Below are positions 1 through 64,000 of a stretch of DNA of 64,000 bases, piece after piece. Both the position numbers and the translations under genes were made by a program. Source of the DNA: Mycobacterium mantenii. GTDB taxonomy: Bacteria; Actinomycetota; Actinomycetes; Mycobacteriales; Mycobacteriaceae. Under the pieces are notes generated by a model that saw only the letters and a program-made list of their open reading frames with translations, made no database searches and was not told the origin of the DNA. The stretch is from the NCBI RefSeq assembly GCF_010731775.1, contig NZ_AP022590.1, positions 4,216,001-4,280,000 on the forward strand, written 5' to 3'. How positions within the stretch are numbered: position 1 is the first letter of the stretch; each line of letters opens with the position of its first letter.

Positions 1-101
1 TTGGCGACGTGGTCCGTGATCGTGTTCAGGGCTTGCGTTATCGCGTTCACTTCGCTGCCCCATTCATTCGAGCCGCTCGCCGAGGTCGGCCGTTGCTTCA
101 C
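1..101 (-). CDS. Possible 5' end of an unidentified gene, cut by the window edge
   Basis: A minus-strand frame stays open from a GTG at 101 to the window edge and would begin MKQRPTSASGSNEWG. The visible part is polar, then turns helical (NAITQALNTITDH). Further in-frame GTG codons lie upstream (131) and downstream, so the start is uncertain. I do not recognise the family. Positions 102-351, up to the cutinase start, hold no convincing gene. Confidence 0.25.
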   Translation of the reverse strand, partial: MKQRPTSASGSNEWGSEVNAITQALNTITDHVA

Positions 102-351
102 CGTGCCCCGACTCGTAACTACTAGAAGCACACCACATTGCGCCGCGGGCCCGCGCTCCGCCCCGGCCGTAACGACCCCCAGGGACAACCTCGATGATTG
201 CCGGGACACACGCAGCGAGCGCCCGCGCCGGATGAGCGCCGCGCACAACCAATCTCAGCCCGTCCGCATCAGCGGCGGTTCTTTTATGAGAACACAGTAA
301 TTTCGGTGTTTCCCGTGTTTAAGGGGCGTGTCGGCTGGGCACAATGGCGGC

Positions 352-1095
352 ATGATCGCACGTCACGTCATTCGTTCCCTTGGTCCCGCAGTAGTTATCG
401 CAGCCTCGGGCGTGGCCTTCTCAGCCATGTCCACTTCCGTTATTCCCTCCGCCTCGGCTCAGTGTCCGGACGTGCAAGTGGTGTTCGCCCGCGGCACCGG
501 TGAAGCACCGGGTGTAGGCCCCACCGGTCAGGCCTTCGTCGACTCGTTGCGCCAACGCGTGGGCTCACGGTCGTTCGACGTCTATCCGGTCAACTACCCC
601 GCCACCGACCAGTGGGACACCGGCATCGACGGCGTCAGAGACGCGGGCGCCCACGTGGTTTCGATGGCCCGCGACTGCCCCAACACCAAGATGGTGCTCG
701 GCGGCTACTCCCAGGGCGCGGCCGTGATGGGCTTTGTCACCTCGGCCGCCGTACCCGACGGCATCGACCCCAACACCGTCCCCAAACCCTTGGACCCCTC
801 GGTGGCCAGCCATGTCTCCTCGGTCGTGCTGTTCGGCATGCCCAACGTGCGGGCCATGAACTTCCTCGGGGAGCCGCCGGTCGTCATCGGACCCAACTTC
901 CAGGACAAGACCGTCAAGGTCTGCGCCACCGAAGACCCGGTCTGCTCCGACGGGATGAACTTCGCCGCCCACGACACCTACGCCGACGACGGCGCCATGA
1001 TCGACAAGGGTGTCGCCTTCGCCTCCAGCCACCTGGGCATGGGCGGCCCCGGCGCGACGTCGGTCGCGTCGCCACACGGGGGCTTCGGAGAGTAA
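352..1095 (+). CDS. Secreted cutinase-family serine esterase
   Basis: Cutinase-like carboxylesterase, 247 aa, probably secreted and acting on lipid or polyester esters. Residues 1-36 form a signal peptide ending in an ASA cleavage motif before QCPDV. The nucleophile is Ser120 in GGYSQGA; Asp195 (TEDPVC) and His207 (AAHDTY) complete the triad, and the paired cysteines of the family are present. A GTG at 328 is in frame, but its purine stretch ends only one base before it and it adds residues ahead of the signal peptide, so the ATG at 352 is preferred. The gene is monocistronic and converges on the LuxC-like gene. Mycobacteria carry several such enzymes (CFP21/Cut group); the exact paralogue cannot be assigned. 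Confidence 0.93.
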   Translation: MIARHVIRSLGPAVVIAASGVAFSAMSTSVIPSASAQCPDVQVVFARGTGEAPGVGPTGQAFVDSLRQRVGSRSFDVYPVNYPATDQWDTGIDGVRDAGAHVVSMARDCPNTKMVLGGYSQGAAVMGFVTSAAVPDGIDPNTVPKPLDPSVASHVSSVVLFGMPNVRAMNFLGEPPVVIGPNFQDKTVKVCATEDPVCSDGMNFAAHDTYADDGAMIDKGVAFASSHLGMGGPGATSVASPHGGFGE

Positions 1096-1115
1096 CCGGC
1101 TCGCGGGGGTTGTGT

Positions 1116-1138
1116 TGCCCGACGCCCGATGTCGGGCA
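1116..1138. terminator. Hairpin between convergent genes
   Basis: TGCCCGAC (1116-1123) and GTCGGGCA (1131-1138) form a perfect 8-bp stem with a 7-nt loop. It lies in the 46-bp gap between the cutinase stop and the stop of the LuxC-like gene. There is no T-tract, which is common in mycobacteria. It is probably a bidirectional terminator. Confidence 0.6.
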
Positions 1139-1141
1139 GCC

Positions 1142-2539
1142 CTACTCCCCGATGAAGCCTTTGTTGCGCATCAGGGCGTCCGCCAGGAATCCGTCGTGCG
1201 GAATCTCCGGCGCGTGCCACCACGTCGGATGATGCCCGCAGTAGACATTGGCGACGGTCGGTTCGGCGACCAGATCGTCGATCAGCGTCGCGTCGCCGGT
1301 GATCGCGGTGACGACCAGCGAATGCCGCAACGGCTCTAACCCGGTACCGCGCGTGAAGGGCGCTACCCACACACACGGGAAGGGCAACTCGAGGTTGAGT
1401 TTGTCCACGTCGGCTTCGGCCATCAGGTGTACGGCGGGACGCAGCGCGGCGTATCCGTCACCGAGGTCGGCCACCACCTGATCGGCGCCGAGCAGCGGGG
1501 TTGACCCGGCGGCCTTGGCCGCCAGGAAGTTCGCCAGGACCCGCGCCTTGTCGATGGGCTGGGTGGGCAGCACCGCCCGCTCGTCATCGGTGGGCAGCGG
1601 CTCGATAGCCGCCAACCGTTCGGCGATCGCCCGGGCCAACGGTGCGGGATCGCCCTCGTAGAGCACCGCGGTGGTGTTGACGCACGCCATGCCGCCGTGA
1701 TCGGCGATCGACTCGACGACGACGTCGAGATAGTCATGCCAGTCACGGTCGGCGGTGATCACGATCTTGGTGCGACCCGGCCCGTTGACGATCACCGTTG
1801 GATCGTCGGCGTACTTGTCGACCACTTCCTGGCCCCCGTACACCATCGCGAGGTCGGCGGACCGGATGATTTCGTCCGCCCCGGCATGGTCGGTGGGTAG
1901 ATAGGCGGCGTCCTCGGCGCGAAAGCCGGCCTGCCGCAGCGCGCACACCAGCCGATGCGCGGTCAGCGGCTCGCGCCGCGACGGGCGCACCGCGACCCGG
2001 TAGCCCAGCGCGAGCGCCTGGGGCCAGAGCCCGTGGACGCCGGGGCCGTTTCCGGCAGCGTGTACGGCGAACACCTCCCCGCGCCGCACCCACAGCGCAC
2101 CGCCCGCGCGGATGCGCTCCTCGCGCCAGTCCAGCGTCGCCCCCACCGGCCGAGCCGGCCGGACCGCGTCGAACGCGACGGCGACCGCGTCGGCCACCCC
2201 GCGCGCCCCCGCGCGCGTGATCGCGATCGGCATGCCCGCAATCCGGCCGGCCAATCCGGCGTAGGCCTCGAAATCCAGTCCGGCGATCACGCCGTTCACG
2301 AAGATCTCGGCGGCCCGGGACAGCGCGGCCGCGCGCTGGGCAAGCGGCAGCGGCGCGGCCTTGCGCTGCGCGCCCAGCGTGCGCGAAACGTACAGCGGCG
2401 GAACAATGCTCAACTCCGCGACCGCCACACCGCCGGTGGTCGCGATGACCTCGCGCTTGCGGGTCCGGTATTCACCGTCCGCGCCCAGCGCGTCCAGGGT
2501 TACCAAACCTGTTGCAGGGAAATGGTTTTCACGCCCCAC
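1142..2539 (-). CDS. LuxC-like acyl-CoA reductase (aldehyde dehydrogenase fold)
   Basis: 465 aa protein of the LuxC acyl-CoA reductase family, expected to reduce an activated fatty acyl group to an aldehyde with NADPH. The nucleophile is Cys286 in GGMACVNTT, after a cofactor-binding half containing VHAAGNGPG. The GTG start sits two bases after the stop of the LuxE-like gene, so the two are almost certainly co-transcribed and translationally coupled. Together they resemble the synthetase and reductase halves of the bacterial fatty-acid reductase complex; the LuxD thioesterase and the luciferase LuxAB are absent. Substrate and product use (wax, alcohol, signalling lipid) cannot be told from the sequence. 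Confidence 0.8.
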   Translation of the reverse strand: MGRENHFPATGLVTLDALGADGEYRTRKREVIATTGGVAVAELSIVPPLYVSRTLGAQRKAAPLPLAQRAAALSRAAEIFVNGVIAGLDFEAYAGLAGRIAGMPIAITRAGARGVADAVAVAFDAVRPARPVGATLDWREERIRAGGALWVRRGEVFAVHAAGNGPGVHGLWPQALALGYRVAVRPSRREPLTAHRLVCALRQAGFRAEDAAYLPTDHAGADEIIRSADLAMVYGGQEVVDKYADDPTVIVNGPGRTKIVITADRDWHDYLDVVVESIADHGGMACVNTTAVLYEGDPAPLARAIAERLAAIEPLPTDDERAVLPTQPIDKARVLANFLAAKAAGSTPLLGADQVVADLGDGYAALRPAVHLMAEADVDKLNLELPFPCVWVAPFTRGTGLEPLRHSLVVTAITGDATLIDDLVAEPTVANVYCGHHPTWWHAPEIPHDGFLADALMRNKGFIGE

Positions 2540-2541
2540 GT

Positions 2542-3642
2542 TCAGTACACGCCCTCGATGACGGGCTCGCCCTCAAAAGTGGTCACCGGCCGCACCTCGC
2601 TGACCGAATCGCTGAGTTCGCCCGCCGGTCCGGGCATCCTGATCGCCAGGTCGCGCTCCAGGTTGTTCGGTATGAACATCCCCTTGCTGAGGTGGTTCAT
2701 CACCACTTGACCCGGCTGCCCGTACGGCACCCGTTCGCCCGTGTCGGGATCGACCACCCAGAACACCACGTACGGGGTGCGCGGGTCGAAGACGAATGCG
2801 TCGCCGTCGACGGTTCGGGTGACCGCCTGCGACAACACCATGGTGCTGCCGAACGCCATGGTGATCGTCGTCGCCGGAAAGATGCCGCGCAGCAGGTCAA
2901 AGGTGTCGGCGTCCACGTGCGCGCCGCTGAGCAGTAAATAGCGGATCTTGTCGTTGACCAGGTCGACCACTCGGTCGTTGCGGGCGATCGCCTCCAGCAG
3001 CGGCGGGGTGGTGTGCAGGTTCGCGACATTCTGCGTCTGCAGCACGTGGACGGCCTGCTCGACGACGTGGTCGACGTAGGCCGCCACTTCGGCGGCCGCC
3101 GCGCGGGCGGCGATCTTTTTGACCCAGCGGGGATCGATGTCGATCGCGTGAAAAACCGCGCCCAGCCGCTGTGACACCAGCCGGGAGAAGTAGCCGACGC
3201 CGTGCGGCCCGCTGGGCATCAGGCACAGGAAGCCTCGGTCTTGGGCAAAGCCGCCGGCGGCGAAGTCCTCAGTTTGCCAGTCGATGACCTGCGCGACCCA
3301 ATCCGGCATCTGCACAGTGCGTTTCGGGGCGCCGGTGGTGCCGCCGGACTCGAAGATCAGGGGCAGCGGCGGCGATCCCGGCGAGGCGTAACCCCGCGGA
3401 ATGAGGTCCTCCACTGGAACACTGCGCAATTCGTTGACCAGGTTGGGAAACAACCGCAGATCGGCAAAGGTGTTGACGTCGGTCAACGGGTTGAAGTCCA
3501 ACCCGCGGGCGGTCCGCAGCCAGAACGGCGAGCCGGTGTCGTCGCCGAAGTGCCAGGCGATCACCGCGCGCAAGTAGGTCTCGGCATCCTCGACCGGTGC
3601 CGATCGCGGAACGTCCAACAACGTGAAATCGACTTCGGCCAT
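2542..3642 (-). CDS. LuxE-like acyl-protein synthetase / adenylating enzyme
   Basis: 366 aa member of the acyl-protein synthetase (LuxE) / ANL-related superfamily. The P-loop-like ESGGTTGAPKR motif near residue 100 is the nucleotide-binding signature, and YLLLSGAHVD and AFGSTM match later adenylation motifs. In Lux systems LuxE activates a fatty acid as acyl-AMP and transfers it to LuxC, which fits the reductase gene two bases downstream. The ATG at 3642 (MAEVDFTLLD) is chosen over one at 3708 because a purine-rich CGAGG sits just upstream and the longer N-terminus is Cys-rich and non-conserved in appearance. A 171-bp gap separates it from the upstream SDR. Confidence 0.75.
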   Translation of the reverse strand: MAEVDFTLLDVPRSAPVEDAETYLRAVIAWHFGDDTGSPFWLRTARGLDFNPLTDVNTFADLRLFPNLVNELRSVPVEDLIPRGYASPGSPPLPLIFESGGTTGAPKRTVQMPDWVAQVIDWQTEDFAAGGFAQDRGFLCLMPSGPHGVGYFSRLVSQRLGAVFHAIDIDPRWVKKIAARAAAAEVAAYVDHVVEQAVHVLQTQNVANLHTTPPLLEAIARNDRVVDLVNDKIRYLLLSGAHVDADTFDLLRGIFPATTITMAFGSTMVLSQAVTRTVDGDAFVFDPRTPYVVFWVVDPDTGERVPYGQPGQVVMNHLSKGMFIPNNLERDLAIRMPGPAGELSDSVSEVRPVTTFEGEPVIEGVY

Positions 3643-3813
3643 GACCTCGATCCTGTCCCATCGCGGACCGGTACACCAAGGACATCGCGCGTGTGCGCAG
3701 GTCGCCATCGCGCTTTATCGCCTTATTTCACAGGGAGTTTCATCTGCGTGCACGCGGCGTTCAGCGCCGAGCCGGTTCGCGCGAGTAACCGGGCAAGCTG
3801 AACCAGGCGTGGC

Positions 3814-4578
3814 CTAACTGCCGAGCATGGCGGTGATCGCCTCGTTGAAACGGGGATAGATGTCGTCGTAGGTGCCGTCGCGCTCGGCGAAGCGGAACAT
3901 CTTGACGCGCTCCACCACGATCTCCTTGGCCTGCGGCTGCGTCTGCAGGAGCGTCATCGTCTCGGTGATGTAATCCTCCAGCGGCATCGCCCGCGGGTCG
4001 AATCCCCGCTCCCCCTGCAGCGCGGTCCGCACGTGCGGCGGAATGATCTCGATCACCTGCACCGAGGTGTCGCGCAGCTGGAACCGCAGCGATTCGGTGT
4101 AGGAGTGCAGCGCCGCCTTGGCGGCGCAGTAGGTCGGGGTGAGCGCGCTGGGCATGAAGGCCAGTCCGGATGTCACGTTGAGGATCGTGGCGTGCGGCTT
4201 GCGCAACAGCGCCGGCAACAGGGCCGAGGTCAGCCGGATGGGACCCAGCAGATTGATGGCGATGCTCTGTTCGGCCAACCCGACGTTGCCGCCGGTGAGG
4301 TCCTCGACCCGCTGAATGCCGGCGTTGTTGACCAGCACATTGAGGTTTGGGTACTGGTCGGTCAGCTTGGTGGCGAACCGCCGGATGTCGGCGGGGTCAC
4401 CCTGATCAAGCGAATAAGTTTGCACGCCCGGGTTGGCCTCGGCCACGGCCCGAAGGTGGTCGCTGCGCCGGGCTGCGATGATCACCTGATTGCCCAGCCG
4501 GTGAAACGATTCGGCCAGGCCGCGGCCGATGCCGCTGCCACCACCGGTCACCAGAACGGTATTGCCCGTCATCTGCAT
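3814..4578 (-). CDS. Short-chain dehydrogenase/reductase (DltE-like)
   Basis: 254 aa classical SDR. The cofactor motif TGGGSGIG lies at the N-terminus, followed by NNAG and the catalytic YCAAK. The profile resembles DltE-type oxidoreductases of unknown substrate. The ATG is set by a strong GAAGGAG site 8 nt upstream. It lies between the MpaB-like oxygenase and the LuxE/LuxC pair on the same strand, so it may oxidise or reduce an intermediate of that pathway. A perfect 24-bp dyad lies 113 bp upstream of its start. Confidence 0.85.
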   Translation of the reverse strand: MQMTGNTVLVTGGGSGIGRGLAESFHRLGNQVIIAARRSDHLRAVAEANPGVQTYSLDQGDPADIRRFATKLTDQYPNLNVLVNNAGIQRVEDLTGGNVGLAEQSIAINLLGPIRLTSALLPALLRKPHATILNVTSGLAFMPSALTPTYCAAKAALHSYTESLRFQLRDTSVQVIEIIPPHVRTALQGERGFDPRAMPLEDYITETMTLLQTQPQAKEIVVERVKMFRFAERDGTYDDIYPRFNEAITAMLGS

Positions 4579-4690
4579 CGCGGTTCTCCTTCGGGTCGCC
4601 CTGCCATCGGCTCGCTGGGCCGACCTACTTGGCCGACCTAGCGGAATGCCCCAATGCGGAGCCGGTTAACCACGATGCCTCATACGTTGG

Positions 4691-4714
4691 CGTGGTGTCA
4701 CGAGTGACACCACG
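4691..4714. repeat. Perfect 24-bp inverted repeat: terminator hairpin or operator
   Basis: Eleven-base arms CGTGGTGTCAC (4691-4701) and GTGACACCACG (4704-4714) are separated by GA. The dyad lies just past the oxygenase stop codon and 113 bp before the SDR start on the same strand. It could end oxygenase transcription or bind a regulator of the SDR-luxEC unit. TGACAC also occurs beside the neighbouring TetR promoter (5754-5759), which leaves an operator role open. Confidence 0.55.
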
Positions 4715-4737
4715 ACGACGAGGAGCCGCGCTACTGA

Positions 4738-5688
4738 TTACCCGGCCGGCCGGTTGTGCAGCGGGCGCGGGTCGACGCCCGCGCGGCTCCACGCGTCGGC
4801 CGCCCAGCTCGTGTAGAGCACCCGGATCGGAAGCCGGTTGAAAAGCGGGTTGAGCGCGCGGATAGCCGAGGCGATGCGCTGAAAACGCTTCTCCTTCTTA
4901 GCATCCCACGGCAGCTGGCACACCTCGCGCATCTGCGGCGGCAGGGTTCCCACCACGACCAGCCGGGTGTAGGCATTCAACGGCGCCGACAGGACCTTCC
5001 AGACCGGCTTGGGGATCCGGCGTGGCCCCGGTATGCCCTTGCGGATGTAGCCGGTGCCGTACAGCACGGTCTTGTGCGGGACGAACCGGTCGAGCATCTC
5101 GTCCCAGTAGGCCAGGAAGTCGTCGTAGGTCTGCGGTTGTCCCCGATCGCTGACGCCATACAGGCTGTACCAGAGCTTGCCCTCGTTGAAGATCTGTTCC
5201 TTCTCGGCACGGGACAGGCGGCGGATGAACGTGTCGGTGTTGTAGATGACCTGATCGACGAAGCTGGCGTGCGCCCAGTAGAACAGCTCCGGATTCAGCG
5301 CGTGATATCTCGACCCATCGCTGACGGTGCCCTTGATCGTCTTGTGGAAGTCCCGCACCTTGCGGCCCCATTCATGGGGTTGGTCGGAGTAGACGGTGTT
5401 CATCAGGGGCGGCGCGGTCCGCTTGGCCCGGCCCAGCGTGTCGCTGAAGATGACGGAGTGGTCCAGCACGCCTTGCGCGAGTTGCTCGATGCAGTTCTCC
5501 ACCCCGGCGGTGCGCTGGAACCCGAAGAGCTGAGTCCGGTTGTCTCCGTAGAACTTCCAGATCAACGAGTCCGGTCCCAGCCGCGGGGACGCGTCGGCGA
5601 TCTCGTCGTCGATGGGCATGGGCATCGCTTCGCGGACGCCGGTGTCGAACCGCGACCCCGCGGTCACCGCGTCGTTCTGGGCGGTCAT
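4738..5688 (-). CDS. MpaB/rubber-oxygenase-type haem protein (DUF2236)
   Basis: 316 aa protein of the oxygenase MpaB / latex-clearing-protein catalytic family (DUF2236), whose characterised members are haem b oxygenases that cleave polyisoprenoid chains. Typical segments are the N-terminal LIWKFYGDNRTQLFGF, the central YWAHASFVDQV and the later LPWDAKKEKRF. The start at 5688 is fixed by a textbook AAGGAGG 6 nt upstream; an ATG at 5760 would add a Cys/Arg-rich leader without family resemblance. It is divergent from a TetR gene that probably controls it. Its substrate is unknown, but a fatty or isoprenoid aldehyde product would fit the adjacent reductases. Confidence 0.85.
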   Translation of the reverse strand: MTAQNDAVTAGSRFDTGVREAMPMPIDDEIADASPRLGPDSLIWKFYGDNRTQLFGFQRTAGVENCIEQLAQGVLDHSVIFSDTLGRAKRTAPPLMNTVYSDQPHEWGRKVRDFHKTIKGTVSDGSRYHALNPELFYWAHASFVDQVIYNTDTFIRRLSRAEKEQIFNEGKLWYSLYGVSDRGQPQTYDDFLAYWDEMLDRFVPHKTVLYGTGYIRKGIPGPRRIPKPVWKVLSAPLNAYTRLVVVGTLPPQMREVCQLPWDAKKEKRFQRIASAIRALNPLFNRLPIRVLYTSWAADAWSRAGVDPRPLHNRPAG

Positions 5689-5741
5689 GCCCACCTCCTT
5701 GTCGCATTGGCGCCGCGCGTCACGGCATCCCCGACCACGCA

Positions 5742-5781
5742 TTGTGAACCAATGACACAAAGCCGTATCTTTGTTTCAAAG
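5742..5781. promoter_or_regulatory. Candidate operator region between MpaB-like oxygenase and TetR genes
   Basis: Two dyads lie in the 168-bp divergent gap: TTGTG-N9-CACAA (5742-5760) and CTTTG-TTT-CAAAG (5769-5781). Both are close to the oxygenase start and AT-rich relative to the surroundings. This is the expected place for autoregulatory TetR binding. Which dyad is bound cannot be decided from sequence. Confidence 0.45.
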
Positions 5782-5856
5782 CCTAGCAAGGGCTCGATGC
5801 CGGGCAGTCCGGGGCCCGGAAAAATCGGTGATGAACCATGCCGAGGAGTTGATACG

Positions 5857-6492
5857 ATGCCGCGAATCATGCAGTCCGAACCGGGTTCTGCCGTTGCCGA
5901 GGCGCTCACCGGTCTCGATCGCACCATCTTGGACACCGCGCGCAGCGTGTTCGAAACCTATGGCGTGCGTCGCGCCAATATCGACGACATTGCCGCGCGG
6001 GCGGGGGTCAGCCGCAGCACCATCTACCGTCGTTTCCCGACCAAAGAGAACCTGTTCGCACAGGTGGTGCGGCGCGAGGCCGGCCTGTTCTTCATCACCC
6101 TGGACCAAGCGACACGGGGCTGCGATCCGCAACAGGCGGTGGTCGAGGCCTTCGCACTCGGGGTTCGCCTGGTTCAAGACTCACCGCTGTATTCGCGGAT
6201 CGCCGACAGCGAACCCGAACTGTTCGGCCTGTTCTCCCGCTCGCACGCATTCCCAATTCGCCAGTTCGCCGACGGGATCGCCTACACCCTGCGGCGTTGC
6301 GGCGCCGACGCGGCCGACTCCGATCTGAACAACATCGCCGACATCCTGCTTCGCGTCGCGTTGGGCATCATCGTCTTTCCCACCGACCGGCTCGACACCT
6401 CGGACCCGGCCGCGGTTCGCGAGTACGCCGCCCGCTATCTGGTCCCGATCATCAGCGTGGCCGCCAACGCACCTCGATTGTCGGCACCCTGA
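5857..6492 (+). CDS. TetR-family transcriptional regulator
   Basis: 211 aa TetR repressor. The helix-turn-helix covers about residues 37-57 (NIDDIAARAGVSRSTIYRRF), followed by the FPTKENLF linker and a ligand-binding domain without assignable specificity. The ATG at 5857 has GAGGAG 8 nt upstream; the frame stays open far upstream, but that part is not protein-like. It diverges from the MpaB-like oxygenase and sits 15 bp before the cyclase-fusion gene, which is probably co-transcribed. The natural reading is a local regulator of the oxygenase and perhaps the SDR/luxEC group. Confidence 0.88.
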   Translation: MPRIMQSEPGSAVAEALTGLDRTILDTARSVFETYGVRRANIDDIAARAGVSRSTIYRRFPTKENLFAQVVRREAGLFFITLDQATRGCDPQQAVVEAFALGVRLVQDSPLYSRIADSEPELFGLFSRSHAFPIRQFADGIAYTLRRCGADAADSDLNNIADILLRVALGIIVFPTDRLDTSDPAAVREYAARYLVPIISVAANAPRLSAP

Positions 6493-6507
6493 ACTAGCCT
6501 TGAATCC

Positions 6508-7884
6508 GTGGCTGGGAGTTCTGCGGCTCCGCGGACCCGGTACGCCAGTTGCGGCGAGATCGACATCGCCTATCAGGTCTTTGGCGATGGCCCGATCGAC
6601 CTGCTCATGCTGCCGGGCCCGTTGATCCCGATCGACTGCGTCGACCTCGAGCCGTCGATGTACCGCTTCCATCGCCGACTCGCGTCGTTCTGCCGGGTGA
6701 TCCGGTTCGACCAGCGCGGCATCGGCCTGTCGTCGCGGGTTCCCTCGTTGGACATGCTCGGCCCGGAATCGTGGGCCAACGATGCGCTCGCGGTCATGGA
6801 CGCGGTGGGATGCGAGCGGGCAACCATCTTCGCCCCGGGGTTCACCACGCTGGCCGCGATCGTTCTCGCGGCCGACCATGCCGACCGGGTGAGCAGCCTG
6901 GTCATCGCCAACGGCGCGGCACGCACGCTGCGTGGCCCCGATTACCCCATCGGCGCCGAGCTCGAGGCCGCCGATCAATTCACCACGGTCGGGATGGAGC
7001 CCGACGCCGTCGAGCAGGGTTTCGACATGCTCGGCATCATCGCGCCCTCCGTCGCGGACGACGAGGCGTTCCGCTCGTGGTGGGACATGGCCGGTAACCG
7101 GGCCGCGTCGCCCAGCATGGCCCGCGCCTTCATCAACAAGATCAGGGAGGGCGACGTCCGCGACAGGCTGCCCCGGGTCGCCGTGCCGACGCTGATCCTG
7201 CATCGCGACAACCAGGACTTCAGCCCCGTCGAGCACGCGCACTATCTCGCCGGGCACATCGCCGGTTCGCGCCTCGTCGAGTGCCCGGGCGAGGATGCCC
7301 TGTACTGGGTGGGCGACACCGCGCCCATGCTCGACGAGATCGAGGAGTTCATCACCGGGGTTCGCGGCGGCTCCGACGCCGAACGGTTGCTCACCACCAT
7401 CGTCTTCACCGACATCGTCGGCTCCACCGAGCGCGCCGCGATCCTGGGTGACCATCGTTGGCGCGACCTACTGGACAACCACGACCGGATCGTGCGCCAC
7501 GAACTGCAGCGCTTCAGTGGCCGCGAAGTCAACACGGCCGGAGACGGATTCGTCGCGACGTTCAGCAGCCCGAGCGCGGCGATCGCCTGCGCCGACGCCC
7601 TCGTGGACGCCGTTCGCGTGCTGGGCATCGAGGTGCGGGTCGGCATCCACGCCGGCGAAGTCGAGGTGCGCGGCGCAGACGTGGCGGGTATGGCCGTGCA
7701 CATCGGCGCGCGGGTGGCCGCACTCGCAGCACCCGGCGAGGTGCTGGTGTCCTCCACGCTGCGCGACATCGTCACCGGGTCGCGGCACAGGTTCGGTGAC
7801 CACGGCGAGACGGCGCTCAAGGGGGTACCAGGTTACTGGCGCCTGTACGCCCTGGTCCGCGAGCACGCCGCCGTCCGGCGGTAA
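6508..7884 (+). CDS. Alpha/beta-hydrolase fused to class III nucleotidyl cyclase domain
   Basis: 458 aa two-domain protein. Residues 1 to about 280 are an alpha/beta-hydrolase fold; the rest is a class III cyclase domain starting at [12 protein letters not shown]. In the hydrolase half the nucleophile elbow reads FAPGFTT, so the usual Ser is missing and this half is probably a sensor rather than an enzyme. In the cyclase half both metal-binding Asp residues are present ([13 protein letters not shown]). The lysine commonly seen before the second one (VKTxGDG) is Asn (VNTAGDG), and the transition-state Asn is His (AVHIGARV), while the Arg is kept. Catalytic output is therefore uncertain. The GTG start is 15 bp after the TetR stop. 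Confidence 0.85.
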
Positions 7885-8011
7885 CCATGCGGCAAATCGC
7901 AGCGGTCGAAGCGTCGGCGTAGGCTGCGAAGAGGGACTTACCGGAGCCGAGCTTCGCGGCTTTCCATTCGATTTATGGTGCCCAGCTTGACTTTTGATCG
8001 AAGGAGTACGC

Positions 8012-8758
8012 ATGACCGACGTGCACATCTCGCTGCCTCCCGCGCTCCGGCGAGCGCTGGATCTGCTCATCGATCCGCCGGCCGATCCCGACGTGAGCAA
8101 GGGTTACCTCGACCTGCTCGGCGCCGCCCCGGCCGGGGGCGGCGACGTCGAGAAGAACACCGGCCCGATCCAGGCGGCCTGGGCGTCAGCGATCGGGTCG
8201 ATGCTCTACGACAATGCCCAGGCACTGTCTCGTCGCTGGATCAGCGCATGGCAACTGCCGCTGGAGTGGTTGGCGGTCCCGCAGGGTGGTATCGCGCTGG
8301 ACGTCGGCTCGGGTCCGGGCAACATCACCGCGTCGCTGGCGCGCGCCGCCGGTCCCGAGGGGCTGGCCCTCGGTGTCGATATCTCCGAGCCGATGCTTGC
8401 CCGGGCCGTCCGCAATGAAGCCGGCCCGCAGGTCGGCTTCATCAAGGCCGATGCGCAACGACTTCCACTGCGCGACAACACGATCGACGTGGCGATTTCG
8501 ACGGCCGTGCTGCAGTTGGTTCCGGACCCATCCGCGGCCCTTGCCGAGATCGCCCGCGTGCTGCGGCCCGGCGGCAGGCTGGCCGTCATGGTTCCGACCG
8601 CCGGGCGCCTGGCCCGGTATTGGCAACGGCTGCCGAACGTCGGGGCGCACGCGTTCGACGACGACGAAATCGGCGATGTGTTGGAAGACAACGGCTTTGC
8701 CAGCGTGCGCGTCAAGAACTTCGGCACCTTCCAGTGGGTTCGCGGTAAGAAAGGCTGA
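8012..8758 (+). CDS. SAM-dependent methyltransferase
   Basis: 248 aa class I methyltransferase. SAM motif I is LDVGSGPGN near residue 95, followed by an acidic GVDIS motif II and the post-motif ISTAVLQLVPD. Residues 1-85 are a helical cap. The overall look is that of mycobacterial ubiquinone/menaquinone-like or small-molecule C/O-methyltransferases. The ATG at 8012 has GAAGGAG 5 nt upstream. It follows the cyclase gene after a 127-bp gap, probably with its own promoter. The substrate cannot be inferred. Confidence 0.85.
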   Translation: MTDVHISLPPALRRALDLLIDPPADPDVSKGYLDLLGAAPAGGGDVEKNTGPIQAAWASAIGSMLYDNAQALSRRWISAWQLPLEWLAVPQGGIALDVGSGPGNITASLARAAGPEGLALGVDISEPMLARAVRNEAGPQVGFIKADAQRLPLRDNTIDVAISTAVLQLVPDPSAALAEIARVLRPGGRLAVMVPTAGRLARYWQRLPNVGAHAFDDDEIGDVLEDNGFASVRVKNFGTFQWVRGKKG

Positions 8759-8793
8759 CCCGTCCGGCGTTTCCGGCGACCGGATGCCGGGCC

Positions 8794-9252
8794 TTATTCC
8801 GGCGATTGCGCCAGCATCGCGAGCCGATCCATCGACTCGCGCAGCATGTCCGCCGTCGTCGCACGCGCGCGCTCGAGGCGGGTGGCGTCGTTCAGCGCCG
8901 TCCAGTCGTAGGTGTGGGTCACCGTGGTGAGTTCGGCGTTGACCGGGCTGAGCTCCCAACGCCACAGGTGGCCCGGCGGCTGCTTGTTGGGTTCGGCTGG
9001 GCGCCAAGCGATTTTACTGCCCTCGACGAACTCGGTGACGTGATTCTCCCGCACCGCACCATTGGTCAGCGTCGTCTTGAATACGTCACCCACTCGATGG
9101 ACCCGTTGCCCGGGAGCGGACGATGCCAGGTTGTTGTTGCCGTCCCAGCTGGGCTGGCGGGACGGGTCGGCGATCAGCTCGAAAATCCGGGCGGCATTGG
9201 CTGACATCACGCGGGTGGCGCTGACGACGCGTTCAGCTTCCGTATCGGGCAT
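8794..9252 (-). CDS. SRPBCC (START-like) ligand-binding protein
   Basis: 152 aa SRPBCC-superfamily protein, polyketide cyclase/dehydrase-like. It shows the typical order: VMSANAARIFELIADPSRQP, a central VTEFVEGSKIAWRP, HLWRWEL, and a long C-terminal helix. Such proteins bind hydrophobic ligands in a helix-grip cavity. The ATG at 9252 (MPDTEAER) starts where the family normally starts; a longer frame to 9372 adds unlike sequence. It converges on the methyltransferase gene (35 bp). No catalytic residues can be named. Confidence 0.8.
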   Translation of the reverse strand: MPDTEAERVVSATRVMSANAARIFELIADPSRQPSWDGNNNLASSAPGQRVHRVGDVFKTTLTNGAVRENHVTEFVEGSKIAWRPAEPNKQPPGHLWRWELSPVNAELTTVTHTYDWTALNDATRLERARATTADMLRESMDRLAMLAQSPE

Positions 9253-9400
9253 GCCGCTATCCAAGCACGTCGGGCGGCTTGGTCCGTTGGTGACTTTGGG
9301 CCGAGCCGCTGAGGACTTTTGGCCATCGCAGCACCGACGGTCGGGATGCGACGGTAATGGGTGCCGGGGCAACTCCGGTGGTCTGCTCGAAGTGCAGTAA

Positions 9401-9479
9401 GCCCATTTTTGGGCGAGGCCAACCGCAAGGGCCTGCTTGACCCACCGTCGTAAGACGGGGATCTGCCTTCGGGCAGACC
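9401..9479. terminator. Cluster of three hairpins after the SDR gene
   Basis: Three short stems follow each other: GCCCA-TTTT-TGGGC (9401-9414), CCGTC-GTAA-GACGG (9445-9458) and TCTGCC-TTCG-GGCAGA (9462-9477, a UUCG-type tetraloop). They lie 20-100 bp past the stop of the minus-strand SDR and upstream of the SRPBCC gene. They probably stop or attenuate transcription leaving the SDR gene. Confidence 0.5.
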
Positions 9480-9497
9480 TTCATGTGTCCAGGCGGT

Positions 9498-10193
9498 TCA
9501 CCCCATCCGGGGCAGCGTCTCGACCGGGCCGGACAGGGCCGCCTTGACGTAGCGGGTGTCGTCGTCGGCCAGCACCTCGGTGTCGTCCGCCTCGATGCCG
9601 TCCACGATCGCGCGCGCCACCTGGCGCGGGTCGTTCTTGGGTGCGTCGAAGCCGGAGGTCATGTCGGTGTCGGTGAAGCTGAGGTGCGCGGCAACGACCA
9701 GGGTGCCTTGCTTCTCGAGCTCGATACGCAGCGAATTGGTTGTCGACCACAGCGCCGCCTTGGAGTCGCCATACCCGCCGGATCCGGGCATCCAGGACAA
9801 GATCGAGGCGATGTCGACCAGGGCGCCACCACCGTTGCCGGCCAGGATCGGCGCGAACGCCTTAGCGACCCGGAGCGCGCCGAAGTAGTTCGTCTCGAAC
9901 ACGGCGCGTACTTCCTCGATGTCGCTGTCGAGCAGCTTGCGCGCGCCGAGTACGCCCGCGTTGTTGATGACGATGTCGGCGTCCGGAGCCGAAACAGCCA
10001 GGGCCGCCACCGACTCGGGCTTGGTAACGTCCAATTCGACGCTGACTACCCGGGGATCCTGACTGGGCTTTGGCGCCCGCGCAGTCGCGTAAACCTTGGC
10101 TGCGCCCCGTTCCAGCAACTCCGCCACGATGGCCTTGCCGAGACCGCGCTGCCCGCCGGTGACCACCACCGTCGACCCCTTGACGTTGACCAT
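9498..10193 (-). CDS. Short-chain dehydrogenase/reductase
   Basis: 231 aa classical SDR with TGGQRGLG, NNAG and the catalytic YGDSK. The ATG at 10193 is preceded by GAAGGAGCGGGAG. It diverges from a CGNR-type regulator, and the shared gap carries face-to-face promoters and nested dyads, so the regulator very likely controls this gene. Its size and motifs match small NAD(P)H-dependent reductases of unknown substrate. Confidence 0.87.
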   Translation of the reverse strand: MVNVKGSTVVVTGGQRGLGKAIVAELLERGAAKVYATARAPKPSQDPRVVSVELDVTKPESVAALAVSAPDADIVINNAGVLGARKLLDSDIEEVRAVFETNYFGALRVAKAFAPILAGNGGGALVDIASILSWMPGSGGYGDSKAALWSTTNSLRIELEKQGTLVVAAHLSFTDTDMTSGFDAPKNDPRQVARAIVDGIEADDTEVLADDDTRYVKAALSGPVETLPRMG

Positions 10194-10212
10194 GACTCCC
10201 GCTCCTTCGACT

Positions 10213-10280
10213 TAGGCAAATCTATTTTGTTTGCGTCACGCTAGTTGACCATTGCGACATAGTCAATTAGTCTTTGCCTA
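10213..10280. promoter_or_regulatory. Face-to-face divergent promoters with nested palindromes
   Basis: Plus-strand promoter: TTGACC (10245-10250), 17 nt, TAGTCT (10268-10273). Seven bases later comes the ATG of the CGNR gene, so that transcript is predicted to be leaderless. Minus-strand promoter: TTGACT (10266-10261), 17 nt, TAGCGT (10243-10238), giving about a 38-nt leader for the SDR. The two promoters overlap almost completely. An inner dyad CTAGTTGAC / GTCAATTAG (10241-10249, 10262-10270, one mismatch) contains both -35 boxes. An outer exact dyad TAGGCAAA / TTTGCCTA (10213-10220, 10273-10280) flanks them. Confidence 0.7.
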
Positions 10281-10933
10281 TGTCTATTCCGTGGACTGCG
10301 TCACAGCGGTACGGGTGCGCCACGGCACCGGCAGGCCTCGGCCTGGTCCAGGACTTCCTCAACACGAGGGCTATCGACGGGTACGGGCCGGACCTGCTGG
10401 CCAACCCGGAGAATGCCGGCGACTGGGCGGCCACCGCGGTGCGGGCGTGGTCGTCCGTCCGCGATGTGGATTTGTCGTCACCGGAGTTGCGTGACGCGGA
10501 TTTGGTCAAGCTGCGCGCCTTGCGGACCACCATCGGGCGGCTGGTGGCCGGCGAACCGCCGAGCCGTCGGGGCGTCGGCGGTGTCGGTGCATTTTTCACG
10601 CTGTCCGACGCCGGTGAGGTGCGGCTGGACCCCAGCGGCAGCGGTTGGCGCTGGCTGGCATCGGCCCTGTGGGGCGAGATCCTGCTGAGCCAGCAAGCCG
10701 GTACCTGGCGGCGGATCAAGCGCTGCCACAACCACCGGTGCGGTTCGACGTTCTACGACCGCTCGAAGAACAACAGCGGGGTCTGGCACGACGTCAAGAC
10801 GTGCGGCAACGCCGTCAACCTGCGGGCCTCCCGGGCCCGGCGGCGCGAACGCGATCGGGCCGCGGGCTCAGGCCTTCTGCCAGAGCAGGCGGTACCGGTA
10901 GTAGAGACCCCGCCGGATGCGGGCCCCCGGTAG
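10280..10933 (+). CDS. CGNR zinc-finger transcriptional regulator
   Basis: 217 aa protein with an N-terminal ABATE-like stress domain (LVQDFLNTRA...) and a C-terminal CGNR zinc finger. The zinc ligands are Cys-His-rich (RCHNHRCGSTFYDRS, then TCGNAVNLRASRARRR), with the signature CGNR-type tail. The ATG at 10280 lies 7 nt after a -10 box with no room for a ribosome site, indicating leaderless initiation; a TTG at 10274 is less likely. It probably represses itself and the divergent SDR. Its 3' end overlaps the convergent methyltransferase gene by 66 bp. Confidence 0.85.
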   Translation: MSIPWTASQRYGCATAPAGLGLVQDFLNTRAIDGYGPDLLANPENAGDWAATAVRAWSSVRDVDLSSPELRDADLVKLRALRTTIGRLVAGEPPSRRGVGGVGAFFTLSDAGEVRLDPSGSGWRWLASALWGEILLSQQAGTWRRIKRCHNHRCGSTFYDRSKNNSGVWHDVKTCGNAVNLRASRARRRERDRAAGSGLLPEQAVPVVETPPDAGPR

Positions 10934-11479
10934 GACGTCCCTTGTGGTCCGCCGGATCTCGGCCAGACTTTCGCGGGGATCGGCGACCGCGACCCCGATG
11001 TTGCGAGTTTCCCGGTGCAGCAACGAACCCGCGTATGCCGCCGGTGTACAAAGACCGGCCCACACCCAGTCGGCGACGCTCTTGTTGGCGGACAGTCCGA
11101 TGACAGCCAATTTGCCTGCGGGGCGAAGCATCTCGCGCGCCTTCTGCAATGCGGCGCGCAGCCGCAGATGATGCAGGCTGGCAACGAAGGTGATGGGATC
11201 GAAGGAACGCTCGGCCGGCTCGAGATCCTCGAACGGCAGCAGTTCCACCGAGGCGTTTCCGATCGGCTGCAATCGCTCCGATGCGCGCCACACCGATATC
11301 GGATCCGCATCGATGCCCACGACGCGGCGTGATACCGCGGCTAACCGCTGAGCAAGCAGCCCCTCCCCGCATCCGACCTCCAGGACATCGCCGCGGTTCC
11401 GCGAGGCGATACCGATCAGCCAGGGGTGATAGGCGCTGTTGTGGTTCCAGTAGAAGTCGTGCTTCGCGTAGTCATTCAC
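10868..11479 (-). CDS. SAM-dependent methyltransferase
   Basis: 203 aa class I methyltransferase with motif I LEVGCGEG near residue 34, acidic motif II VVGIDADP and the post-motif FVASLHHLRLRAAL. The C-terminus (LYYRYRLLWQKA) looks complete, so the 66-bp antisense overlap with the CGNR gene is probably genuine. A possible 54-aa gene ends 27 bp upstream and could be in the same operon. The substrate is unknown. Confidence 0.83.
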   Translation of the reverse strand: MNDYAKHDFYWNHNSAYHPWLIGIASRNRGDVLEVGCGEGLLAQRLAAVSRRVVGIDADPISVWRASERLQPIGNASVELLPFEDLEPAERSFDPITFVASLHHLRLRAALQKAREMLRPAGKLAVIGLSANKSVADWVWAGLCTPAAYAGSLLHRETRNIGVAVADPRESLAEIRRTTRDVLPGARIRRGLYYRYRLLWQKA

Positions 11480-11506
11480 CGTCGCCCCAGTCTGCCCGTC
11501 TGGGGG

Positions 11507-11671
11507 TCAACAGCGTTCGACGCCTCTGGACATCAGGCGCGGGCCCGCGGTCGCGGGGCGCCGCTTGCCTTTGAGCATCACGTGCAAGACGCCGGAGGCG
11601 CGCGACTTCAGTGGCGCGACCATGTCGAAAGTGGCGGGAGCCTGGCTGACCCAGGCCGGAAGTGTAGCCAC
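11507..11671 (-). CDS. Possible small protein upstream of methyltransferase
   Basis: A 54-codon frame starts at a GTG (11671) with AAAGGA 7 nt upstream and ends 27 bp before the methyltransferase start. It begins MATLPAWVSQAPATF and its C-terminal half is very basic (LKGKRRPATAGPR). I recognise no family. Support is the good ribosome site and position; codon bias is weak. The rest of the roughly 345-bp gap (11672-11825) shows no other gene. Confidence 0.35.
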   Translation of the reverse strand: MATLPAWVSQAPATFDMVAPLKSRASGVLHVMLKGKRRPATAGPRLMSRGVERC

Positions 11672-11825
11672 AGTGTGTTCCTTTGTTATTTCGGCCTGTG
11701 CGCCGACTCATTGAATTGCACCGCAGCTGTTTTACGGGGGTGCCGCGCCGTGGTAAACGCGACGAAAAGCCATTCTGTGGCGTGCGGCACACCTAAGCCG
11801 CAACGAAAGGCACGCAACTGCCTTG

Positions 11826-12671
11826 CTAGTGAAAACCCTTGAACCGGCGTAGATAACCAAGCAAACGGTGTGCCGGCACCGGTTTGGGCCAGTCGTCGGA
11901 GCGGAAATACGCGTCAGTGCCCCCGTCGACAAACACTACACTGCCGCACAGGAAATCGGCGGCATCGGACAACATGAAACACATCCACTCCGCCATGTGT
12001 CCCGCGTCACCGAAGCCGCCAAGCGGGACCGGGAACGACCGGACGGCCTTGGCCTGCCGGGGGTCCGACAATTGTTCTTGCAGAAGCGGTGTCATGATCG
12101 CGCCGGGCGACAGGGCGTTCAGGCGCACGCCCGACCCGGCCCATTCCGGCAGCACCGCGTGTCGCCGCACCCAACGGCTGACAGCGATCTTGGAAGCCGC
12201 ATACATCATCGTCGGCGCCGCCGGACCCATCAGCCGCACCGCTCGCAGCGCCTTGTCGGCATCGTGATCAAGCAGCGCCTTGACGGCCCGGCGCGGCACC
12301 GCGGGCACCGTTGTTGTCGAATTACTAGCGACGACAACGACCTTCGCGCCTTCGGCGGTGGCCAGCGCCGAGCGCCAGGCGGCCAGCAATTCGACTACCC
12401 CGAAATAGTTGACCGCGGCGATCTGGCGGACCCGATCCCGGCCGGGGCTGGGACCCAGACCGGCCGCCAGCACCGCGCCGTCCAGTCTGTTGTCGGAGGC
12501 CGCCAAGACGCGGTCGGCGGCCTCTTTGCGTCCATCTGGCGACGACAGATCGGCGACGATGTCGGCGTCCTTGATGTCGACACCGATGATGGTGTGCCCG
12601 TTGTCCCGAAGACGCTGCGCGGTCTCGCGGCCCATCCCCGAAGCCGACCCGGTAATCGCATAGGTCCCCAT
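11826..12671 (-). CDS. Short-chain dehydrogenase/reductase (3-alpha-HSD-like)
   Basis: 281 aa SDR with TGSASGMG at residues 7-14, a VLAAG motif in place of NNAG, catalytic YAASK and a C-terminal VVFVDGGTDA. The short first half (an acidic DIKDADIVADLSS directly after the Rossmann turn) resembles 3-alpha-hydroxysteroid dehydrogenase/carbonyl reductases. The ATG has GGAGGAG 4 nt upstream. It is the last gene of a minus-strand run after the MmgE/PrpD and DUF2127 genes (87-bp gap). Confidence 0.83.
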   Translation of the reverse strand: MGTYAITGSASGMGRETAQRLRDNGHTIIGVDIKDADIVADLSSPDGRKEAADRVLAASDNRLDGAVLAAGLGPSPGRDRVRQIAAVNYFGVVELLAAWRSALATAEGAKVVVVASNSTTTVPAVPRRAVKALLDHDADKALRAVRLMGPAAPTMMYAASKIAVSRWVRRHAVLPEWAGSGVRLNALSPGAIMTPLLQEQLSDPRQAKAVRSFPVPLGGFGDAGHMAEWMCFMLSDAADFLCGSVVFVDGGTDAYFRSDDWPKPVPAHRLLGYLRRFKGFH

Positions 12672-12758
12672 AGGCTCCTCCGTTCTCAGGGCAGTATGCC
12701 CGGTGACCCTGTCGCTCCGGCTGGCCCCGCCCGCTGAGTGGCCGAGGACATTTTCGGA

Positions 12759-13523
12759 TCAGGGTTCCGCCGCGGCCTTCTCGACGTCGAGCAGCTGTTC
12801 GCCGCGCCGCTCTTCGTCATAGGCCTTGCGTCCGCCCCGCAGCCCGAACAGCCGTTTCGAGATCAGCAGGTAGATCACCGCGGCGACGTTGATGGTGAAG
12901 GTCACCGCGCGGGTCATCGTGATGCCCCTGGCCAGGTCGTAGATCTCCAGCGGCAAGAAGACCGAGGTGGCGATCACCGCGAAGTATTCGCCCCAGCGTT
13001 TCAGTAGCCACAGGCCCACCCCTTCGACGACCTCGAGCAGCGCGTAACCGGCCAGCATCAGGGTCAGCAGCGCCAGGGTGGACGGCTTGGCAGCCAGTGC
13101 CTTCTCCAACTCGTGCACGATCGTCATCTGATCGACCTTGAAGCCCGCGGCGCGAAAGACCGGCAGGTCGCGATCGAAGGTGGCCTGAATGGCGCCGCGC
13201 GCGCCGCGAAACTTCCACACCGCGTAGGCCGCCAGCGCAATCGCCACCGCCCGGAACAAGCGTTCCACCGCCAGTACGCGGATGATGATGGCCTGGCGTA
13301 ATGCCTTGCCGCGCGTGATCATCGGTGCGTCTTCGGCGCGGCCGCGGCCATGCGGCTCACCGACCGTGAATTCGCCGCACCGCAAGCAGCGCCACACTTC
13401 ACCCAGCCCGGTGCGCCCGCTCAGCCGGTCGGCGAGTGACTTCTCGTCGGGTGCATAGGTGACGTGACCGGCAACAGCGCAGGTGACCAGCTCCCACCGA
13501 TTGCGGCCGTGTTCTTTGCCCAT
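12759..13523 (-). CDS. DUF2127 integral membrane protein with N-terminal zinc-ribbon-like segment
   Basis: 254 aa. Residues 8-50 contain CAVAGH and WRCLRCGEF, a possible zinc ribbon. A DUF2127 membrane domain with about four hydrophobic segments follows (LFRAVAIALAAYAVW, LALLTLMLAGYALLEVVEG, YFAVIATSVFLPLEIYDL, VAAVIYLLISKRLFGL). It belongs to a family of unknown function. The ATG at 13523 is taken because upstream residues are low-complexity; a GTG at 13544 is possible. It lies 67 bp after the MmgE/PrpD stop on the same strand. Confidence 0.75.
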   Translation of the reverse strand: MGKEHGRNRWELVTCAVAGHVTYAPDEKSLADRLSGRTGLGEVWRCLRCGEFTVGEPHGRGRAEDAPMITRGKALRQAIIIRVLAVERLFRAVAIALAAYAVWKFRGARGAIQATFDRDLPVFRAAGFKVDQMTIVHELEKALAAKPSTLALLTLMLAGYALLEVVEGVGLWLLKRWGEYFAVIATSVFLPLEIYDLARGITMTRAVTFTINVAAVIYLLISKRLFGLRGGRKAYDEERRGEQLLDVEKAAAEP

Positions 13524-13590
13524 CGCCGGATCATTCACGGCGGGCGGTCGACCACGCAAGGGGGCGCGCACATCCTGCGCAGCAAGGGCG

Positions 13591-14997
13591 TCAGAAGCGG
13601 GGCTTGCTGCGTGCGCGCCGGGCGGTGGGAAGCACCGACCCGAGTAGGCCGGTGAGTCCGGTGATCGGGATTTCGTCGAGCCGGGACACTGCGGCGACAA
13701 TGTCGGCGCGCAAAGGGGCGTCGCAGAACGGTTCGGCGAGCCAGCCGAACTTGTCCACGACCCGTTCCCAGGACATCGGGCGGGTGGGTGATCCCTCGTA
13801 ATCCGACTGCTCGCGGCTGAACTCTCGCCCGTCGTCCACGATCACGTGCACACGAGCCGCCGTGCGTTGCGGATAATCCGCCGTCAGATCGGCGGCCGGC
13901 TTGACCTCCACCCGTGACAGCAGTTCCTGGACGTCGCTTCGCGAAACCCGCTCGTCTTCAAGCTGTTCGGGGCCGACACCGCCGTCGATCAGGGCGACCG
14001 CGGTCAGGTATTTGAGGTTGTAGTCGGCCTGCTCCTTGGTGATCGGATGTTCTTTGTCGCCGTACGCTCCCCCACCGGCGAAGTCGTATGCCCCCTGGAA
14101 GACCTCGAGGACGACCCGCGCGACATCCGCACCGCGCAAACCGTTCTCGCTGCGAACTGCCAGCACCGCATCGATCACCACCTGACCGTGGATGAGCGAG
14201 CAGTACTGCTTCAAGTAGGTCTGCTCGACGCAGGTGAGACCCCGGTCAGCGGTGCGGAGATCGATGGGCTGATCGAACAGCTGCACCAACCCGTGTGGGC
14301 CTTCGAACAGCGACTTGGGTCCGGTGATGCCGCGGGCGGCCAGCATCGTGGTGTACACCGCACGCATACCGGTGATCGCCGGCGAGATGCCCTTCCAGTT
14401 CGAAACCGGTTCGGCGTGCACGGTCGCCAACGACACGTTGTCGGCCGCCGCGGCGGCGATGGCGTTGGCGGTCTGCTCGGCGCTCAGTCCCAGCAGCTTT
14501 GCGCTGCCCGCCGCAACCGACATCGACAGCTGCAGCGCGTGATTGAGTCCGCGCGCCATCACGGGAACCTGCGCGCTGAAACGGCATTGGATCTCGTATG
14601 CGACTGCCAGTGCCAGCAGAAAGTCGTCTCCGCCGGCGCCGGTGTGCTCGGCGACGGCCAGAATGGCGCCGATGTTGTCGGCGGGATGGCAGAGCCCGCC
14701 CACGGTCAGATAGGTGTCGAGCAGATCGGGATAGCGCACCAGCACCGCGTTGAAAAACGCGGCCTGGTCCACCGATGCCCGCCCGCCGCCGACCAGGGTG
14801 GCCGTCGGGGCGCCACCGAACCGGGCGGTGTGTTCGCGAAGCGTCGGGATGAGCTCGCCGTCCAGTGAACCGACCGCGCACGCGATGCTGTCCAGCACAT
14901 TGCGTTTCAACAACGCCCGCGGTTGTCCGGTCAGATCCGCCGGTCGCGCACGAATGACGAAATCGGCCAGATCGTCGACAACGTAGTTATGTGCCAC
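13591..14997 (-). CDS. MmgE/PrpD-family protein (2-methylcitrate dehydratase-like)
   Basis: 468 aa member of the MmgE/PrpD family, which includes 2-methylcitrate dehydratase, cis-aconitate decarboxylase and many uncharacterised dehydratases. Family segments seen are VLDSIACAVGS near residue 40, CHPADNIGAILAVAE and a C-terminal VEVKPAADLTADYP. The GTG start has GGGAGG 9 nt upstream. It has none of the methylcitrate-cycle partners (prpB/prpC) nearby. It lies beside an IclR regulator and a dehydrogenase cluster, suggesting a role in organic-acid or alicyclic catabolism. Confidence 0.82.
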   Translation of the reverse strand: MAHNYVVDDLADFVIRARPADLTGQPRALLKRNVLDSIACAVGSLDGELIPTLREHTARFGGAPTATLVGGGRASVDQAAFFNAVLVRYPDLLDTYLTVGGLCHPADNIGAILAVAEHTGAGGDDFLLALAVAYEIQCRFSAQVPVMARGLNHALQLSMSVAAGSAKLLGLSAEQTANAIAAAAADNVSLATVHAEPVSNWKGISPAITGMRAVYTTMLAARGITGPKSLFEGPHGLVQLFDQPIDLRTADRGLTCVEQTYLKQYCSLIHGQVVIDAVLAVRSENGLRGADVARVVLEVFQGAYDFAGGGAYGDKEHPITKEQADYNLKYLTAVALIDGGVGPEQLEDERVSRSDVQELLSRVEVKPAADLTADYPQRTAARVHVIVDDGREFSREQSDYEGSPTRPMSWERVVDKFGWLAEPFCDAPLRADIVAAVSRLDEIPITGLTGLLGSVLPTARRARSKPRF

Positions 14998-15078
14998 CAG
15001 TTTTCGCCTCCCAGGCGAGGCTACCTTGCCGCGGGCGGGCAGCGACCGCCGTCCGGTGCCCGATCTTTGTGCGATGCA

Positions 15079-15978
15079 CTACATGGCGGTGTCGATCGCG
15101 GCCGGTCGCGGTGGCGACCCGCTCAGTTCGGCCGTCTCGTCGGTCAGGTGTTTACCGATGTCCCGGATCTGGCGGGCGCTCAGCGCACACAGCGGGTGCA
15201 CGGCCACCATCAGGGCGACGCGCCGCCGACCGTCGAAAACCGGCGCGGCGATGGTCACGACGGGTTGCTTGCGGCGGCCCGGGTTGTCGTCGGAGAGGAA
15301 TCCGATGGTGGTGAACTCGACCAGCAACTGATCCATGATGTGGCGCACCGGAGTCGGCATCTCGCTGCTGTCCAAGGTGCCGACCACCTGCACCGCCTGC
15401 GCAAGCGCCGGCGTCGTCCAATCGACGTCGAAGCCGCGTTCACGCGTGTGGGCCAACACCTGTCTGAGGCGCTCCGTGCGGTCGGCATTGCCGCCCGCGC
15501 CGCGCCGGATCCACGCGCGTTGTTCCTCCTCGGTGTCCCAGGCCGCCATCGCGACGCCGAACGGCGGCGCGTACGGAATGCGATCACCCGGTATTCCCGA
15601 GGGCTGGGTGGCCGGTTCACCCTCAAATGCGGTGACCACCAAGGATTCACCGAACTTCTCGACCACCGAACAGGCGTAGCCGACTTCGCGGGAGAGTCGC
15701 AGCGCCGCGGACCGCGCCGCATGCGCGAGCGGCCGGGCGGTGTCCGTGCGGGCGGCCACCACGGCGAGCGCGGGACCGAGGGTGAACGTTTTTGCGACCG
15801 GATCGCGACTGGCCCAACCGCGGTCACACAACGTCTTCAGAATTGCGTGCGCGGTCGCCTGGGTGAGATCCAGCTCGCGCACCACATCGGAGAAGCGCAG
15901 TCGCGCACTTCCGGACCGCGCCAGCAGCTCGACGACATCGAGCACGCGGGCGGTCGGCGCTGACGTCGATCCGCGAAT
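15079..15978 (-). CDS. IclR-family regulator, probable ATT start
   Basis: About 299 aa IclR-type regulator. A winged helix-turn-helix occupies residues about 12-70 (LRFSDVVRELDLTQATAHAI), followed by the effector-binding domain (GYACSVVEKFGESLVVTAF). The first usable GTG (15945) would start at the very edge of the DNA-binding domain and has no ribosome site. Eleven codons upstream, an ATT at 15978 lies exactly 7 nt after AAAGGAG, with a stop just beyond, giving the N-terminus (M)RGSTSAPTARVLDVV typical of the family. It diverges from the alcohol dehydrogenase operon, its likely target. Confidence 0.82.
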   Translation of the reverse strand: MRGSTSAPTARVLDVVELLARSGSARLRFSDVVRELDLTQATAHAILKTLCDRGWASRDPVAKTFTLGPALAVVAARTDTARPLAHAARSAALRLSREVGYACSVVEKFGESLVVTAFEGEPATQPSGIPGDRIPYAPPFGVAMAAWDTEEEQRAWIRRGAGGNADRTERLRQVLAHTRERGFDVDWTTPALAQAVQVVGTLDSSEMPTPVRHIMDQLLVEFTTIGFLSDDNPGRRKQPVVTIAAPVFDGRRRVALMVAVHPLCALSARQIRDIGKHLTDETAELSGSPPRPAAIDTAM

Positions 15979-16020
15979 CGCTTGACTCCTTTACGACGGC
16001 GTTTTTACAGTTGTGCGAAC

Positions 16021-16049
16021 ATTCGAGATCATATATCGATTATTCGAGA
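16021..16049. promoter_or_regulatory. Direct repeats in IclR/dehydrogenase divergent promoter
   Basis: ATTCGAGA occurs at 16021-16028 and 16042-16049, 21 bp apart (two helical turns), flanking an AT-rich ATATATCGAT block. The repeats lie in the 82-bp gap between the IclR gene and the TTG start of the dehydrogenase. They are good candidates for IclR binding. The second repeat overlaps the ribosome-site region of the dehydrogenase. Confidence 0.45.
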
Positions 16050-16060
16050 GAGTTAACGCA

Positions 16061-17112
16061 TTGCGCGCTGTGGTGTTACGGGACGGGCGGTTGCAGGTCC
16101 GCGAGACGCCGGACCCCGAGCCCGGACCGGGCGAGTTGCTGCTGCGCACGTTGAGCACTGCGATCTGCGCATCCGACGTACATTTCATGGATCATCCCGA
16201 ACTTGCCGTCGACGACCCGACCGGTCGCTCGTTGTACGACACCGAGCGCGACATCGTGCTCGGCCACGAATTCGCCGGCGAGGTCATCGGGCGCGGGCCC
16301 GGCTGCACCGACCAGTTCGCCCTCGGTACGCGCGTGACGGCCATGCCGGTGCGCCTTGTCGATGGCGGCGCGGGCGGAATGCGGATCATCGGTCAGCATC
16401 CCGAGGCGCAGGGCAGTTTCGCTGAGCTGCTGGTGGTTTCGGAAGTTGCGGCCAAACCCGTCCCCGATGAGGTGTCCGGCGACGCCGTGGCATTGACCGA
16501 CGCGTTCGCCGTCGGCGAGTTCTACGTGCGGTCGGCGCAGTTGCAACAAGGCGAGATCCCCATCGTCGTCGGCGCGGGAGCGATCGGGCTCTCAGCGGTC
16601 GCAGCCCTGGCCGGTCGCGGCATCGAACCCATCGTCGTCACGGACTACAAATCCGACCGGCGCCAACTCGCCCGTGACCGCTTCGGCGCGCACGTCCTGG
16701 TCGACGCGGCCGACACGTCCCCGTTCGACGCGTTTAACCAGGTCCGTGCGCAATACGGGTTGTCCGGCCCCGCAGTCATATTCGAATGCGTGGGGGCATC
16801 CGGCTTGATTCAGAAACTGGTCGAATCCGCCGAAATGGGCACCGCATCTACTGTGCGGGCGGCTGGTACACCGGCGACACCCTCGACATCACCACCGCCA
16901 CCCGCCAGGGCGTGACCATCCAGTTCGGTGGTGGCCCGCACCCGCAAGACTGGTACGGCACACTCGACGCCATCGTGGCGGGCCGGTTGGACCCGCTGCC
17001 GAGCGTCGGCAAGATCATCGGCCTCGACGAGGTGCCGGACGCCCTCGATCAGGCCCGCAGGTCCGACGGTCCGCCCAGAATCGTCGTCCGCCCGAATGGA
17101 GACATCTTGTGA
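16061..17112 (+). pseudogene. Zinc-type alcohol dehydrogenase with one frameshift
   Basis: MDR-family alcohol dehydrogenase reading well from a TTG at 16061 (MRAVVLRDG, GAGAG ahead) through the catalytic-zinc segment (CASDVH, GHEFAGEV) and nucleotide-binding VVGAGAIGLSA. At 16841-16843 the frame breaks. Downstream sequence continues the same protein in the next frame (RIYCAGGWYTGD ... PRIVVRPNGDIL) to the TGA at 17110-17112. Inserting one base after GGGCAC restores a single protein of about 350 aa. The usual four-Cys structural zinc loop is absent. Its natural stop overlaps the next start (GTGA), so the operon layout is intact. This is either a young pseudogene or a base-calling error. Confidence 0.8.
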
Positions 17113-17522
17113 GCGAACGCGATGACCGCCAAGACATCTCCGACCTGCTGGTGCGCTATGCGACGGGGATCGACCGGCGCGACTGGCCGCTGTTTCGCAC
17201 CGTGTTCACCGACGACTGCGAACTCGACTACGGCGAGATCGGGACGTGGCACGGCGTCGACGCCGTCGCCGCCTTCATGGAGCAGGTGCACGCCCTGGCG
17301 GGGCACACCCTGCACCGCCTGACCAACCAGACCATCGCCCTCGACGGTGACAACGCCACGGCACGCACCTATATCGACGGCCTGATCATGGCCGGCAACA
17401 ACAACTCTGGCGTCAACGCGATCGGTTTCTACGACGACGACATTGTGCGCACACCGGCGGGGTGGCGCATCGCCCGCCGGCGCTACACCCAGGTGCGCAT
17501 CACGACGGTGGGGAACGCATAG
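17109..17522 (+). CDS. SnoaL/NTF2-like protein
   Basis: 137 aa NTF2-fold protein of the SnoaL-like family. It opens with the usual helix (DDRQDISDLLVRYATGIDRR), then a DCELDYGEIG strand and C-terminal GWRIARRRYTQVR. Members include small isomerases, dehydratases and hydroxysteroid-type isomerases; the substrate cannot be told. The GTG overlaps the dehydrogenase stop by 4 bp, and its own stop is immediately followed by the SDR ATG, so the three genes are one coupled operon. Confidence 0.82.
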   Translation: MSERDDRQDISDLLVRYATGIDRRDWPLFRTVFTDDCELDYGEIGTWHGVDAVAAFMEQVHALAGHTLHRLTNQTIALDGDNATARTYIDGLIMAGNNNSGVNAIGFYDDDIVRTPAGWRIARRRYTQVRITTVGNA

Positions 17523-18341
17523 ATGACATTCGCGACGAAATACGGACCGTGGGCGCTGGTGGCCGGAGCCTCCGACGGGGTGGGCGCGGCGTTCGCCGAA
17601 GGCCTCGCCGAGCGCGGTGTCAACGTGGTGTTGCTGGCCCGCCGCCAAACCGTTCTCGACCGCGTCGCCGCCGAGATCGAGGCCAACACATCGGCGCAAA
17701 CCCGCACTGTAGCAATCGATCTCGCGCGGCCGGGCGCGGCCGTGACGATCGCCGCGGCGACCCGAGACCTGGAGATCGGAATGCTCGTGTACTGCGCGGG
17801 TGCCGACCCGAATTTCGAGCCGTTCCTCGCCAATTCGATCGAAGCCGCCGAGGCGATGGTGCAGCGCAACTGCATGGTGCCTATGCAGCTGTGTCACCAT
17901 TTCGCGCCCGCAATGGTGGAACGAGGCAGCGGCGGCATCGTCATCTTCGGTTCCGGCGCCGGGCTGGCCGGCGGTCCGAACATGGTGGCCTACGGCGCCT
18001 CCAAGGCATTCGACATGGTCTTCGCCGAGGCGCTGTGGGCCGAACTGCACGACAAGGGCGTCGACGTCTTGGGCCTCATCCTGGGTAAGACCAACACACC
18101 GGCATTGCGCGAACTCGAATACAGCCGCGGCCAGCTCGGCTCCCCCGACGAGGTGCCAACGGACGCGGCGGCCGTGACCGACGTCATCGCCGAGGCGTTC
18201 GAAAACCTGGGCAACGGCCCGACCCTGATGGTGGGCGAGACCATGCGCGCCGCCGCGCAGCTGCTGGCATCGCTGAGCCGAAACCAGGCCGTCGAGCTGT
18301 TCGCCCAAGCCGCCGCGGCGGCCATGGGCCCGGACGCTTGA
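17523..18341 (+). CDS. Short-chain dehydrogenase/reductase
   Basis: 272 aa SDR with AGASDGVG, a YCAG motif instead of NNAG and catalytic YGASK. The ATG abuts the TAG of the SnoaL-like gene with no gap, implying coupled translation. As third gene of the IclR-linked operon it probably acts on the same alcohol/ketone pathway as the alcohol dehydrogenase and SnoaL-like protein. Confidence 0.85.
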   Translation: MTFATKYGPWALVAGASDGVGAAFAEGLAERGVNVVLLARRQTVLDRVAAEIEANTSAQTRTVAIDLARPGAAVTIAAATRDLEIGMLVYCAGADPNFEPFLANSIEAAEAMVQRNCMVPMQLCHHFAPAMVERGSGGIVIFGSGAGLAGGPNMVAYGASKAFDMVFAEALWAELHDKGVDVLGLILGKTNTPALRELEYSRGQLGSPDEVPTDAAAVTDVIAEAFENLGNGPTLMVGETMRAAAQLLASLSRNQAVELFAQAAAAAMGPDA

Positions 18342-18428
18342 GCCCGGCGGGAACCGCGGGCGTTCGCTGTGCGTCGTACACCCAATGGCGAGGTTTGCCA
18401 AAGTTCTAAATCAGGGCAGCCTAACTCT

Positions 18429-18511
18429 GGCCTCAAGGAGGCCCTGGGCAGCAAATATAGGTACCGTAGTGCTGTTGCTTTAGCCGACCCGCTACGTTGC
18501 TGACCACGTAG
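18429..18511 (+). other. Possible structured leader before the exchanger gene
   Basis: The 254-bp gap before the cation exchanger contains two small hairpins, GGCCTC-AAG-GAGGCC (18429-18443) and CTACG-N10-CGTAG (18492-18511). I cannot match them to a known riboswitch, including the manganese yybP-ykoY class that often precedes cation transporters. The first could be a terminator for the preceding operon. Confidence 0.3.
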
Positions 18512-18595
18512 GCCCGGGGTATTTTGGGTATCCGATTCGCCACGGCAACCGAGCCGACGTAGCCACCCGATCGCCACCGCCTGCGAAGGATGACG

Positions 18596-19897
18596 ATGCT
18601 CGCCATAGACAGGCCCGCAGCCACCGTCTGGACGACGGCACGCTGGCGGCGCCGCACCCTGACCCGTTCTGGACTGATCACCGGCGCATTCGTCGTCCCG
18701 GCCGTGGTCGTCCGCATCGCCGGCCTGCATACCGGCGCGGTGCTGGCCCTGCTGATCTTCGGGGCGGCGGTGGTCGCGGCGAGTTTCTTGCTGGCGTGGG
18801 CCGCCGAGGCCGCCCAGATCGACGTCTCCGGCGGGCTGGCGACGGCGCTGCTCGCGTTGATAGCCGTGTTGCCCGAATACGCCGTCGACCTTTACTACGC
18901 CTACGTGTCCGGCCACAACGCGGATTACACGCAGTACGCCGCCGCCAACATGACCGGGTCCAACCGGCTGTTGATGGGTCTGGGCTGGCCGGTTGTGGTG
19001 CTGGTGAGCATCCTGGTCGCGCGCAAGTCCGGTGCGCACAAGTCCCCTGGTTTGACACTGGAACCAGCAAACCGCCTGGAACTCGGATTCCTGTTGGTCG
19101 CCGGTGTGATCGCGTTCCTGATCCCGGCGAGCGGCCAGATCCATCTCGGGCTGGGGCTGGCGTTGCTGGCCTGGTTCGGGTTCTACCTCTACAAGGTCAG
19201 CCACGGCGACGTCGAAGAGCCCGACCTGATAGGCACCGCGGCCGCTCTGGGTGAACTGCCCGACCGCCGGCGGCGCATCGCCGTGGTCGGCCTGTTCCTT
19301 ATATCGGGCGGGGTCATCCTGCTGTGCGCCAAGCCCTTTGCCGACAATCTGGTCGCCGCCGGCACCGAACTCGGCATCAACCGCTTCCTGTTGGTGCAGT
19401 GGCTGGCTCCGCTGGCCTCCGAAGCACCGGAGTTCATCATCGCGACGATCTTCGCCACCCGCGGCAAGGGTACGGTGGCCATCGCCACGCTGATCTCCTC
19501 CAAGGTCAACCAATGGACCCTGCTGATCGGGTCACTGCCGATCGCCCACCTGCTGGGCGGCGGCGGGTTCTCCCTGTACCTCGACTCCCGCCAGGTGGAG
19601 GAGGTGCTGCTCACCGCGACCCAGACGATGATGGGGGTCACGCTCATCCTGGCGTTGCGGTTCCACCGGGCCGCCGCATGCACACTGCTCGGACTGTTCG
19701 TCGTCCAGTTCCCGATCTTCTCGACACAGGGGCGGCTACTGCTTTGCGGCGCCTATACCGCGGTGGCCGTCGTCGGGCTGATCCTCAACCGCCGTCACAT
19801 CGCTGCCACCATCGGGGCGCCGTTCTTCGGCACGGCCCTCCGGCACAGCGGTCACCCGCACCACGACGGCGCGGAAGGTGTCAGCCGCCCCGCGTAG
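18596..19897 (+). CDS. Sodium/calcium exchanger (CaCA) family transporter
   Basis: 433 aa polytopic membrane protein with about ten hydrophobic segments and the two alpha repeats of the CaCA superfamily. Alpha-1 is IAVLPEYAVDLYYAY...AANMTGSNRLLMG; alpha-2 is APLASEAPEFIIATIFATRG with SSKVNQWTLLIG. The conserved acidic residues of both repeats are present. It probably exchanges Ca2+ (or another cation) for H+ or Na+ at the inner membrane. The ATG at 18596 has AAGGA 5 nt upstream and is preferred over the ATG at 18590. No regulator is adjacent. Confidence 0.83.
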   Translation: MLAIDRPAATVWTTARWRRRTLTRSGLITGAFVVPAVVVRIAGLHTGAVLALLIFGAAVVAASFLLAWAAEAAQIDVSGGLATALLALIAVLPEYAVDLYYAYVSGHNADYTQYAAANMTGSNRLLMGLGWPVVVLVSILVARKSGAHKSPGLTLEPANRLELGFLLVAGVIAFLIPASGQIHLGLGLALLAWFGFYLYKVSHGDVEEPDLIGTAAALGELPDRRRRIAVVGLFLISGGVILLCAKPFADNLVAAGTELGINRFLLVQWLAPLASEAPEFIIATIFATRGKGTVAIATLISSKVNQWTLLIGSLPIAHLLGGGGFSLYLDSRQVEEVLLTATQTMMGVTLILALRFHRAAACTLLGLFVVQFPIFSTQGRLLLCGAYTAVAVVGLILNRRHIAATIGAPFFGTALRHSGHPHHDGAEGVSRPA

Positions 19898-19958
19898 GCC
19901 GGCGCCGATGACCGCCCCGCGGCCGGGTCCGAAATCGCGCTGCGTATACCGTCCAGGT

Positions 19959-20795
19959 ATGAATCGAGTGTCGGTGATCACCGGCGGCGCCGGCGGCATG
20001 GGTGTGGCCACCGCCAAAATCGTCGGCCGCGACCATGCCTTGGTCCTCTGCGACGTCAGGCAGGACCGCCTGAAGGCCGCGGCTGCAAACCTGGAAGAGC
20101 TCGGGATGACCGTCACGGCCGTCGACTGTGACGTCACCGAGCGGCGGGCGGTCACGGACCTGCTCGCCACCGCGCACGATCTCGGGACCCTCGCCTCGGT
20201 GATCCACACCGCGGGGGTGAGCCCGAGCATGGGCCCGGCCGACTACGTCATGCGGACCAACGCGCTCGGCACGCTCAACGTGAACGAGGCGCTTTTCGCG
20301 GTCGCCGGCGAGGGCGCGGTGATCGTCAACGTGGCGTCGATGGCGGCGCACCTGCTGCCCGCGGAAATGGTTCCGGTGGATCAGTTTCCGCTGGCGCTGA
20401 CGGACGCCGACGCCTTTTTGGAGGCCATGCTGACGACCTGCAACATCGTGCCCGAAGAAGCGCGGTCCGGCCTCGCCTACGCCGTGAGCAAGAGCTTCGT
20501 GAAGTGGTACAGCCAGTCGCAGGCGGAGCGATTCAACACGCGTGGGGTGCGCATCGTCTCGGTGTCGCCCGGCTCGATCGACACCGAGATGGGCCGGCTC
20601 GAGGAGCAGGCCGGGGCCGGCGCGATGGTCACCAACGCCGCCGTCCCGCGGTGGGGCAAGCCGGAAGAGATGGCCGAGCTGCTCGCGTTCTGCGCCAGCG
20701 AGAAGGCCGGATATCTGACCGGCACAGACATTCTCAACGACGGCGGCGTGATCGCCTCGATGACCGAACGAGCCAGGGTGACCGCCGGCAGCTAG
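19959..20795 (+). CDS. Short-chain dehydrogenase/reductase
   Basis: 278 aa SDR with TGGAGGMG, HTAG in place of NNAG, catalytic YAVSK and C-terminal LNDGGVIA. The ATG at 19959 (MNRVSVITGG) is the last start before the Rossmann motif and matches normal SDR length; a GTG at 19878 would add a proline/arginine-rich leader. It follows the exchanger by 61 bp, probably with its own promoter, and converges on the monooxygenase operon. Confidence 0.84.
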   Translation: MNRVSVITGGAGGMGVATAKIVGRDHALVLCDVRQDRLKAAAANLEELGMTVTAVDCDVTERRAVTDLLATAHDLGTLASVIHTAGVSPSMGPADYVMRTNALGTLNVNEALFAVAGEGAVIVNVASMAAHLLPAEMVPVDQFPLALTDADAFLEAMLTTCNIVPEEARSGLAYAVSKSFVKWYSQSQAERFNTRGVRIVSVSPGSIDTEMGRLEEQAGAGAMVTNAAVPRWGKPEEMAELLAFCASEKAGYLTGTDILNDGGVIASMTERARVTAGS

Positions 20796-20825
20796 CCGAG
20801 GTAGTACAGCTCCTCGACCTCCCGG

Positions 20826-22412
20826 CTATTCCTCGCCCCCCGCGCCGACGATGGCATCGGACAGGCCCGCACCCCTGCGCATCGGCGGGGTGCCGCGGTG
20901 TACCCACTCCCGTGGGCGCAGCCGCCAGGTCCGGCGCGCGTACTCCAGCTCGGTGTACGGCCACTGGGTGACGATGCGCCCGGACGGCGATCGGAAGTAG
21001 CTGTCGCACTGCGTCCAGATGGTGCGCTCCAGATCCGCGGAAAGTACATCGTTGTAACGCTTTTCGGCCTCGGGTCGCACGTCGAGATAGCCACCGCGGC
21101 GCGCCAGGCGGCTCAGCGCGCTGGCGACCAGTCGCGCCCCGGCCTCGAGGATGTAGACGATGGAGTTGCCACCCTGGTTGGTGTTGGGGCCGTAGAGCAT
21201 GAAGAAATTCGGGAATCCGCTGACCGCCACGCCCAGGTAGGCGCTCGGGTCGTCGCCCCAGTGCTCGTGCAGGCTTTCGCCGCCTCGTCCGATTACCTCG
21301 ATGCCGGCGAGGTAGCGGCTGGTTTGGAATCCGGTGGCGCACACGATGGCGTCGGCGTCCACCGACTCGCCGCCGAGGGTAGCGATCGACGTCTCGGTAA
21401 CTCGTGCGATCGGTTCGGTGACCAAATCGACGTGGTCCTTCTGTAGCGCGCGATAGTAGTCATCGCCGAGCAGCACCCGCTTGCAGCGGAATGGATAGTC
21501 GGGAGTCAGGGCGAGACGAAGCCGCTCGTCGGCGACGGTGCGCTCGAGAAACGAGGTTGCGACGCGTGAGCGACTGGCCACTTGTGGGTCTTCGACCGCG
21601 CTTCCGGCAAAGTCGTGGAACTGCTTCCAGATTCGCCACCGTTCCCTACGGGCCGCCCACGGATGGCGACGGAACCTCGCCAGCTCCCGAGGACTGAACG
21701 GACGGTCGTCCTTGGGCACCATCCACGGGGGCGTGCGCTGGAAAACGGTGACACGCGAGGCGATTCGGGCGAGCTCCGGCACCACCTGCACCGCGCTGGC
21801 GCCGGTGCCGATCACCGCAACCTTCTTGCCACCCAAGTCCACGCCAGGCTCCCACGCGGACGTGTGCATCAGGTGGCCGCGGTAGCCGTCGAGGCCGTCG
21901 ATGTCAGGCAGCCGGGGAGGGCCGAACAACCCGACGGCGCTCACTACGACATCGGCCCGCAGCGTGGTGACGGTGTCGCTGTTCGCTTGCTGCAGCTGCA
22001 ATTCCCACTGGCAGCTGTCCTCGTTCCATTGCGCCCGCCGTACGTAGGTCCGCAGGTTCAGGTGCCGGCGCAGGTCGAAGTCGTCGACCACCGACTCCAG
22101 GTAGGCCAGAATCTCAGGCTGCCGCGCATACGTGCGGCTCCAGTTACGGTTCAGCGCGAACGAGAACGAGTACAGGTGGCTCTGCACGTCGCAGGCGGCG
22201 CCGGGGTAGGTGTTGCGCCGCCAGGTGCCGCCGACGCCGTCGGCGGCCTCGATGATCACCAGATCGTCGATTCCCCTGCGGCGCAGCGCGACTGCAGCGG
22301 CGACTCCGCCGAAGCCGGCCCCGATGATCGCGACCCGCGGCTGCGGACGCCGCCGTGTTGCCGCTTCGAGCCGGCCGAGGGAATACCAGCGTGCGGCTGC
22401 GCGGCTCGTCAT
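20826..22412 (-). CDS. Flavin-containing monooxygenase, Baeyer-Villiger type (BVMO 2)
   Basis: 528 aa class B flavoprotein monooxygenase. The FAD motif is IIGAGFGGVAAA near residue 30, the type I BVMO fingerprint is YRGHLMHTSAW, and the NADPH motif VIGTGASAVQ follows. Expected chemistry is NADPH/O2-dependent oxygen insertion into a ketone. The ATG overlaps the stop of the upstream monooxygenase (ATGA), so the two are translationally coupled. Two tandem BVMOs suggest that different ring or side-chain ketones of one substrate are handled. Confidence 0.87.
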   Translation of the reverse strand: MTSRAAARWYSLGRLEAATRRRPQPRVAIIGAGFGGVAAAVALRRRGIDDLVIIEAADGVGGTWRRNTYPGAACDVQSHLYSFSFALNRNWSRTYARQPEILAYLESVVDDFDLRRHLNLRTYVRRAQWNEDSCQWELQLQQANSDTVTTLRADVVVSAVGLFGPPRLPDIDGLDGYRGHLMHTSAWEPGVDLGGKKVAVIGTGASAVQVVPELARIASRVTVFQRTPPWMVPKDDRPFSPRELARFRRHPWAARRERWRIWKQFHDFAGSAVEDPQVASRSRVATSFLERTVADERLRLALTPDYPFRCKRVLLGDDYYRALQKDHVDLVTEPIARVTETSIATLGGESVDADAIVCATGFQTSRYLAGIEVIGRGGESLHEHWGDDPSAYLGVAVSGFPNFFMLYGPNTNQGGNSIVYILEAGARLVASALSRLARRGGYLDVRPEAEKRYNDVLSADLERTIWTQCDSYFRSPSGRIVTQWPYTELEYARRTWRLRPREWVHRGTPPMRRGAGLSDAIVGAGGEE

Positions 22413-24208
22413 GGTGCAACCTTCTTGTTTCGCAGATTCAGTCCCTCCAGCGCGCCGCGGTCACGCCAGCTCGCGAGGATATCGGCGTATTCGGTTGGCG
22501 TTCCGAAGAAGAAGCTGCCCTGCCGCGTCTTGGCGTCGGCCTGCCCCTCACGGTTGTAGTAGCCGGGGGTGCAGGTCTTGGCCCGCTCGGCGGTCAAAGC
22601 GGAGCGCGCCAGCACGGTATCAACCCAGGCGGCCTCGGCATCGGCCGAGGCCTCGAGCTCGGTGACGCCTTGCTTGAGGGCCCGGGCGATGATCCATGCG
22701 ACGTGGCGGGCCTGCACGTCGAGCAGATAGGGAAAGTTCACGGTGAGTCCGGACTGGGCGATGCTTTCGATAAAACAGTTCGGGAAACCGTGTACGCAAA
22801 GACCGTGAAGGGTCCGAACGCCGTCCCGCCATGCGTCGGTCAACGTCAGACCGTCACGGCCTATCACCTCGAAGCCCGTGCGCCTACTGTAGTCAGTGCC
22901 CACCTCGAATCCCGTGGCGAAAATCAAACAGTCCAGCCCGTATTCGACCCCGTCGACCACTACGCCGGCCTCGGTGATGCGCTCGACACCGCGGCCCCGG
23001 GTGTCAACCAACCTGACGTTTTCGCGATTGAAAGTTTGTAGATACTCGTCGTGAAAGCACGGCCGCTTGCAGAAGTACCCATACCACGGCTTGAGCGCCT
23101 CCGCGGTCGTGCGGTCAGACACGAGGGCGTCCACGCGTGCACGGATCTCTTCCATCTGGGCGAAGTCAGCCAGTTCCACTTCGCGGACCCGTTGCAGTGG
23201 ATCGGAACCGTTGCCGGTCTCGTGGCGCATCACCGGCAGCTTTCGCGTGATGCTGGTCCAGGCGTCGGCGACCAAGTCTTCGTCGGCGTGTCCTCCGGCG
23301 GTGAGGATTTGGAAGTTCTCGATCCGTCTCTGTTGCCAGCCGGGCGACAGGGTCTTCGCCCACTGAGGATCGGTCGGCCCATTCGCCCGCACATTCACCG
23401 TCGATGGTGTGCGTTGAAACACGTGGAGCTGCTGACTTTTTCGGGCTAAATGTGGCACACACTGGATGGCGGTAGCGCCGGTGCCGATGATGCCGACACG
23501 CTTGTCGGCCAGGTGTTCAAGGTCTTCTCCCGTGTATCGGTAATCCCAGCGGCTGGTGTGGAACATGTGACCGCGAAACGCTGCTATTCCCGGTATTCCG
23601 GGCAGCTTGGGTTTGTTCAGATAGCCGTTGGCCATCGACACGAAGCGGGCCCGCATCGCGTCGCCGTGATCCGTGCAAATAACCCACAGGGAATCCTCTG
23701 GATCCCAACGGATCTCGCGTACCTCAGTCCGCAGGCAGGCGTCGCGGTAGAGATCGTAGTGCTCGGCGATGCGCTGGCAGTGCGCGAAGATCTCCGCGCC
23801 CTTGGCGTACTTCTCGGTCGGGATGTAGCCAAGTTCCTCCAGCAGCGGCATGTACACATACGACTCGACGTCACAGGCGATGCCGGGATAGCGATTCCAA
23901 TACCAGGTGCCGCCCACGTCGGCGGCCTTATCGATCAGTCGCACACTGTCCACGCCGTGTTCGCGCAACCGTGCACCTGTCAGCAGGCCGCCGAAGCCGG
24001 CGCCTATCACCGCGACGTCGACAGTGTCGGTAAGTGGGTCGCGGCTGTAGCGCGGATCGCACCATGGGTCCTCGCCGAAGCGAGCGAACCGGCCCGCCAC
24101 CTCTACATACTGTTGGATGCCATCAGGCCGTAGCCGTCGCTGCCTCTCCTGGTCGTACTTTCGTCGTAGCGCCTCTTCGTCGAATGGCAGGCCGTCCGCT
24201 GTCGTCAC
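22409..24208 (-). CDS. Baeyer-Villiger monooxygenase, cyclohexanone-monooxygenase-like (BVMO 1)
   Basis: 599 aa type I BVMO. It has a longer N-terminal extension typical of cyclopentadecanone/steroid-type enzymes, then VIGAGFGGLLTG near residue 67, the fingerprint FRGHMFHTSRWDY and VGIIGTGATAIQ. The C-terminal FPNCFIESIAQSG and PGYYNREGQ segments are also typical. It should convert a cyclic or long-chain ketone to a lactone or ester. The GTG start follows an AAGGGG site and shares one base with a short upstream frame. The promoter region holds operator copy A. Confidence 0.87.
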   Translation of the reverse strand: MTTADGLPFDEEALRRKYDQERQRRLRPDGIQQYVEVAGRFARFGEDPWCDPRYSRDPLTDTVDVAVIGAGFGGLLTGARLREHGVDSVRLIDKAADVGGTWYWNRYPGIACDVESYVYMPLLEELGYIPTEKYAKGAEIFAHCQRIAEHYDLYRDACLRTEVREIRWDPEDSLWVICTDHGDAMRARFVSMANGYLNKPKLPGIPGIAAFRGHMFHTSRWDYRYTGEDLEHLADKRVGIIGTGATAIQCVPHLARKSQQLHVFQRTPSTVNVRANGPTDPQWAKTLSPGWQQRRIENFQILTAGGHADEDLVADAWTSITRKLPVMRHETGNGSDPLQRVREVELADFAQMEEIRARVDALVSDRTTAEALKPWYGYFCKRPCFHDEYLQTFNRENVRLVDTRGRGVERITEAGVVVDGVEYGLDCLIFATGFEVGTDYSRRTGFEVIGRDGLTLTDAWRDGVRTLHGLCVHGFPNCFIESIAQSGLTVNFPYLLDVQARHVAWIIARALKQGVTELEASADAEAAWVDTVLARSALTAERAKTCTPGYYNREGQADAKTRQGSFFFGTPTEYADILASWRDRGALEGLNLRNKKVAP

Positions 24209-24291
24209 TATCTACGACCCCTTCTACCGGCTCGCTGGGCGGAGCCGAGTCGCCCAGCGGATGTGCGCACCGAGGCATTCACCGCGAGCAT
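24208..24291 (-). CDS. Possible short leader ORF of the BVMO operon
   Basis: A 27-codon frame starts at an ATG inside operator copy A and ends with TAG at 24210-24208, whose last base is the first base of the BVMO 1 GTG start. The peptide is Arg-rich at its end (RAGRRGRR). No clear ribosome site precedes it. It is listed because the other operator-headed units carry similar short frames touching the first gene; taken alone it would be weak. Confidence 0.3.
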   Translation of the reverse strand: MLAVNASVRTSAGRLGSAQRAGRRGRR

Positions 24292-24312
24292 ATAATCAAT
24301 CGCTTGATCATA
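24291..24312. promoter_or_regulatory. Operator copy A (ATCAA-N4-TTGAT family)
   Basis: A 22-bp dyad with arms TATAATCAA and TTGATCATA separated by TCGC; one mismatch between the arms. It lies 83 bp upstream of the BVMO 1 start, in the gap after the first TetR gene. The same core recurs at 25180, 27417 and 32859, always at an operon head in this cluster. Confidence 0.75.
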
Positions 24313-24354
24313 TCAATGGGTCCGCCCTTCTGCTCACCGTTGATCCACAAAGGC

Positions 24355-25029
24355 TCAACGCCGGGGTGGACGCCTGCCGACAGCCGCGCGGCGCGCTGGT
24401 GCCGCGCCACCTCCTGAGAACAACGCACCCCTGATTAACGGCTTCGCCGCCGCAAGCGCTCGCTGGTACGCCTTGGGCGAGGCCGTTGCGGCCAGTTCGG
24501 TCAGGCCATACAGCAGCGCATAGATCACCTCGACGATGGCTCGCGCCTGGGCGCGGTCGACCGAGGGCTGTGTGCGGTACGCGTCGTGGATCACGTCCTC
24601 GATGATTTTGCGTAGCGCATGCAGTTCGATGTCGCCACCCCCGCCCACCGAAAGCTCCGCGGCGCCCTGGGCGCGGATCGCCCACTCGAACGCCGCCAGG
24701 TCGGGATACTCACGCATCAGCCGACCCGACTCATCCAGTACGGCCTCTATCCGGTCGACTGCGTCGCCGGGCTGCTCGGCGGCTCGACGCAACCGGGGCA
24801 ACGCGATGTCGGTTCTCGCCGCGATGGCCGCGTTGATGAGCTCCGTCTTGTTCGGGAAGTAGTTGTAGAGACTGGCGCTGGTGACGTTGGCTGAGCGAGC
24901 GATTTCGCGGATCGTCGCCCGCGAATAACCCATCTCGGCTACACACCGCATCGTCGCAGCGATGATGCGGTGACGCGTCTGCTCGCCGCTCGCACCGACA
25001 GGCCGGCCCAGTTGAGTTGTCGTCGTCAT
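24355..25029 (-). CDS. TetR-family regulator 1 of the BVMO/P450 cluster
   Basis: 224 aa TetR repressor. The N-terminus MTTTTQLGRPVGASGEQTR leads into the helix-turn-helix (ATIREIARSANVTSASLYNY) and a FPNKTELI linker. It is closely similar to the second TetR of the cluster (27538) throughout the DNA-binding domain, so both may read the same operator. The start at 25029 matches that paralogue; longer in-frame starts add 52 unlike residues. Operator copy B lies 151 bp upstream, consistent with autoregulation. Confidence 0.87.
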   Translation of the reverse strand: MTTTTQLGRPVGASGEQTRHRIIAATMRCVAEMGYSRATIREIARSANVTSASLYNYFPNKTELINAAIAARTDIALPRLRRAAEQPGDAVDRIEAVLDESGRLMREYPDLAAFEWAIRAQGAAELSVGGGGDIELHALRKIIEDVIHDAYRTQPSVDRAQARAIVEVIYALLYGLTELAATASPKAYQRALAAAKPLIRGALFSGGGAAPARRAAVGRRPPRR

Positions 25030-25179
25030 ATCCCCAGCCAAATCGGGCAAGCGGCCGCTCCTGCGTCTATCGGTCGCCCGCAGCGATCGTCGACGGGTAC
25101 GGGGACGGGGCGCTGCGCGGCTAAGGCCGATATTAGGCGCCATGGACGTCTGGATCACCTCCATCGGCGTGCTGTTAAT

Positions 25180-25201
25180 TAACAATCGATCGCTTAATAT
25201 G
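25180..25201. promoter_or_regulatory. Operator copy B, between TetR 1 and the epimerase operon
   Basis: Read on the minus strand, arms ATTAA and TCGAT flank GCGA, matching the consensus ATCAA-N4-TTGAT with two changes. It shares the stretch AAGCGAT-GATT with copy A and GATCGATT with copy C. It lies in the 315-bp divergent gap (25030-25344) between TetR 1 and the epimerase gene and could control both directions. The rest of the gap holds only the short leader frame at 25280. Confidence 0.55.
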
Positions 25202-25279
25202 GTGCGCGCGGGCAGCCCTGCGCCGACAAGCGATTGGTTCTGCGCCCTTCGCGCGGCGACTCACCAGGAGGCGTTGATC

Positions 25280-25348
25280 ATGAGGAGTTGGCGACCTGCG
25301 ATGCCAGTGCGAACGTGCAGGCGTCATGAGCTGGGCGGGTGCCGATGA
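25280..25348 (+). CDS. Short coupled leader ORF before the epimerase gene
   Basis: A 22-codon frame (MRSWRPAMPVRTCRR...) has a perfect AGGAGG 8 nt before its ATG. Its TGA overlaps the ATG of the epimerase gene (ATGA), while the epimerase has only a weak ribosome site of its own. This looks like a translated leader that delivers ribosomes to the main gene. The peptide is basic with two Cys and has no recognisable domain. Confidence 0.5.
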   Translation: MRSWRPAMPVRTCRRHELGGCR

Positions 25349-26373
25349 AGGTCGCGGTGACCGGTCCTGCCGGCTACGTCGGCGTGAACCTGGTGCGCCT
25401 GCTGATTGAGCGCGGCAACCATGTCGTGGCCATCGATCTCAAAGACTCCAACCGCATTTCGCATCACAACCTCACAACGGTGCGCGCCGACATCCTCGAT
25501 GCCGCCGCGATGCGTACGGCGTTGGATGGCGTCGAAGTCGTGTTCCACCTGGCCGCAGTCATCACGATGGCCCGCCGTGACGATACGGCTTGGCGGATCA
25601 ACACCGAGGGCGTGCGCAGCGTCGCCGAGGCAGCGCTGGGGACGGGTGTGCGCAGAATGGTGCTCTGCAGCTCCTTGAACGCGTTCGACCCACGCAATCA
25701 GGAGGGACCGGTCGACGAATGCACCCAGCGATCCACCGCCAGCGACCTTCCGCTCTATGACCGCTCGAAATGGCAAGGCGAATGTGAGTTTTCGAGCGTG
25801 GTTGAGCGAGGCCTCGACGGGGTTATCGTCAACCCCACCGGCGTGGTCGGACCGGTCGATTACGGTCCGGTGCGATTGAATCGGATGCTTCTCGAGGCGG
25901 CCCGCGGCCGGATGCTCGTCGCGATCGGCGGCGGCTTTGACATGGTCGACGTGCGCGACGTCGCATCGGGCTTGTGTGCGGCAGCCGAACACGGCCGAAC
26001 TGGCGAAAACTACATCTTGGGCGGACATTTCGTTTCGTTTATCGATGCTTTCCGCATAGCGGCCGCCTGCACCGGTCGGCGCGGCCCTTTGGTTGCCCTG
26101 CCACTGCCGGTGCTGAAGCGATGCGCGCCGCTGCTCGACACCCTCGGTACCTGGCTGCGCCGCGACATGCTCGGCGCAGCGATGATCGCTACTCTCGTCA
26201 ACGCTCCGCGCGTGGACGGGGCCAAGGCCCGAAGCGAGCTCGGTCACCGACCACGTGACACCGAAACCGCCATCGCCGATCTGGTTTCGTTTTTCCAACA
26301 CATCGGCCGCCTACCAACACCACGCAAGGTCAGGACGACCGCCGATCAGGTGGCGCCGCCCTATGACCGCTGA
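25345..26373 (+). CDS. NAD-dependent epimerase / 3-beta-HSD-like extended SDR
   Basis: 342 aa extended SDR. The Rossmann motif is TGPAGYVG at the N-terminus, then VFHLAAVIT, LCSSLNAF and catalytic YDRSKWQGE. This group includes NAD-dependent epimerases, dihydroflavonol reductases and 3-beta-hydroxysteroid dehydrogenase/isomerases. Its place among BVMOs, a CYP125 and a luciferase-like enzyme makes a sterol- or terpenoid-alcohol dehydrogenase plausible. The ATG at 25345 is preferred over GTG 25339. The luciferase-like gene follows after 11 bp. Confidence 0.83.
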   Translation: MKVAVTGPAGYVGVNLVRLLIERGNHVVAIDLKDSNRISHHNLTTVRADILDAAAMRTALDGVEVVFHLAAVITMARRDDTAWRINTEGVRSVAEAALGTGVRRMVLCSSLNAFDPRNQEGPVDECTQRSTASDLPLYDRSKWQGECEFSSVVERGLDGVIVNPTGVVGPVDYGPVRLNRMLLEAARGRMLVAIGGGFDMVDVRDVASGLCAAAEHGRTGENYILGGHFVSFIDAFRIAAACTGRRGPLVALPLPVLKRCAPLLDTLGTWLRRDMLGAAMIATLVNAPRVDGAKARSELGHRPRDTETAIADLVSFFQHIGRLPTPRKVRTTADQVAPPYDR

Positions 26374-26384
26374 AAGAGTAATCC

Positions 26385-27416
26385 ATGGGTTTGATGACCG
26401 CGTTGCGCTTCAATATGACCAACGTCGCCGATCCTGCGGGAAGGCACGCGGATCGCTACCAGGCCGCCCTGGAGATGGCCGCCTATGCCGATCAGCACGG
26501 CTTCACCGGTATCAGTTGCGAGGAGCACCATCTGGCGGCGACCGGGTGGTTACCCTCACCACTGATCATGGCCGCGGCCCTGGCGGGGCGGACAACTCGG
26601 GTGCGCATCAGCATCAACGCCCTGCTGATCACTCTCTACGACCCAGTGCGGCTGGCCGAAGACATCGCGGTGCTGGACAACCTTTCCAACGGAAGGTTCA
26701 GTTTCGTTGCGGGCATGGGTTATCGGCCCGAGGAATACGCGGCGGTAGGCAAAGACTGGACGCAGCGTGGTGCGTTGATGGATCGCTGTATCGAGGTGCT
26801 GCTCGCCGCGTGGAGTGACGATCCGTTCGAGTACAACGGACGAATCGTCAATGTCACCCCCAAACCACACACGCGTCCTCGGCCGTTCTTTTTCGTCGGT
26901 GGTATGAGCCCTGCCGCGGCACGGCGCGCGGCGAGGTTCGGGCTTCCTTTCGCGCCGCCGATGGCGATGCCCGAAGTCGAAGCGGTCTACGCCGACGAAC
27001 TTGAAAAGCACGGCCACCGTGGTTTCGTCTACCGCCCGGAGAACGGAAGCACCGTCACGTTGTTGAGCTTCGACCCGGACACCGCCTGGAGTAACTATGG
27101 GCACCTGATCCTGAATGAAGCCGTGGAATACAGCCAGTGGAGGCGCCCCGGAGTCACCCGTCCCCACGACATGGCGGCACACACCGTCGAAGAGGTGCGC
27201 AGCCGCAACATCGTCGAGATCCTCACCCCCGAGGAGATGCTCGAGCAGATCGCCCATGGCAGAAGAGAAGTCGTGATGAACCCCCTCATCGGCGGACTGC
27301 CGCTGGAGGAAGGCTGGGCAAGCCTGCATCTGCTCACAGAGAAGGTGCTGCCAGCGGTCAAGGCACCCGCAGTGAGTGCATCCCCAGCGGGACCGGCTGT
27401 CGGATCGCACCCATGA
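26385..27416 (+). CDS. LLM-class flavin-dependent oxidoreductase (luciferase-like)
   Basis: 343 aa bacterial-luciferase-like monooxygenase. It begins with the TIM-barrel strand LRFNMTNVA, then the EEHHLAATGW motif, RISINALLITLYDPVRLAEDIAVLDNLS and RFSFVAGMGYR, all typical of the family. It would use reduced flavin and O2 on a ketone, alkane or related substrate. The ATG has GAAAGAG upstream and lies 11 bp after the epimerase stop, forming a two-gene unit. Operator copy C begins one base after its stop. Confidence 0.87.
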   Translation: MGLMTALRFNMTNVADPAGRHADRYQAALEMAAYADQHGFTGISCEEHHLAATGWLPSPLIMAAALAGRTTRVRISINALLITLYDPVRLAEDIAVLDNLSNGRFSFVAGMGYRPEEYAAVGKDWTQRGALMDRCIEVLLAAWSDDPFEYNGRIVNVTPKPHTRPRPFFFVGGMSPAAARRAARFGLPFAPPMAMPEVEAVYADELEKHGHRGFVYRPENGSTVTLLSFDPDTAWSNYGHLILNEAVEYSQWRRPGVTRPHDMAAHTVEEVRSRNIVEILTPEEMLEQIAHGRREVVMNPLIGGLPLEEGWASLHLLTEKVLPAVKAPAVSASPAGPAVGSHP

Positions 27417-27438
27417 TATAATCAACTGATCGATTAAT
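27417..27438. promoter_or_regulatory. Operator copy C, upstream of TetR 2
   Basis: Arms TATAATCAA and TCGATTAAT flank CTGA. The left arm is identical to copy A; the right has one change from TTGAT. It starts directly after the luciferase-like stop codon and lies 35 bp before a short leader frame and about 100 bp before the TetR 2 start. Confidence 0.65.
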
Positions 27439-27472
27439 AGTTGCAGCACCATTCGTCGCAGGAAGTGCAGGC

Positions 27473-27541
27473 ATGTACGTCGAGTTGTTTGTGTCTGATG
27501 ACGCCGCGGCACCGTCTCCGACCAGAAGGCCCGGATCATGA
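27473..27541 (+). CDS. Short coupled leader ORF before TetR 2
   Basis: A 22-codon frame (MYVELFVSDDAAAPSPT...) has AGGAAG 7 nt before its ATG. Its TGA overlaps the TetR 2 ATG (ATGA). TetR 2 has a second ribosome site (AGAAGG) inside this frame. The layout repeats that of the epimerase leader. Confidence 0.45.
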   Translation: MYVELFVSDDAAAPSPTRRPGS

Positions 27542-28191
27542 CCGTCCCGTCGTCACAGCTCGGCCGGCCGGTCGGTGCCAACGGCGAGGAGACGCGCCGG
27601 CGGATCATCACCGCAACCATGCGTTGCGTGGCCGAGGCCGGATATTCACAGGCAAGCATCCGCGAAATCGCCCGTGGCGCCGGCATGACCAGCGGCAGCC
27701 TGTATCACTATTTCCCCAACAAGGCCGAACTGCTCAAGGCGACGGTCAAGGAAATAGAGGAACTCGTGTTCCCGCGGCTACGCGCGGCCGCCACCGGTGG
27801 CGGGGACGTCGTCGACCGCCTCGAAGCGGTGCTCGACGAGTCCGATCGGTTGATGGGCGAATATCCCTACCTGGCCGCGTTCGAACGCGCCATCCGCGCC
27901 GAAAGCGCCGCCTACCTGCGCAGCGGCGACCCCAACCGCACCGGTTTCAAACCCTTGCGGGGCATCATCAAGGAAATCATCGAAGACGCCCGGGCGCAGG
28001 GGGCATTGGCCGCCGACATCGATGCCGCAGGGACCATCGATGCGCTCTACGCACTGACGCGCGGCCTCACCGAACAGGCGGCCAACCTGACGCCGCGCGC
28101 CTATCACGCCACGCTCGGCGCGGCCAAACAGCTGATCCGAGGAACACTGTTCGCGCCCGACGCCAAGCGCCAATCCGCACGGCGCCGTTGA
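27538..28191 (+). CDS. TetR-family regulator 2 of the BVMO/P450 cluster
   Basis: 217 aa TetR repressor and close paralogue of TetR 1. The shared N-terminus is QLGRPVGANGEETRRRII, the helix-turn-helix SIREIARGAGMTSGSLYHYF and the linker FPNKAELL. The first gene of the P450/FadD unit, it has operator copy C about 100 bp upstream and probably autoregulates. The recognition helices of the two TetRs are nearly the same, while the ligand domains differ more, suggesting one operator read by two sensors. Confidence 0.87.
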   Translation: MTVPSSQLGRPVGANGEETRRRIITATMRCVAEAGYSQASIREIARGAGMTSGSLYHYFPNKAELLKATVKEIEELVFPRLRAAATGGGDVVDRLEAVLDESDRLMGEYPYLAAFERAIRAESAAYLRSGDPNRTGFKPLRGIIKEIIEDARAQGALAADIDAAGTIDALYALTRGLTEQAANLTPRAYHATLGAAKQLIRGTLFAPDAKRQSARRR

Positions 28192-28242
28192 CGTCGGGCC
28201 GTACCAACCGAATCCGCTGTCGCTATACGAAGGAATACCGAG

Positions 28243-29502
28243 ATGGCCGATCCGAACATTCCCGCCGGTTTCGATTTCACCGATCCCGACATCTACGCAC
28301 AGCGCCTTCCCGTCGACGAACTCGCCGTGCTGCGGCGGACGGCGCCGATCTGGTGGAACGAGCAGCCGGTCGGCAAGGGCGGGTTCAACGACGGCGGCTT
28401 CTGGGTGGTGACCAAGCACAAGGATGTCAGAGAGGTATCGCTACGCAACGACGTCTTCTCCACCTACGAGAACACGGCGCTCCCGAGATATCCGGATGAT
28501 GTCGAGCGCGAGAACATCGACGCGGCGCGCGCGTCGATCCTCAACATGGATGCCCCACATCACACCCGGTTGCGCAAGATCATCTCCCGCGCCTTCACCC
28601 CGCGAGCCGTCGGACGCCTGCGCGACGAACTCAACGAGGGCGCACGGGCCATCGTCAAAGCCGCTGCAGCCCAAGGGTCCGGGGACTTCGTCGAGCAGGT
28701 GGCCCACGATCTGCCGCTGCAGGCCATCGCCGGGCTACTCGGTGTGCCGCCGGAGGACCGCACGAAGCTGTTCCGCTGGGCGGACGAAATGACCGGCAGC
28801 GAAGACCCCGAATACGCCGACAGCGACGGCCAAGCGTCGTCGGTCCAGGTGCTGACCTACGCCATGGAGATGGCCGACATCAAGGCGAAGGATCCTGGTG
28901 ACGACATTGTCACCACACTGGTGAAGGCAGACATTGACGGAGAGAAGTTGTCGGAAACGGAATTTGGCTTCTTCGTTCTCACACTGGCCGTGGCGGGAAA
29001 CGAGACCACGCGTCACTCCATTACTCAGGGCATGATGGCGTTCAGCGAATTTCCGCACCAGTGGGAGCTGTACAAGCGCCTACGGCCCGAGACCGCGGCC
29101 GACGAGATCGTGCGCTGGGCAACTCCGATTACCGCATTTCAGCGCACGGCGCTAGAGGACACCGAGCTTTCCGGCGTGCAGATCAAGAAGGGCGAGCGGG
29201 TGGTGTTGTTCTACCGCTCGGCCAACTTTGACGACGAGGTGTTCGAAGACCCCTATACATTCAATGTCCTCCGAAGTCCTAACCCACAGTTGGGCTTTGG
29301 CGGCACCGGGGCACACTACTGCATCGGCGCAAACCTGGCGCGGATGACTATCAACCTCATCTTCAACGCCATCGCCGACCAGATGCCCAATCTGCGACCG
29401 CTGTCACCGCCGGAGCGGCTGCGCTCGGGATGGCTCAACGGCATCAAGCACTGGCAGGTGGACTACACCGGCGCCGGAGCCGCGCACACCGCGGCGCAGT
29501 GA
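28243..29502 (+). CDS. cyp125: CYP125-family cytochrome P450
   Basis: 419 aa P450 that reads as a close relative of mycobacterial CYP125, the steroid C26/C27 monooxygenase that starts cholesterol side-chain oxidation. Shared features are the N-terminal PAGFDFTDPDIYA, WWNEQPVGKGGFNDGGFWVV, LNMDAPHHTRLRKIISRAF, the I-helix AGNETTR (251-257), ExxR at 288-291 and the haem ligand Cys360 in GFGGTGAHYCIG. It lies 51 bp after TetR 2 and overlaps the acyl-CoA synthetase gene by 4 bp. The kst/mce4 cholesterol genes that usually accompany it are not in this window, so it may be a paralogue for another sterol-like substrate. Confidence 0.9.
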   Translation: MADPNIPAGFDFTDPDIYAQRLPVDELAVLRRTAPIWWNEQPVGKGGFNDGGFWVVTKHKDVREVSLRNDVFSTYENTALPRYPDDVERENIDAARASILNMDAPHHTRLRKIISRAFTPRAVGRLRDELNEGARAIVKAAAAQGSGDFVEQVAHDLPLQAIAGLLGVPPEDRTKLFRWADEMTGSEDPEYADSDGQASSVQVLTYAMEMADIKAKDPGDDIVTTLVKADIDGEKLSETEFGFFVLTLAVAGNETTRHSITQGMMAFSEFPHQWELYKRLRPETAADEIVRWATPITAFQRTALEDTELSGVQIKKGERVVLFYRSANFDDEVFEDPYTFNVLRSPNPQLGFGGTGAHYCIGANLARMTINLIFNAIADQMPNLRPLSPPERLRSGWLNGIKHWQVDYTGAGAAHTAAQ

Positions 29503-31154
29503 CGGCCGCGCCGGGGATGTCGCGCCGAGTCACTCCGGCGCGCCGCGTGGCCGACGTTCTGTCACGCGTCCGAAAGGAGACCTGGGCGCTATATCAGGTC
29601 GGCCGTGCCGGGGCACTGCGGCCGATGCCGCTGCGCCGACTTCCCGAAATGTTCCAGGCCATGCGCGCATACGGCCCGACAGGAGGCGCGGTGCGCTCCG
29701 CGGCCCTGCGTTTCGGCGATCGGACCGCACTGATCGACGAACACGGCCCGCTGAGCTTCGTCGAGCTGGACACCCGTTCCAACGCGCTGGCTAATGCGTG
29801 GCGTGGCCGAGGGCTGTGCAGCGGTGACGGCGTGGCCATCCTGGCGCGCAATCATCGTGGCTTCGTCGACGCGCTGTTTGCCGCCGCCAAGAGCGGGGCG
29901 CGAATCGTCCTCCTCAACACCGACTTCGGTGCCGACCAGCTCCGCGACGTGTTGGCGCGGGAGGGCGCCGACCTGCTGGTGCACGACGCCGAGTACGTGG
30001 ATGCGGTCACCGGGATCGACTTGCGGCTGGGATGTGTCGCCGCGTGGAACGACACGCCGACATCGGAGAGCCTCGACGGCCTAATCAAGCGCGGCGATCC
30101 ATCGCCGCCGCCCCCCTCGGCAACCAGGGCCCGGTTGGTCATTTTGACCAGCGGCACCACTGGAAGCCCGAAGGGGGCCCCTCGCACGGAGCCGCGGTCG
30201 CTGCTGCCGGCGGGCGGCCTGTTGAGCCAGGCGCCGTTTCGGGCGGGTGAGGTCACCGAGTGCTGCGTACCGCTGTTTCACGCGCTGGGCTTCGGCCATC
30301 TGATGCTCAGTCTGCTGATGGGTTCGACCCTGGTGGTCCGCCGCCGCTTCGACCCGGTCCACACCCTGCAAAGCCTCGCCGAACATCGCGCGACGGCGAT
30401 GGTCGCTGTGCCGATCATGCTGCGCCGGCTCATCGACCTTGGGCCGCAGGAATTCTCGGGCAAGGATCTCTCGGCGCTGCGGATTGCTTTCGTCGCCGGC
30501 TCGCAGCTTGGCGGTGCGCTGTGCCGGGAGACCATGGATGTCTTCGGCCCGGTCGTCTACAACATGTACGGGTCGACCGAGGTTGCCTACGCCACGCTCG
30601 CCACACCTGTGGACCTGGCGGTCGAGCCCGGCTGTGTCGGCCGGGTGGTGCCCGGCACGGCCGTAAGACTCTACGACGACCGCGGCCGGCCGATACCGGT
30701 CGGATCACCGGGCCGGATCTTCGTCGGCAATGACATCACGTTCGACGGGTACACCGGCGGGGGCTCTAAGGAATCCATCGACGGCCTACTGGCCACCGGT
30801 GATATCGGCCATTTCGATGCCGACGGCAGGCTCTTCATCGACGGCCGCGAGGACGACATGATCGTCTCCGGCGGAGAGAATGTCTTTCCCGCCGAGGTCG
30901 AGGACGTGCTGGCCGCCCATCCGGCCATCCGCGAGGCGGCGGTCGTCGCTGTGCATGACGACGAGTACGGGCAGCGGCTGGGCAGCTTCATCGTGCTGCA
31001 GCCCGGCGCGACGCTCACCGAGCAGGACGTCAAGGACATTGTGCGACAAGGGCTTGCGCGGTTCAAAGTACCGCGCGACGTCCGCTTCGTCGAAGCGCTG
31101 CCGCGCAATCCTACCGGCAAGGTCGTCAAGCGCCTGCTCGACGGACAGGGGTAG
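29499..31154 (+). CDS. Acyl-CoA synthetase (FadD12/FadD2-like)
   Basis: 551 aa adenylate-forming ligase. The P-loop motif is LTSGTTGSPKGAP, followed by YNMYGSTEVAYA, TGDIGHFDADG, GREDDMIVSGGENVFPAEVE and the catalytic lysine in PRNPTGKVVKRLL. It resembles FadD12/FadD2-type mycobacterial ligases. The GTG overlaps the P450 stop (GTGA), so the pair is coupled: the P450 would oxidise a terminal methyl to an acid and this ligase would convert it to the CoA ester. Confidence 0.88.
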   Translation: MTAAPGMSRRVTPARRVADVLSRVRKETWALYQVGRAGALRPMPLRRLPEMFQAMRAYGPTGGAVRSAALRFGDRTALIDEHGPLSFVELDTRSNALANAWRGRGLCSGDGVAILARNHRGFVDALFAAAKSGARIVLLNTDFGADQLRDVLAREGADLLVHDAEYVDAVTGIDLRLGCVAAWNDTPTSESLDGLIKRGDPSPPPPSATRARLVILTSGTTGSPKGAPRTEPRSLLPAGGLLSQAPFRAGEVTECCVPLFHALGFGHLMLSLLMGSTLVVRRRFDPVHTLQSLAEHRATAMVAVPIMLRRLIDLGPQEFSGKDLSALRIAFVAGSQLGGALCRETMDVFGPVVYNMYGSTEVAYATLATPVDLAVEPGCVGRVVPGTAVRLYDDRGRPIPVGSPGRIFVGNDITFDGYTGGGSKESIDGLLATGDIGHFDADGRLFIDGREDDMIVSGGENVFPAEVEDVLAAHPAIREAAVVAVHDDEYGQRLGSFIVLQPGATLTEQDVKDIVRQGLARFKVPRDVRFVEALPRNPTGKVVKRLLDGQG

Positions 31155-31169
31155 CCCGCGCGCCGGACG

Positions 31170-32129
31170 CTACAGTGACCGCAGCCGGCGGATCCGGTCG
31201 GCGATGACTCGCTGTGAAACGCCCGCGTGCGGCGCCAGCCATTCGAACGCGTGCGGACAGCCCGGATGCACGTGCAACTCGGTCGGCACGCCCGCAGTTG
31301 TCAGTCGGCGCGCGTAGGCGATGTCTTCGTCGCGGAAGATGTCGAGGTCTCCGACGTCAAGGTAGGCCGGGGGTAGCCCGGATAGGTCGGTGGCCCGGGC
31401 CGGGGCGGCATACGGCGCGACGTCATCACGGCCGACAGACTCGCCCAGCAAGGCCGCCCACCCGGTGACGTTGTCGTTGTGGGTCCACGTCAACAACTGT
31501 GCCAACTCCGAATCCGGCGTCAGGGTCCGATCATCGAGCATCGGATACGCCAGGAGTTGTAGGGCGATCGGCGGGCCGTCGCGGTCGCGGGCCAGCAGGC
31601 ACACGGCCGCTGCCAGGCCACCCCCGGCGCTGTCGCCCATGACCGCCAGCCGTGCCGGATCGATCTGCAGCTCGGCGCTGCGAGCGGCCAGCCACAGCAG
31701 CGCCGCATAGCAGTCCTCGACTGGCACCGGATGAGGATGTTCGGGCGCGACGCGGTAGTCGACCATCAGCATCGGAACCCCCGACACGGAGACGTAGTGG
31801 CGCACCGCGGCGTCGTACAACAAGCCGAGCTCGTCGAGCCCGAGAATCATTCCGCCGCCGTGCAGATACAGTGCCGCGCTTCCCGGTTGATGCGACCCGG
31901 CTCGCCGATACCAACTCACTGGCAGCGTGGAGCCGTCGTGCGTGCGGATCGCGAAGCGCCGCACCTCGACACCTTCGACCGACGGCAGAAAACTGGCCGC
32001 TTGATCGAACATTCGGCGTGCCTTGGCCCTGCGGGTCGCGACGTCGCCAGGCGGGGGTGGTTCGGTGGGACCTGGGGGTGCCAGCGCGGACAGTGCCGCC
32101 GCGACCTCGAGATCAATTCGGAGTGCCAC
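31170..32129 (-). CDS. HSL-family alpha/beta-hydrolase esterase
   Basis: 319 aa esterase of the hormone-sensitive-lipase group. The oxyanion motif HGGG, nucleophile motif GDSAGGG, acid in DVGDLDIFRDED and His in CPHAFE are all present. The GTG at 32129 gives a full-length protein; its ribosome site is weak. It follows the cupin-like gene by 74 bp on the same strand and so probably belongs to the operator D unit. It could open lactones or esters made by the two BVMOs. Confidence 0.87.
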   Translation of the reverse strand: MALRIDLEVAAALSALAPPGPTEPPPPGDVATRRAKARRMFDQAASFLPSVEGVEVRRFAIRTHDGSTLPVSWYRRAGSHQPGSAALYLHGGGMILGLDELGLLYDAAVRHYVSVSGVPMLMVDYRVAPEHPHPVPVEDCYAALLWLAARSAELQIDPARLAVMGDSAGGGLAAAVCLLARDRDGPPIALQLLAYPMLDDRTLTPDSELAQLLTWTHNDNVTGWAALLGESVGRDDVAPYAAPARATDLSGLPPAYLDVGDLDIFRDEDIAYARRLTTAGVPTELHVHPGCPHAFEWLAPHAGVSQRVIADRIRRLRSL

Positions 32130-32203
32130 TTGCGGTCAGCGATCTGCCGCCAAAGGCGCTGCGAAACCAGTGGATTCGCCCACATCTGGCCGCCACCGCC
32201 ATG

Positions 32204-32683
32204 TCACCCAGACACCTGCTCTGCTCCGAAGTCGGCAACCAGCGAGTCGATGGTGATCTGGGCGACGACGTTCATGTCCGCGTCGTAGATCTCGTAGAGC
32301 AGACCCGTCGGCGAGTCCGGCCGTGCACCGAAGTAGACCAGGCCGCCGTTGTCTCCACCGCGCTCGAGGTGCGGCTTTTGGTCGTTGCCGGTCAGGGCGT
32401 AGTCACCGGCGCGGCGGAAACGGTGGTTGCCGACCGAGCCGTCGTTCTCGACGTCCCATAGGTGTTGCTCGCCATCCAGGACAATGACGCTGGTGGCGGC
32501 CGCGTGGCGGTGGATAGGGCAGTGGCCGCCATCACCTTGCCACCGCACGACCATGTCGAGGGTTGCGGCGCCCCGGTCGTAGCCCAGGATCGTATAGTCG
32601 TGGCGAATCTTGTGTCTCGAGCCTGGCCGTCCCGTGACTTCTTTCCATCGGTAGCGGGACGGGTCGAACGTGCCGTTGATCAT
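32204..32683 (-). CDS. Cupin-like protein
   Basis: 159 aa protein with a beta-rich, cupin-like profile. GGHCPIHRHAAAT followed by VIVLDGEQHLWD resembles the first metal-binding cupin motif, and HLERGGDNGGLVYFGARP the second half. No specific function can be assigned. The ATG has AGGAGG 7 nt upstream. That site lies inside the preceding short frame, whose stop overlaps this ATG (ATGA). Confidence 0.65.
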   Translation of the reverse strand: MINGTFDPSRYRWKEVTGRPGSRHKIRHDYTILGYDRGAATLDMVVRWQGDGGHCPIHRHAAATSVIVLDGEQHLWDVENDGSVGNHRFRRAGDYALTGNDQKPHLERGGDNGGLVYFGARPDSPTGLLYEIYDADMNVVAQITIDSLVADFGAEQVSG

Positions 32684-32754
32684 CGCTTGACCTCCTGACG
32701 GCGCCAGCCTGGAAGGCGATCAGCGATTCGTAGCGATGCACCGTCGCCATTCAT
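32680..32754 (-). CDS. Short ORF 2 of the operator D unit
   Basis: A 24-codon frame (MNGDGASLRIADRLPG...) starts at an ATG overlapping the stop of short ORF 1 (ATGA) and ends with a TGA overlapping the cupin-like start (ATGA). It is basic at the C-terminus. Its value as a protein is doubtful; as a ribosome relay between ORF 1 and the cupin gene the arrangement is precise. Confidence 0.4.
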   Translation of the reverse strand: MNGDGASLRIADRLPGWRRQEVKR

Positions 32755-32834
32755 CGCCGCGCTACCGCCTTGGCCGCAATCACCAGTTCCTGCAAAGCGT
32801 CCAGCTGATTCGGCAATGTCGACAGCCGACGCAT
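32751..32834 (-). CDS. Short leaderless ORF 1 of the operator D unit
   Basis: A 27-codon frame (MRRLSTLPNQLDALQELV...) predicts one amphipathic helix. Its ATG is 7 nt after a good -10 box, so it would be the leaderless 5' end of the mRNA. Its stop overlaps the start of short ORF 2. Both short ORFs together form a continuous translational relay to the cupin-like gene. Confidence 0.45.
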   Translation of the reverse strand: MRRLSTLPNQLDALQELVIAAKAVARR

Positions 32835-32841
32835 GTCGGTG

Positions 32842-32886
32842 AGCCTAATCTCGGCAGATGATGTAATCAACCGTTTGATCACATCA
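32842..32886 (-). promoter_or_regulatory. Promoter with operator copy D (best match of the family)
   Basis: Operator: TGATGTAATCAA (32859-32870), CCGT, TTGATCACATCA (32875-32886), a 28-bp dyad with a single mismatch between arms. Promoter on the minus strand: TTGATT (32870-32865) inside the operator, 17 nt, TAGGCT (32847-32842), then 7 nt to the ATG of short ORF 1. A bound repressor would cover the -35 box. The remaining sequence up to 32951 holds no gene. Confidence 0.78.
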
Positions 32887-32951
32887 CGCTATCCGCGGCC
32901 TGGTGCCGCGACCTTCGTCGCCGAAACGCTAACCGAGCGGGCCGCGCTTTC

Positions 32952-33485
32952 TCATGGCTGAGAACGCATTACGGGTCTATCGGCGAAGCTAGCGGCGATC
33001 GAATCACCCAGGGTCCACAGCGAAACCCCGATCAGCACCAGATCCTTGAGCAGGAACTGGCCCGGCAACGCCGACAGGACGGGAATGCCACCGGCATGGG
33101 TCGCGACCACTCCCGGGGTGGTGAAGAGGAAGCTCAGCGTTCCCAGGAACAGCATCACCGCCAGCGCGCTGCCGGCCGCCGACGCGCGTGGCCACACCGG
33201 CCTCAGCGCAATCAAAACTGCGGCAACGATTTCCATGGCCCCCAGCGCGCGCGCGACCGCGGTGACGCTCAGCACGTCGTAGATCCAGCTCATCAGTGGG
33301 CTGTGTTCGATGAGCACGCGGGATTCCATCTTCACGTACTTCCCGAACCCGATCCAGGCCAGGACGACGACCAGCCCGTAACGGCTGATGAGCCGTCCCC
33401 ACCGGGTCAGCAGCTGCGCCGCGGGGTGCGGAGCCGCTGCGGGGGCTGCGATGGCGGCGGCCGCGGGCGGCTCGTTTTCGTTCAC
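32952..33485 (-). CDS. DUF417 (YkgB/RclC-like) membrane protein
   Basis: 177 aa protein with four predicted membrane segments and the DUF417 signatures GFGKYVKMES, LIEHSPLMSW and LGTLSFLFTTPGV. Family members such as RclC are linked to reactive-chlorine stress, but function is not established. The N-terminus is Ala/Pro-rich. The GTG start has a weak ribosome site; it follows the SRPBCC gene by 45 bp and is probably co-transcribed with it. Confidence 0.82.
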   Translation of the reverse strand: MNENEPPAAAAIAAPAAAPHPAAQLLTRWGRLISRYGLVVVLAWIGFGKYVKMESRVLIEHSPLMSWIYDVLSVTAVARALGAMEIVAAVLIALRPVWPRASAAGSALAVMLFLGTLSFLFTTPGVVATHAGGIPVLSALPGQFLLKDLVLIGVSLWTLGDSIAASFADRPVMRSQP

Positions 33486-33530
33486 GGTGCAACCACGAGT
33501 GACGCCCCGCTCGCGTTCAGCGTTGCAGCT

Positions 33531-34001
33531 TTATCCGGTATAACGAACGCGCAACTGGGCTAGCGTCGCCTCGATACCGGCGGCATTGCCTTTGCAGGCA
33601 CCGATCCGCTCGTAGTACTTCAGCGCGTTCTTGACCGCACCGGCGTCGCGATAGTCGAACGTCTCCGTCACCCGCGTCCGAGTCGGCGAGAGCGCCTCGA
33701 ATTTCCACCGCCAGCGGTGCCCCATCGGGTGGCGCCATTCGACCAGTTCGTTCGGTTTGAGGGCGGTCACGGTGCTGGTGATGCGATACGGCAGGCCGTA
33801 CATCTTCATGTTGGTCGAAAACTTCGACCCCACAGCCATTTCCGCGGGCACTTTGACGTTGTCGCGGACGGTGCCCGATCCGTCCAGTTCGCTGTGCCGC
33901 CGGGGATCGGCGGCCATGGCGTACAGCTCTGCGGCCGGTGCGGCCACTTCGACCGACCGGCTTACCTGTCGCGGACCCGCGTCGACAACGTTGACGGTCA
34001 T
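33531..34001 (-). CDS. SRPBCC (START-like) protein
   Basis: 156 aa helix-grip protein of the SRPBCC superfamily. It shows [20 protein letters not shown], a central [19 protein letters not shown] and a C-terminal helix beginning [11 protein letters not shown]. Such proteins bind lipids or act as small cyclases. The ATG has AAAGGA 6 nt upstream. It is transcribed away from the broken SDR gene. Confidence 0.82.
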
Positions 34002-34140
34002 AATCGTTCCTTTCGGCTGTCCGGCGGCGTCAGGTCGACGCTACGCCCGCCGAGTCGAACTCGGAACAGAAGCCGCCGGCCTTGCCCCGCCCGTGCTTGG
34101 CACGACTTGGAAACCCCCGTCGAGAGGATCCGAAAGACAA

Positions 34141-34951
34141 ATGAATCAGCCGATTTCGGGGAAGGTGGCGCTGATCACCGGCGCCGCGCGGGGCAGGGCC
34201 GGGCGCACGCCGTCCGCCTGGGCGCCGACATCATCGCGGTCGACATCGCCGGGCCATTGCCGCCGAGCGTTCCCTACGATTCGCCCACACCCGAGGATCT
34301 GGCCGAGACGGCACGGCTGGTGAGCGCCTGCGACAAACGGGTGATCACCGCGGCCGTCGACATCCGGGACCTCGACGCACTCAAAGATGCCGTCGACCGG
34401 TTGGTGGCCGAACTGGGCCGTCTCGACATCATCGTCGCCAACGCCGGGATCTGCAGTCCCGCGCCCTGGGACCAGATCACTGCGGAGGCGTTCCGCGACA
34501 CCATCGACACCAACGTGACCGGCACCTGGAACACGGTGGTGGCCGGCGCTCAGCACATCATCGACGGCGGCCGCGGCGGGTCGATCATCCTCATCGGGTC
34601 GGCCGCCGGCATCAGCATGCAGTCGTTCATGATCCACTACACGGCGAGCAAGCACGCCGTCGTCGGGATGGCGCGCGCATTCGCCGCCGAACTCGGCCGG
34701 CACAATATCCGCGTCAACAGCCTCAACCCCGGAGCGGTCTCGACAACGATGGGTACCGGGCGGACGCGCGAAGCCCTGCAGGCGGCCGCCGACACCTATC
34801 CGCACTTGCGGGGCTGCACAAGCCGCTGCTGCCCGAGGGGATCGCCCAGCCGGAGGACATCGCCGACGCCGTCGCCTGGCTTGCCTCCGACCAGTCCCGG
34901 TTGGTCACGGCAACCCAGCTCTCGGTCGATATCGGCGTGGGCTACGTCTGA
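34141..34951 (+). pseudogene. Mycofactocin-type SDR broken by two frameshifts
   Basis: The protein begins MNQPISGKVALITGAARG and continues, after a frame change near 34193, as GRAHAVRLGADIIAVDIAG with the DSPTPEDLAETARLV insertion characteristic of mycofactocin-associated SDRs (TIGR03971 type). Catalytic YTASK and VNSLNPGAV are intact. A second frame change near 34810 is needed to reach the proper C-terminus (QPEDIADAVAWLAS ... VDIGVGYV, stop 34949-34951). Each break is explained by one lost base next to a GGGG run. The usual AEE before GADII is also missing, an in-frame 9-nt loss, which argues for real decay rather than only sequencing error. Confidence 0.8.
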
Positions 34952-35109
34952 TCCCGGATGGGGACCGATCCCGGCCGCGGCCTTCGCCCCGTCGTCGACC
35001 AGGCAGAATGGTGGTACCCACGTCGCCCCGGTTGGGCGCAGCTTTCGAGCCGGCACCCGTTTGTACTGACGGCTCGTCGGGGGAATACCTCCACGGACGT
35101 GGGCGTTGC

Positions 35110-35138
35110 TTGCACGGCATACCCCGCCAGGGTATTAG
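35110..35138 (+). promoter_or_regulatory. Copper-responsive promoter with CsoR/RicR-like palindrome
   Basis: TTGCAC (35110-35115), 17 nt, TATTAG (35133-35138) form a promoter 12 bp before the chaperone ATG. The exact dyad ATACCC-CGCCA-GGGTAT (35119-35135) fills the spacer. Its form matches mycobacterial CsoR/RicR copper-repressor sites, and its genes are copper-handling. No csoR-like gene is in the window. Confidence 0.72.
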
Positions 35139-35150
35139 GAAAGGGAGGCC

Positions 35151-35363
35151 ATGACCACGAGCGAATTCCAAGTCGACGGGATGAGCTGCGGCCACTGCGA
35201 GGCGGCTGTCAAGGACGAGGTCGGCCGCCTCCCAGGCGTGCAGCGCGTGGACGTCAGCGCCGACACGGGCAGGCTGGTGGTCACGAGTTCCGCCGCCGTC
35301 GACGCGGCCGCGATCCTCGGCGCGGTGGACGAGGCCGGCTACGAGGCCGTCCTGGTGGCATGA
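35151..35363 (+). CDS. copZ: Heavy-metal-associated (HMA) copper chaperone
   Basis: 70 aa single HMA domain with the metal site MSCGHC and a ferredoxin-like beta-alpha-beta layout, as in CopZ. It should carry Cu(I) to the P-type ATPase encoded next. The ATG has GGGAGG just upstream, and its stop overlaps the ATPase start (ATGA). Full length for the family. Confidence 0.9.
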
Positions 35364-37609
35364 GCGCTGCGCCGGTGAGCCATATCGAACTGAACATCGC
35401 GGGGATGACGTGCGCGTCGTGCGCCGCCCGGGTCGAGAAGAAGCTCAACCGGCTCGACGGCGTCGCCGCCACCGTGAACTACGCCACCGAAAGAGCCGCC
35501 CTTACGGTTCCCCCGGGGTACGACCCCCAGCTGCTGATCGCCGCCGTCGAACAAGCCGGTTACACGGCCGCCCTGCGGCAACGGCGGGAGGAGCCCGCTT
35601 CCGGAACGGCTGATGCAGCCGACGAGCCCGGGCTGAGCGCGCTTCGCACCCGCCTGATCACCGCGGCCGTGCTCGCCGCCCCGGTGATCGCGATGGCGAT
35701 GATTCCGGCGTGGCAGTTCCGCTATTGGCAGTGGGCGTCGCTGGTACTGGCCGCGCCGGTCGTCGTGTGGGGCGGCCGTCCGTTCCACACCGCCACCTGG
35801 GCCAATCTCCGACACGGCGTCGCCACCATGGACACCCTCGTCTCGATCGGAACGCTCTCGGCATTCCTATGGTCGCTGTATGCGCTGTTCTTGGGGACGG
35901 CCGGAGACCTGGGGATGCGCGACAGCTTCCAACTGACCGTCCGACCGTCCGACGGCGCGGGCAACATCTACCTCGAAGTGGCCGCGGGCGTGACCCTGTT
36001 CGTGCTGGCCGGGCGGTACTTCGAGAAGCGCTCGAAGCGGACGGCGGGCGCCGCGCTGCGCGCCCTGCTAGAGCTCGGCGCCAAGGATGTCGCCGTCTTA
36101 TGGGACGGCGCCGAGGCCCGCATCCCCGTGGAACGGCTTGCGGTCGGGGACAAGTTCGTGGTGCGGCCCGGGGAGAAGGTCGCCACCGACGGAATCGTGG
36201 TCTCGGGATCCTCGGCCGTCGACGCCTCGATGCTCACCGGCGAATCCATCCCCGTCGAGGTCGGCGAGGGCGACACCGTCACGGGCGCCACCATCAACGC
36301 CGGCGGGCGCCTCGTCGTGCGCGCCACCCGGGTCGGCGACGACACTCAGCTGGCGCACATGGCCAGGCTGGTCGAGGAGGCCCAATCGGGCAAAGCCGAG
36401 GTGCAGCGGCTCGCGGACCGGATCTCCGGCGTGTTCGTCCCTGTGGTCATCGGGATCGCCCTGGCCACGCTCGGCGGATGGCTCGCGTTCGGATTTTCGC
36501 TCACCGCGGCCCTGACAGCGGCCGTCGCGGTGCTGATCATCGCTTGCCCGTGCGCCCTCGGGCTGGCGACCCCGACCGCCCTGCTGGTCGGCACCGGCCG
36601 CGCGGCTCAGCTCGGCGTGCTGATCAAGGGCCCCGAAGCCCTGGAGTCGACGCGCGAGGTCGACACGATCGTGCTCGACAAGACCGGCACCGTCACCACC
36701 GGGAAGATGACCCTGGTCGACGTGATCAGCGGGCCGGGGGCCGACCGCCAAACGCTGCTGCGCTACGCCGGCGCGCTCGAGGATGCGTCCGAGCATCCCA
36801 TCGCGCAGGCCATCGCCAAGGCCGCCAAAGCCGAGCTCGGCGCCCTGTCCCCAGCCGAGGGCTTCACCAACCTGGAGGGCAACGGCGTGCGGGGCAGCGT
36901 CGACGGCCACACCGTGGTCGTCGGGCGGGCGGGCCTGCTGACCGATTCTGGCCAGCCACTGGACGCCGCGCTGTCGGCGGGCAAGGACCGCGCCGAGGGC
37001 GAGGGCAAGACCGCGGTCGTCGTCGGCTGGGACGGCCGCGCCCGCGGAATCCTGGTGGTCGCGGACACGGTCAAATCGACCAGCGCGGCCGCGGTCCGGC
37101 AATTCAAGCGGCTGGGCCTGTCGCCGATCCTGCTGACCGGCGACAACGGGACCGTCGCGAATCGGATCGCCGACCAGGTGGGTATCACCCAGGTCATCTC
37201 CGACACGATGCCCGCCGACAAGGTCGCCGCCATCAAGCGGTTGCAGTCGGAAGGCAGGGTCGTCGCCATGGTCGGTGACGGCGTCAACGACGCCGCGGCT
37301 CTGGCGACCGCCGACCTCGGGGTGGCGATGGGCACCGGCACCGACGTCGCGATCCAGGCCGCCGACCTCACCGTGATCCGCGGTGACCTGCGTGCCGCGG
37401 TCGACGCGATCCGGCTGTCCCGGCGGACGCTGGCCACCATCAAGGCCAACCTGTTCTGGGCCTTCGGCTACAACGTCGCCGCGATCCCGCTCGCCGCGCT
37501 CGGCATGCTGAACCCGATGCTCTCCGGCGCCGCGATGGCGTTCTCAAGCGTGTTCGTCGTCGCCAACAGCCTGCGGCTGCGCTCGTTCACCAGCGTCACA
37601 GAAGCCTAG
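35360..37609 (+). CDS. copA: Copper-translocating P1B-type ATPase
   Basis: 749 aa copper exporter at the inner membrane. One N-terminal HMA domain (GMTCASC, Cys18/Cys21) is followed by membrane helices, the transport motif CPC at residues 396-398 ([15 protein letters not shown]), phosphorylation loop DKTGTVTTG near 439, SEHPIAQAI (HP motif) and the hinge [16 protein letters not shown]. The ATG at 35360 overlaps the chaperone stop. The frame is open for 400 bp upstream, but that part is not homologous. It resembles mycobacterial CtpA/CtpB/CtpV; which one cannot be settled here. Confidence 0.93.
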
Positions 37610-37742
37610 AACGCGCGCCCACACGCCGCGCTGGCAGCCGGACGGGTGGTGCTGATGTGGGATAGTTGTTCGCGACCCACCGCGTTCGAAAAGACCACGG
37701 GTCCGCCCCGCGCAGCGATCGACTCAGCAAAGGCAACGACCG

Positions 37743-39134
37743 TTGGACCAATTCTTCGGACGACTGTCCTTGCTGCACGGCTGGTTTCCGCCGACCGTGC
37801 AGGGACTGGCGCTGCTGGTGCTGATCATCGCGATCCAGTGGCGTGCGCGGCGCTGGCTCAAGCGGGTGCTGCCGGTGGCGTTGATCGCGGCCGTCGGGGT
37901 GACGCTGCTGGCGCGCTGGTACGTCACCTCGCTCGGGGTGGCGGGCGACCCGGCGCCGACGACGCTGTGGCTCTGGATCGCGATGAGCGGCCTGGCCACC
38001 GCGGTGTTCCTGGTGGGTTGGCGGGGGATCCGCTGGTGGCGCCGCGGGGTGGCGGTGCTTGCGATACCGCTGTGCGTGCTGTGCGCGGGCATGGCGCTGA
38101 ACGGCTGGGTGGGCTACTTCCCCACCGCGCTCGCCGCCTGGAACCAATTGACGTCGGTACCGCTGCCCGACCAGATCGACCGGCTGCGGGTGACCGAGAT
38201 GCAGGTCGCCGGGACCAAGCCGACCAAGGGCGTGGTGGTGCCGGTGGACATCGACGACAACGCGTCCCACTTCCCCCACCGCAGGGAACTGGTCTACCTG
38301 CCTCCCGCCTGGTTCAACACCAATCCGCCACCCCGGCTGCCGGCCGTCATGATGATCAGCTCGGCCTTCAACACCCCGGCCGACTGGCTGGGCCCCGGCG
38401 GCGCCTTCACCGCCATCGACAACTTCGCCGCCGCACATCACGGGTTCTCCCCGGTGCTGGTGTTCGTCGATCCGACCGGCTCCTTCGACAACGACACCGA
38501 GTGCGTCAACGGCACCCGCGGCAACGCCGCGGACCATCTGACCAAAGACATCGAGCCCTTCATGGTGTCGAACTTCGGCGTCAGCGCCGATCGGGCCAAC
38601 TGGGGCGTCGCCGGATGGTCGATGGGCGGGACCTGCGCCGTCGACCTGGCCGTCATGCACCCCGAGCTGTTCAGCGCGTTCGTGGACATCGCCGGTGACC
38701 GCGGTCCCAACGGCGGCTCCAAGGATCAGACTGTCGCCCGACTGTTCGGCGGCAATCACGACGCTTGGGCCGCCTTCGACCCGGTCACCGTCATGACTAA
38801 GCACGGTCACTACGACGGCCTGTCGGGATGGTTCGACGTGCCTTCATCGACGGAGGCGCGCACTGTCGCGCAGGAGGCCAATCCCACCCTCACCGCGTCG
38901 AGCAGCGATCCTGCCGCCAACCCCGAAGGCCAGGACGCCGCCGCGGACTCGCTGTGTGCCGTCGGCACCGCCCACGGCATCGCCTGCGCGGTGGTCACCC
39001 AGCCGGGCAAGCACGACTGGCCGTTCGCCGCTCAGGCGTTTGCCGCGGCACTGCCCTGGCTGGCCTCGACGCTCGGCACGCCCAACACCGAACCGGTGCA
39101 GCTGCCGCAGCGGGCCGCCGGGGAACCACACTGA
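37743..39134 (+). CDS. Membrane-anchored esterase (antigen-85-like fold)
   Basis: 463 aa. About four hydrophobic segments occupy the first 130 residues (LALLVLIIAIQW, VALIAAVGVTLLA, WLWIAMSGLATAVFL, VAVLAIPLCVLCAG), followed by an extracytoplasmic esterase domain with the nucleophile motif GWSMGGTCA. The domain resembles the putative-esterase/mycolyltransferase group (YLPPAWFNTNP, FVDPTGSFDNDTECVN). A TTG start at 37743 has AAAGG upstream. It probably acts on cell-envelope lipids; substrate unknown. Confidence 0.82.
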   Translation: MDQFFGRLSLLHGWFPPTVQGLALLVLIIAIQWRARRWLKRVLPVALIAAVGVTLLARWYVTSLGVAGDPAPTTLWLWIAMSGLATAVFLVGWRGIRWWRRGVAVLAIPLCVLCAGMALNGWVGYFPTALAAWNQLTSVPLPDQIDRLRVTEMQVAGTKPTKGVVVPVDIDDNASHFPHRRELVYLPPAWFNTNPPPRLPAVMMISSAFNTPADWLGPGGAFTAIDNFAAAHHGFSPVLVFVDPTGSFDNDTECVNGTRGNAADHLTKDIEPFMVSNFGVSADRANWGVAGWSMGGTCAVDLAVMHPELFSAFVDIAGDRGPNGGSKDQTVARLFGGNHDAWAAFDPVTVMTKHGHYDGLSGWFDVPSSTEARTVAQEANPTLTASSSDPAANPEGQDAAADSLCAVGTAHGIACAVVTQPGKHDWPFAAQAFAAALPWLASTLGTPNTEPVQLPQRAAGEPH

Positions 39135-39339
39135 TCCCAAAATTCACAGCTGACCCACCCGTAACGCAGCCGACATAACGGCCCTGGTAGTGATACGTTC
39201 GCTGCTGATGCCTGGCGATTTTCTGCATGACGGGCCGCCCCCACGCGGGTCGGCTCGCCGCTCGCCGCGGCGCAGCCAACATCGGGGCCAGCCCGGATCA
39301 CCCCGTCCGTCATTCACTCCAGGTTTTCGCCTGCCCGCG

Positions 39340-40149
39340 ATGAACCGCCGTCAGTTCCTCGGATCGCTCGCCGCGTCAGTCGTCGCCGGCGTGGGCGCTG
39401 CGCGGCTCATTGTCGACCCGCAGCCGCGAACGTTCGCCCAAGCACCGACCGATTTGGTGCCGACCTCCGGCCCCACCGCGCCACAGGCCCTGTTGCCGCC
39501 CCCGCCGCCGAGCGCCCGCATCCCGCTGCCCGGCGGTGGCGCCCTGATGAAGATCCCCGGTGAAGGCGACCTGCTTGCGCTGACCGTCGACGACGGCGTC
39601 AACAGCGACGTGGTGCGGGCCTACACGCAGTTCGCCAAGGACACCGGCGTGCGGCTGACCTATTTCGTCAACGGGGTCTACGACTCGTGGACCGAGAACA
39701 AGGAAATGCTGCGTCCGCTGGTCGACAGCGGCCAGATCCAGCTCGGCAACCACACCTGGTCACACCCGGACCTGACGACGCTGACGAAAGAGAAAGTCGC
39801 CGAGCAGCTCGCCCGCAACGACGAATTCCTCAAGAACACGTACGGCATCGGCGCGAAGCCGTACTGGCGGCCGCCCTACGCGAAGCGCAACGCCGCCGTG
39901 GACGCGGTGGCCGCCGACCTCGGGTACAAGGTCCCTACGTTGTGGTCGGGCTCGCTGTCGGATTCGACGTTGATCACCGAGGAGTACATCGTCCAGATGG
40001 CCGATCAGTACTTCACGCCGCAGGCCATCGTCATCGGGCACCTCAACCATCTGCCGGTGACGCATGTCTATCCGCAACTCGTCGACATCATCCGCGACCG
40101 CAACCTGCGCACCGTCACCCTCAACGACGTATTCGTCAAAACGCCGTAG
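39340..40149 (+). CDS. Exported polysaccharide deacetylase (NodB domain)
   Basis: 269 aa carbohydrate esterase 4 domain protein. MNRRQFLGSLAAS is a Tat-type signal (RRxFLG) leading into a hydrophobic stretch. A proline-rich linker follows (PPPPPSARIPLPGG), then NodB motifs LTVDDGVN, HTWSHPDL, WRPPYAKRN and VIGHLNHL, keeping the Asp-His-His metal site. It may deacetylate cell-wall polysaccharide. An alternative in-frame ATG at 39208 lies 8 nt after TACGTT and could be leaderless, adding 44 residues before the Tat motif. Confidence 0.85.
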   Translation: MNRRQFLGSLAASVVAGVGAARLIVDPQPRTFAQAPTDLVPTSGPTAPQALLPPPPPSARIPLPGGGALMKIPGEGDLLALTVDDGVNSDVVRAYTQFAKDTGVRLTYFVNGVYDSWTENKEMLRPLVDSGQIQLGNHTWSHPDLTTLTKEKVAEQLARNDEFLKNTYGIGAKPYWRPPYAKRNAAVDAVAADLGYKVPTLWSGSLSDSTLITEEYIVQMADQYFTPQAIVIGHLNHLPVTHVYPQLVDIIRDRNLRTVTLNDVFVKTP

Positions 40150-40159
40150 CCCCAAGCGT

Positions 40160-41536
40160 TTACCCGGCGGGCCGGATGTTCTGGTTGATGCGGAACACGT
40201 TGCCCGGATCGTATTGCGCCTTGATCTCGGTGAGCCGCCGGTAATTCGGGCCGTAGGTCGCCCGGACGCGGTCCTGGCCCTCGTCCATCATGAAGTTCAC
40301 GTAGGCGCCGCCGGCCGAGTACGGATGGGTGGCGGCCCAGTAGTCGACGGCCCAGCGCTTCAACAGTTCCGCGTTCGCCGGGTCCGGGTCCACCCCCGCG
40401 ATGACTTGCGAGAAGTTGACGTCCCGGTAGGATAAGGCCGTCTCGGTCTGTCCGACCCGGTGCACGGCGCCGTCGATCGGGTACAGGTGCATCGTGGAGT
40501 GCATGGTCGGCAGTTCCTCGGTGAAACGGGCGTGCGCCGCCACCGCCCCGTCGTCGAGGGTACGGAAGAAGTCGCCGCGCCAATACCATTGCAGCCCTTT
40601 GGGATACAGGGCATCGAAGGTGGAATTCAGGACGGGGAAGGGCGCGGTACCCAGGCCGTCGAATGCGGGTTGCATCTGGTGGACGGGCGCGAACGCCTCC
40701 TCGGCGCCGGCGGGATCGCCTGTGTAGCACCAGACCACGGCGCAGGCCTTCTGCAGGTGGAACGCCTCGGGGAACGGCGCCACCGGCGGGACGGTCATGG
40801 CCGCGAAGAATCCGTAGAGATCCTCGTCCTGAGCCGGGACGAACTCCCGATACCAGCTGAGGATGTCGGCGGTGGCCGACGCGGGCCAGGCGGTGGGACC
40901 GCAGATCACGGTGTGCACCGGATGCAGTCGGAACGTGAAAGACGTTACGACGCCGAAGTTTCCGCCGCCGCCGCGCAGTCCCCAGAACAGGTCGGGGTGC
41001 TCGGTTTCGGACGCCCGCGCCACGCTTCCGTCGGCCAGCACCAGCTCGGCCTCCACCAAATTGTCGATTGTCAGGCCGTATTTGCGTGACAGGTAGCCGT
41101 GGCCGCCGCCGAGGGTGAGGCCACCTACTCCGGTGGAGGAGATGATGCCGGACGGCACCGCCAACCCGTGTGCGTGCGTCGCGGCGTCCACTTCAGCCCA
41201 GGTCGCGCCGCCTTGCACCCGGGCGGTGCGCCGCTCGGCGTCCACGTCGACCCGGTTCATCGGCGACAGGTCGATGACCAAGCCTCCGTCGACCGTGCCG
41301 AAGCCGGGGCCGTTGTGACCGCCCCCGCGCACGGCGACCACCAAGTTGCGATCGCGCGCGAATTCAAGGGCTGCCGCGACATCCGCGGCGGATTCACAGC
41401 GGGCGATCACCGCCGGCCGCTTGTCGATCATGCCGTTGTGCACCGCGCGGGCCTCGTCGTACCCCGGGTCGCCGGGCAGGATCACCTCGCCGCTCACCCG
41501 GGCCCGTAGCCCGTCGTTCTCGATTGCCAGGCTCAT
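40160..41536 (-). CDS. BBE-type FAD-linked oxidase
   Basis: 458 aa berberine-bridge-enzyme-like oxidase. The FAD domain contains VAVRGGGHNG, whose His normally carries the 8-alpha FAD bond, and GGLTLGGGHGYL. The position that holds the second covalent Cys in bicovalent members has no Cys here. The C-terminal BBE motif is YDPGNVFRINQNI. The ATG has AAGGAGG 10 nt upstream. It diverges from a large LuxR-type regulator with a 20-bp dyad in the gap, so it is the probable target. Possible substrates are sugars, alcohols or alkaloid-like compounds. Confidence 0.86.
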   Translation of the reverse strand: MSLAIENDGLRARVSGEVILPGDPGYDEARAVHNGMIDKRPAVIARCESAADVAAALEFARDRNLVVAVRGGGHNGPGFGTVDGGLVIDLSPMNRVDVDAERRTARVQGGATWAEVDAATHAHGLAVPSGIISSTGVGGLTLGGGHGYLSRKYGLTIDNLVEAELVLADGSVARASETEHPDLFWGLRGGGGNFGVVTSFTFRLHPVHTVICGPTAWPASATADILSWYREFVPAQDEDLYGFFAAMTVPPVAPFPEAFHLQKACAVVWCYTGDPAGAEEAFAPVHQMQPAFDGLGTAPFPVLNSTFDALYPKGLQWYWRGDFFRTLDDGAVAAHARFTEELPTMHSTMHLYPIDGAVHRVGQTETALSYRDVNFSQVIAGVDPDPANAELLKRWAVDYWAATHPYSAGGAYVNFMMDEGQDRVRATYGPNYRRLTEIKAQYDPGNVFRINQNIRPAG

Positions 41537-41641
41537 GACCCCGCACCTCCTTGTTTGCTCGGCACTTCGTGATGCCGCGACGCTACGGGGCGGGACGTTC
41601 GCGCGTCATGACCATCATGAGGCACTTTGGCGTTGCTGAGC

Positions 41642-41661
41642 GATAGTTAGAACTGACTATC
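41642..41661. promoter_or_regulatory. 20-bp lux-box-like dyad between BBE oxidase and LuxR regulator
   Basis: GATAGTTAG-AA-CTGACTATC: 9-base arms with one mismatch. It lies 33 bp before the regulator ATG and 105 bp before the oxidase ATG. The length and symmetry resemble LuxR-family boxes. It is AT-rich in a GC-rich region, supporting a binding role. Confidence 0.62.
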
Positions 41662-41694
41662 GACCTGCCCTGTCGGCGCGGTTACGTTGAGACG

Positions 41695-44604
41695 ATGGCG
41701 CTGTGGGTGCCGCCCCCGCTCCCGGCCGAGCTGATCGCTCGTCGCCGCGGCCCGCTCGTGGGTCGCGGCGCGGAACTCGCGGTGTTCGAGCAGGCCTGGG
41801 AGCGCGTCGAACGGGGCAATCGCCAGGCGGTTTTCATCGGCGGTGAGCCCGGGGCCGGTAAGACGCGGCTGGCCGCGGAGGTGGCCGGGACGCTGTTCGC
41901 CCACGGCGTCGCGGTGCTGGTGGGGGGTTCGACCGCCGACGAGGATCTGCCCTACGCGCCGTTCGCCGAAGCGCTCGACCGGCTGCTGATCGCAGGTTCG
42001 CCGGGTTCGATGGCCGAACCGTTGCGCAACGTGGGACCGCAGCTGCGGCGCCTGTCACCACACGTGAGTCGGCATTTGCCCGACGACGGCCCGGTGCCCG
42101 ATGTCGGGCAACCGCGCCAAGCCCTCTTCGACGCGTTGACCGGCTTGCTGCGGCGGCTCGCGGACGATCGACCGATCGCCTTGATCCTCGACGACCTGCA
42201 CTGGGCGCAGTTGCCCACGCTCGCGCTACTCGAGCACGTGTTGATCGGCTGCGCCGACGTGCGCGTGCTGGTGGTGGTCACGTTCCGCACCACCGAGCCC
42301 GACCGGTCCGACGATCTGGCCACCCGGCTGGCCGAACTGCACCGGTTCGACGGGGTGCGGCGCCTGGACCTGGCGGGCCTGGACACCGAGGCGATCGCCG
42401 AGTTCGTGGCACGAACCCAGCAGCTGGCCCCGGCGTCGGCACGCACGGCCGCCGCCCTGCTGCGCGAGAGAACCGGCGGCAATCCGTTCTTCCTGACCGA
42501 ATTGGTCAACGACCTCGAAATCCGCGGCGGCCTGGCCACATTGAGCACGCAGCAGACGGTCCCCGCATCGATCGGGGACGCCATTGCCCGCCGCCTCGCC
42601 GGGCTGGGGACCGGCGTTCGTGCGGTCATCGAGCAGGCGGCGGTGCTGGGCCAGACGTTCGACCTGCCGGCCCTCATCGCGACGTGCGAGACGGAGGTCG
42701 GTGCGACGCTGGCGGCGATCGACTCGGCCGAGGCCGTCGGGTTGGTCCGTGCGGTGCACGGCTCCGACGACGAATTCGCGTTCGTGCACGCGCTGACCCG
42801 TGAATCGGTGCTCGGCGGGATGGCGGCGTCGCGGCTGCGGATCATGCACGCGCGCGCCGCCGAGGCCCTGGAGGGACGCGCGGACCCGTCGCTCGTTCCG
42901 CGGCTGGCCAACCACTTCCTGGTGGCGCACGTCCTGGGCTACCACGAGCAGGCCTTGCGGTACGCGCGTCAGACAGCGCGGATGGCCGAACAGAGCCTGG
43001 CCTATGAGGACGCGGCGAAGTGGTTCGAGCGGGCGGCGTCGCTTCCCGAACTCAGCCTCGCCGAGCGGGCCAGGCTGCAGCTCGACGCGGCCGCCAACCA
43101 CGTGCGCGGCGGCTCGTTCGCGCGGGCGCGAGCCATCTACGAACGCATCGGCGGGATGGACGACCCACTGATGCGGCTGGAGGCGGCCGTCGGCTACGAG
43201 GAGGCGAATTGGCGTCCCGGGCAGTCGAATTCGAAGGCGGCCGACCTGCTGGCGTCGGCGCTGGAATCGTGCGGGCTGCAGGCCGATGACCCCCGCTATG
43301 TGCAGGCGCTCGGCAGCTTCGGGCGGGCGCTGGCGTTCGCCGGTGAGGCGGCGCGGGCCCGCGAGGTCGGCGCCGACGCGATCGAGCGCGCGCGGGCCCT
43401 CGGCGACGCTGCGGTGCTGCTGCACACGTTGAAGACGAGCCTGTGGCAGGGCCTCACCCCGGAGATGAGCAAGGTCCAGGCGGTGCGTGCGGCCGAGGTG
43501 TCGGGGATGGCCCTGTCGCGTCGCGACTACGAGTCGTTGGGCGCCGCATCACATTTCCACGCCTTGGTCAGCTACCTCGCAGGCCGGCCCGACGGCCTGG
43601 CCGCCGCGACCGCCGACATGCGGCGGGCGGCCCAGAGCTGCGGTCAACCTGCCTTCGGCTTTGTCGGCGCGTGCATGGAGCAGGCGCTCGCCTACCTGCG
43701 CGGCGACTTCACCGGCGCCGAACGGTGGGCCGACATCGCCCTGCGCACAGGCGATTTGTTCGGCAGCGACGACACCGAGGGCTCGAACGGTGTCCAGATG
43801 TTCATGATCCGCCGCGAGACCGGCGATCTGAAGAGATTCGGCGAGTTTATCGACGGCAGTGAGACATTCGCCGGCCGCTGGGTGCCCGGCCTGCTTGCCC
43901 TCTACACCGAGCTGCAGTGCGAACGCGGCATGAGCCGCGCGTTGAATCAGTTGCTCAACCGCAACCTCGACGACCGCCTCGAGGACGCGCAATGGCCGAT
44001 GGAGCTGGTGTTCATGGTGGAGGCGGCGTTGGAGCTGTCCCACCGCGAAGCGGTGCACGCGCTGCGCCCGTTCGTCTCGCGTTATGCCGGAAAGAATTTG
44101 GTGGCCGGCCAGTTCGTTGCGTTGTTCGGCAGCGCCGACCGGTATCTGGCGCGGATGGCGGCGCTCTGCGGGGACGGCGCTGCCGCCGAGCGGCACTTCG
44201 TCGCCGCGCTCGAAATGGACCGCAGCATGGGCTCGGTGGTCCATATCAGCGAGACGCTGGCCCGCCAGGCGTTGTTCGCGGCGTCGTACGGTCGCACCGA
44301 GGACGCCCGGCACCTGGCCGACGAGGCGCGCACCATCGCCGGTGCGATCGGGCAGGTCCGCGTCGTCGACCTGGCGGACTCGGTGCTGACCACCGGTCCC
44401 GTGGGCCCGGACGGCCTGACCGAACGGGAGGTCGAGGTGCTGCGGTTGCTCGCAGAGGGGTTGAGCAATCGCGCCATCGGCCAACGCCTTTTCATCAGCA
44501 CCAACACCGCCGCCAACCACGTGCGCAACATCCTGATCAAGACGGGCGCCGCGAACCGAACGCAGGCGGCGATGTATGCCGCCGATCACGAGCTACTCGG
44601 GTAG
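41695..44604 (+). CDS. Large ATP-binding LuxR-family regulator (LAL/MalT type)
   Basis: 969 aa STAND-type regulator. Walker A is GGEPGAGKT (residues 49-57), Walker B region LILDDLHWAQ, followed by an arginine/sensor segment (RTGGNPFFLTELV). A long middle of TPR-like helical repeats follows, then a C-terminal LuxR helix-turn-helix (LTEREVEVLRLLAEGLSNRAIG ending in NHVRNILIKTGAANRTQA). Such proteins bind an inducer through the TPR arm and activate with ATP. The ATG follows a near-perfect 20-bp dyad shared with the divergent oxidase, its likely target. Confidence 0.9.
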   Translation: MALWVPPPLPAELIARRRGPLVGRGAELAVFEQAWERVERGNRQAVFIGGEPGAGKTRLAAEVAGTLFAHGVAVLVGGSTADEDLPYAPFAEALDRLLIAGSPGSMAEPLRNVGPQLRRLSPHVSRHLPDDGPVPDVGQPRQALFDALTGLLRRLADDRPIALILDDLHWAQLPTLALLEHVLIGCADVRVLVVVTFRTTEPDRSDDLATRLAELHRFDGVRRLDLAGLDTEAIAEFVARTQQLAPASARTAAALLRERTGGNPFFLTELVNDLEIRGGLATLSTQQTVPASIGDAIARRLAGLGTGVRAVIEQAAVLGQTFDLPALIATCETEVGATLAAIDSAEAVGLVRAVHGSDDEFAFVHALTRESVLGGMAASRLRIMHARAAEALEGRADPSLVPRLANHFLVAHVLGYHEQALRYARQTARMAEQSLAYEDAAKWFERAASLPELSLAERARLQLDAAANHVRGGSFARARAIYERIGGMDDPLMRLEAAVGYEEANWRPGQSNSKAADLLASALESCGLQADDPRYVQALGSFGRALAFAGEAARAREVGADAIERARALGDAAVLLHTLKTSLWQGLTPEMSKVQAVRAAEVSGMALSRRDYESLGAASHFHALVSYLAGRPDGLAAATADMRRAAQSCGQPAFGFVGACMEQALAYLRGDFTGAERWADIALRTGDLFGSDDTEGSNGVQMFMIRRETGDLKRFGEFIDGSETFAGRWVPGLLALYTELQCERGMSRALNQLLNRNLDDRLEDAQWPMELVFMVEAALELSHREAVHALRPFVSRYAGKNLVAGQFVALFGSADRYLARMAALCGDGAAAERHFVAALEMDRSMGSVVHISETLARQALFAASYGRTEDARHLADEARTIAGAIGQVRVVDLADSVLTTGPVGPDGLTEREVEVLRLLAEGLSNRAIGQRLFISTNTAANHVRNILIKTGAANRTQAAMYAADHELLG

Positions 44605-44609
44605 CGCGC

Positions 44610-44879
44610 TTAGATGTCGGACAGGGCCCCGTCCGGCATGAGCCGGTCCTTCACCTCGACGATCGCGTCGGCCGGCAGGCCGGCACGCGCTGCCGCGGTT
44701 CTGATGGCCTCGGGCGACGGCGCCTCGTACAGGCAGTAGGTCTTCCGTTTGTCCGCCGACAGGAACGAGTACATCCAGCGAACGCCCTCCTGGTCGTTGA
44801 TCCGGTTGATACCGTCGGCGATCTCGAGGCCGGGTTCCAGTTCCTCGGCAAAGTTGCGCTCGACCATGAAGATGGGCAC
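44610..44879 (-). CDS. DUF4242 small protein (nickel-binding SCO4226-like)
   Basis: 89 aa ferredoxin-like small protein of the DUF4242 group (MPIFMVERNFAEEL, VRWMYSFLSADKRKTYCLYEAPSPEAIR). The one structurally studied type, SCO4226, binds nickel; function is otherwise open. The GTG has CAGGAG 6 nt upstream. It converges on the LuxR gene with a 5-bp gap. Confidence 0.78.
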   Translation of the reverse strand: MPIFMVERNFAEELEPGLEIADGINRINDQEGVRWMYSFLSADKRKTYCLYEAPSPEAIRTAAARAGLPADAIVEVKDRLMPDGALSDI

Positions 44880-44954
44880 GGCGGACTCCTGTCACTGTGT
44901 TGGGTCGAGCCTAAGCCGTCGGCGTCGGTGACGACGTGGGAATTGCGGGCGGGG

Positions 44955-45413
44955 TTATTCCCCCGCAGCCTCGCTCTGACCGGCGAGCAGCATCTGTAAG
45001 GTCTCCCGAAATTCGCTTAGTCGCCGACGTCCCAGGACCTGCTCCCATCGCTGCTCCAAATCGATTGCGTTCGAACGCATTACCCCCAGTGCCTGCCGGC
45101 CGCGCGGCGTCAGCTCGATGGTTCGGGTCCGCGCGTCCAGGGGGTTGGGGACCCGGGTGACATAGCCATGTCGCTCCAGTCCGGTGATCGCCTGGGCCAC
45201 CGCCTGCCTGCTCACCTGGAGTCGGTCGGCCAGGTCGGAGGCATGCAACCCGCCGGCCGCCAGCGGGGCCAGCGCGACCGCCTGCGCCGGGCGGATCCCG
45301 TCGAGGCCCGCCGCGGCAAACGCCGCCCGCAACCGCGGCGCCCCGGACGCGGCCACCATGTTCACCAGCGCGGGCACCGTGGGCTGCCAGTTTGGATGCA
45401 GAGGCTGTCGCAT
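44955..45413 (-). CDS. MarR-family regulator
   Basis: 152 aa winged-helix repressor. The DNA-binding part is LHASDLADRLQVSRQAVAQA with the wing GYVTRVPNPLDARTRTIELT, and the terminal helices provide the dimer interface. It diverges from the LpqC-like esterase gene across a perfect 19-bp palindrome, its expected operator. The inducer is unknown. Confidence 0.87.
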   Translation of the reverse strand: MRQPLHPNWQPTVPALVNMVAASGAPRLRAAFAAAGLDGIRPAQAVALAPLAAGGLHASDLADRLQVSRQAVAQAITGLERHGYVTRVPNPLDARTRTIELTPRGRQALGVMRSNAIDLEQRWEQVLGRRRLSEFRETLQMLLAGQSEAAGE

Positions 45414-45441
45414 GGGGAAAGTGTGCCCACCCAGATCCAGA

Positions 45442-45460
45442 TTGACAAGTAACTTGTCAA
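45442..45460. promoter_or_regulatory. Perfect MarR-type palindrome
   Basis: TTGACAAGT-A-ACTTGTCAA is an exact 19-bp dyad, 28 bp before the MarR start and 28 bp before the esterase start. It contains TTGACA/TTGTCA elements usable as -35 boxes in both directions, so binding would block both promoters. Confidence 0.82.
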
Positions 45461-45488
45461 ATCACTCGCCCCCTGCCACGATGACGTC

Positions 45489-46436
45489 ATGCGATCGCGA
45501 AGCGCCCGGGCCATCAGCGTTTCCCTCGTCGCCGTCCTGGCCGTCGTGCTCGGCGGGTGCCTCGGCGGCGGCGGCCATGCGCTGGGAACGCCCGGTGCGC
45601 AATCGATTCCGGTCGGGCAATCCACCCAAAGCATCGAGTCAGGCGGGGTCAGCCGGAGCTTTCACCTGTACCGGCCGCAGGGGTTGACCGATGCGGTGCC
45701 GGTGGTGGTGATGCTGCATGGCGGTTTCGGCAACGGGGCGCAGGCCGAGCGCTCATATCACTGGGACAGCGAGGCCGACGGCGGACATTTCCTGGTCGCC
45801 TACCCGGACGGCCTCAACCGCGCCTGGAACGCCGGGACCTGTTGCGGCGAGCCCGCGCACCTCAACACCGACGACGTCGGCTTCATCAACGCCATGGTCG
45901 GCGCCATCGAGCAGCAGATCCCGGTCGATCGCGCGCGGATCTATGTCACCGGCATGTCCAACGGCGCCATGATGGCGCTTCGCCTGGGCTGCCAGTCCGA
46001 TACCTTCGCCGCGATCGCGCCGGTGGCGGGCACCCTGCTGACCGACTGCTCGGCGGCACGGCCGGCATCGGTGCTGCAGATCCACGGCACGGCCGACGAC
46101 CGAGTGCCGTATAACGGCGGCCCCGGAAAAGCGTTCGCGATCAATGGATCTCCGCGCGTCGACGGCCCATCGGCGGAGTCCGTCAATGCCACCTGGCGCG
46201 CTATCGACGGATGCGGGACGCCGGACTCGACCACCGCCGGCGACGTCACGACGCGGACGGCGGGCTGCGCGGACGGGCGCACCGTGGAGTTGATCTCGGT
46301 GGCGGGGGCCGGCCATCAATGGCCCGGCGGCGAGCCGAGTCCCCTCGCCGAAAAGGTCGCCGGGATTCCGGCGCCGTCGACGGCGCTGGACGCCACGGAC
46401 ACCATCTGGCAATTCTTCAGCCAAAAACATCGGTAG
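45489..46436 (+). CDS. lpqC: LpqC-like lipoprotein esterase (PHB-depolymerase/feruloyl-esterase fold)
   Basis: 315 aa exported lipoprotein. The signal peptide ends in the lipobox LGGC near residue 24. The esterase domain has the oxyanion HGGFGN, nucleophile motif GMSNGAMM, acid in HGTADDRVPY and catalytic His in GAGHQWPGG. It matches the mycobacterial LpqC / poly(3-hydroxybutyrate) depolymerase-like group. The ATG at 45489 lies within an ATGACGTCAT palindrome; a leaderless start is possible. Its neighbour MarR gene is the likely repressor. Confidence 0.86.
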   Translation: MRSRSARAISVSLVAVLAVVLGGCLGGGGHALGTPGAQSIPVGQSTQSIESGGVSRSFHLYRPQGLTDAVPVVVMLHGGFGNGAQAERSYHWDSEADGGHFLVAYPDGLNRAWNAGTCCGEPAHLNTDDVGFINAMVGAIEQQIPVDRARIYVTGMSNGAMMALRLGCQSDTFAAIAPVAGTLLTDCSAARPASVLQIHGTADDRVPYNGGPGKAFAINGSPRVDGPSAESVNATWRAIDGCGTPDSTTAGDVTTRTAGCADGRTVELISVAGAGHQWPGGEPSPLAEKVAGIPAPSTALDATDTIWQFFSQKHR

Positions 46437-46444
46437 CGAAAACC

Positions 46445-46466
46445 AATCTCTAAAAATTTAGAGATT
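46445..46466. repeat. Perfect AT-rich 22-bp inverted repeat
   Basis: AATCTCTAAA-AA-TTTAGAGATT has 10-base arms without mismatch, 8 bp after the LpqC-like stop and 40 bp before the lipase ATG. It could be a terminator hairpin or an operator for the TetR encoded after the lipase. Its composition is striking in this GC-rich region. Confidence 0.65.
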
Positions 46467-46506
46467 TCCCTTCCGCTCATGCGCCTGCGATTGTTACCGT
46501 TCCGTA

Positions 46507-47796
46507 ATGCGTCGGGCCGGGGGAGTTTTCGCAGCACTGCTGGTAATTGCTTCAGCGCTCGTGGGAGTCGGAAATGCGCGCGCCGACGGCGGGGACGAAC
46601 CGCGGTACGCGGACTTCTACACCCCGCCGGATCCGCTGCCGCCCGGCCAGCCGGGCGATGTGATCCGTACCGAGCCGTCGCGGCTGGTGCTCGAGCCGTC
46701 CGGCCAGCTGGGTGCGATCATGGCCACCGGTACCCGGATCATGTACCGCAGCACCGATACTCGCGGTAACCCGATCGCGGTGACCGGCACCTACTTCGAG
46801 CCGTACAACGCCTGGCCGGGCAGCGGTCCGCGACCCTTGATCAGCTATGCACCCGGCACCCAGGGCCAGGGCAATCAATGCGCCCCGTCGCGAATGTTCA
46901 ACCAGGGCATCCACTATTCGGGCGGCTGGGACATCATGTTCAACTACGAGGAATTGTTCGTCGCCACCATGGTCGCGCGTGGCTTCGCGATCGTGATGAC
47001 CGACTACGAAGGCCTGGGCACCCCGTCCATGCACACCTATGTGGGTCGGGTGGCCGAGGGGCAGGCGGTGCTCGACGCCGCCCGCGCGGCCATGAAGCTA
47101 CCTGACACGTCGCTGGATCCCCGTGGGCCGGTGGCGTTTTGGGGTTACTCGCAGGGCGGCGGCGCGACCGCGTCGGCGGCCGAGTTGGCGTCGGCCTATG
47201 CCCCCGATCTCCACATCGTGGGCACCTACGCCGGGGCGCCGCCGGCCAACCTCAAGGAGCTGTTTCCGTACGCGGACGGCAGCGCCCTGGTCGGTGTCGT
47301 CGGGTACGCACTCAACAGCGTCATGGCGGCCTATCCGGAGTTCGCCGACACCATCCGGTCCAAGATGACCCCCCGCGGGCTGGCGATGCTCGAATCCGTC
47401 TCGCGCCAGTGCGTCGGACAAACCCTGCTGGACTTCATGTTTCGTCATATCCAGCCCTATTTCACCGAAGACATCAATCAACTGGTCAACGAGGAACCAT
47501 TCAGCACCATGTTCGAGGACCAGCGGATCGGACACTTCAAACCCAATGCGCCGGTGATGATCGACAGCAATCGCTATGACCCGCTAGTGCCGTGGACCGC
47601 GGCCAATCAGCTCGGCCGCGACTGGTGCGCCCAGGGCGCCGACGTGGAATTCCGCACCAACGAAGAGCCGCCCTTCCTCAACAAGCTCGTCATCAATCAC
47701 GCGCTGCCCATGCTCGTCGACGGCGAACCGGCCATGCAGTGGATCGCCGCCCGCTTCAACGGCGAGCCCACCACACCGAACTGCGGTCAGTTTTAA
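46507..47796 (+). CDS. Secreted lipase (LIP family)
   Basis: 429 aa exported lipase. The signal peptide (VFAALLVIASALVGVGNARA) is followed by the secretory-lipase domain with nucleophile motif GYSQGGGA, the acid region IDSNRYDPLVPW and a C-terminal His in KLVINHALPM. It probably hydrolyses acylglycerols or other esters outside the cell. TACCGT ends 6 nt before the ATG, so the mRNA may be leaderless. A TetR frame follows after 9 bp. Confidence 0.86.
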   Translation: MRRAGGVFAALLVIASALVGVGNARADGGDEPRYADFYTPPDPLPPGQPGDVIRTEPSRLVLEPSGQLGAIMATGTRIMYRSTDTRGNPIAVTGTYFEPYNAWPGSGPRPLISYAPGTQGQGNQCAPSRMFNQGIHYSGGWDIMFNYEELFVATMVARGFAIVMTDYEGLGTPSMHTYVGRVAEGQAVLDAARAAMKLPDTSLDPRGPVAFWGYSQGGGATASAAELASAYAPDLHIVGTYAGAPPANLKELFPYADGSALVGVVGYALNSVMAAYPEFADTIRSKMTPRGLAMLESVSRQCVGQTLLDFMFRHIQPYFTEDINQLVNEEPFSTMFEDQRIGHFKPNAPVMIDSNRYDPLVPWTAANQLGRDWCAQGADVEFRTNEEPPFLNKLVINHALPMLVDGEPAMQWIAARFNGEPTTPNCGQF

Positions 47797-47805
47797 ACTG
47801 GACGC

Positions 47806-48432
47806 ATCGCTGCACGTAGAAAGCACAACGCGCCGGAGCGGCGCCGCCAGCTGGCCGACGCCGCGATAGCGCTGCTGGGCGGCAACGGCGTGCACGGCGT
47901 CAGTCACCCGAAGGTCGACGACCAGGCCGGCGTGCCGGCCGGCACCACCTCGTTCTACTTCAGGACCCGCAAGGCTCTGATGCACGCGATGGCGGCGCGA
48001 CTGGCCGAACTCGACGTCGCCGACTTCTCGATGATGGCCGAACTCGCCGAGGATCACGCCACGCAGTTCACCGGCACCGCGGGCCTGGCCCGCATCGTCA
48101 TGTACGTCAACAGCGAACCCTGGCTGACCCGCGCCAAGGCACGCTACGAACTCGCGCTGCTCGCCGGCCGGGACCCGGAACTCGCCGCGGCCCTCAACGA
48201 ATCCGCCGACCGGCTCTACGCCCTGGCGCGCGACGTCGTCACGCAATGGCATCCCGCCGGCAGCGCACCCGATCCGGCATTGGTCGACGACCAGGCGACC
48301 GCCACCCTGGCGTTCATCAACGGCATCATGCTGACCTTCGTCGCGGGTCAGCCGGCCGTCGACGATCCCGAGCACCTGGACCGGCTGATCCGGGGCGTCA
48401 TCGCGGGCGTGGCCGAGGTGCGCGGCGTCTAG
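47806..48432 (+). CDS. TetR-family regulator with a probable ATC start
   Basis: About 208 aa TetR protein. The DNA-binding region runs ADAAIALLGGNGVHGVSHPK, then KVDDQAGVPAGTTSFYF, with the FRTRKALM linker. The first ordinary start codon, GTG at 47890, would remove the first helix of this domain. Between the lipase stop (47794-47796) and that GTG the only plausible initiators are rare codons. The ATC at 47806 gives (M)AARRKHNAPERRRQLADAAI, a normal TetR N-terminus. Initiation by ribosomes finishing the lipase 9 bp away is likely. It shares its stop CTAG with the convergent TetR gene. Confidence 0.78.
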   Translation: MAARRKHNAPERRRQLADAAIALLGGNGVHGVSHPKVDDQAGVPAGTTSFYFRTRKALMHAMAARLAELDVADFSMMAELAEDHATQFTGTAGLARIVMYVNSEPWLTRAKARYELALLAGRDPELAAALNESADRLYALARDVVTQWHPAGSAPDPALVDDQATATLAFINGIMLTFVAGQPAVDDPEHLDRLIRGVIAGVAEVRGV

Positions 48433-49091
48433 AGATTTTTGCGGCGCCCGGCGCGGCTGCGGGGCGCGAGTTGGCGTTCAAGCGCGCCGGTGATGTCGGT
48501 GGTGGTCACGACCAGGGCGGTCATGAACTCGATGAGCTGCGGTCGGCTGACGCTGATCTGGTCGCGGTACCACTGGGTGGTCAACTCGAGCAGGCCGCCG
48601 ACGACCGTCAGGGCGGTCATCATGACGTTGTCGTCGGTCCCTGCGGCCTCACCGAGCAGCGCGCGCACCTGCCCGATCATGACCTGGGTGAGGACGTCGA
48701 TGACCTCGTGCCGGCGGTCGACCAGCGCTTCGGCCGTTTGCAGCTCTATCAAAAGCCGGGGGCGCCGCGGGTCCCCGTCGATGAAGGCGAACGCGAACTC
48801 GAGGACGGCCTGAACGCGGCGCTTGAGTTCGGGTGGTGACTCCGCGACGGTTGCCATGATGCCCGTCAACGCGCGGTTGAACTGGTCCTCGAAAGTTGCG
48901 ATCAACAATTCGTGGCAGTCGCGGAAGCTCTCGTAGAAATAGCGGTCGTTGAGCCCGGCCCGCGCACTGACGGCCCGCACCCGGAGGTTGCCCACCCCGT
49001 GCTGGGCGATGGTGTCGAAGGCGGCCTCGATGAGCTGCCCGCGGCGTTGCTCACGTCGCTGATCCGCGGTCAGGCCGCGATGTACTGCCAT
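48429..49091 (-). CDS. TetR-family regulator, divergent from MmpL
   Basis: 220 aa TetR protein with helix-turn-helix NLRVRAVSARAGLNDRYFYE and a GDPRRPRLLIELQTAE ligand domain. The ATG at 49091 starts the typical VHRGLTADQRREQRR leader. A tandem pair of 20-bp palindromes lies 50 bp upstream and 117 bp before the MmpL start, so it is the expected MmpL repressor. Its TAG overlaps the TAG of the convergent TetR in the palindrome CTAG. Confidence 0.86.
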   Translation of the reverse strand: MAVHRGLTADQRREQRRGQLIEAAFDTIAQHGVGNLRVRAVSARAGLNDRYFYESFRDCHELLIATFEDQFNRALTGIMATVAESPPELKRRVQAVLEFAFAFIDGDPRRPRLLIELQTAEALVDRRHEVIDVLTQVMIGQVRALLGEAAGTDDNVMMTALTVVGGLLELTTQWYRDQISVSRPQLIEFMTALVVTTTDITGALERQLAPRSRAGRRKNL

Positions 49092-49140
49092 GCGGGCGTC
49101 AACCCCTCCTCGGCTCGCGGACTTGCGCCCACGCCAATGT

Positions 49141-49185
49141 TTGGTGAAGTATTTCACCAAACGGTTTGGTGAAATACTTCACCAA
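49141..49185. promoter_or_regulatory. Tandem TetR operator upstream of mmpL
   Basis: Two dyads, TTGGTGAAGTATTTCACCAA (49141-49160) and TTGGTGAAATACTTCACCAA (49166-49185), lie 25 bp centre to centre with ACGGT between. Each is nearly exact, and each is the reverse complement of the other, so the whole 45 bp is also a dyad with a single central mismatch. Two stacked repressor dimers are implied. Confidence 0.88.
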
Positions 49186-49301
49186 TCGATCATAGGGGGA
49201 ACGGTGCCACGGGGGACCTTTTCGGGGAGCGGTGCGCGCTGCCACGGGTACGACCACGTCGATGACGCTTGCGCGGAGTTGGCCGTCCGCCGGGGACCGC
49301 G

Positions 49302-52300
49302 GTGACCACCTGCGTCGACGCGCCGCGGCGTGCTGGGCCGCCGCGTGAACGCAGCGGTGAATACAGCGCGCGCCTTGCCGCCCTGGGCGGCTTTGCCGTC
49401 CGGCACAAGAGATTGGTGATCGGGGCGTGGATCGGCGTTGCGGTCATCCTCGCCGTCGCCTTCCCACAGCTGGAGACCGTCGTGCGCCGACAGTCGGTCC
49501 AGCTGTTGCCCGGCGACGTGGCGTCGTTTCAGGCGCTCGACCGCATGGCGACGGCGTTCGATGAGCGGGGCGCAAAGACCTCGATCGTCATTGCGATGGA
49601 AGACCCGGCCGGGCTGACCCCACCCGCCCGGCAACGCTACGACGCGCTCGTGGCCGCACTGCGCGCGGACAAGACTCACGTCCTGCTGGTCCAGGACCTG
49701 CTCGCCGATCCCATCACCAGAACCCACGCGTTGAGCGCGGACGGGAAAGCGTGGTTCCTGCCGATCGGTATCGCCGGCACACTCGGCGACCCCACGGCGG
49801 CCGCATCGGTGGACGCCGTGCGGGCGCAGGTTTCCTCCGTCTTCACCGGATCCTCGACCATCGCCTATGTCACCGGCCCGGCCGCGACCTTCCGCGATCA
49901 GATCGGCTCCGGCGAGCACGAACTGCTCTTGATCTCGGTCGCGACCGCCGCCCTCATCGGGCTCATCCTGCTGCTGGTCTATCGATCGGTGCCCACCGCC
50001 CTGCTGCCGCTGCTGGTCATCGGCGCGAGCGTGGCCGTTGGCCGGGGCGTGTTGTCGGCGCTGGGTGAATTCGGCGTTCCCGTCTCACAATTCACCATCG
50101 CATTCATGACCGCGGTGCTGTTGGGCGCCGGCACGGACTACAGCGTGTTCCTGATCAGCCGGTATCACGAGCAACGGCGACAGGGAAACGCCCCGGACCA
50201 GGCCATCATTCACGCGTGCGGCAGCATCGGGCGCGTCGTGTTGGCTTCGGCGGCCACGGTTGCTTTGGCGCTGGCGTCCATGGTGTTCGCGCACCTGAGC
50301 GTCTTCCAAGGCGTTGGCCCCGCCTGTGGCATTGCCGTTTTGATCGGATTCCTGGCCACCATCACACTGCTCCCACCGCTGTTGGCGCTGGCGGCCACCC
50401 GCGGCATCGCCGAACCCCGGGCCGACCTGTCGCGGCCGTACTGGAATCGGATCGCCGTCATGGTGGTTCGACGACCAACGCCATTCCTGGTCGCGAGTCT
50501 GGTGGCATTGCTGGCATTGGCCGGGTTCGTGGCCACCATGACGATCAGCTACGACGACCGCACAGGGCAACCGGCCGGCACCGCCAGCAATCGCGGCTAC
50601 CGGCTGCTGGATCGCCACTTTCCCAAAGACACCGTCATCAACGAATTCCTGCTCGTGCAGTCCGGCACCGACATGCGCACGGCGAAAGGACTCGCCGATC
50701 TCGACGCACTGGCCTCGCGAGTCGCCCAGCTGCCCGGGGTCACCCGTGTCTCCGGTGTCACTCGTCCGACCGGTAAACGGCTCGACCAGGCCCAATTATC
50801 GTGGCAGAACGGGCAAATCGGCGACAAGATGGCCGGCGCAGCCGCCGACGGCCTGGCCCACCGGGACGACCTGGCCAAGCTCACCAACGGAGCCGACCAA
50901 CTCGCGGCCGGTTTGGGCCAACTCGACGCCACACTGCGCCGCGCGCTTACGCCGCTGACGGATCTCTTGAACCAAGCACACGACACGGGCCAAACGCTGC
51001 AGACCGCCCGTCCCTTGCTGCAACAACTCAACGCCACCGCACCCGCCGTGGATCAGGCCGTCCACACCGGCGCGGGGCTGCGGCCGCTGGCCCAGCAAGC
51101 CACCGGCGCCATCGCGGCAATCGAACCCCTGATCGACGGCCTCAACACCTCCGCCTGGTGTGCGGCCACGCCGCAATGCGGGCAGCTACGCGACGAAACT
51201 CAGATACTGGTCACACTGCGCAACGGTGGATTCTTCGACCGGGTGGCCGGTCTCAGCGATCAGTTCAACCAAAACACCTCCCTCGCAAGCACACTCACTG
51301 ATGTTCAGAACGCCGCCACCACCCTGCAGCAGACGCTCGGCGCGGCCGGCGACCCCGCCGACCTCGCGGCCAACATCCACCGCCTGCAAGACGGGGTGAG
51401 CCGACTCGCCTCGGGCGCCCAGGCACTGGCCGCGGGGGTACATGCCCTGGCCGACAGCAATATCCGGCAGCTCAGCGGCATGAGCCAAATCGCCACCCAG
51501 CTGCAGAAATCCGCACGCGCCACGGCGGGATCGGATGCCGCCTCCGGCTTCTACCTCCCCCCGAACACATTCGACAATCGCCAATTCGGTGATCTGGCGC
51601 GCCAATTCATTTCCCCCGACGGACACACCGCCCGGTTCGCCATCACCTCTTCATACGATCCCTATTCCGCTGCCGCAATGGACCTGAACCACAAGATCAT
51701 TGACACCGCCAATGCCGCCCGGCCCAATACCTCGCTGGCCGGCACGACCATCTCAATGGCCGGCTTCACCGCCGTCAATTCCGACCTCCAGCACCTGCTG
51801 TCCGCCGACTTCGGCCGGCTGGCCACCACCACCCTGCTGATCGTCGGCCTCGTGTTGGTCCTGCTGCTGCGCGCCCTGGTCGCCCCGCTCTACCTGCTGG
51901 GCACCGTCGTCCTGAACTACTTCGCCGCCCTCGGACTGGGAGTGCTGGTCTTCCAGTACGGGCTCGGCCACGACATCGCCTGGCCCGTGCCGCTTCTCGC
52001 GTTCATCCTGTTGATCGCGGTGGGCGCCGACTACAACATGCTGGTGATCTCCCGCCTGCGTGAAGAATCCGTCCGCAGCATGCGCGTCGGCGTCCTGCGC
52101 ACCGTCACCAGCACCGGCTCCGTCATCACCTCCGCTGGGCTCATCTTCGCCGCCAGCATGTTCGGGCTCATGATCGGATCACTCGACATGATGATCCAAG
52201 CCGGCTTCATCATCGGCTGCGGACTGCTGCTGGACACCTTCGTCGTGCGAACCCTCACCGTCCCCGCTATCGCCACCCTGTTACGGGAGCGGAGCTGGTG

Positions 52301-52322
52301 GCCCCAGCGGCGAGGCGCGTGA
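49302..52322 (+). CDS. MmpL/RND-family transporter
   Basis: 1006 aa inner-membrane RND transporter of the MmpL type. Transmembrane helix 1 (RLVIGAWIGVAVILAVAFP) is followed by a periplasmic domain, the first helix bundle with GAGTDYSVFLISRYHE, a second periplasmic domain rich in Gln/Leu coiled-coil repeats (about residues 510-750), and the second bundle with GADYNMLVISRLREES. These Asp-Tyr pairs are the proton-relay motif. The GTG at 49302 has GGGGA 5 nt upstream; a TTG at 49269 is less likely. No MmpS partner is adjacent. The cargo is probably a lipid or drug. Confidence 0.9.
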   Translation: MTTCVDAPRRAGPPRERSGEYSARLAALGGFAVRHKRLVIGAWIGVAVILAVAFPQLETVVRRQSVQLLPGDVASFQALDRMATAFDERGAKTSIVIAMEDPAGLTPPARQRYDALVAALRADKTHVLLVQDLLADPITRTHALSADGKAWFLPIGIAGTLGDPTAAASVDAVRAQVSSVFTGSSTIAYVTGPAATFRDQIGSGEHELLLISVATAALIGLILLLVYRSVPTALLPLLVIGASVAVGRGVLSALGEFGVPVSQFTIAFMTAVLLGAGTDYSVFLISRYHEQRRQGNAPDQAIIHACGSIGRVVLASAATVALALASMVFAHLSVFQGVGPACGIAVLIGFLATITLLPPLLALAATRGIAEPRADLSRPYWNRIAVMVVRRPTPFLVASLVALLALAGFVATMTISYDDRTGQPAGTASNRGYRLLDRHFPKDTVINEFLLVQSGTDMRTAKGLADLDALASRVAQLPGVTRVSGVTRPTGKRLDQAQLSWQNGQIGDKMAGAAADGLAHRDDLAKLTNGADQLAAGLGQLDATLRRALTPLTDLLNQAHDTGQTLQTARPLLQQLNATAPAVDQAVHTGAGLRPLAQQATGAIAAIEPLIDGLNTSAWCAATPQCGQLRDETQILVTLRNGGFFDRVAGLSDQFNQNTSLASTLTDVQNAATTLQQTLGAAGDPADLAANIHRLQDGVSRLASGAQALAAGVHALADSNIRQLSGMSQIATQLQKSARATAGSDAASGFYLPPNTFDNRQFGDLARQFISPDGHTARFAITSSYDPYSAAAMDLNHKIIDTANAARPNTSLAGTTISMAGFTAVNSDLQHLLSADFGRLATTTLLIVGLVLVLLLRALVAPLYLLGTVVLNYFAALGLGVLVFQYGLGHDIAWPVPLLAFILLIAVGADYNMLVISRLREESVRSMRVGVLRTVTSTGSVITSAGLIFAASMFGLMIGSLDMMIQAGFIIGCGLLLDTFVVRTLTVPAIATLLRERSWWPQRRGA

Positions 52323-52928
52323 TCATCCGTCGAACATCGCATTGATCAGTCGGTGAAACACCTGCCCGACTTCGAGACGGGACCGCTCCGGGTCGTCCGC
52401 GGTCGCGATGACCATCGCCGCCTCGTCCAGCGCGCCGATCAGCACGTGCGCCAACGGCCGCACCGGTTGCTCGGCCAGCTGGCCGGCCCGGATCGCCTCG
52501 GCGAGCATCTGCTCGGTCATGCCCAGGCTGTACCGCTGGGCGACATCACGAAAACCGGCCCAGCCCAGCACGCTCGGGGCATCCAGCAGCATCAGCTGGC
52601 GCACCTCCGGATCGCCGGAGACGTCCAGCCACGCGTCGACCGCGGCCCGGACCGCTTCGGCGGGTGTGGTGGCTCCGGACTCGGCCACCATGACGGCCAT
52701 CCGCGCCATCACGTCCTGCTCGACGGCCTCGACGACCTCGCGGAATAGCGCTGCCTTGTCGGCGAATTGGTGGTACATCGCGCCCCGGGTGACCCCGGCC
52801 GCGCTGGCGATCTCCGGCGTCCCCACCTCGGTGTAACCCCGCAGCCCCCACAGCTTGCGGGCAGCCGAGATCAGCGCGTCGCGGGTCGCCGCGGAGCGCT
52901 CTTCCTGGGTCCGTCTCTTGCTTTCCAT
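52323..52928 (-). CDS. TetR-family regulator
   Basis: 201 aa TetR protein with helix-turn-helix TPEIASAAGVTRGAMYHQF and the linker ADKAALFREV. Its stop immediately abuts the convergent MmpL stop. It diverges from an alpha/beta hydrolase, and a 27-bp dyad lies 15 bp upstream of its ATG. It most likely controls itself and the hydrolase/SDR genes. Confidence 0.88.
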   Translation of the reverse strand: MESKRRTQEERSAATRDALISAARKLWGLRGYTEVGTPEIASAAGVTRGAMYHQFADKAALFREVVEAVEQDVMARMAVMVAESGATTPAEAVRAAVDAWLDVSGDPEVRQLMLLDAPSVLGWAGFRDVAQRYSLGMTEQMLAEAIRAGQLAEQPVRPLAHVLIGALDEAAMVIATADDPERSRLEVGQVFHRLINAMFDG

Positions 52929-52943
52929 ACAGCCTGTTGGTAA

Positions 52944-52970
52944 CTTACGAACAGGCAGCCTGTTTGTAAG
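52944..52970. promoter_or_regulatory. 27-bp TetR operator dyad
   Basis: CTTACGAACAGGC-A-GCCTGTTTGTAAG: 13-base arms with one mismatch, centred at 52957. An extra half-site GCCTGTTGGTAA (52932-52943) overlaps the TetR side. It lies 25 bp before the hydrolase ATG, covering its expected promoter. Confidence 0.82.
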
Positions 52971-52995
52971 TGTATCTCTGAACTAGGAGTTTGCT

Positions 52996-53826
52996 ATGTC
53001 GACGATCGACATTAGTGCCGGAACCATCCATTACGAAGCAACCGGACCCGAGGACGGCAGGCCCGTCGTCTTCGTGCACGGCTTCATGATGGGCGGCCAA
53101 CTGTGGCGCCAGGTCAGTGAACGTCTGGCCGCTCGTGGGTTGCGGTGCATCGCCCCGACCTGGCCGCTGGGTGCGCACCCCGAGCCGCTGCGCCGCGGCG
53201 CCGACCGGACCATCACCGGCGTCGCCTGCATGGTCGCCGAGGTACTCGACGCCCTCGACTTGCAGGACGTGGTGCTGGTCGGCAACGACACCGGCGGCGT
53301 CGTCACCCAGCTGGTAGCCGTGCATCATCGCGAGCGGCTGGGTGCGCTGGTGCTCACGAGTTGCGATGCGTTCGAACACTTTCCGCCACCTATCCTCAAG
53401 CCCGTCATCCTGGCGGCGAAGTCAAAGACATTGTTCCGCACCGCGATTCAGGCGGTACGGGCGCCGGCGGTGCGCAAGCGGGCCTTCGACGGGCTGGCGC
53501 ATCGCAACATCGATGAGCTCACCGAGATCTGGGTGCGCCCGGCGCTGTCGCTTCCGGCGGTCGCCGAAGACCTGCGACAGTTCTCGCTTTCGATGCGCAC
53601 CGAGGTCACCACGACGGTGGCGGCGCGGCTCTACGACTTCGACAAGCCGACGCTGATCGCATGGTCGGCCGACGACGTGTTCTTCGAACAGGAAGACGGC
53701 GCACGACTGGCCGCGACCATTCCCAACGCCCGGCTCGAAGTCATCGAGGGAGCCCGAACCTTCTCCATGATCGACCAGCCCGACCGGCTCGCCGATCTGC
53801 TGTCGACGATCGCGGTTCGCACCTGA
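52996..53826 (+). CDS. Alpha/beta-fold hydrolase with Asp nucleophile position
   Basis: 276 aa alpha/beta hydrolase. The oxyanion region is FVHGFMMGG. The nucleophile elbow reads LVGNDTGG, placing Asp98 where esterases have Ser, as in haloalkane dehalogenases and epoxide hydrolases. The C-terminal region where a catalytic His is expected reads EGARTFSMIDQP and lacks it. The enzyme may therefore be specialised or inactive. The ATG has AGGAG 6 nt upstream. It is transcribed away from the TetR gene and followed by an SDR. Confidence 0.82.
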   Translation: MSTIDISAGTIHYEATGPEDGRPVVFVHGFMMGGQLWRQVSERLAARGLRCIAPTWPLGAHPEPLRRGADRTITGVACMVAEVLDALDLQDVVLVGNDTGGVVTQLVAVHHRERLGALVLTSCDAFEHFPPPILKPVILAAKSKTLFRTAIQAVRAPAVRKRAFDGLAHRNIDELTEIWVRPALSLPAVAEDLRQFSLSMRTEVTTTVAARLYDFDKPTLIAWSADDVFFEQEDGARLAATIPNARLEVIEGARTFSMIDQPDRLADLLSTIAVRT

Positions 53827-53886
53827 CCGACGGGCCTTCTCGACGCTGACGCCGCCGGGCGCGCCGGTGGCGGTAGCGTCTTGGCC

Positions 53887-54657
53887 ATGTCAGATGCGAC
53901 GTCGCCCCTGCACGGCCGGCGAATCCTGGTGACCGGCGGCGCCACCGGTATCGGCGCGGCCGCCGTCGAAGTCCTCACGGCGGCGGGAGCCGAGGTGGCC
54001 GCGACGTATCACCAGACGCCGCCGCCGGAAGGCCTGGCGGCCGAGTGGCTGCAGTGCGACGTGCGCGTGGCCGACGCCGTCTCCGCGATGGTCGCCGAGG
54101 CGGCGCGGCGCCTGGGCGGACTCGACGTTCTCGTGAACGCCGCGGGCCTGTGGCAGGCGGGGATCCCCGGCCACATCGACGCCGACGCCATCTCGTTCCT
54201 GTTGGACACCAACGTCAAGGCGACCATCCTCACCAATCAGGCCGCCTACGCGGTGATGAAGGGCCAAGACCCCAAGGGCGGCAGGATCATCAACTTCGGG
54301 TCCTCCGAAGCGGTGATGGGCAGCCCGATCTCGGCGGTCTACGCGGCGACCAAGGGTGCGGTGCAGGCGTGGACGCGGTCGGCCGCCAAAGCCTGGGCCG
54401 GTGACAAGATCACCGTCAACGCGCTGGCGCCCGCGGTGCAGACGGCCGGTGCCGACAGGCTCCGGGATTTCCTCGGCCCGGACGCCGCGGCCCTGATCGA
54501 CCAGCAGATGCAAATGATGATCCCGCTCGGCGGCACCCTGGGCGAGGCCGCCCGCGACGTCGGGCCGATGCTGGTGTTTTTGGCCGGGCCCGGTTCGGGC
54601 TTCATCACCGGGCAATTGCTGGCGGTGGACGGCGGCCTGATGATGGTGGGCGGATAG
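53887..54657 (+). CDS. Short-chain dehydrogenase/reductase
   Basis: 256 aa SDR with TGGATGIG, VNAAG, catalytic YAATK and the C-terminal GQLLAVDGG. TAGCGT (53874-53879) ends 7 nt before the ATG at 53887 with no ribosome site, suggesting a leaderless transcript; a TTG at 53881 is the alternative. It follows the hydrolase by 60 bp and may be independently expressed. Confidence 0.86.
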   Translation: MSDATSPLHGRRILVTGGATGIGAAAVEVLTAAGAEVAATYHQTPPPEGLAAEWLQCDVRVADAVSAMVAEAARRLGGLDVLVNAAGLWQAGIPGHIDADAISFLLDTNVKATILTNQAAYAVMKGQDPKGGRIINFGSSEAVMGSPISAVYAATKGAVQAWTRSAAKAWAGDKITVNALAPAVQTAGADRLRDFLGPDAAALIDQQMQMMIPLGGTLGEAARDVGPMLVFLAGPGSGFITGQLLAVDGGLMMVGG

Positions 54658-54692
54658 GCAGCGCGACTAGCTACCAAAACCACTGCGCCGCA

Positions 54693-54845
54693 TCAGCTTT
54701 GAGTGTCGTCTTTCGGCGTGACCGATCGGCTGCCGCGACGGCGCCGGCCGGACGAGCGAACCGACCGCGATTCCGAGACTTCGTCACGTATTTCGCGCGC
54801 CCGGTTCCTGAGCAGGATCAGCGACCTGTGCAGTTCGAACAGCAT
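54693..54845 (-). CDS. Possible small basic protein
   Basis: A 50-codon frame (MLFELHRSLILLRNRAREI...) predicts a helix followed by an Arg/Ser-rich tail. It has no good ribosome site and no family I recognise. It is the only candidate in the 387-bp gap 54658-55044; the rest holds only the promoter and dyad of the ligase gene. Confidence 0.28.
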   Translation of the reverse strand: MLFELHRSLILLRNRAREIRDEVSESRSVRSSGRRRRGSRSVTPKDDTQS

Positions 54846-54992
54846 GGAGCCATGATCGCACCCCGATGCGGACGGACCCGCCATACACGCTGGCTTCAGC
54901 GGGAACCCTGGGCGAAATGGGCGTGAAGACTTTTCCAACACCATCGGTGCGGTGTGCGGCAGTTTCGCGGCGTTGAGCCGCCAGCTACTATA

Positions 54993-55005
54993 AGACGGAC
55001 CGTCT
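54993..55005. promoter_or_regulatory. Palindrome in the promoter of the FadD gene
   Basis: AGACGG-A-CCGTCT is an exact 13-bp dyad immediately after an AT-rich TACTATAAG stretch that could hold the -10 box, 39 bp before the ligase ATG. The form resembles TetR operators. No TetR gene is adjacent, so the regulator is unknown. Confidence 0.55.
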
Positions 55006-55044
55006 CGTCTCGTAGGATGGGCAGAGTGAAGGTGAATCCGGCCG

Positions 55045-56733
55045 ATGGCTGACGACACGATTCAAGCGCTGCTGCGTAAGCGCTTGACCGATGCATCGAT
55101 TGCGGTGAAATTCCGTGACGTGCAATGGACTTGGCGCCAGTACCTGGAGGGAGCCGCGGCGCGGGCCGCGGCACTGATCGCCGCCGCCGATCCGCACCGG
55201 CCGATGCACATCGGCGCGCTGTTGGCTAACACCCCCGAGATGGTCAGCCAGATGGCGGCGGCCGGGCTCGGTGGCTACGTACTGTGCGGACTGAACACCA
55301 CCCGGCGCGGTGAGGCGCTGGCCGCCGACGTTCGCCGCGCGGACTGCCAGTTCGTCGTGACCGACGCCGAACACCGGCCGCTGCTAGACGGCTTGGACCT
55401 TGGGGCGACGCAGATCCTCGACTCCTCGACGCCGCACTGGGGCGAATTCATCGCCGCCGCCGGTGAGCTGGAACCGCACCGTGAGGTGACCGCGATGGAC
55501 GCCTTCATGATGATCTTCACCTCGGGGACGAGCGGAAATCCCAAGGCGGTGCAGGTCTCCCACCTCATGGCGACGTTCGCGGGCCTCAATCTGGTCCAGC
55601 GCTTCGCCCTCACCGAACAGGACACCTGTTACGTCTCGATGCCGCTGTTCCACTCCAACGCAGTCGTCGCCGGATGGGCACCCGCGGTGTGCTCCGGTGC
55701 CGCGATGGTGCCGGCGAAGTTCTCGGCGAGCAGTTTCCTCGACGACATCCGCCGCTACGGCGCCACCTACATGAACTACGTCGGCAAACCGCTCGCGTAC
55801 ATCCTCGCCACCACCGAACGCGACGATGACGCCGACAATCCCCTGCGGGTGGCCTTCGGCAACGAGGCCAATGACAAGGACATCGACGAGTTCGGCCGCC
55901 GGTTCGGTGTGCAGGTCGAGGACGGGTTCGGCTCCACCGAGAACGCCGTCATCGTGATCCGCGAAGAGGGCACTCCCAAGGGCTCGATCGGGAAAGGCAT
56001 GGACGGGATCGCGATCTACAACAGCGACACGATCACCGAATGTGCGGTGGCCCGATTCGACGCCGACGGCGCCCTCGCCAACGCCGACGAGGCAATCGGC
56101 GAATTGGTCAACACGGCCGGTTCGGGCTTCTTCACCGGCTACTACAACGACCCGGACGCCAACGCCGAACGGATGCGTCACGGCATGTACTGGTCCGGGG
56201 ACCTGGCCTATCGCGACGCCGAGGGCTGGATTTACCTGGCCGGCCGCACCGCCGACTGGATGCGGGTGGACGGCGAGAACCTGGCCGCGGCGCCTATCGA
56301 GCGGATCCTGTTGCGCCACAGCGCCATCAGCCGGATCGCGGTCTACGCCGTGGCGGATGGCCACGTGGGTGACCAGGTGATGGCCGCGATCGTCCTCAAC
56401 GACGGTCACACCCTTGCGCCCGACGAATTCGAAGCGTTCCTCGACGCGCAGCCCGACCTGTCCCCAAAGGCCCGCCCGCGTTACGTCCGCATCGCGGCCG
56501 ACCTGCCCAGCACCGCCACGCACAAGGTGCTCAAGCGCCAGTTGATCGCGCAGGGTACGGCCGTGGGGCCGGACGAAGTGCTGTGGGAGCGCGAACCGCG
56601 GGGAACGGCCTACACGGTTCGTGGCGATCGCAAGGGCGGCGGAGCCGGGCGCGGCGGGTCGCCACCATCGGCTAACCCGGGTTCCTCGGTGCCCGACGCC
56701 GGATCTGACCCTTCGACCGCCGCACCCGTTTGA
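55045..56733 (+). CDS. Acyl-CoA synthetase (FadD17/FadD1-like)
   Basis: 562 aa adenylate-forming ligase. The P-loop motif is MIFTSGTSGNPKAV, then YVSMPLFHSNAVVAGW, NYVGKPLAYILAT, DGFGSTENAVIV, YWSGDLAYRD and catalytic Lys in LPSTATHKVLKRQL. The pattern matches FadD17/FadD1, ligases of the CoA-activating type linked to steroid or branched acids. The last 37 residues are a Gly/Ser/Pro-rich extension beyond the normal end and overlap the convergent PadR gene by 62 bp. It faces a thiolase/CoA-transferase operon, fitting beta-oxidation-like catabolism. Confidence 0.88.
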   Translation: MADDTIQALLRKRLTDASIAVKFRDVQWTWRQYLEGAAARAAALIAAADPHRPMHIGALLANTPEMVSQMAAAGLGGYVLCGLNTTRRGEALAADVRRADCQFVVTDAEHRPLLDGLDLGATQILDSSTPHWGEFIAAAGELEPHREVTAMDAFMMIFTSGTSGNPKAVQVSHLMATFAGLNLVQRFALTEQDTCYVSMPLFHSNAVVAGWAPAVCSGAAMVPAKFSASSFLDDIRRYGATYMNYVGKPLAYILATTERDDDADNPLRVAFGNEANDKDIDEFGRRFGVQVEDGFGSTENAVIVIREEGTPKGSIGKGMDGIAIYNSDTITECAVARFDADGALANADEAIGELVNTAGSGFFTGYYNDPDANAERMRHGMYWSGDLAYRDAEGWIYLAGRTADWMRVDGENLAAAPIERILLRHSAISRIAVYAVADGHVGDQVMAAIVLNDGHTLAPDEFEAFLDAQPDLSPKARPRYVRIAADLPSTATHKVLKRQLIAQGTAVGPDEVLWEREPRGTAYTVRGDRKGGGAGRGGSPPSANPGSSVPDAGSDPSTAAPV

Positions 56734-57322
56734 CCGGGTCTCGGCTTGTGCCGCCGGCGATCTCGTCACGCAGTTGGGAGATGTTGGAGATCTCCGCGTA
56801 CAGTCCGCGGATCGCGTAGTCCAGGACGGCGAACGAGTAGCGCTGTTCGGGGTCGTCGGTGATGCCGAGTTCGACCGACCGCTGCCGCGACCACAGTGCC
56901 TCGTCCAGCCGGGCCCGGGTCGCGTCGAGATGCCGGTCCAAGGTGTCGAGGACGTGTTCGGGATCCTGGCCGCGGGCCAGCCAGGTTTTGAGGATGACGG
57001 GGTGTTTGATGACTACCTGGTCCTGACCGGGGAAGTGCTGGACCCAGCGACGCAGTGCGTCCAGGCCGGCATCGGTGGTCTCGTACAGGGTGATCGCGCG
57101 CTTGCCCGATTGTGCGCCGATCTCGCTGACCATGCCCCGCTGCAGCAGACGGGTCAGTTCGCGCCGCACGTGGCTGACCGATGGAGACCAATAGAAGTGG
57201 CCGACAGAGAGTTCGGCGCGCATCTTGATCTCGCCGGCGGTGAGTTGCTCGTCGTTGGCCGCCAGCACCCCCAGGACCAGGTAGGCGGTGACGGGCAGTC
57301 CGTTGGCGGTTCTGGGGCTCAC
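56672..57322 (-). CDS. PadR-family regulator
   Basis: 216 aa PadR-type protein. The winged helix begins LPVTAYLVLGVLAANDEQLTA, with SVSHVRRELTRLLQRGMVSE and a wing KRAITLYETTDAG, followed by the Vir C-terminal helical domain (LDTLDRHLDATRARL). The GTG overlaps the DUF35 stop by 4 bp (GTGA). It is the last gene of the thiolase operon and so may regulate its own unit. Its basic C-terminus overlaps the antisense end of the ligase gene. Confidence 0.83.
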   Translation of the reverse strand: MSPRTANGLPVTAYLVLGVLAANDEQLTAGEIKMRAELSVGHFYWSPSVSHVRRELTRLLQRGMVSEIGAQSGKRAITLYETTDAGLDALRRWVQHFPGQDQVVIKHPVILKTWLARGQDPEHVLDTLDRHLDATRARLDEALWSRQRSVELGITDDPEQRYSFAVLDYAIRGLYAEISNISQLRDEIAGGTSRDPVKRVRRSKGQIRRRAPRNPG

Positions 57323-57753
57323 GAACCGTCTGTTTCCGCGCCGGTGAAGTACGGGAGCGTCACGTCGGTTCCCGCGGTGTGGAATTCCACGCGCACCCGC
57401 ATGCCGATGGTCAGGTCTTCCGGCGGCACGCCGACGACATTGGTCAGCATCTGGTAACCCTCGTCCAGGGTGATGATTGCCGGCGCATAGGGCGGGTCGA
57501 ATTCCGCTGTGACCGGCCGGTAAACGACCGTCCAGCTGTAGATCTCGCCCCGGCCGCCGCCCCGCTGCCAGCTGACGTCCTCCGAAAGGCATTGGCGGCA
57601 ATGCTCGGTCGGCGGGAAGTTCGCCGATCCGCAAGCGCCGCAACGCTGGTAGCGCAGCTCGTGGGCGCGGCATCCCTCCCAGAACGGAACGCTGACGTGG
57701 CTGCTCGCATGCGGGACGGACCCGGACTGGGGCCGCAATGGATCTGACGTCAT
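57319..57753 (-). CDS. DUF35 / OB-fold zinc-ribbon acyl-CoA-associated protein
   Basis: 144 aa DUF35 protein. A rubredoxin-like zinc ribbon uses Cys38, Cys41, Cys52 and Cys55 (CGACGSANFPPTEHCRQC), followed by an OB-fold (GEIYSWTVVYRP ... IGMRVRVEF). Such proteins pair with thiolase-fold partners, as in the Ltp2-ChsH2 steroid aldolase. Here the partner is the upstream gene; the start overlaps its stop (ATGA). Confidence 0.88.
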   Translation of the reverse strand: MTSDPLRPQSGSVPHASSHVSVPFWEGCRAHELRYQRCGACGSANFPPTEHCRQCLSEDVSWQRGGGRGEIYSWTVVYRPVTAEFDPPYAPAIITLDEGYQMLTNVVGVPPEDLTIGMRVRVEFHTAGTDVTLPYFTGAETDGS

Positions 57754-58910
57754 CGTGGTTCGTCTCCCAGGATCAGCACCGTCGTGAACAGGGCCCCCGC
57801 TCCCCCGTTGCTGCACAGCGCGACGTGCGCGTCGGGGACTTGAAGATCGCCGGCCCGTCCGCGCAGCTGCTGGACCGCGCGGATGGCGCGCTGCATCATC
57901 TGCGGGTTGGCGCCCGCATGGCTGAACGACATGGTTCCGCCGTCGGTGGTGATGGGATGGCTGCCGTCGATGGCGATGTGACCGTCGGCGACGAACGGTC
58001 CGCCCTCGCCGTCGCCGCAAAAGCCGAAAGCCTCGAGCTGACGGATGATTTCGAAGGAGAACGGGTCGTAGAGTTCCAGCACGTCGACGTCGTCGCGGCG
58101 CAATCCGGCGTGGGCGAACGCGCACTCGGCCGCGCGCCGGCCCACCACGCCGTTGACGTGATCGCCGCGCCGCCCGGCGAGGTCGTAGGCGGGCGGATGC
58201 TGGTATGACGGGCCGTGGAAATCCGCGCCACTGCCCAGCACGTAGATGGGTTGGCTTGCGCCGTCGATCTTTTCGACGTTCGCCACGACCAGTGCGCAGC
58301 CGCCTTCGGAGGTGGTGGCGCAATCCAGGAGGTGGAACGGGTCGGCGATGGGCCGGGACGCGGTGATGTCCGCGTGGGTGAACGGTCCACGGTCGTAGTA
58401 GACGGCTTCGGGATTGCGGGAGCCGTTGTTGCGGATGGTCGCCGCCACCATCGAAAGTTGTTCGCGCGTGGTGCCGTACACATGCATGTGTCGCCGCGCG
58501 ATGAGCGCGAACTCGGCGGTGGTGAACATGCCCCAGGGGGCGACGAATTCGTTCTCGGGCCGGGTCCACGGCGCCGTCGCCTCGTGGTCGCGGTATTCGC
58601 CGGCCTGGGCCGCGACCAGCACCACCACGTCGGCCATGCCGTGCTCGATGGCGGTGACCGCCTCGGTGATCATGCCGACCCCGAAAGCCAGGCCTTGCCA
58701 GGCCGGGCCGATGCGCAGGTCGTAGATCAACGAGGTCGACTGCGGGCTCGCGCTGATGCCGTCGACGTCGTCAAGCGTCAGGCCGGCATCGTCGAGCGCG
58801 CCCAGGATCGCCTTGATCGCCAGGCCGCGTGACGTTTCGCCGTCCAGCCGCCGGCCCTGCCGGGTGTTATGCACTCCGACGATCGCCGCGGTGCGCTTCG
58901 CCGCGGTCAC
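57750..58910 (-). CDS. Thiolase-fold lipid-transfer protein (Ltp/SCP2-thiolase type)
   Basis: 386 aa thiolase-superfamily protein. It opens AAIVGVHNTRQG and keeps the late motifs LYDPFSFEIIRQLEAFGF, GSHPITTDGG and the C-terminal CSNGGAGA. The usual thiolase nucleophile Cys is absent from the segment around GPAWQGLAFGVG, as in Ltp2-type aldolases rather than true thiolases. With the coupled DUF35 protein it probably forms a retro-aldolase acting on a hydroxyacyl-CoA. The GTG start has a short GGA site upstream. Confidence 0.86.
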   Translation of the reverse strand: MTAAKRTAAIVGVHNTRQGRRLDGETSRGLAIKAILGALDDAGLTLDDVDGISASPQSTSLIYDLRIGPAWQGLAFGVGMITEAVTAIEHGMADVVVLVAAQAGEYRDHEATAPWTRPENEFVAPWGMFTTAEFALIARRHMHVYGTTREQLSMVAATIRNNGSRNPEAVYYDRGPFTHADITASRPIADPFHLLDCATTSEGGCALVVANVEKIDGASQPIYVLGSGADFHGPSYQHPPAYDLAGRRGDHVNGVVGRRAAECAFAHAGLRRDDVDVLELYDPFSFEIIRQLEAFGFCGDGEGGPFVADGHIAIDGSHPITTDGGTMSFSHAGANPQMMQRAIRAVQQLRGRAGDLQVPDAHVALCSNGGAGALFTTVLILGDEPR

Positions 58911-58935
58911 GGATATTCCATTCCGTTACAGCCCT

Positions 58936-59274
58936 TCAGTTTTCGTCCGCAACGACACCGAGGTAGGTGCCCCGGACCTGGTATCGTCGCCCGTCGCGGG
59001 TGATGGTGCCGATCGCGGTGGCACGCGTGTCGATCGTCTGGGTGTCCGCCGCATCCATGTCCACGATGTCGATGCGCACGTCCACCGGACGTGCCGTCTG
59101 CGGGTCGGTGATCTCGACTACCATCGCGACTGCGTGCTCCTCCTCGTCCCATTCGACGCTGGTGATGCGGTGGCGGGCGGTCAGCTCCATCACCACGGAG
59201 TCCTGGCGCACCAAGAAGCGCACCGGTGCGCACAGCTCGCCGGCGCGGGGCGGCACACAGAGGCTGACCGCCAT
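58936..59274 (-). CDS. Conserved-looking protein of unknown function in the CoA operon
   Basis: 112 aa soluble, acidic, beta-strand-rich protein (ITSVEWDEEEHAVAMVVEIT, VRIDIVDMDAADTQTI). I do not recognise the family. The ATG lies one base after the CoA-transferase stop and the stop 25 bp before the thiolase-like start, so it sits firmly inside the operon and is probably a pathway or assembly component. Confidence 0.62.
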   Translation of the reverse strand: MAVSLCVPPRAGELCAPVRFLVRQDSVVMELTARHRITSVEWDEEEHAVAMVVEITDPQTARPVDVRIDIVDMDAADTQTIDTRATAIGTITRDGRRYQVRGTYLGVVADEN

Positions 59275-59275
59275 C

Positions 59276-61609
59276 TCACAATCCCGCCGGCCGGTCGCTG
59301 ATGGTTCCCGACTCCCGCATTGCGGCCAGGTCGTCCTGGCTGTGTCCCAGGACGCCGGTCAGCACCTCCTCGGTGTGCTGGCCATACAGCGGAGGGACCC
59401 GCCGGATCCACCGCCGCGGTGTGCCCAGGAACGCGAAAGGCATTCCGGTGCAGAGGAAAGACCCCGCCACGGGATGGGCTACCGTTTCCCAGAAGCCCCG
59501 GGCCCGCAGCTGCGGATCGGTCAGCAGGTCCGCGGCCGGCGTGACGCGGGCGGCAGCGACCCCGGCCGCGCGCAGCGCATCGACGGCCTCGGCCACCGAA
59601 TGCAACGCGGTCCAGTCAGAGATCAGCTTGTCGATGTCGTCGGGCCGTCCGGCCCAGCCGGTTTCGTCCAGCCCCGGCCGGCCGAGAAGCCCGGCCAGCG
59701 ACACGCGGGCGTCGTCGTCCATCGCGGCGAGCGCGACCCATTCGTCGTCACCACGGCAGCGGTAGACGCCCTGGGGTGCGGCCCCAGGGCCGCGGTTCCC
59801 GTTGCGGCGCATCGTGATTCCGTGACGGGAATATTCGACCAGCATTTCGGCCGCCACGTTCAGCGCGGCCTCGACCATGGTCGACTCCACCTGCATCCCG
59901 GCGCCCCGGCGGTCGCGGATCGCCAGGGCCGCGATGGCGGCGAACGCGGCGTGCAGGCCGGCGATCGGGTCGCACACACCGCGCGGGATCACCGGTGGGC
60001 CGACGGCGTGCCCGGTCATCCACGCCATGCCGGTCGCCTGCTCCATCGTCTGCGCGAAGCCGACGCGATCGCGCCATGGGCCGTCGAGGCCGAACGCGGG
60101 CATCCGGACCAGGATCGCCCGCGGGTTGGCCGCGCGCACCGCCTCCCATTCCAGTCCGAAGTTCGCCATGACCCGGGGTGAGAAGTTCTCGACGACGAGA
60201 TCGCTTGCGGCGATGAGCTCGAGCGCGAGCTCTCGTCCGGCGTCTGTGCCGAGTTCGATGCTGACACCCCGCTTGTTGTTGTTGCTGCACAAGAACACCG
60301 GGCCCCATTCCCACCATTGGTCCCAGTCGGGCGGACGGCCAGCGGAAAACCTCATGCCGTCGGGCCGGCGCACGCCCTCGACCTTGATCACGTCGGCGCC
60401 CAGGGCACCCAGCAGCTGGGTGGCCACCGGGCCGGCCCAGAACGCGGTGAAGTCGGTCACCCGCACGTCGGCCAACGGCAGCGCGTCGGCGTCGTCGCCT
60501 CGCGGCGGTTCGGGTCGCACCGGCCAGTGCACGCGCCCGTTATCGGCGCCCAGCTGCGGCGGTTCCCCGCGCGCCGCGGTCGCCATCGCGTCGCTGCGAT
60601 ACGGCACCCGCGGCGCCAGCACCCCGGCACCCGATTCGACGAAAACGCCGCGTTCCACAAAATGATCGATGGTCGGGAGCATCTCGGGCGTCGCGATGGG
60701 GGCCACCGGAATCCGGAACGCCACCGCGAGGTCGACGATCTCCTGGGTGGTTCGGCATCCGGTCCAGTCGGTGACCATGCCCAGGAACTCGTCGCGGCGC
60801 TCGACCCGTCCGGCGAACGAGGCCAGTTCGGCGTCATCCAGGAGGTCGGGTCGCTCGATCATCACCAGGAAGTCCCGGAACTGTTGCGCGGTGATGGTGC
60901 AGAAGCCCACCATGCCGTCGGCCGTCGGGACGATCGACGGCAGTTCCAGACTGCGTTCGTACAGAAGCGAATCGGCGCCCAGCACGCTGGCCGACATCGC
61001 GGACAAACCGCCCATGGCGATCGCCATGGCCTCGTACGTCGAGACGTCGATGATCTGGCCCCGGCCGCTTCGGCCCGCATGCCTGGTCGCCGCCGCGGCC
61101 GCCGCCGCCGCGAACGTGCCCGCCAGCCACTCGCCGAGCCGGCCGCCGGCTTGCACCGGCTCGTCGTCCGGCCAGCCGCGACCGGCGATCGATCCGCACA
61201 GCGCTTGCAGGATGAATTCGTTGGCGACGACCTGGTCGTCGACGTAGGGCCCGGTGGTGCCGAACGGCGTTACGGCCACCACCACGGCCGAAGCCGCGGT
61301 GTGCCTGGTGATGTCGCCGAGCATCCACCCGTCGGTGAGGTCGGTGAGCACCAAGTCGGCGCCGGCCAGCAGGGCGGTGATGTCGGCTTGGTCGTGGTTG
61401 ACCACCGACTTCTTGCCCGCGGCCAGGTAGCCGAACAACGCGCCGGGTGGTCCGCCGGCCTGCCACCCGCGCAACGAATCACCTTGCGGGGATTCGACTT
61501 TCACGACGTCGGCGCCGGCGTCGGCGAACATCTTGCCGCAGTAGGACACCGCCAGGCCGTTGCACAACTCCAGCACGCGCCAGTGCGCGAACGGCGCCTC
61601 GGCCCCCAC
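59276..61609 (-). CDS. Double-domain class III (CaiB/BaiF) CoA transferase
   Basis: 777 aa protein with two CaiB/BaiF domains in tandem (about 1-370 and 400-777). Each half has the CoA-transferase start (VLELCNGLAVSYCGKMFADA; VTDFTAFWAGPVATQLLGAL) and the ADVVKVE / ADVIKVEG motif. The segment carrying the catalytic Asp reads IIDVSTYEA in the first half, but the second half has Glu (QVESTMVEA), so one active site may be altered. The GTG at 61609 lies two bases after the amidohydrolase stop. It should move CoA between acids, starting or recycling the pathway intermediate. Confidence 0.85.
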   Translation of the reverse strand: MGAEAPFAHWRVLELCNGLAVSYCGKMFADAGADVVKVESPQGDSLRGWQAGGPPGALFGYLAAGKKSVVNHDQADITALLAGADLVLTDLTDGWMLGDITRHTAASAVVVAVTPFGTTGPYVDDQVVANEFILQALCGSIAGRGWPDDEPVQAGGRLGEWLAGTFAAAAAAAATRHAGRSGRGQIIDVSTYEAMAIAMGGLSAMSASVLGADSLLYERSLELPSIVPTADGMVGFCTITAQQFRDFLVMIERPDLLDDAELASFAGRVERRDEFLGMVTDWTGCRTTQEIVDLAVAFRIPVAPIATPEMLPTIDHFVERGVFVESGAGVLAPRVPYRSDAMATAARGEPPQLGADNGRVHWPVRPEPPRGDDADALPLADVRVTDFTAFWAGPVATQLLGALGADVIKVEGVRRPDGMRFSAGRPPDWDQWWEWGPVFLCSNNNKRGVSIELGTDAGRELALELIAASDLVVENFSPRVMANFGLEWEAVRAANPRAILVRMPAFGLDGPWRDRVGFAQTMEQATGMAWMTGHAVGPPVIPRGVCDPIAGLHAAFAAIAALAIRDRRGAGMQVESTMVEAALNVAAEMLVEYSRHGITMRRNGNRGPGAAPQGVYRCRGDDEWVALAAMDDDARVSLAGLLGRPGLDETGWAGRPDDIDKLISDWTALHSVAEAVDALRAAGVAAARVTPAADLLTDPQLRARGFWETVAHPVAGSFLCTGMPFAFLGTPRRWIRRVPPLYGQHTEEVLTGVLGHSQDDLAAMRESGTISDRPAGL

Positions 61610-61611
61610 GC

Positions 61612-62967
61612 TCAGTTGCCCAGGGTGGTGGCGCGGCCGGCGATGCCGGCCACCTCGACCGTCACCGGCGTCTGCGCCGAGGCCTGAGCCTGCAGCCCGA
61701 ACTGCGTCATCCGCGTCCACGCGTCACGGTCACGCTGGCTCGCGTGGCGCCCGACGTGGGTGACCACGTCCACGTCGGTGGCCTGGGCGCGCAGATAGCC
61801 GGCCCGCGCATGCTCCTTCGGGATGTACCGGAACGGGTCGAACGAGTATGCGGCCATGGCGTTTTCGTGGGTGATCTTGTCGATGACCGCGTCGTCGAGG
61901 TGGCCCATGGTTGCGATGATGTCCTCCGGCGCGAAGGGCCAGTTGCTGTCGGAGTGCGGGAAGTCGGACTCCCAGCACAGCATGTCCTCGTTGAACCAAT
62001 TCATGTTCTGCACACCGACTTTGTCGCTGATGAAGCAGGTGTAGAAGTGCCGTTTGAACACGTCGGTCGGCCCGTCGTAACCGGGTGGGAAGGTCGCCAG
62101 CGTCCAGCCCGAGTGACGGTTGTAGACGTGCTCGGCCCGCCACAGGAAGTACGGGATCCAGCCGACGTCGCCCTCGGTCAGCGAGAACTTCAGTTGCGGG
62201 AAGTCCGCCCAGAACTGCGCCCAGATCAGCTCGGTGAAGGTGAACATGCTCATCATCGACGAGGCCGTCATCTGCACGCTGGGCGGGGCGTCGGTCGACA
62301 CCTGCGGGGATCGCGATGCGGAGCCCACGTGCGTGCACAGCACCGTGTTGCTATCGCAGACCGCCTCGAACAACGGATACCAGTACTTGGTGTGAATGCT
62401 GGGCATTTGCAACGCCTCTGGGTTCTCCGAGAACGTGACGGCGTGACAGCCCTTGTCGGCGAGGCGTTTGACCTCCTGGGCGGCCTCGGCCACGTTGAAC
62501 AGCGGCAGGATGCCGCACGGGATGAACCGGCCCGGGTAGGCGCCGCACCATTCGTCGACGTGCCAGTCGTTGTAGGCCTTGATCATCACCAGGTTCGTAT
62601 CGCGGTCGGGACCCTGGTTCAGGACCTGGCCGGAGAAGCCGGTGAAGTTCGGGAAGTTCAACCCGGCCAGCTGGCCGCCGGCGTTCATGTCCCGCACCCG
62701 CTCGTCGACGTTGAAGCAGCCCGGCCGCATCTCGTCGTAGCGCGAGGCGTCGATGTTGTACATCTCCCGCGGCTTTCCCGCGACGGCGTTCAGGCCCATA
62801 TTGCGGCCGCGGATCTCGCCGTAGTACCACTGCTGAATTCCGTCGGGTTCCAGGACGACCCGCGGGGCGCGGTCTTTGTAGGCGGCGGGAACGTGGGCGT
62901 CGAACATGTCGGCCGGTTCGGCGATATGGTCGTCCACGCTGATCAGAATCAGATCGTCCTTGTTCAT
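61612..62967 (-). CDS. Amidohydrolase-2 family metal-dependent hydrolase/decarboxylase
   Basis: 451 aa amidohydrolase of the ACMSD-like type. The N-terminal metal motif is ISVDDHIAEP, then CTHVGSASR, a central TEGDVGWIPYFLWR and the C-terminal metal Asp in WESDFPHSDSNWP. Such enzymes hydrolyse or decarboxylate cyclic and aromatic acids. The ATG has GAGGAG 6 nt upstream. It is the first gene of the six-gene operon, whose promoter carries a candidate LacI operator. Confidence 0.87.
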   Translation of the reverse strand: MNKDDLILISVDDHIAEPADMFDAHVPAAYKDRAPRVVLEPDGIQQWYYGEIRGRNMGLNAVAGKPREMYNIDASRYDEMRPGCFNVDERVRDMNAGGQLAGLNFPNFTGFSGQVLNQGPDRDTNLVMIKAYNDWHVDEWCGAYPGRFIPCGILPLFNVAEAAQEVKRLADKGCHAVTFSENPEALQMPSIHTKYWYPLFEAVCDSNTVLCTHVGSASRSPQVSTDAPPSVQMTASSMMSMFTFTELIWAQFWADFPQLKFSLTEGDVGWIPYFLWRAEHVYNRHSGWTLATFPPGYDGPTDVFKRHFYTCFISDKVGVQNMNWFNEDMLCWESDFPHSDSNWPFAPEDIIATMGHLDDAVIDKITHENAMAAYSFDPFRYIPKEHARAGYLRAQATDVDVVTHVGRHASQRDRDAWTRMTQFGLQAQASAQTPVTVEVAGIAGRATTLGN

Positions 62968-62993
62968 GCCGCGCTCCTCGATCGATTCGATAG

Positions 62994-63028
62994 CGACTAG
63001 TAGACAATGGTGTGCATCACAGTGTCAA
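62994..63028 (-). promoter_or_regulatory. Promoter and candidate operator of the amidohydrolase operon
   Basis: On the minus strand TTGACA (63028-63023), 18 nt, TCTACT (63004-62999) give a promoter 32 bp before the ATG. GCGACTA-G-TAG (62994-63003) overlaps the -10 box and shares GCGACTA-N-TAG with the perfect dyad at 63152. It is a likely repression site for the divergent LacI protein. Confidence 0.58.
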
Positions 63029-63151
63029 CCGCGGTCGCTGGTCAGCGTTGCGTGCGCTGCCCGCCTTAATTTGCTGTCGTGCAACGGCGCAGCTGCGGGC
63101 AGCGACGTCACGGGGCCCGGACCAGTTTCAACCCGCCGCTGACGCAATTAG

Positions 63152-63164
63152 CGACTATTAGTCG
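63152..63164. promoter_or_regulatory. Perfect CGACTA-T-TAGTCG palindrome
   Basis: Exact 13-bp dyad in the 298-bp gap between the amidohydrolase operon and the LacI gene, about 155 bp from a second, weaker copy on the operon promoter. Two spaced copies would allow looping. The rest of the gap (62968-63265) shows no gene. Confidence 0.58.
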
Positions 63165-63265
63165 ATCTCTCCGGGCGGCCGTGGACTCCGGTGGTGGGAT
63201 GCCGCGATGCCGATCGGCATCGCGTGCCACCATCGGGCATGGCCGGGCCGGGAAGGTAACGGGAG

Positions 63266-63994
63266 TTGACCACCAAGAGAGCTGCGCGTCCGACCACCGC
63301 CGACGTGACCCGGTTGGCCAGCGTGTCGACCGCGACGGTCAGTTATGTGCTGAACAACGCGCAGGGGCGGCGCATCTCCCCGGAGACCCGCGATGCGGTG
63401 TACCGTGCGGCCAAGCTGCTCAGTTACCGCCCCAATCTCGCCGCCCGCAACCTCGCGCGCGGTAAAAGCGGTGTGGTGCTCTACGTGGTGCCGCACGTGG
63501 CCGTGAGCGAGATGCGGGTCGAGCACCTGGTCGAACGTGGCCATCGTCGGATCGCGGTCGCCTACACCGGAATTACGAGATGGCGCCCGCTGGGTGACTA
63601 CTGGTTCGAGGGCGTCTCACGCGCGGCGCAGTTGGGTGACCTTCCGCCGGTGCGGGTCGGCGAGGTCACCCTGGACAACGCTGCCGACGTGGTCAGCGGC
63701 TGGGTGGGTGACGGGGTGACCGCCGTGTGCGCGCAAAGCGACGAGATCGCCTGCCTCGTCCTGGACGGACTCTACAAGGCGCGGCTGCGCTGCCCCGGTG
63801 ACCTCGCGGTGATAGGCGTCGACGCGAGCCCGATGGGCATGGTGAGCACGCCGCCGTTGACTACCGTGCAATTCGATCCCTGCGCGGTCGCCGACGCGGC
63901 ACTGGCTGCGGTCTTCGAGCGGCTGGGTCATCCGGCACCACCGTCTCCGGAGCTCACCGACATCGCCCGCCTGGTGGTGCGGTCGTCGACCTAG
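63266..63994 (+). CDS. LacI-family regulator with internal deletion
   Basis: 242 aa, where LacI proteins usually have 330-350. The N-terminal helix-turn-helix is complete (TTADVTRLASVSTATVSYVL, SYRPNLAARNLARGKSG). After VVLYVVPHVAVSEM the sequence jumps to RVEHLVERGHRRIAVAY, which normally lies about 100 residues later. Most of the first effector subdomain is thus missing in frame. The end (VIGVDASPMG, PLTTVQFDP) is normal. The TTG has GGAAGG 9 nt upstream. It may bind DNA without sensing its ligand normally. It diverges from the amidohydrolase operon. Confidence 0.83.
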   Translation: MTTKRAARPTTADVTRLASVSTATVSYVLNNAQGRRISPETRDAVYRAAKLLSYRPNLAARNLARGKSGVVLYVVPHVAVSEMRVEHLVERGHRRIAVAYTGITRWRPLGDYWFEGVSRAAQLGDLPPVRVGEVTLDNAADVVSGWVGDGVTAVCAQSDEIACLVLDGLYKARLRCPGDLAVIGVDASPMGMVSTPPLTTVQFDPCAVADAALAAVFERLGHPAPPSPELTDIARLVVRSST

Positions 63995-64000
63995 CTCAGT

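Follow-up and report, generated by a model that had tools for sequence, protein, structure and literature searches.

Operator-like dyads and two paralogous TetR regulators at a BVMO–CYP125–FadD locus of Mycobacterium mantenii

The KstR and KstR2 regulons pair a TetR repressor with a palindromic operator, and KstR sites follow the motif TNNAACNNGTTNNA. EthR is a TetR regulator that adjoins the Baeyer–Villiger monooxygenase EthA, and the TetR-type FadR of Bacillus has been solved structurally with stearoyl-CoA. Mce3R (Rv1963c) is reported to combine two TetR halves that are not identical and to have an operator that is asymmetric (PMC11667970). Here we analysed a window of 64 kb of Mycobacterium mantenii (contig NZ_AP022590.1, positions 4,216,001 to 4,280,000), in which genes for a Baeyer–Villiger-type monooxygenase (BVMO1), a CYP125-family cytochrome P450, an acyl-CoA ligase and two TetR regulators (TetR1 and TetR2) lie among four operator-like sites. 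The locus resembles the KstR and KstR2 regulons in combining TetR repressors with palindromic sites, but has a different operator core and is local, with two regulators. TetR1 lies beside BVMO1 much as EthR lies beside EthA, but the target genes differ from those of EthR/EthA and EthR2, and the EthR motif is described as larger and more complex (PMC4482099). Mce3R is reported to be a single fused polypeptide whose 25-bp sites are non-palindromic, whereas here there are two separate genes and a dyad; neither TetR1 nor TetR2 has two TetR domains in one chain. No open-access paper matched the motif strings of the operator, and among the top-ranked papers on TetR with BVMO or CYP125, on CYP125A6/A7, on CYP125 and KstR paralogues, on Mce3R, on TetR heterodimers and on exchange between paralogues, none described this operator in its title or abstract start; PMC12455991 concerns a different TetR.

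Four sites and the genes behind them

Site 1 (TAATCAATCGCTTGATCA, 24293–24310) is a near-perfect TAATCAA-N4-TTGATTA before BVMO1 (22409–24208, − strand) and fills the spacer between a −35-like TTGATA (24316–24311) and a −10-like TATGCT (24292–24287) on the − strand. BVMO1 is PtlE-like, with a score below the cut-off of the PtlE model (NCBIfam NF045818, 822.7 bits versus 1100), and downstream of it lies BVMO2 (20826–22412, − strand), a second flavin monooxygenase or BVMO-like protein that scores above the Pfam cut-off (Pyr_redox_3/FMO-like) and whose adjacency to BVMO1 is kept in relatives. Site 2 (TTAACAATCGATCGCTTAATA, 25179–25199) separates TetR1 (24355–25032, − strand) from a unit of an NAD-dependent epimerase/3-beta-HSD-like dehydrogenase (25345–26373, + strand) and a luciferase-like (LLM) flavin monooxygenase (26385–27416, + strand; PF00296). 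It is degenerate (AACAA-TCGA-TCGCT, three mismatches against the ten-base core), and its 21 bases are identical in the intergenic alignment with the nearest relative, Mycobacterium sp. E2733, in which the flanks have diverged.

Site 3 (TAATCAACTGATCGATTA, 27419–27436) lies before TetR2 (27538–28191, + strand) and overlaps a TATAAT at 27417–27422. Behind TetR2 follow the CYP125 gene (28243–29502, + strand) and a FadD2-like acyl-CoA ligase (29499–31154, + strand) that scores below the FadD2 cut-off. The P450 matches PDB chains named cytochrome P450 125 with 714 bits over 411 residues, and C26 steroid hydroxylation is the reaction characteristic of CYP125 enzymes; it is one of four such proteins in the genome, the other three being 69–73% identical. 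Site 4 (TAATCAACCGTTTGATCA, 32864–32881) lies inside a 28-bp dyad (32859–32886) with a non-palindromic spacer, and on the − strand its −35-like TTGATT (32870–32865) stands 17 bp from TAGGCT (32847–32842). The first gene behind it (DUF, 32204–32683, − strand) encodes a conserved protein of unknown family that matched no Pfam or NCBIfam profile and whose counterparts at relatives' CYP125/FadD loci are 84–90% identical. Beyond it lies an alpha/beta hydrolase of the hormone-sensitive-lipase type (31170–32129, − strand; PF07859, below the cut-off of the LipP1 model).

A preliminary description of this DNA had given all four dyads the form ATCAA-N4-TTGAT, which holds within one mismatch for those at 24291, 27417 and 32859 and fails for the degenerate one at 25180. 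It had also placed each dyad at the head of a unit, and all four do lie upstream of a gene or a divergent gene pair; the 28-bp dyad over a −35-like box likewise proved as described, its 12-bp arms pairing with a single mismatch. All four sites are conserved blocks in the same alignment, to locus L038; the epimerase gene was not found there, so it was probably inserted behind site 2 at a later stage. The BVMO/CYP125/FadD genes do not hold up as a fixed set, because the parts occur apart in relatives: TetR2–CYP125–FadD–DUF is found without TetR1 adjoining, and the BVMO1–TetR1/TetR2 core lacks CYP125 in nearly every locus fetched, with L038 as the exception.

The promoter placement of site 1 recurs. 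Where the start of BVMO1 was readable, 21 of 22 loci (window included) carry a site at four or fewer mismatches, directly preceded by TTGATA or TTGATG in 18 of the 21 and directly followed by TANNNT in 17 of the 21, as scored by eye. At most BVMO1 promoters the motif thus takes up the whole 18 bp that separate the −35-like box from the −10-like one, which fits repression by occlusion. In one locus, L052, no site precedes BVMO1, and TetR1 and BVMO1 overlap in the calls of a simple GC-based gene caller, whose starts are approximate and some of whose clusters are antisense artefacts. Sites between TetR1 and TetR2 are weak in relatives (2 to 8 mismatches, among loci with a divergent TetR pair less than 900 bp apart).

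The motif, the TetR subfamily and the cholesterol regulon

At one mismatch or fewer, ATCAA-N4-TTGAT occurs three times in the window (24295, 27421 and 32866; two exact), compared with a mean of 0.37 in 100 shuffled windows, one of which reached three. Genome-wide, the exact core has 7 places, versus 1 for the reversed control. The longer TAATCAAN4TTGATTA, at one mismatch or fewer, has only four places in the 6.19-Mb genome, three of which are window sites 1, 3 and 4, so the motif is not equally common elsewhere, an outcome that would have spoken against the preliminary description. At three mismatches or fewer there are 37 places versus 4 in the reversed control, indicating that weak matches occur genome-wide and strong ones do not. 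A genome-wide scatter of the strong motif was therefore rejected, with only one strong site beyond the cluster. That site, at 4753170, has the spacer CAAG and lies between reading frames whose translations, read by eye, look PadR-like to one side and SnoaL-like and LLM-like to the other. The genes of the cluster are of the type of a small pathway that oxidises fats or sterols. The near-confinement of the strong motif to the cluster, where it heads each gene group, points to a separate, locally controlled pathway and not the known cholesterol system.

Membership of these genes in the KstR cholesterol regulon, with the dyads incidental, appears highly improbable. The window CYP125 closely resembles the cholesterol enzyme, but scanning the window revealed no KstR-type site (TNNAACNNGTTNNA) before it; the one perfect match lies within the coding sequence of the epimerase gene, and matches at one mismatch are at chance level (6 versus 5.3 expected). 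By contrast, a scan of the CYP125 paralogues for perfect matches found two directly upstream of the paralogue at 5173463, which upholds the earlier separation of this regulon from that of KstR. TetR1 and TetR2 score 57.8 and 52.5 bits against the KstR model (NCBIfam NF033703), far below its cut-off of 280.

Among 198 genomes of the genus, the motif tracks the TetR subfamily, as the preliminary description would have it: the exact form occurs in 29 of 61 genomes with the subfamily (E ≤ 1e-40, with scoring confined to the 15 candidates that ranked best at a first look in each genome) versus 3 of 137 without (Fisher p 1e-14), although slow-grower sites share ancestry, so that such counts overstate independence. 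The reversed control motif was absent from every genome. Of the three exceptions, one (G051) has BVMO1 adjoining the site at a contig end, and the others (G020 and G030) carry the exact motif where the subfamily is absent, the site in G030 adjoining a distant TetR (34% over 87 residues). The 32 of 61 TetR-bearing genomes without the exact searched form indicate that the operator varies. Around relatives of TetR2 (61 of 78 loci, leaving aside 17 with distant TetRs, L069–L085), loose limits gave 130 dyads versus 35 in reversed sequence, and 55 of the 61 loci have at least one, in Mycobacterium, Mycolicibacterium, Mycolicibacter, Rhodococcus, Actinomadura, Frankia and Nocardia. Six loci showed no dyad (L018, L023, L040, L055, L065 and L068), and in three of these the contig breaks off close to the TetR.

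Two regulators and unequal operator halves

TetR1 (225 aa) and TetR2 (217 aa) are separate genes of common origin, each with one TetR_N stretch (PF00440, 57.4 and 61.9 bits, cut-off 24), and their models (pLDDT 82.7 and 85.3) have the all-helical TetR fold and match TetR structures. Their recognition helices, TSASLYNYF and TSGSLYHYF, are nearly the same, as first described (SASLYNYF versus SGSLYHYF), and the two differing positions resemble known TetR specificity positions. DNA-binding domains share 73% mean identity between the TetR1 and TetR2 groups, versus 48% for the diverged ligand domains, and some relatives have swapped DNA-binding segments between the two genes. Among 150 of 170 candidates scored, these two are the only subfamily members in the genome, the next best being 28% identical. 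The first structural match of TetR1 by E-value is KstR on DNA, with a low TM-score of 0.49; Bacillus FadR is the first match of TetR2 and among the first for TetR1, and EthR2 is among those of TetR2. Identity to Bacillus FadR is only 15–21%, so its stearoyl-CoA ligand is not transferable to TetR1 or TetR2.

Taken together, the four sites are very probably operators of this one TetR subfamily, through which TetR1 and TetR2 would repress four units until a ligand releases them, binding by each TetR, repression, ligand and substrate being predicted from sequence. Dimers of TetR1 or TetR2 would sit on TAATCAA-N4-TTGATTA-like dyads over or between promoter boxes and keep off BVMO1–BVMO2, TetR1 with epimerase–LLM, TetR2–CYP125–FadD and DUF–hydrolase; because the dyads would control the units containing TetR1 and TetR2, both genes would be autoregulated. 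An intermediate of the pathway may release them, an acyl-CoA or an oxidised isoprenoid- or sterol-like compound being the most plausible. It is unlikely that only TetR2, or only TetR1, reads the sites while the other has been retargeted or is a ligand sensor without a DNA role here. One-TetR genera do share the same kind of motif, and two genomes in which the TetR2-type gene lacks TetR1 as a neighbour (L182 in G026 and L183 in G079) keep a site before TetR2; however, the strongest and most conserved site adjoins TetR1, before BVMO1, the recognition helices differ mainly at two positions, and the segment exchange between the two genes in relatives also speaks against a single reader.

Beyond the first reading, two-TetR loci have unequal half-sites and one-TetR loci mostly equal ones: among distinct sites, 3 of 36 from the two-TetR group have A/A at half-site position 2, versus 31 of 38 from one-TetR loci (p 7e-11), once sites lying well inside coding regions (10 of 57 and 8 of 49) and then duplicates had been removed, with a few likely chance matches kept (for example, L008 11129, L010 8867, L017 2967, L034 2118, L041 3842 and L045 8262) and the two-TetR group assigned by kinship, one TetR being visible in L018, L023, L050, L052, L055 and L062, mostly because the contig ends there. 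A TetR1/TetR2 heteromer, or half-site preferences of the two proteins, might produce dyads with such unequal halves (for instance, TAATCAA with YGATCAA) in two-TetR genomes, an explanation we regard as doubtful. It accords with the A/A frequencies, with asymmetric sites at the unrelated promoters of BVMO1, DUF, PE/ADH and, in Mycolicibacter, LLM, and with the A/A sites upstream of TetR2 in L182 and L183, where TetR1 is not adjacent, but G026 (L182) encodes a second subfamily TetR elsewhere. Moreover, A/A is found within the two-TetR group too, at site 3 and at many of the sites that lie between the TetR genes, the BVMO1 site stays asymmetric in L024 and L027, whose TetR1-side protein has a TetR2-type helix, promoter constraints may account for part of the asymmetry, and the groups lie one clade apart, which makes the half-site difference close to a single evolutionary event. 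As sole causes of the unequal halves, the TetR1 helix was rejected on L024 and L027, and the promoter on site 4, which is equally asymmetric in a different promoter layout. We speculate, with little confidence, that a slow-grower duplication gave rise to a divergent TetR pair that reads the two unequal halves of one shared operator, either in a heteromer or through competition between dimers, and integrates two ligands at one site, with recurrent exchange of DNA-binding segments keeping the readers compatible.

If the sites are read as operators of one TetR subfamily, a pathway that contains CYP125 but lies outside the cholesterol regulon gains an operator, two regulators and a defined set of genes. 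Genomes with one or two TetRs, some with exchanged DNA-binding segments, offer a natural series alongside it. Both the compatibility of paralogous repressors and the role of the window CYP125 thereby become directly testable.

The dyad and its promoter setting

Near-perfect copies of the dyad TAATCAA-N4-TTGATTA lie at sites 1, 3 and 4 (24293–24310, 27419–27436 and 32864–32881), and site 2 (25179–25199) is a degenerate copy. In the host genome, a single contig of 6.19 Mb of which the window is one part, four places match with at most one mismatch over the 14 fixed bases, and three of them are sites 1, 3 and 4. Relaxing the limit to three mismatches gives 37 places (4 in the reversed-sequence control), so it is the weak forms alone that are common. 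The sole strong dyad beyond the cluster, TACTCAACAAGTTGATTA (locus L178, around 4171), lies between reading frames that are, by appearance, PadR-like and SnoaL/LLM-like.

Against the nearest named relative, Mycobacterium sp. E2733 (L038), all four sites are conserved blocks within diverged intergenic DNA. Sites 3 and 4 are identical without interruption, site 2 keeps 21 identical bases and site 1 has a single change, within the N4 spacer. No epimerase was found in the E2733 locus. Because the site 2 block is conserved there and directly precedes the LLM gene, it is probable that site 2 predates the epimerase insertion and is functional despite its weak form.

Among the 22 loci with a readable start of BVMO1 (22409–24208, minus strand, in the window, which is included), 21 carry a dyad with up to four mismatches upstream of this gene, and in most of these it is the exact 18-bp stretch separating a -35-like from a -10-like box. 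By eye, a -35-like TTGATA or TTGATG precedes the dyad at 18 of the 21 loci and a -10-like TANNNT follows it at 17; in the one locus lacking the dyad, L052, TetR1 overlaps BVMO1. At site 4 the half-site TTGATT doubles as a -35-like box, 17 bp from a -10-like TAGGCT that is also kept in E2733, and at site 3 the dyad is overlapped by TATAAT; no clear promoter could be assigned at site 2. Such a layout is as expected if a regulator on the dyad blocked RNA polymerase, which would repress the unit.

Co-occurrence of the motif with a TetR subfamily

The host genome holds two TetRs of the subfamily, TetR1 (24355–25032, minus strand) and TetR2 (27538–28191, plus strand), which share 56% identity; the next best of the candidates scored (150 of 170) reaches 28%. 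When TetR2 relatives from several genera were fetched by protein sequence, blind to the motif, 55 of 61 loci had at least one dyad, and the 130 sites found, compared with 35 in reversed sequence, were counted under loose limits and are thus partly background.

A genus-wide test covered 198 genomes, with a TetR cut-off of E ≤ 1e-40 and the best 15 candidates scored per genome. A subfamily TetR was found in 61 genomes and the exact motif TAATCAAN4TTGATYA in 32 (0 in the reversed control). A motif without link to these genes would have counted against the preliminary description; in this survey a subfamily TetR was found in 29 of the 32 motif genomes (Fisher P = 1.1e-14). Among the exceptions, BVMO1 adjoins the site at a contig end in G051 (L167), a distant TetR (34% over 87 residues) adjoins it in G030 (L171), and neither BVMO1 nor a TetR was found beside it in G020. 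The exact form was absent from 32 of the 61 TetR-bearing genomes searched; many loci in these carry variants with two to four mismatches.

The genome has four CYP125s; the one in the window (28243–29502, plus strand) is 69–73% identical to the other three. The paralogue at 5173463 has two perfect KstR-type sites immediately upstream (L176, 7353 and 7432), and that at 1358313 has one about 2.4 kb upstream (L175, 11973); a search for perfect KstR-type sites found none in the 16 kb surrounding the paralogue at 3585419 (L177) and none before the CYP125 of the window.

Descent of the two TetRs and the shape of their predicted sites

In a tree of 84 TetR sequences, TetR1 and TetR2 cluster together, separate from the one-TetR proteins (support 100/99). 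The TetR1 rows fall into a single group (89/97), and the chimeric L025 protein branches at the base of it (100/97); the TetR2 group has lower support (82/83), which leaves one duplication likely rather than proven. Over the HTH, mean identity is 73% between the groups and 81% within them; over the remaining sequence the values are 48% and 60–66%. The recognition stretch reads TSASLYNYF in 21 of the 27 TetR1 rows, and 25 of the 27 TetR2 rows have TSGSLYHYF. This pattern fits a common DNA target and different ligands. Both proteins match FadR types structurally; TetR1 also matches KstR, with a low TM-score, and TetR2 also matches Rv0078 and EthR2. These matches, at roughly 15–26% identity, hint weakly at acyl-CoA-like ligands.

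Exchange between the two genes, mostly of DNA-binding segments, is seen in L024, L017 and L025 and in the split assemblies L018/L027 and L055/L062. L024 has a TetR2-like helix block in TetR1 and a TetR1-like N-terminal block in TetR2; L025 is TetR2-like to about residue 90 and TetR1-like beyond; in L017, where the block signals are weak, the HTH regions of the two genes share an identical stretch of 86 bp, and the weak between-gene site is reversed in orientation relative to L014. The longest stretch identical between TetR1 and TetR2 is 14 bases in the window, 59 in L015, 78 in L020, 65 in L024 and 66, outside the HTH, in L025; comparison between split contigs gives 75 for E3198 and, for IS-1264, 65 (a partial copy reaches 125). 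The exchange is explicable by gene conversion or by an inversion spanning the inverted TetR pair; for those contigs that end inside TetR genes, assembly error is possible. A second conserved palindrome, CGAATATATTCG, lies between TetR1 and TetR2 (L008, L011, L022, L024 and others) and overlaps or adjoins the weak operator.

The half-sites were compared by their bases at position 2, in 30 loci of the two-TetR group and 32 one-TetR loci. In the former, 33 of 36 distinct sites were other than A/A (20 A/G, 9 A/T), whereas in the latter 31 of 38 were A/A (P = 7e-11). This contrast, together with the A/A sites before TetR2 in L182 and L183, where TetR1 is not adjacent, is what half-site specialisation or a TetR1/TetR2 heteromer would leave. 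We nevertheless consider that explanation unlikely: BVMO1 sites stay asymmetric in L024 and L027 even though the TetR1 helix there is of the TetR2 type, A/A sites occur even with TetR1 present, namely site 3 and many of those between the TetR genes, and the contrast between the two groups amounts to nearly one evolutionary event.

Composition of the cluster

The units of the cluster encode two flavin monooxygenases (BVMO1 and BVMO2, the latter at 20826–22412, minus strand), an epimerase/3-beta-HSD-like enzyme with an LLM monooxygenase, CYP125 with an acyl-CoA ligase (FadD, 29499–31154, plus strand), and a hydrolase with a small family-less protein. This small protein (32204–32683, minus strand) has no Pfam or NCBIfam match; its homologues in relatives' CYP125/FadD loci are 84–90% identical, and the one in L183 adjoins BVMO1. 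The BVMO1–TetR1/TetR2 core occurs without CYP125 in many slow growers, and three other genomes (L181, L182 and L183) have TetR2, CYP125, FadD and the small protein together with no TetR1 beside them. Of these, L183 alone also has BVMO1 there, and two carry a further subfamily TetR elsewhere (G058 and G026). Since each occurs apart, the window unites two parts that are separable.

Among fast growers and in other genera, TetRs of this type accompany Rieske oxygenases, GMC oxidoreductases, dehydrogenases and acyl-CoA ligases. One-TetR blocks with a GMC oxidoreductase lie between purB/P450 and purC in fast growers (L043, 3127–16063, and L184), with a Rieske oxygenase in L043. Tandem dyads 57–58 bp apart (L008, 5625/5683; L011, 5789/5846; L015, 5596/5654) separate a divergent alcohol dehydrogenase and PE/PGRS-type gene (Pfam names in L015 only), and no BVMO1 was found in these three loci.

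The operator finding is real. The regulon of four operator copies put forward in the preliminary description is right in outline, but site 2 is no full copy. By these comparisons the cluster reads as a variation on the local TetR regulon, itself well known, with TetR1 and TetR2 predicted to bind the dyads.
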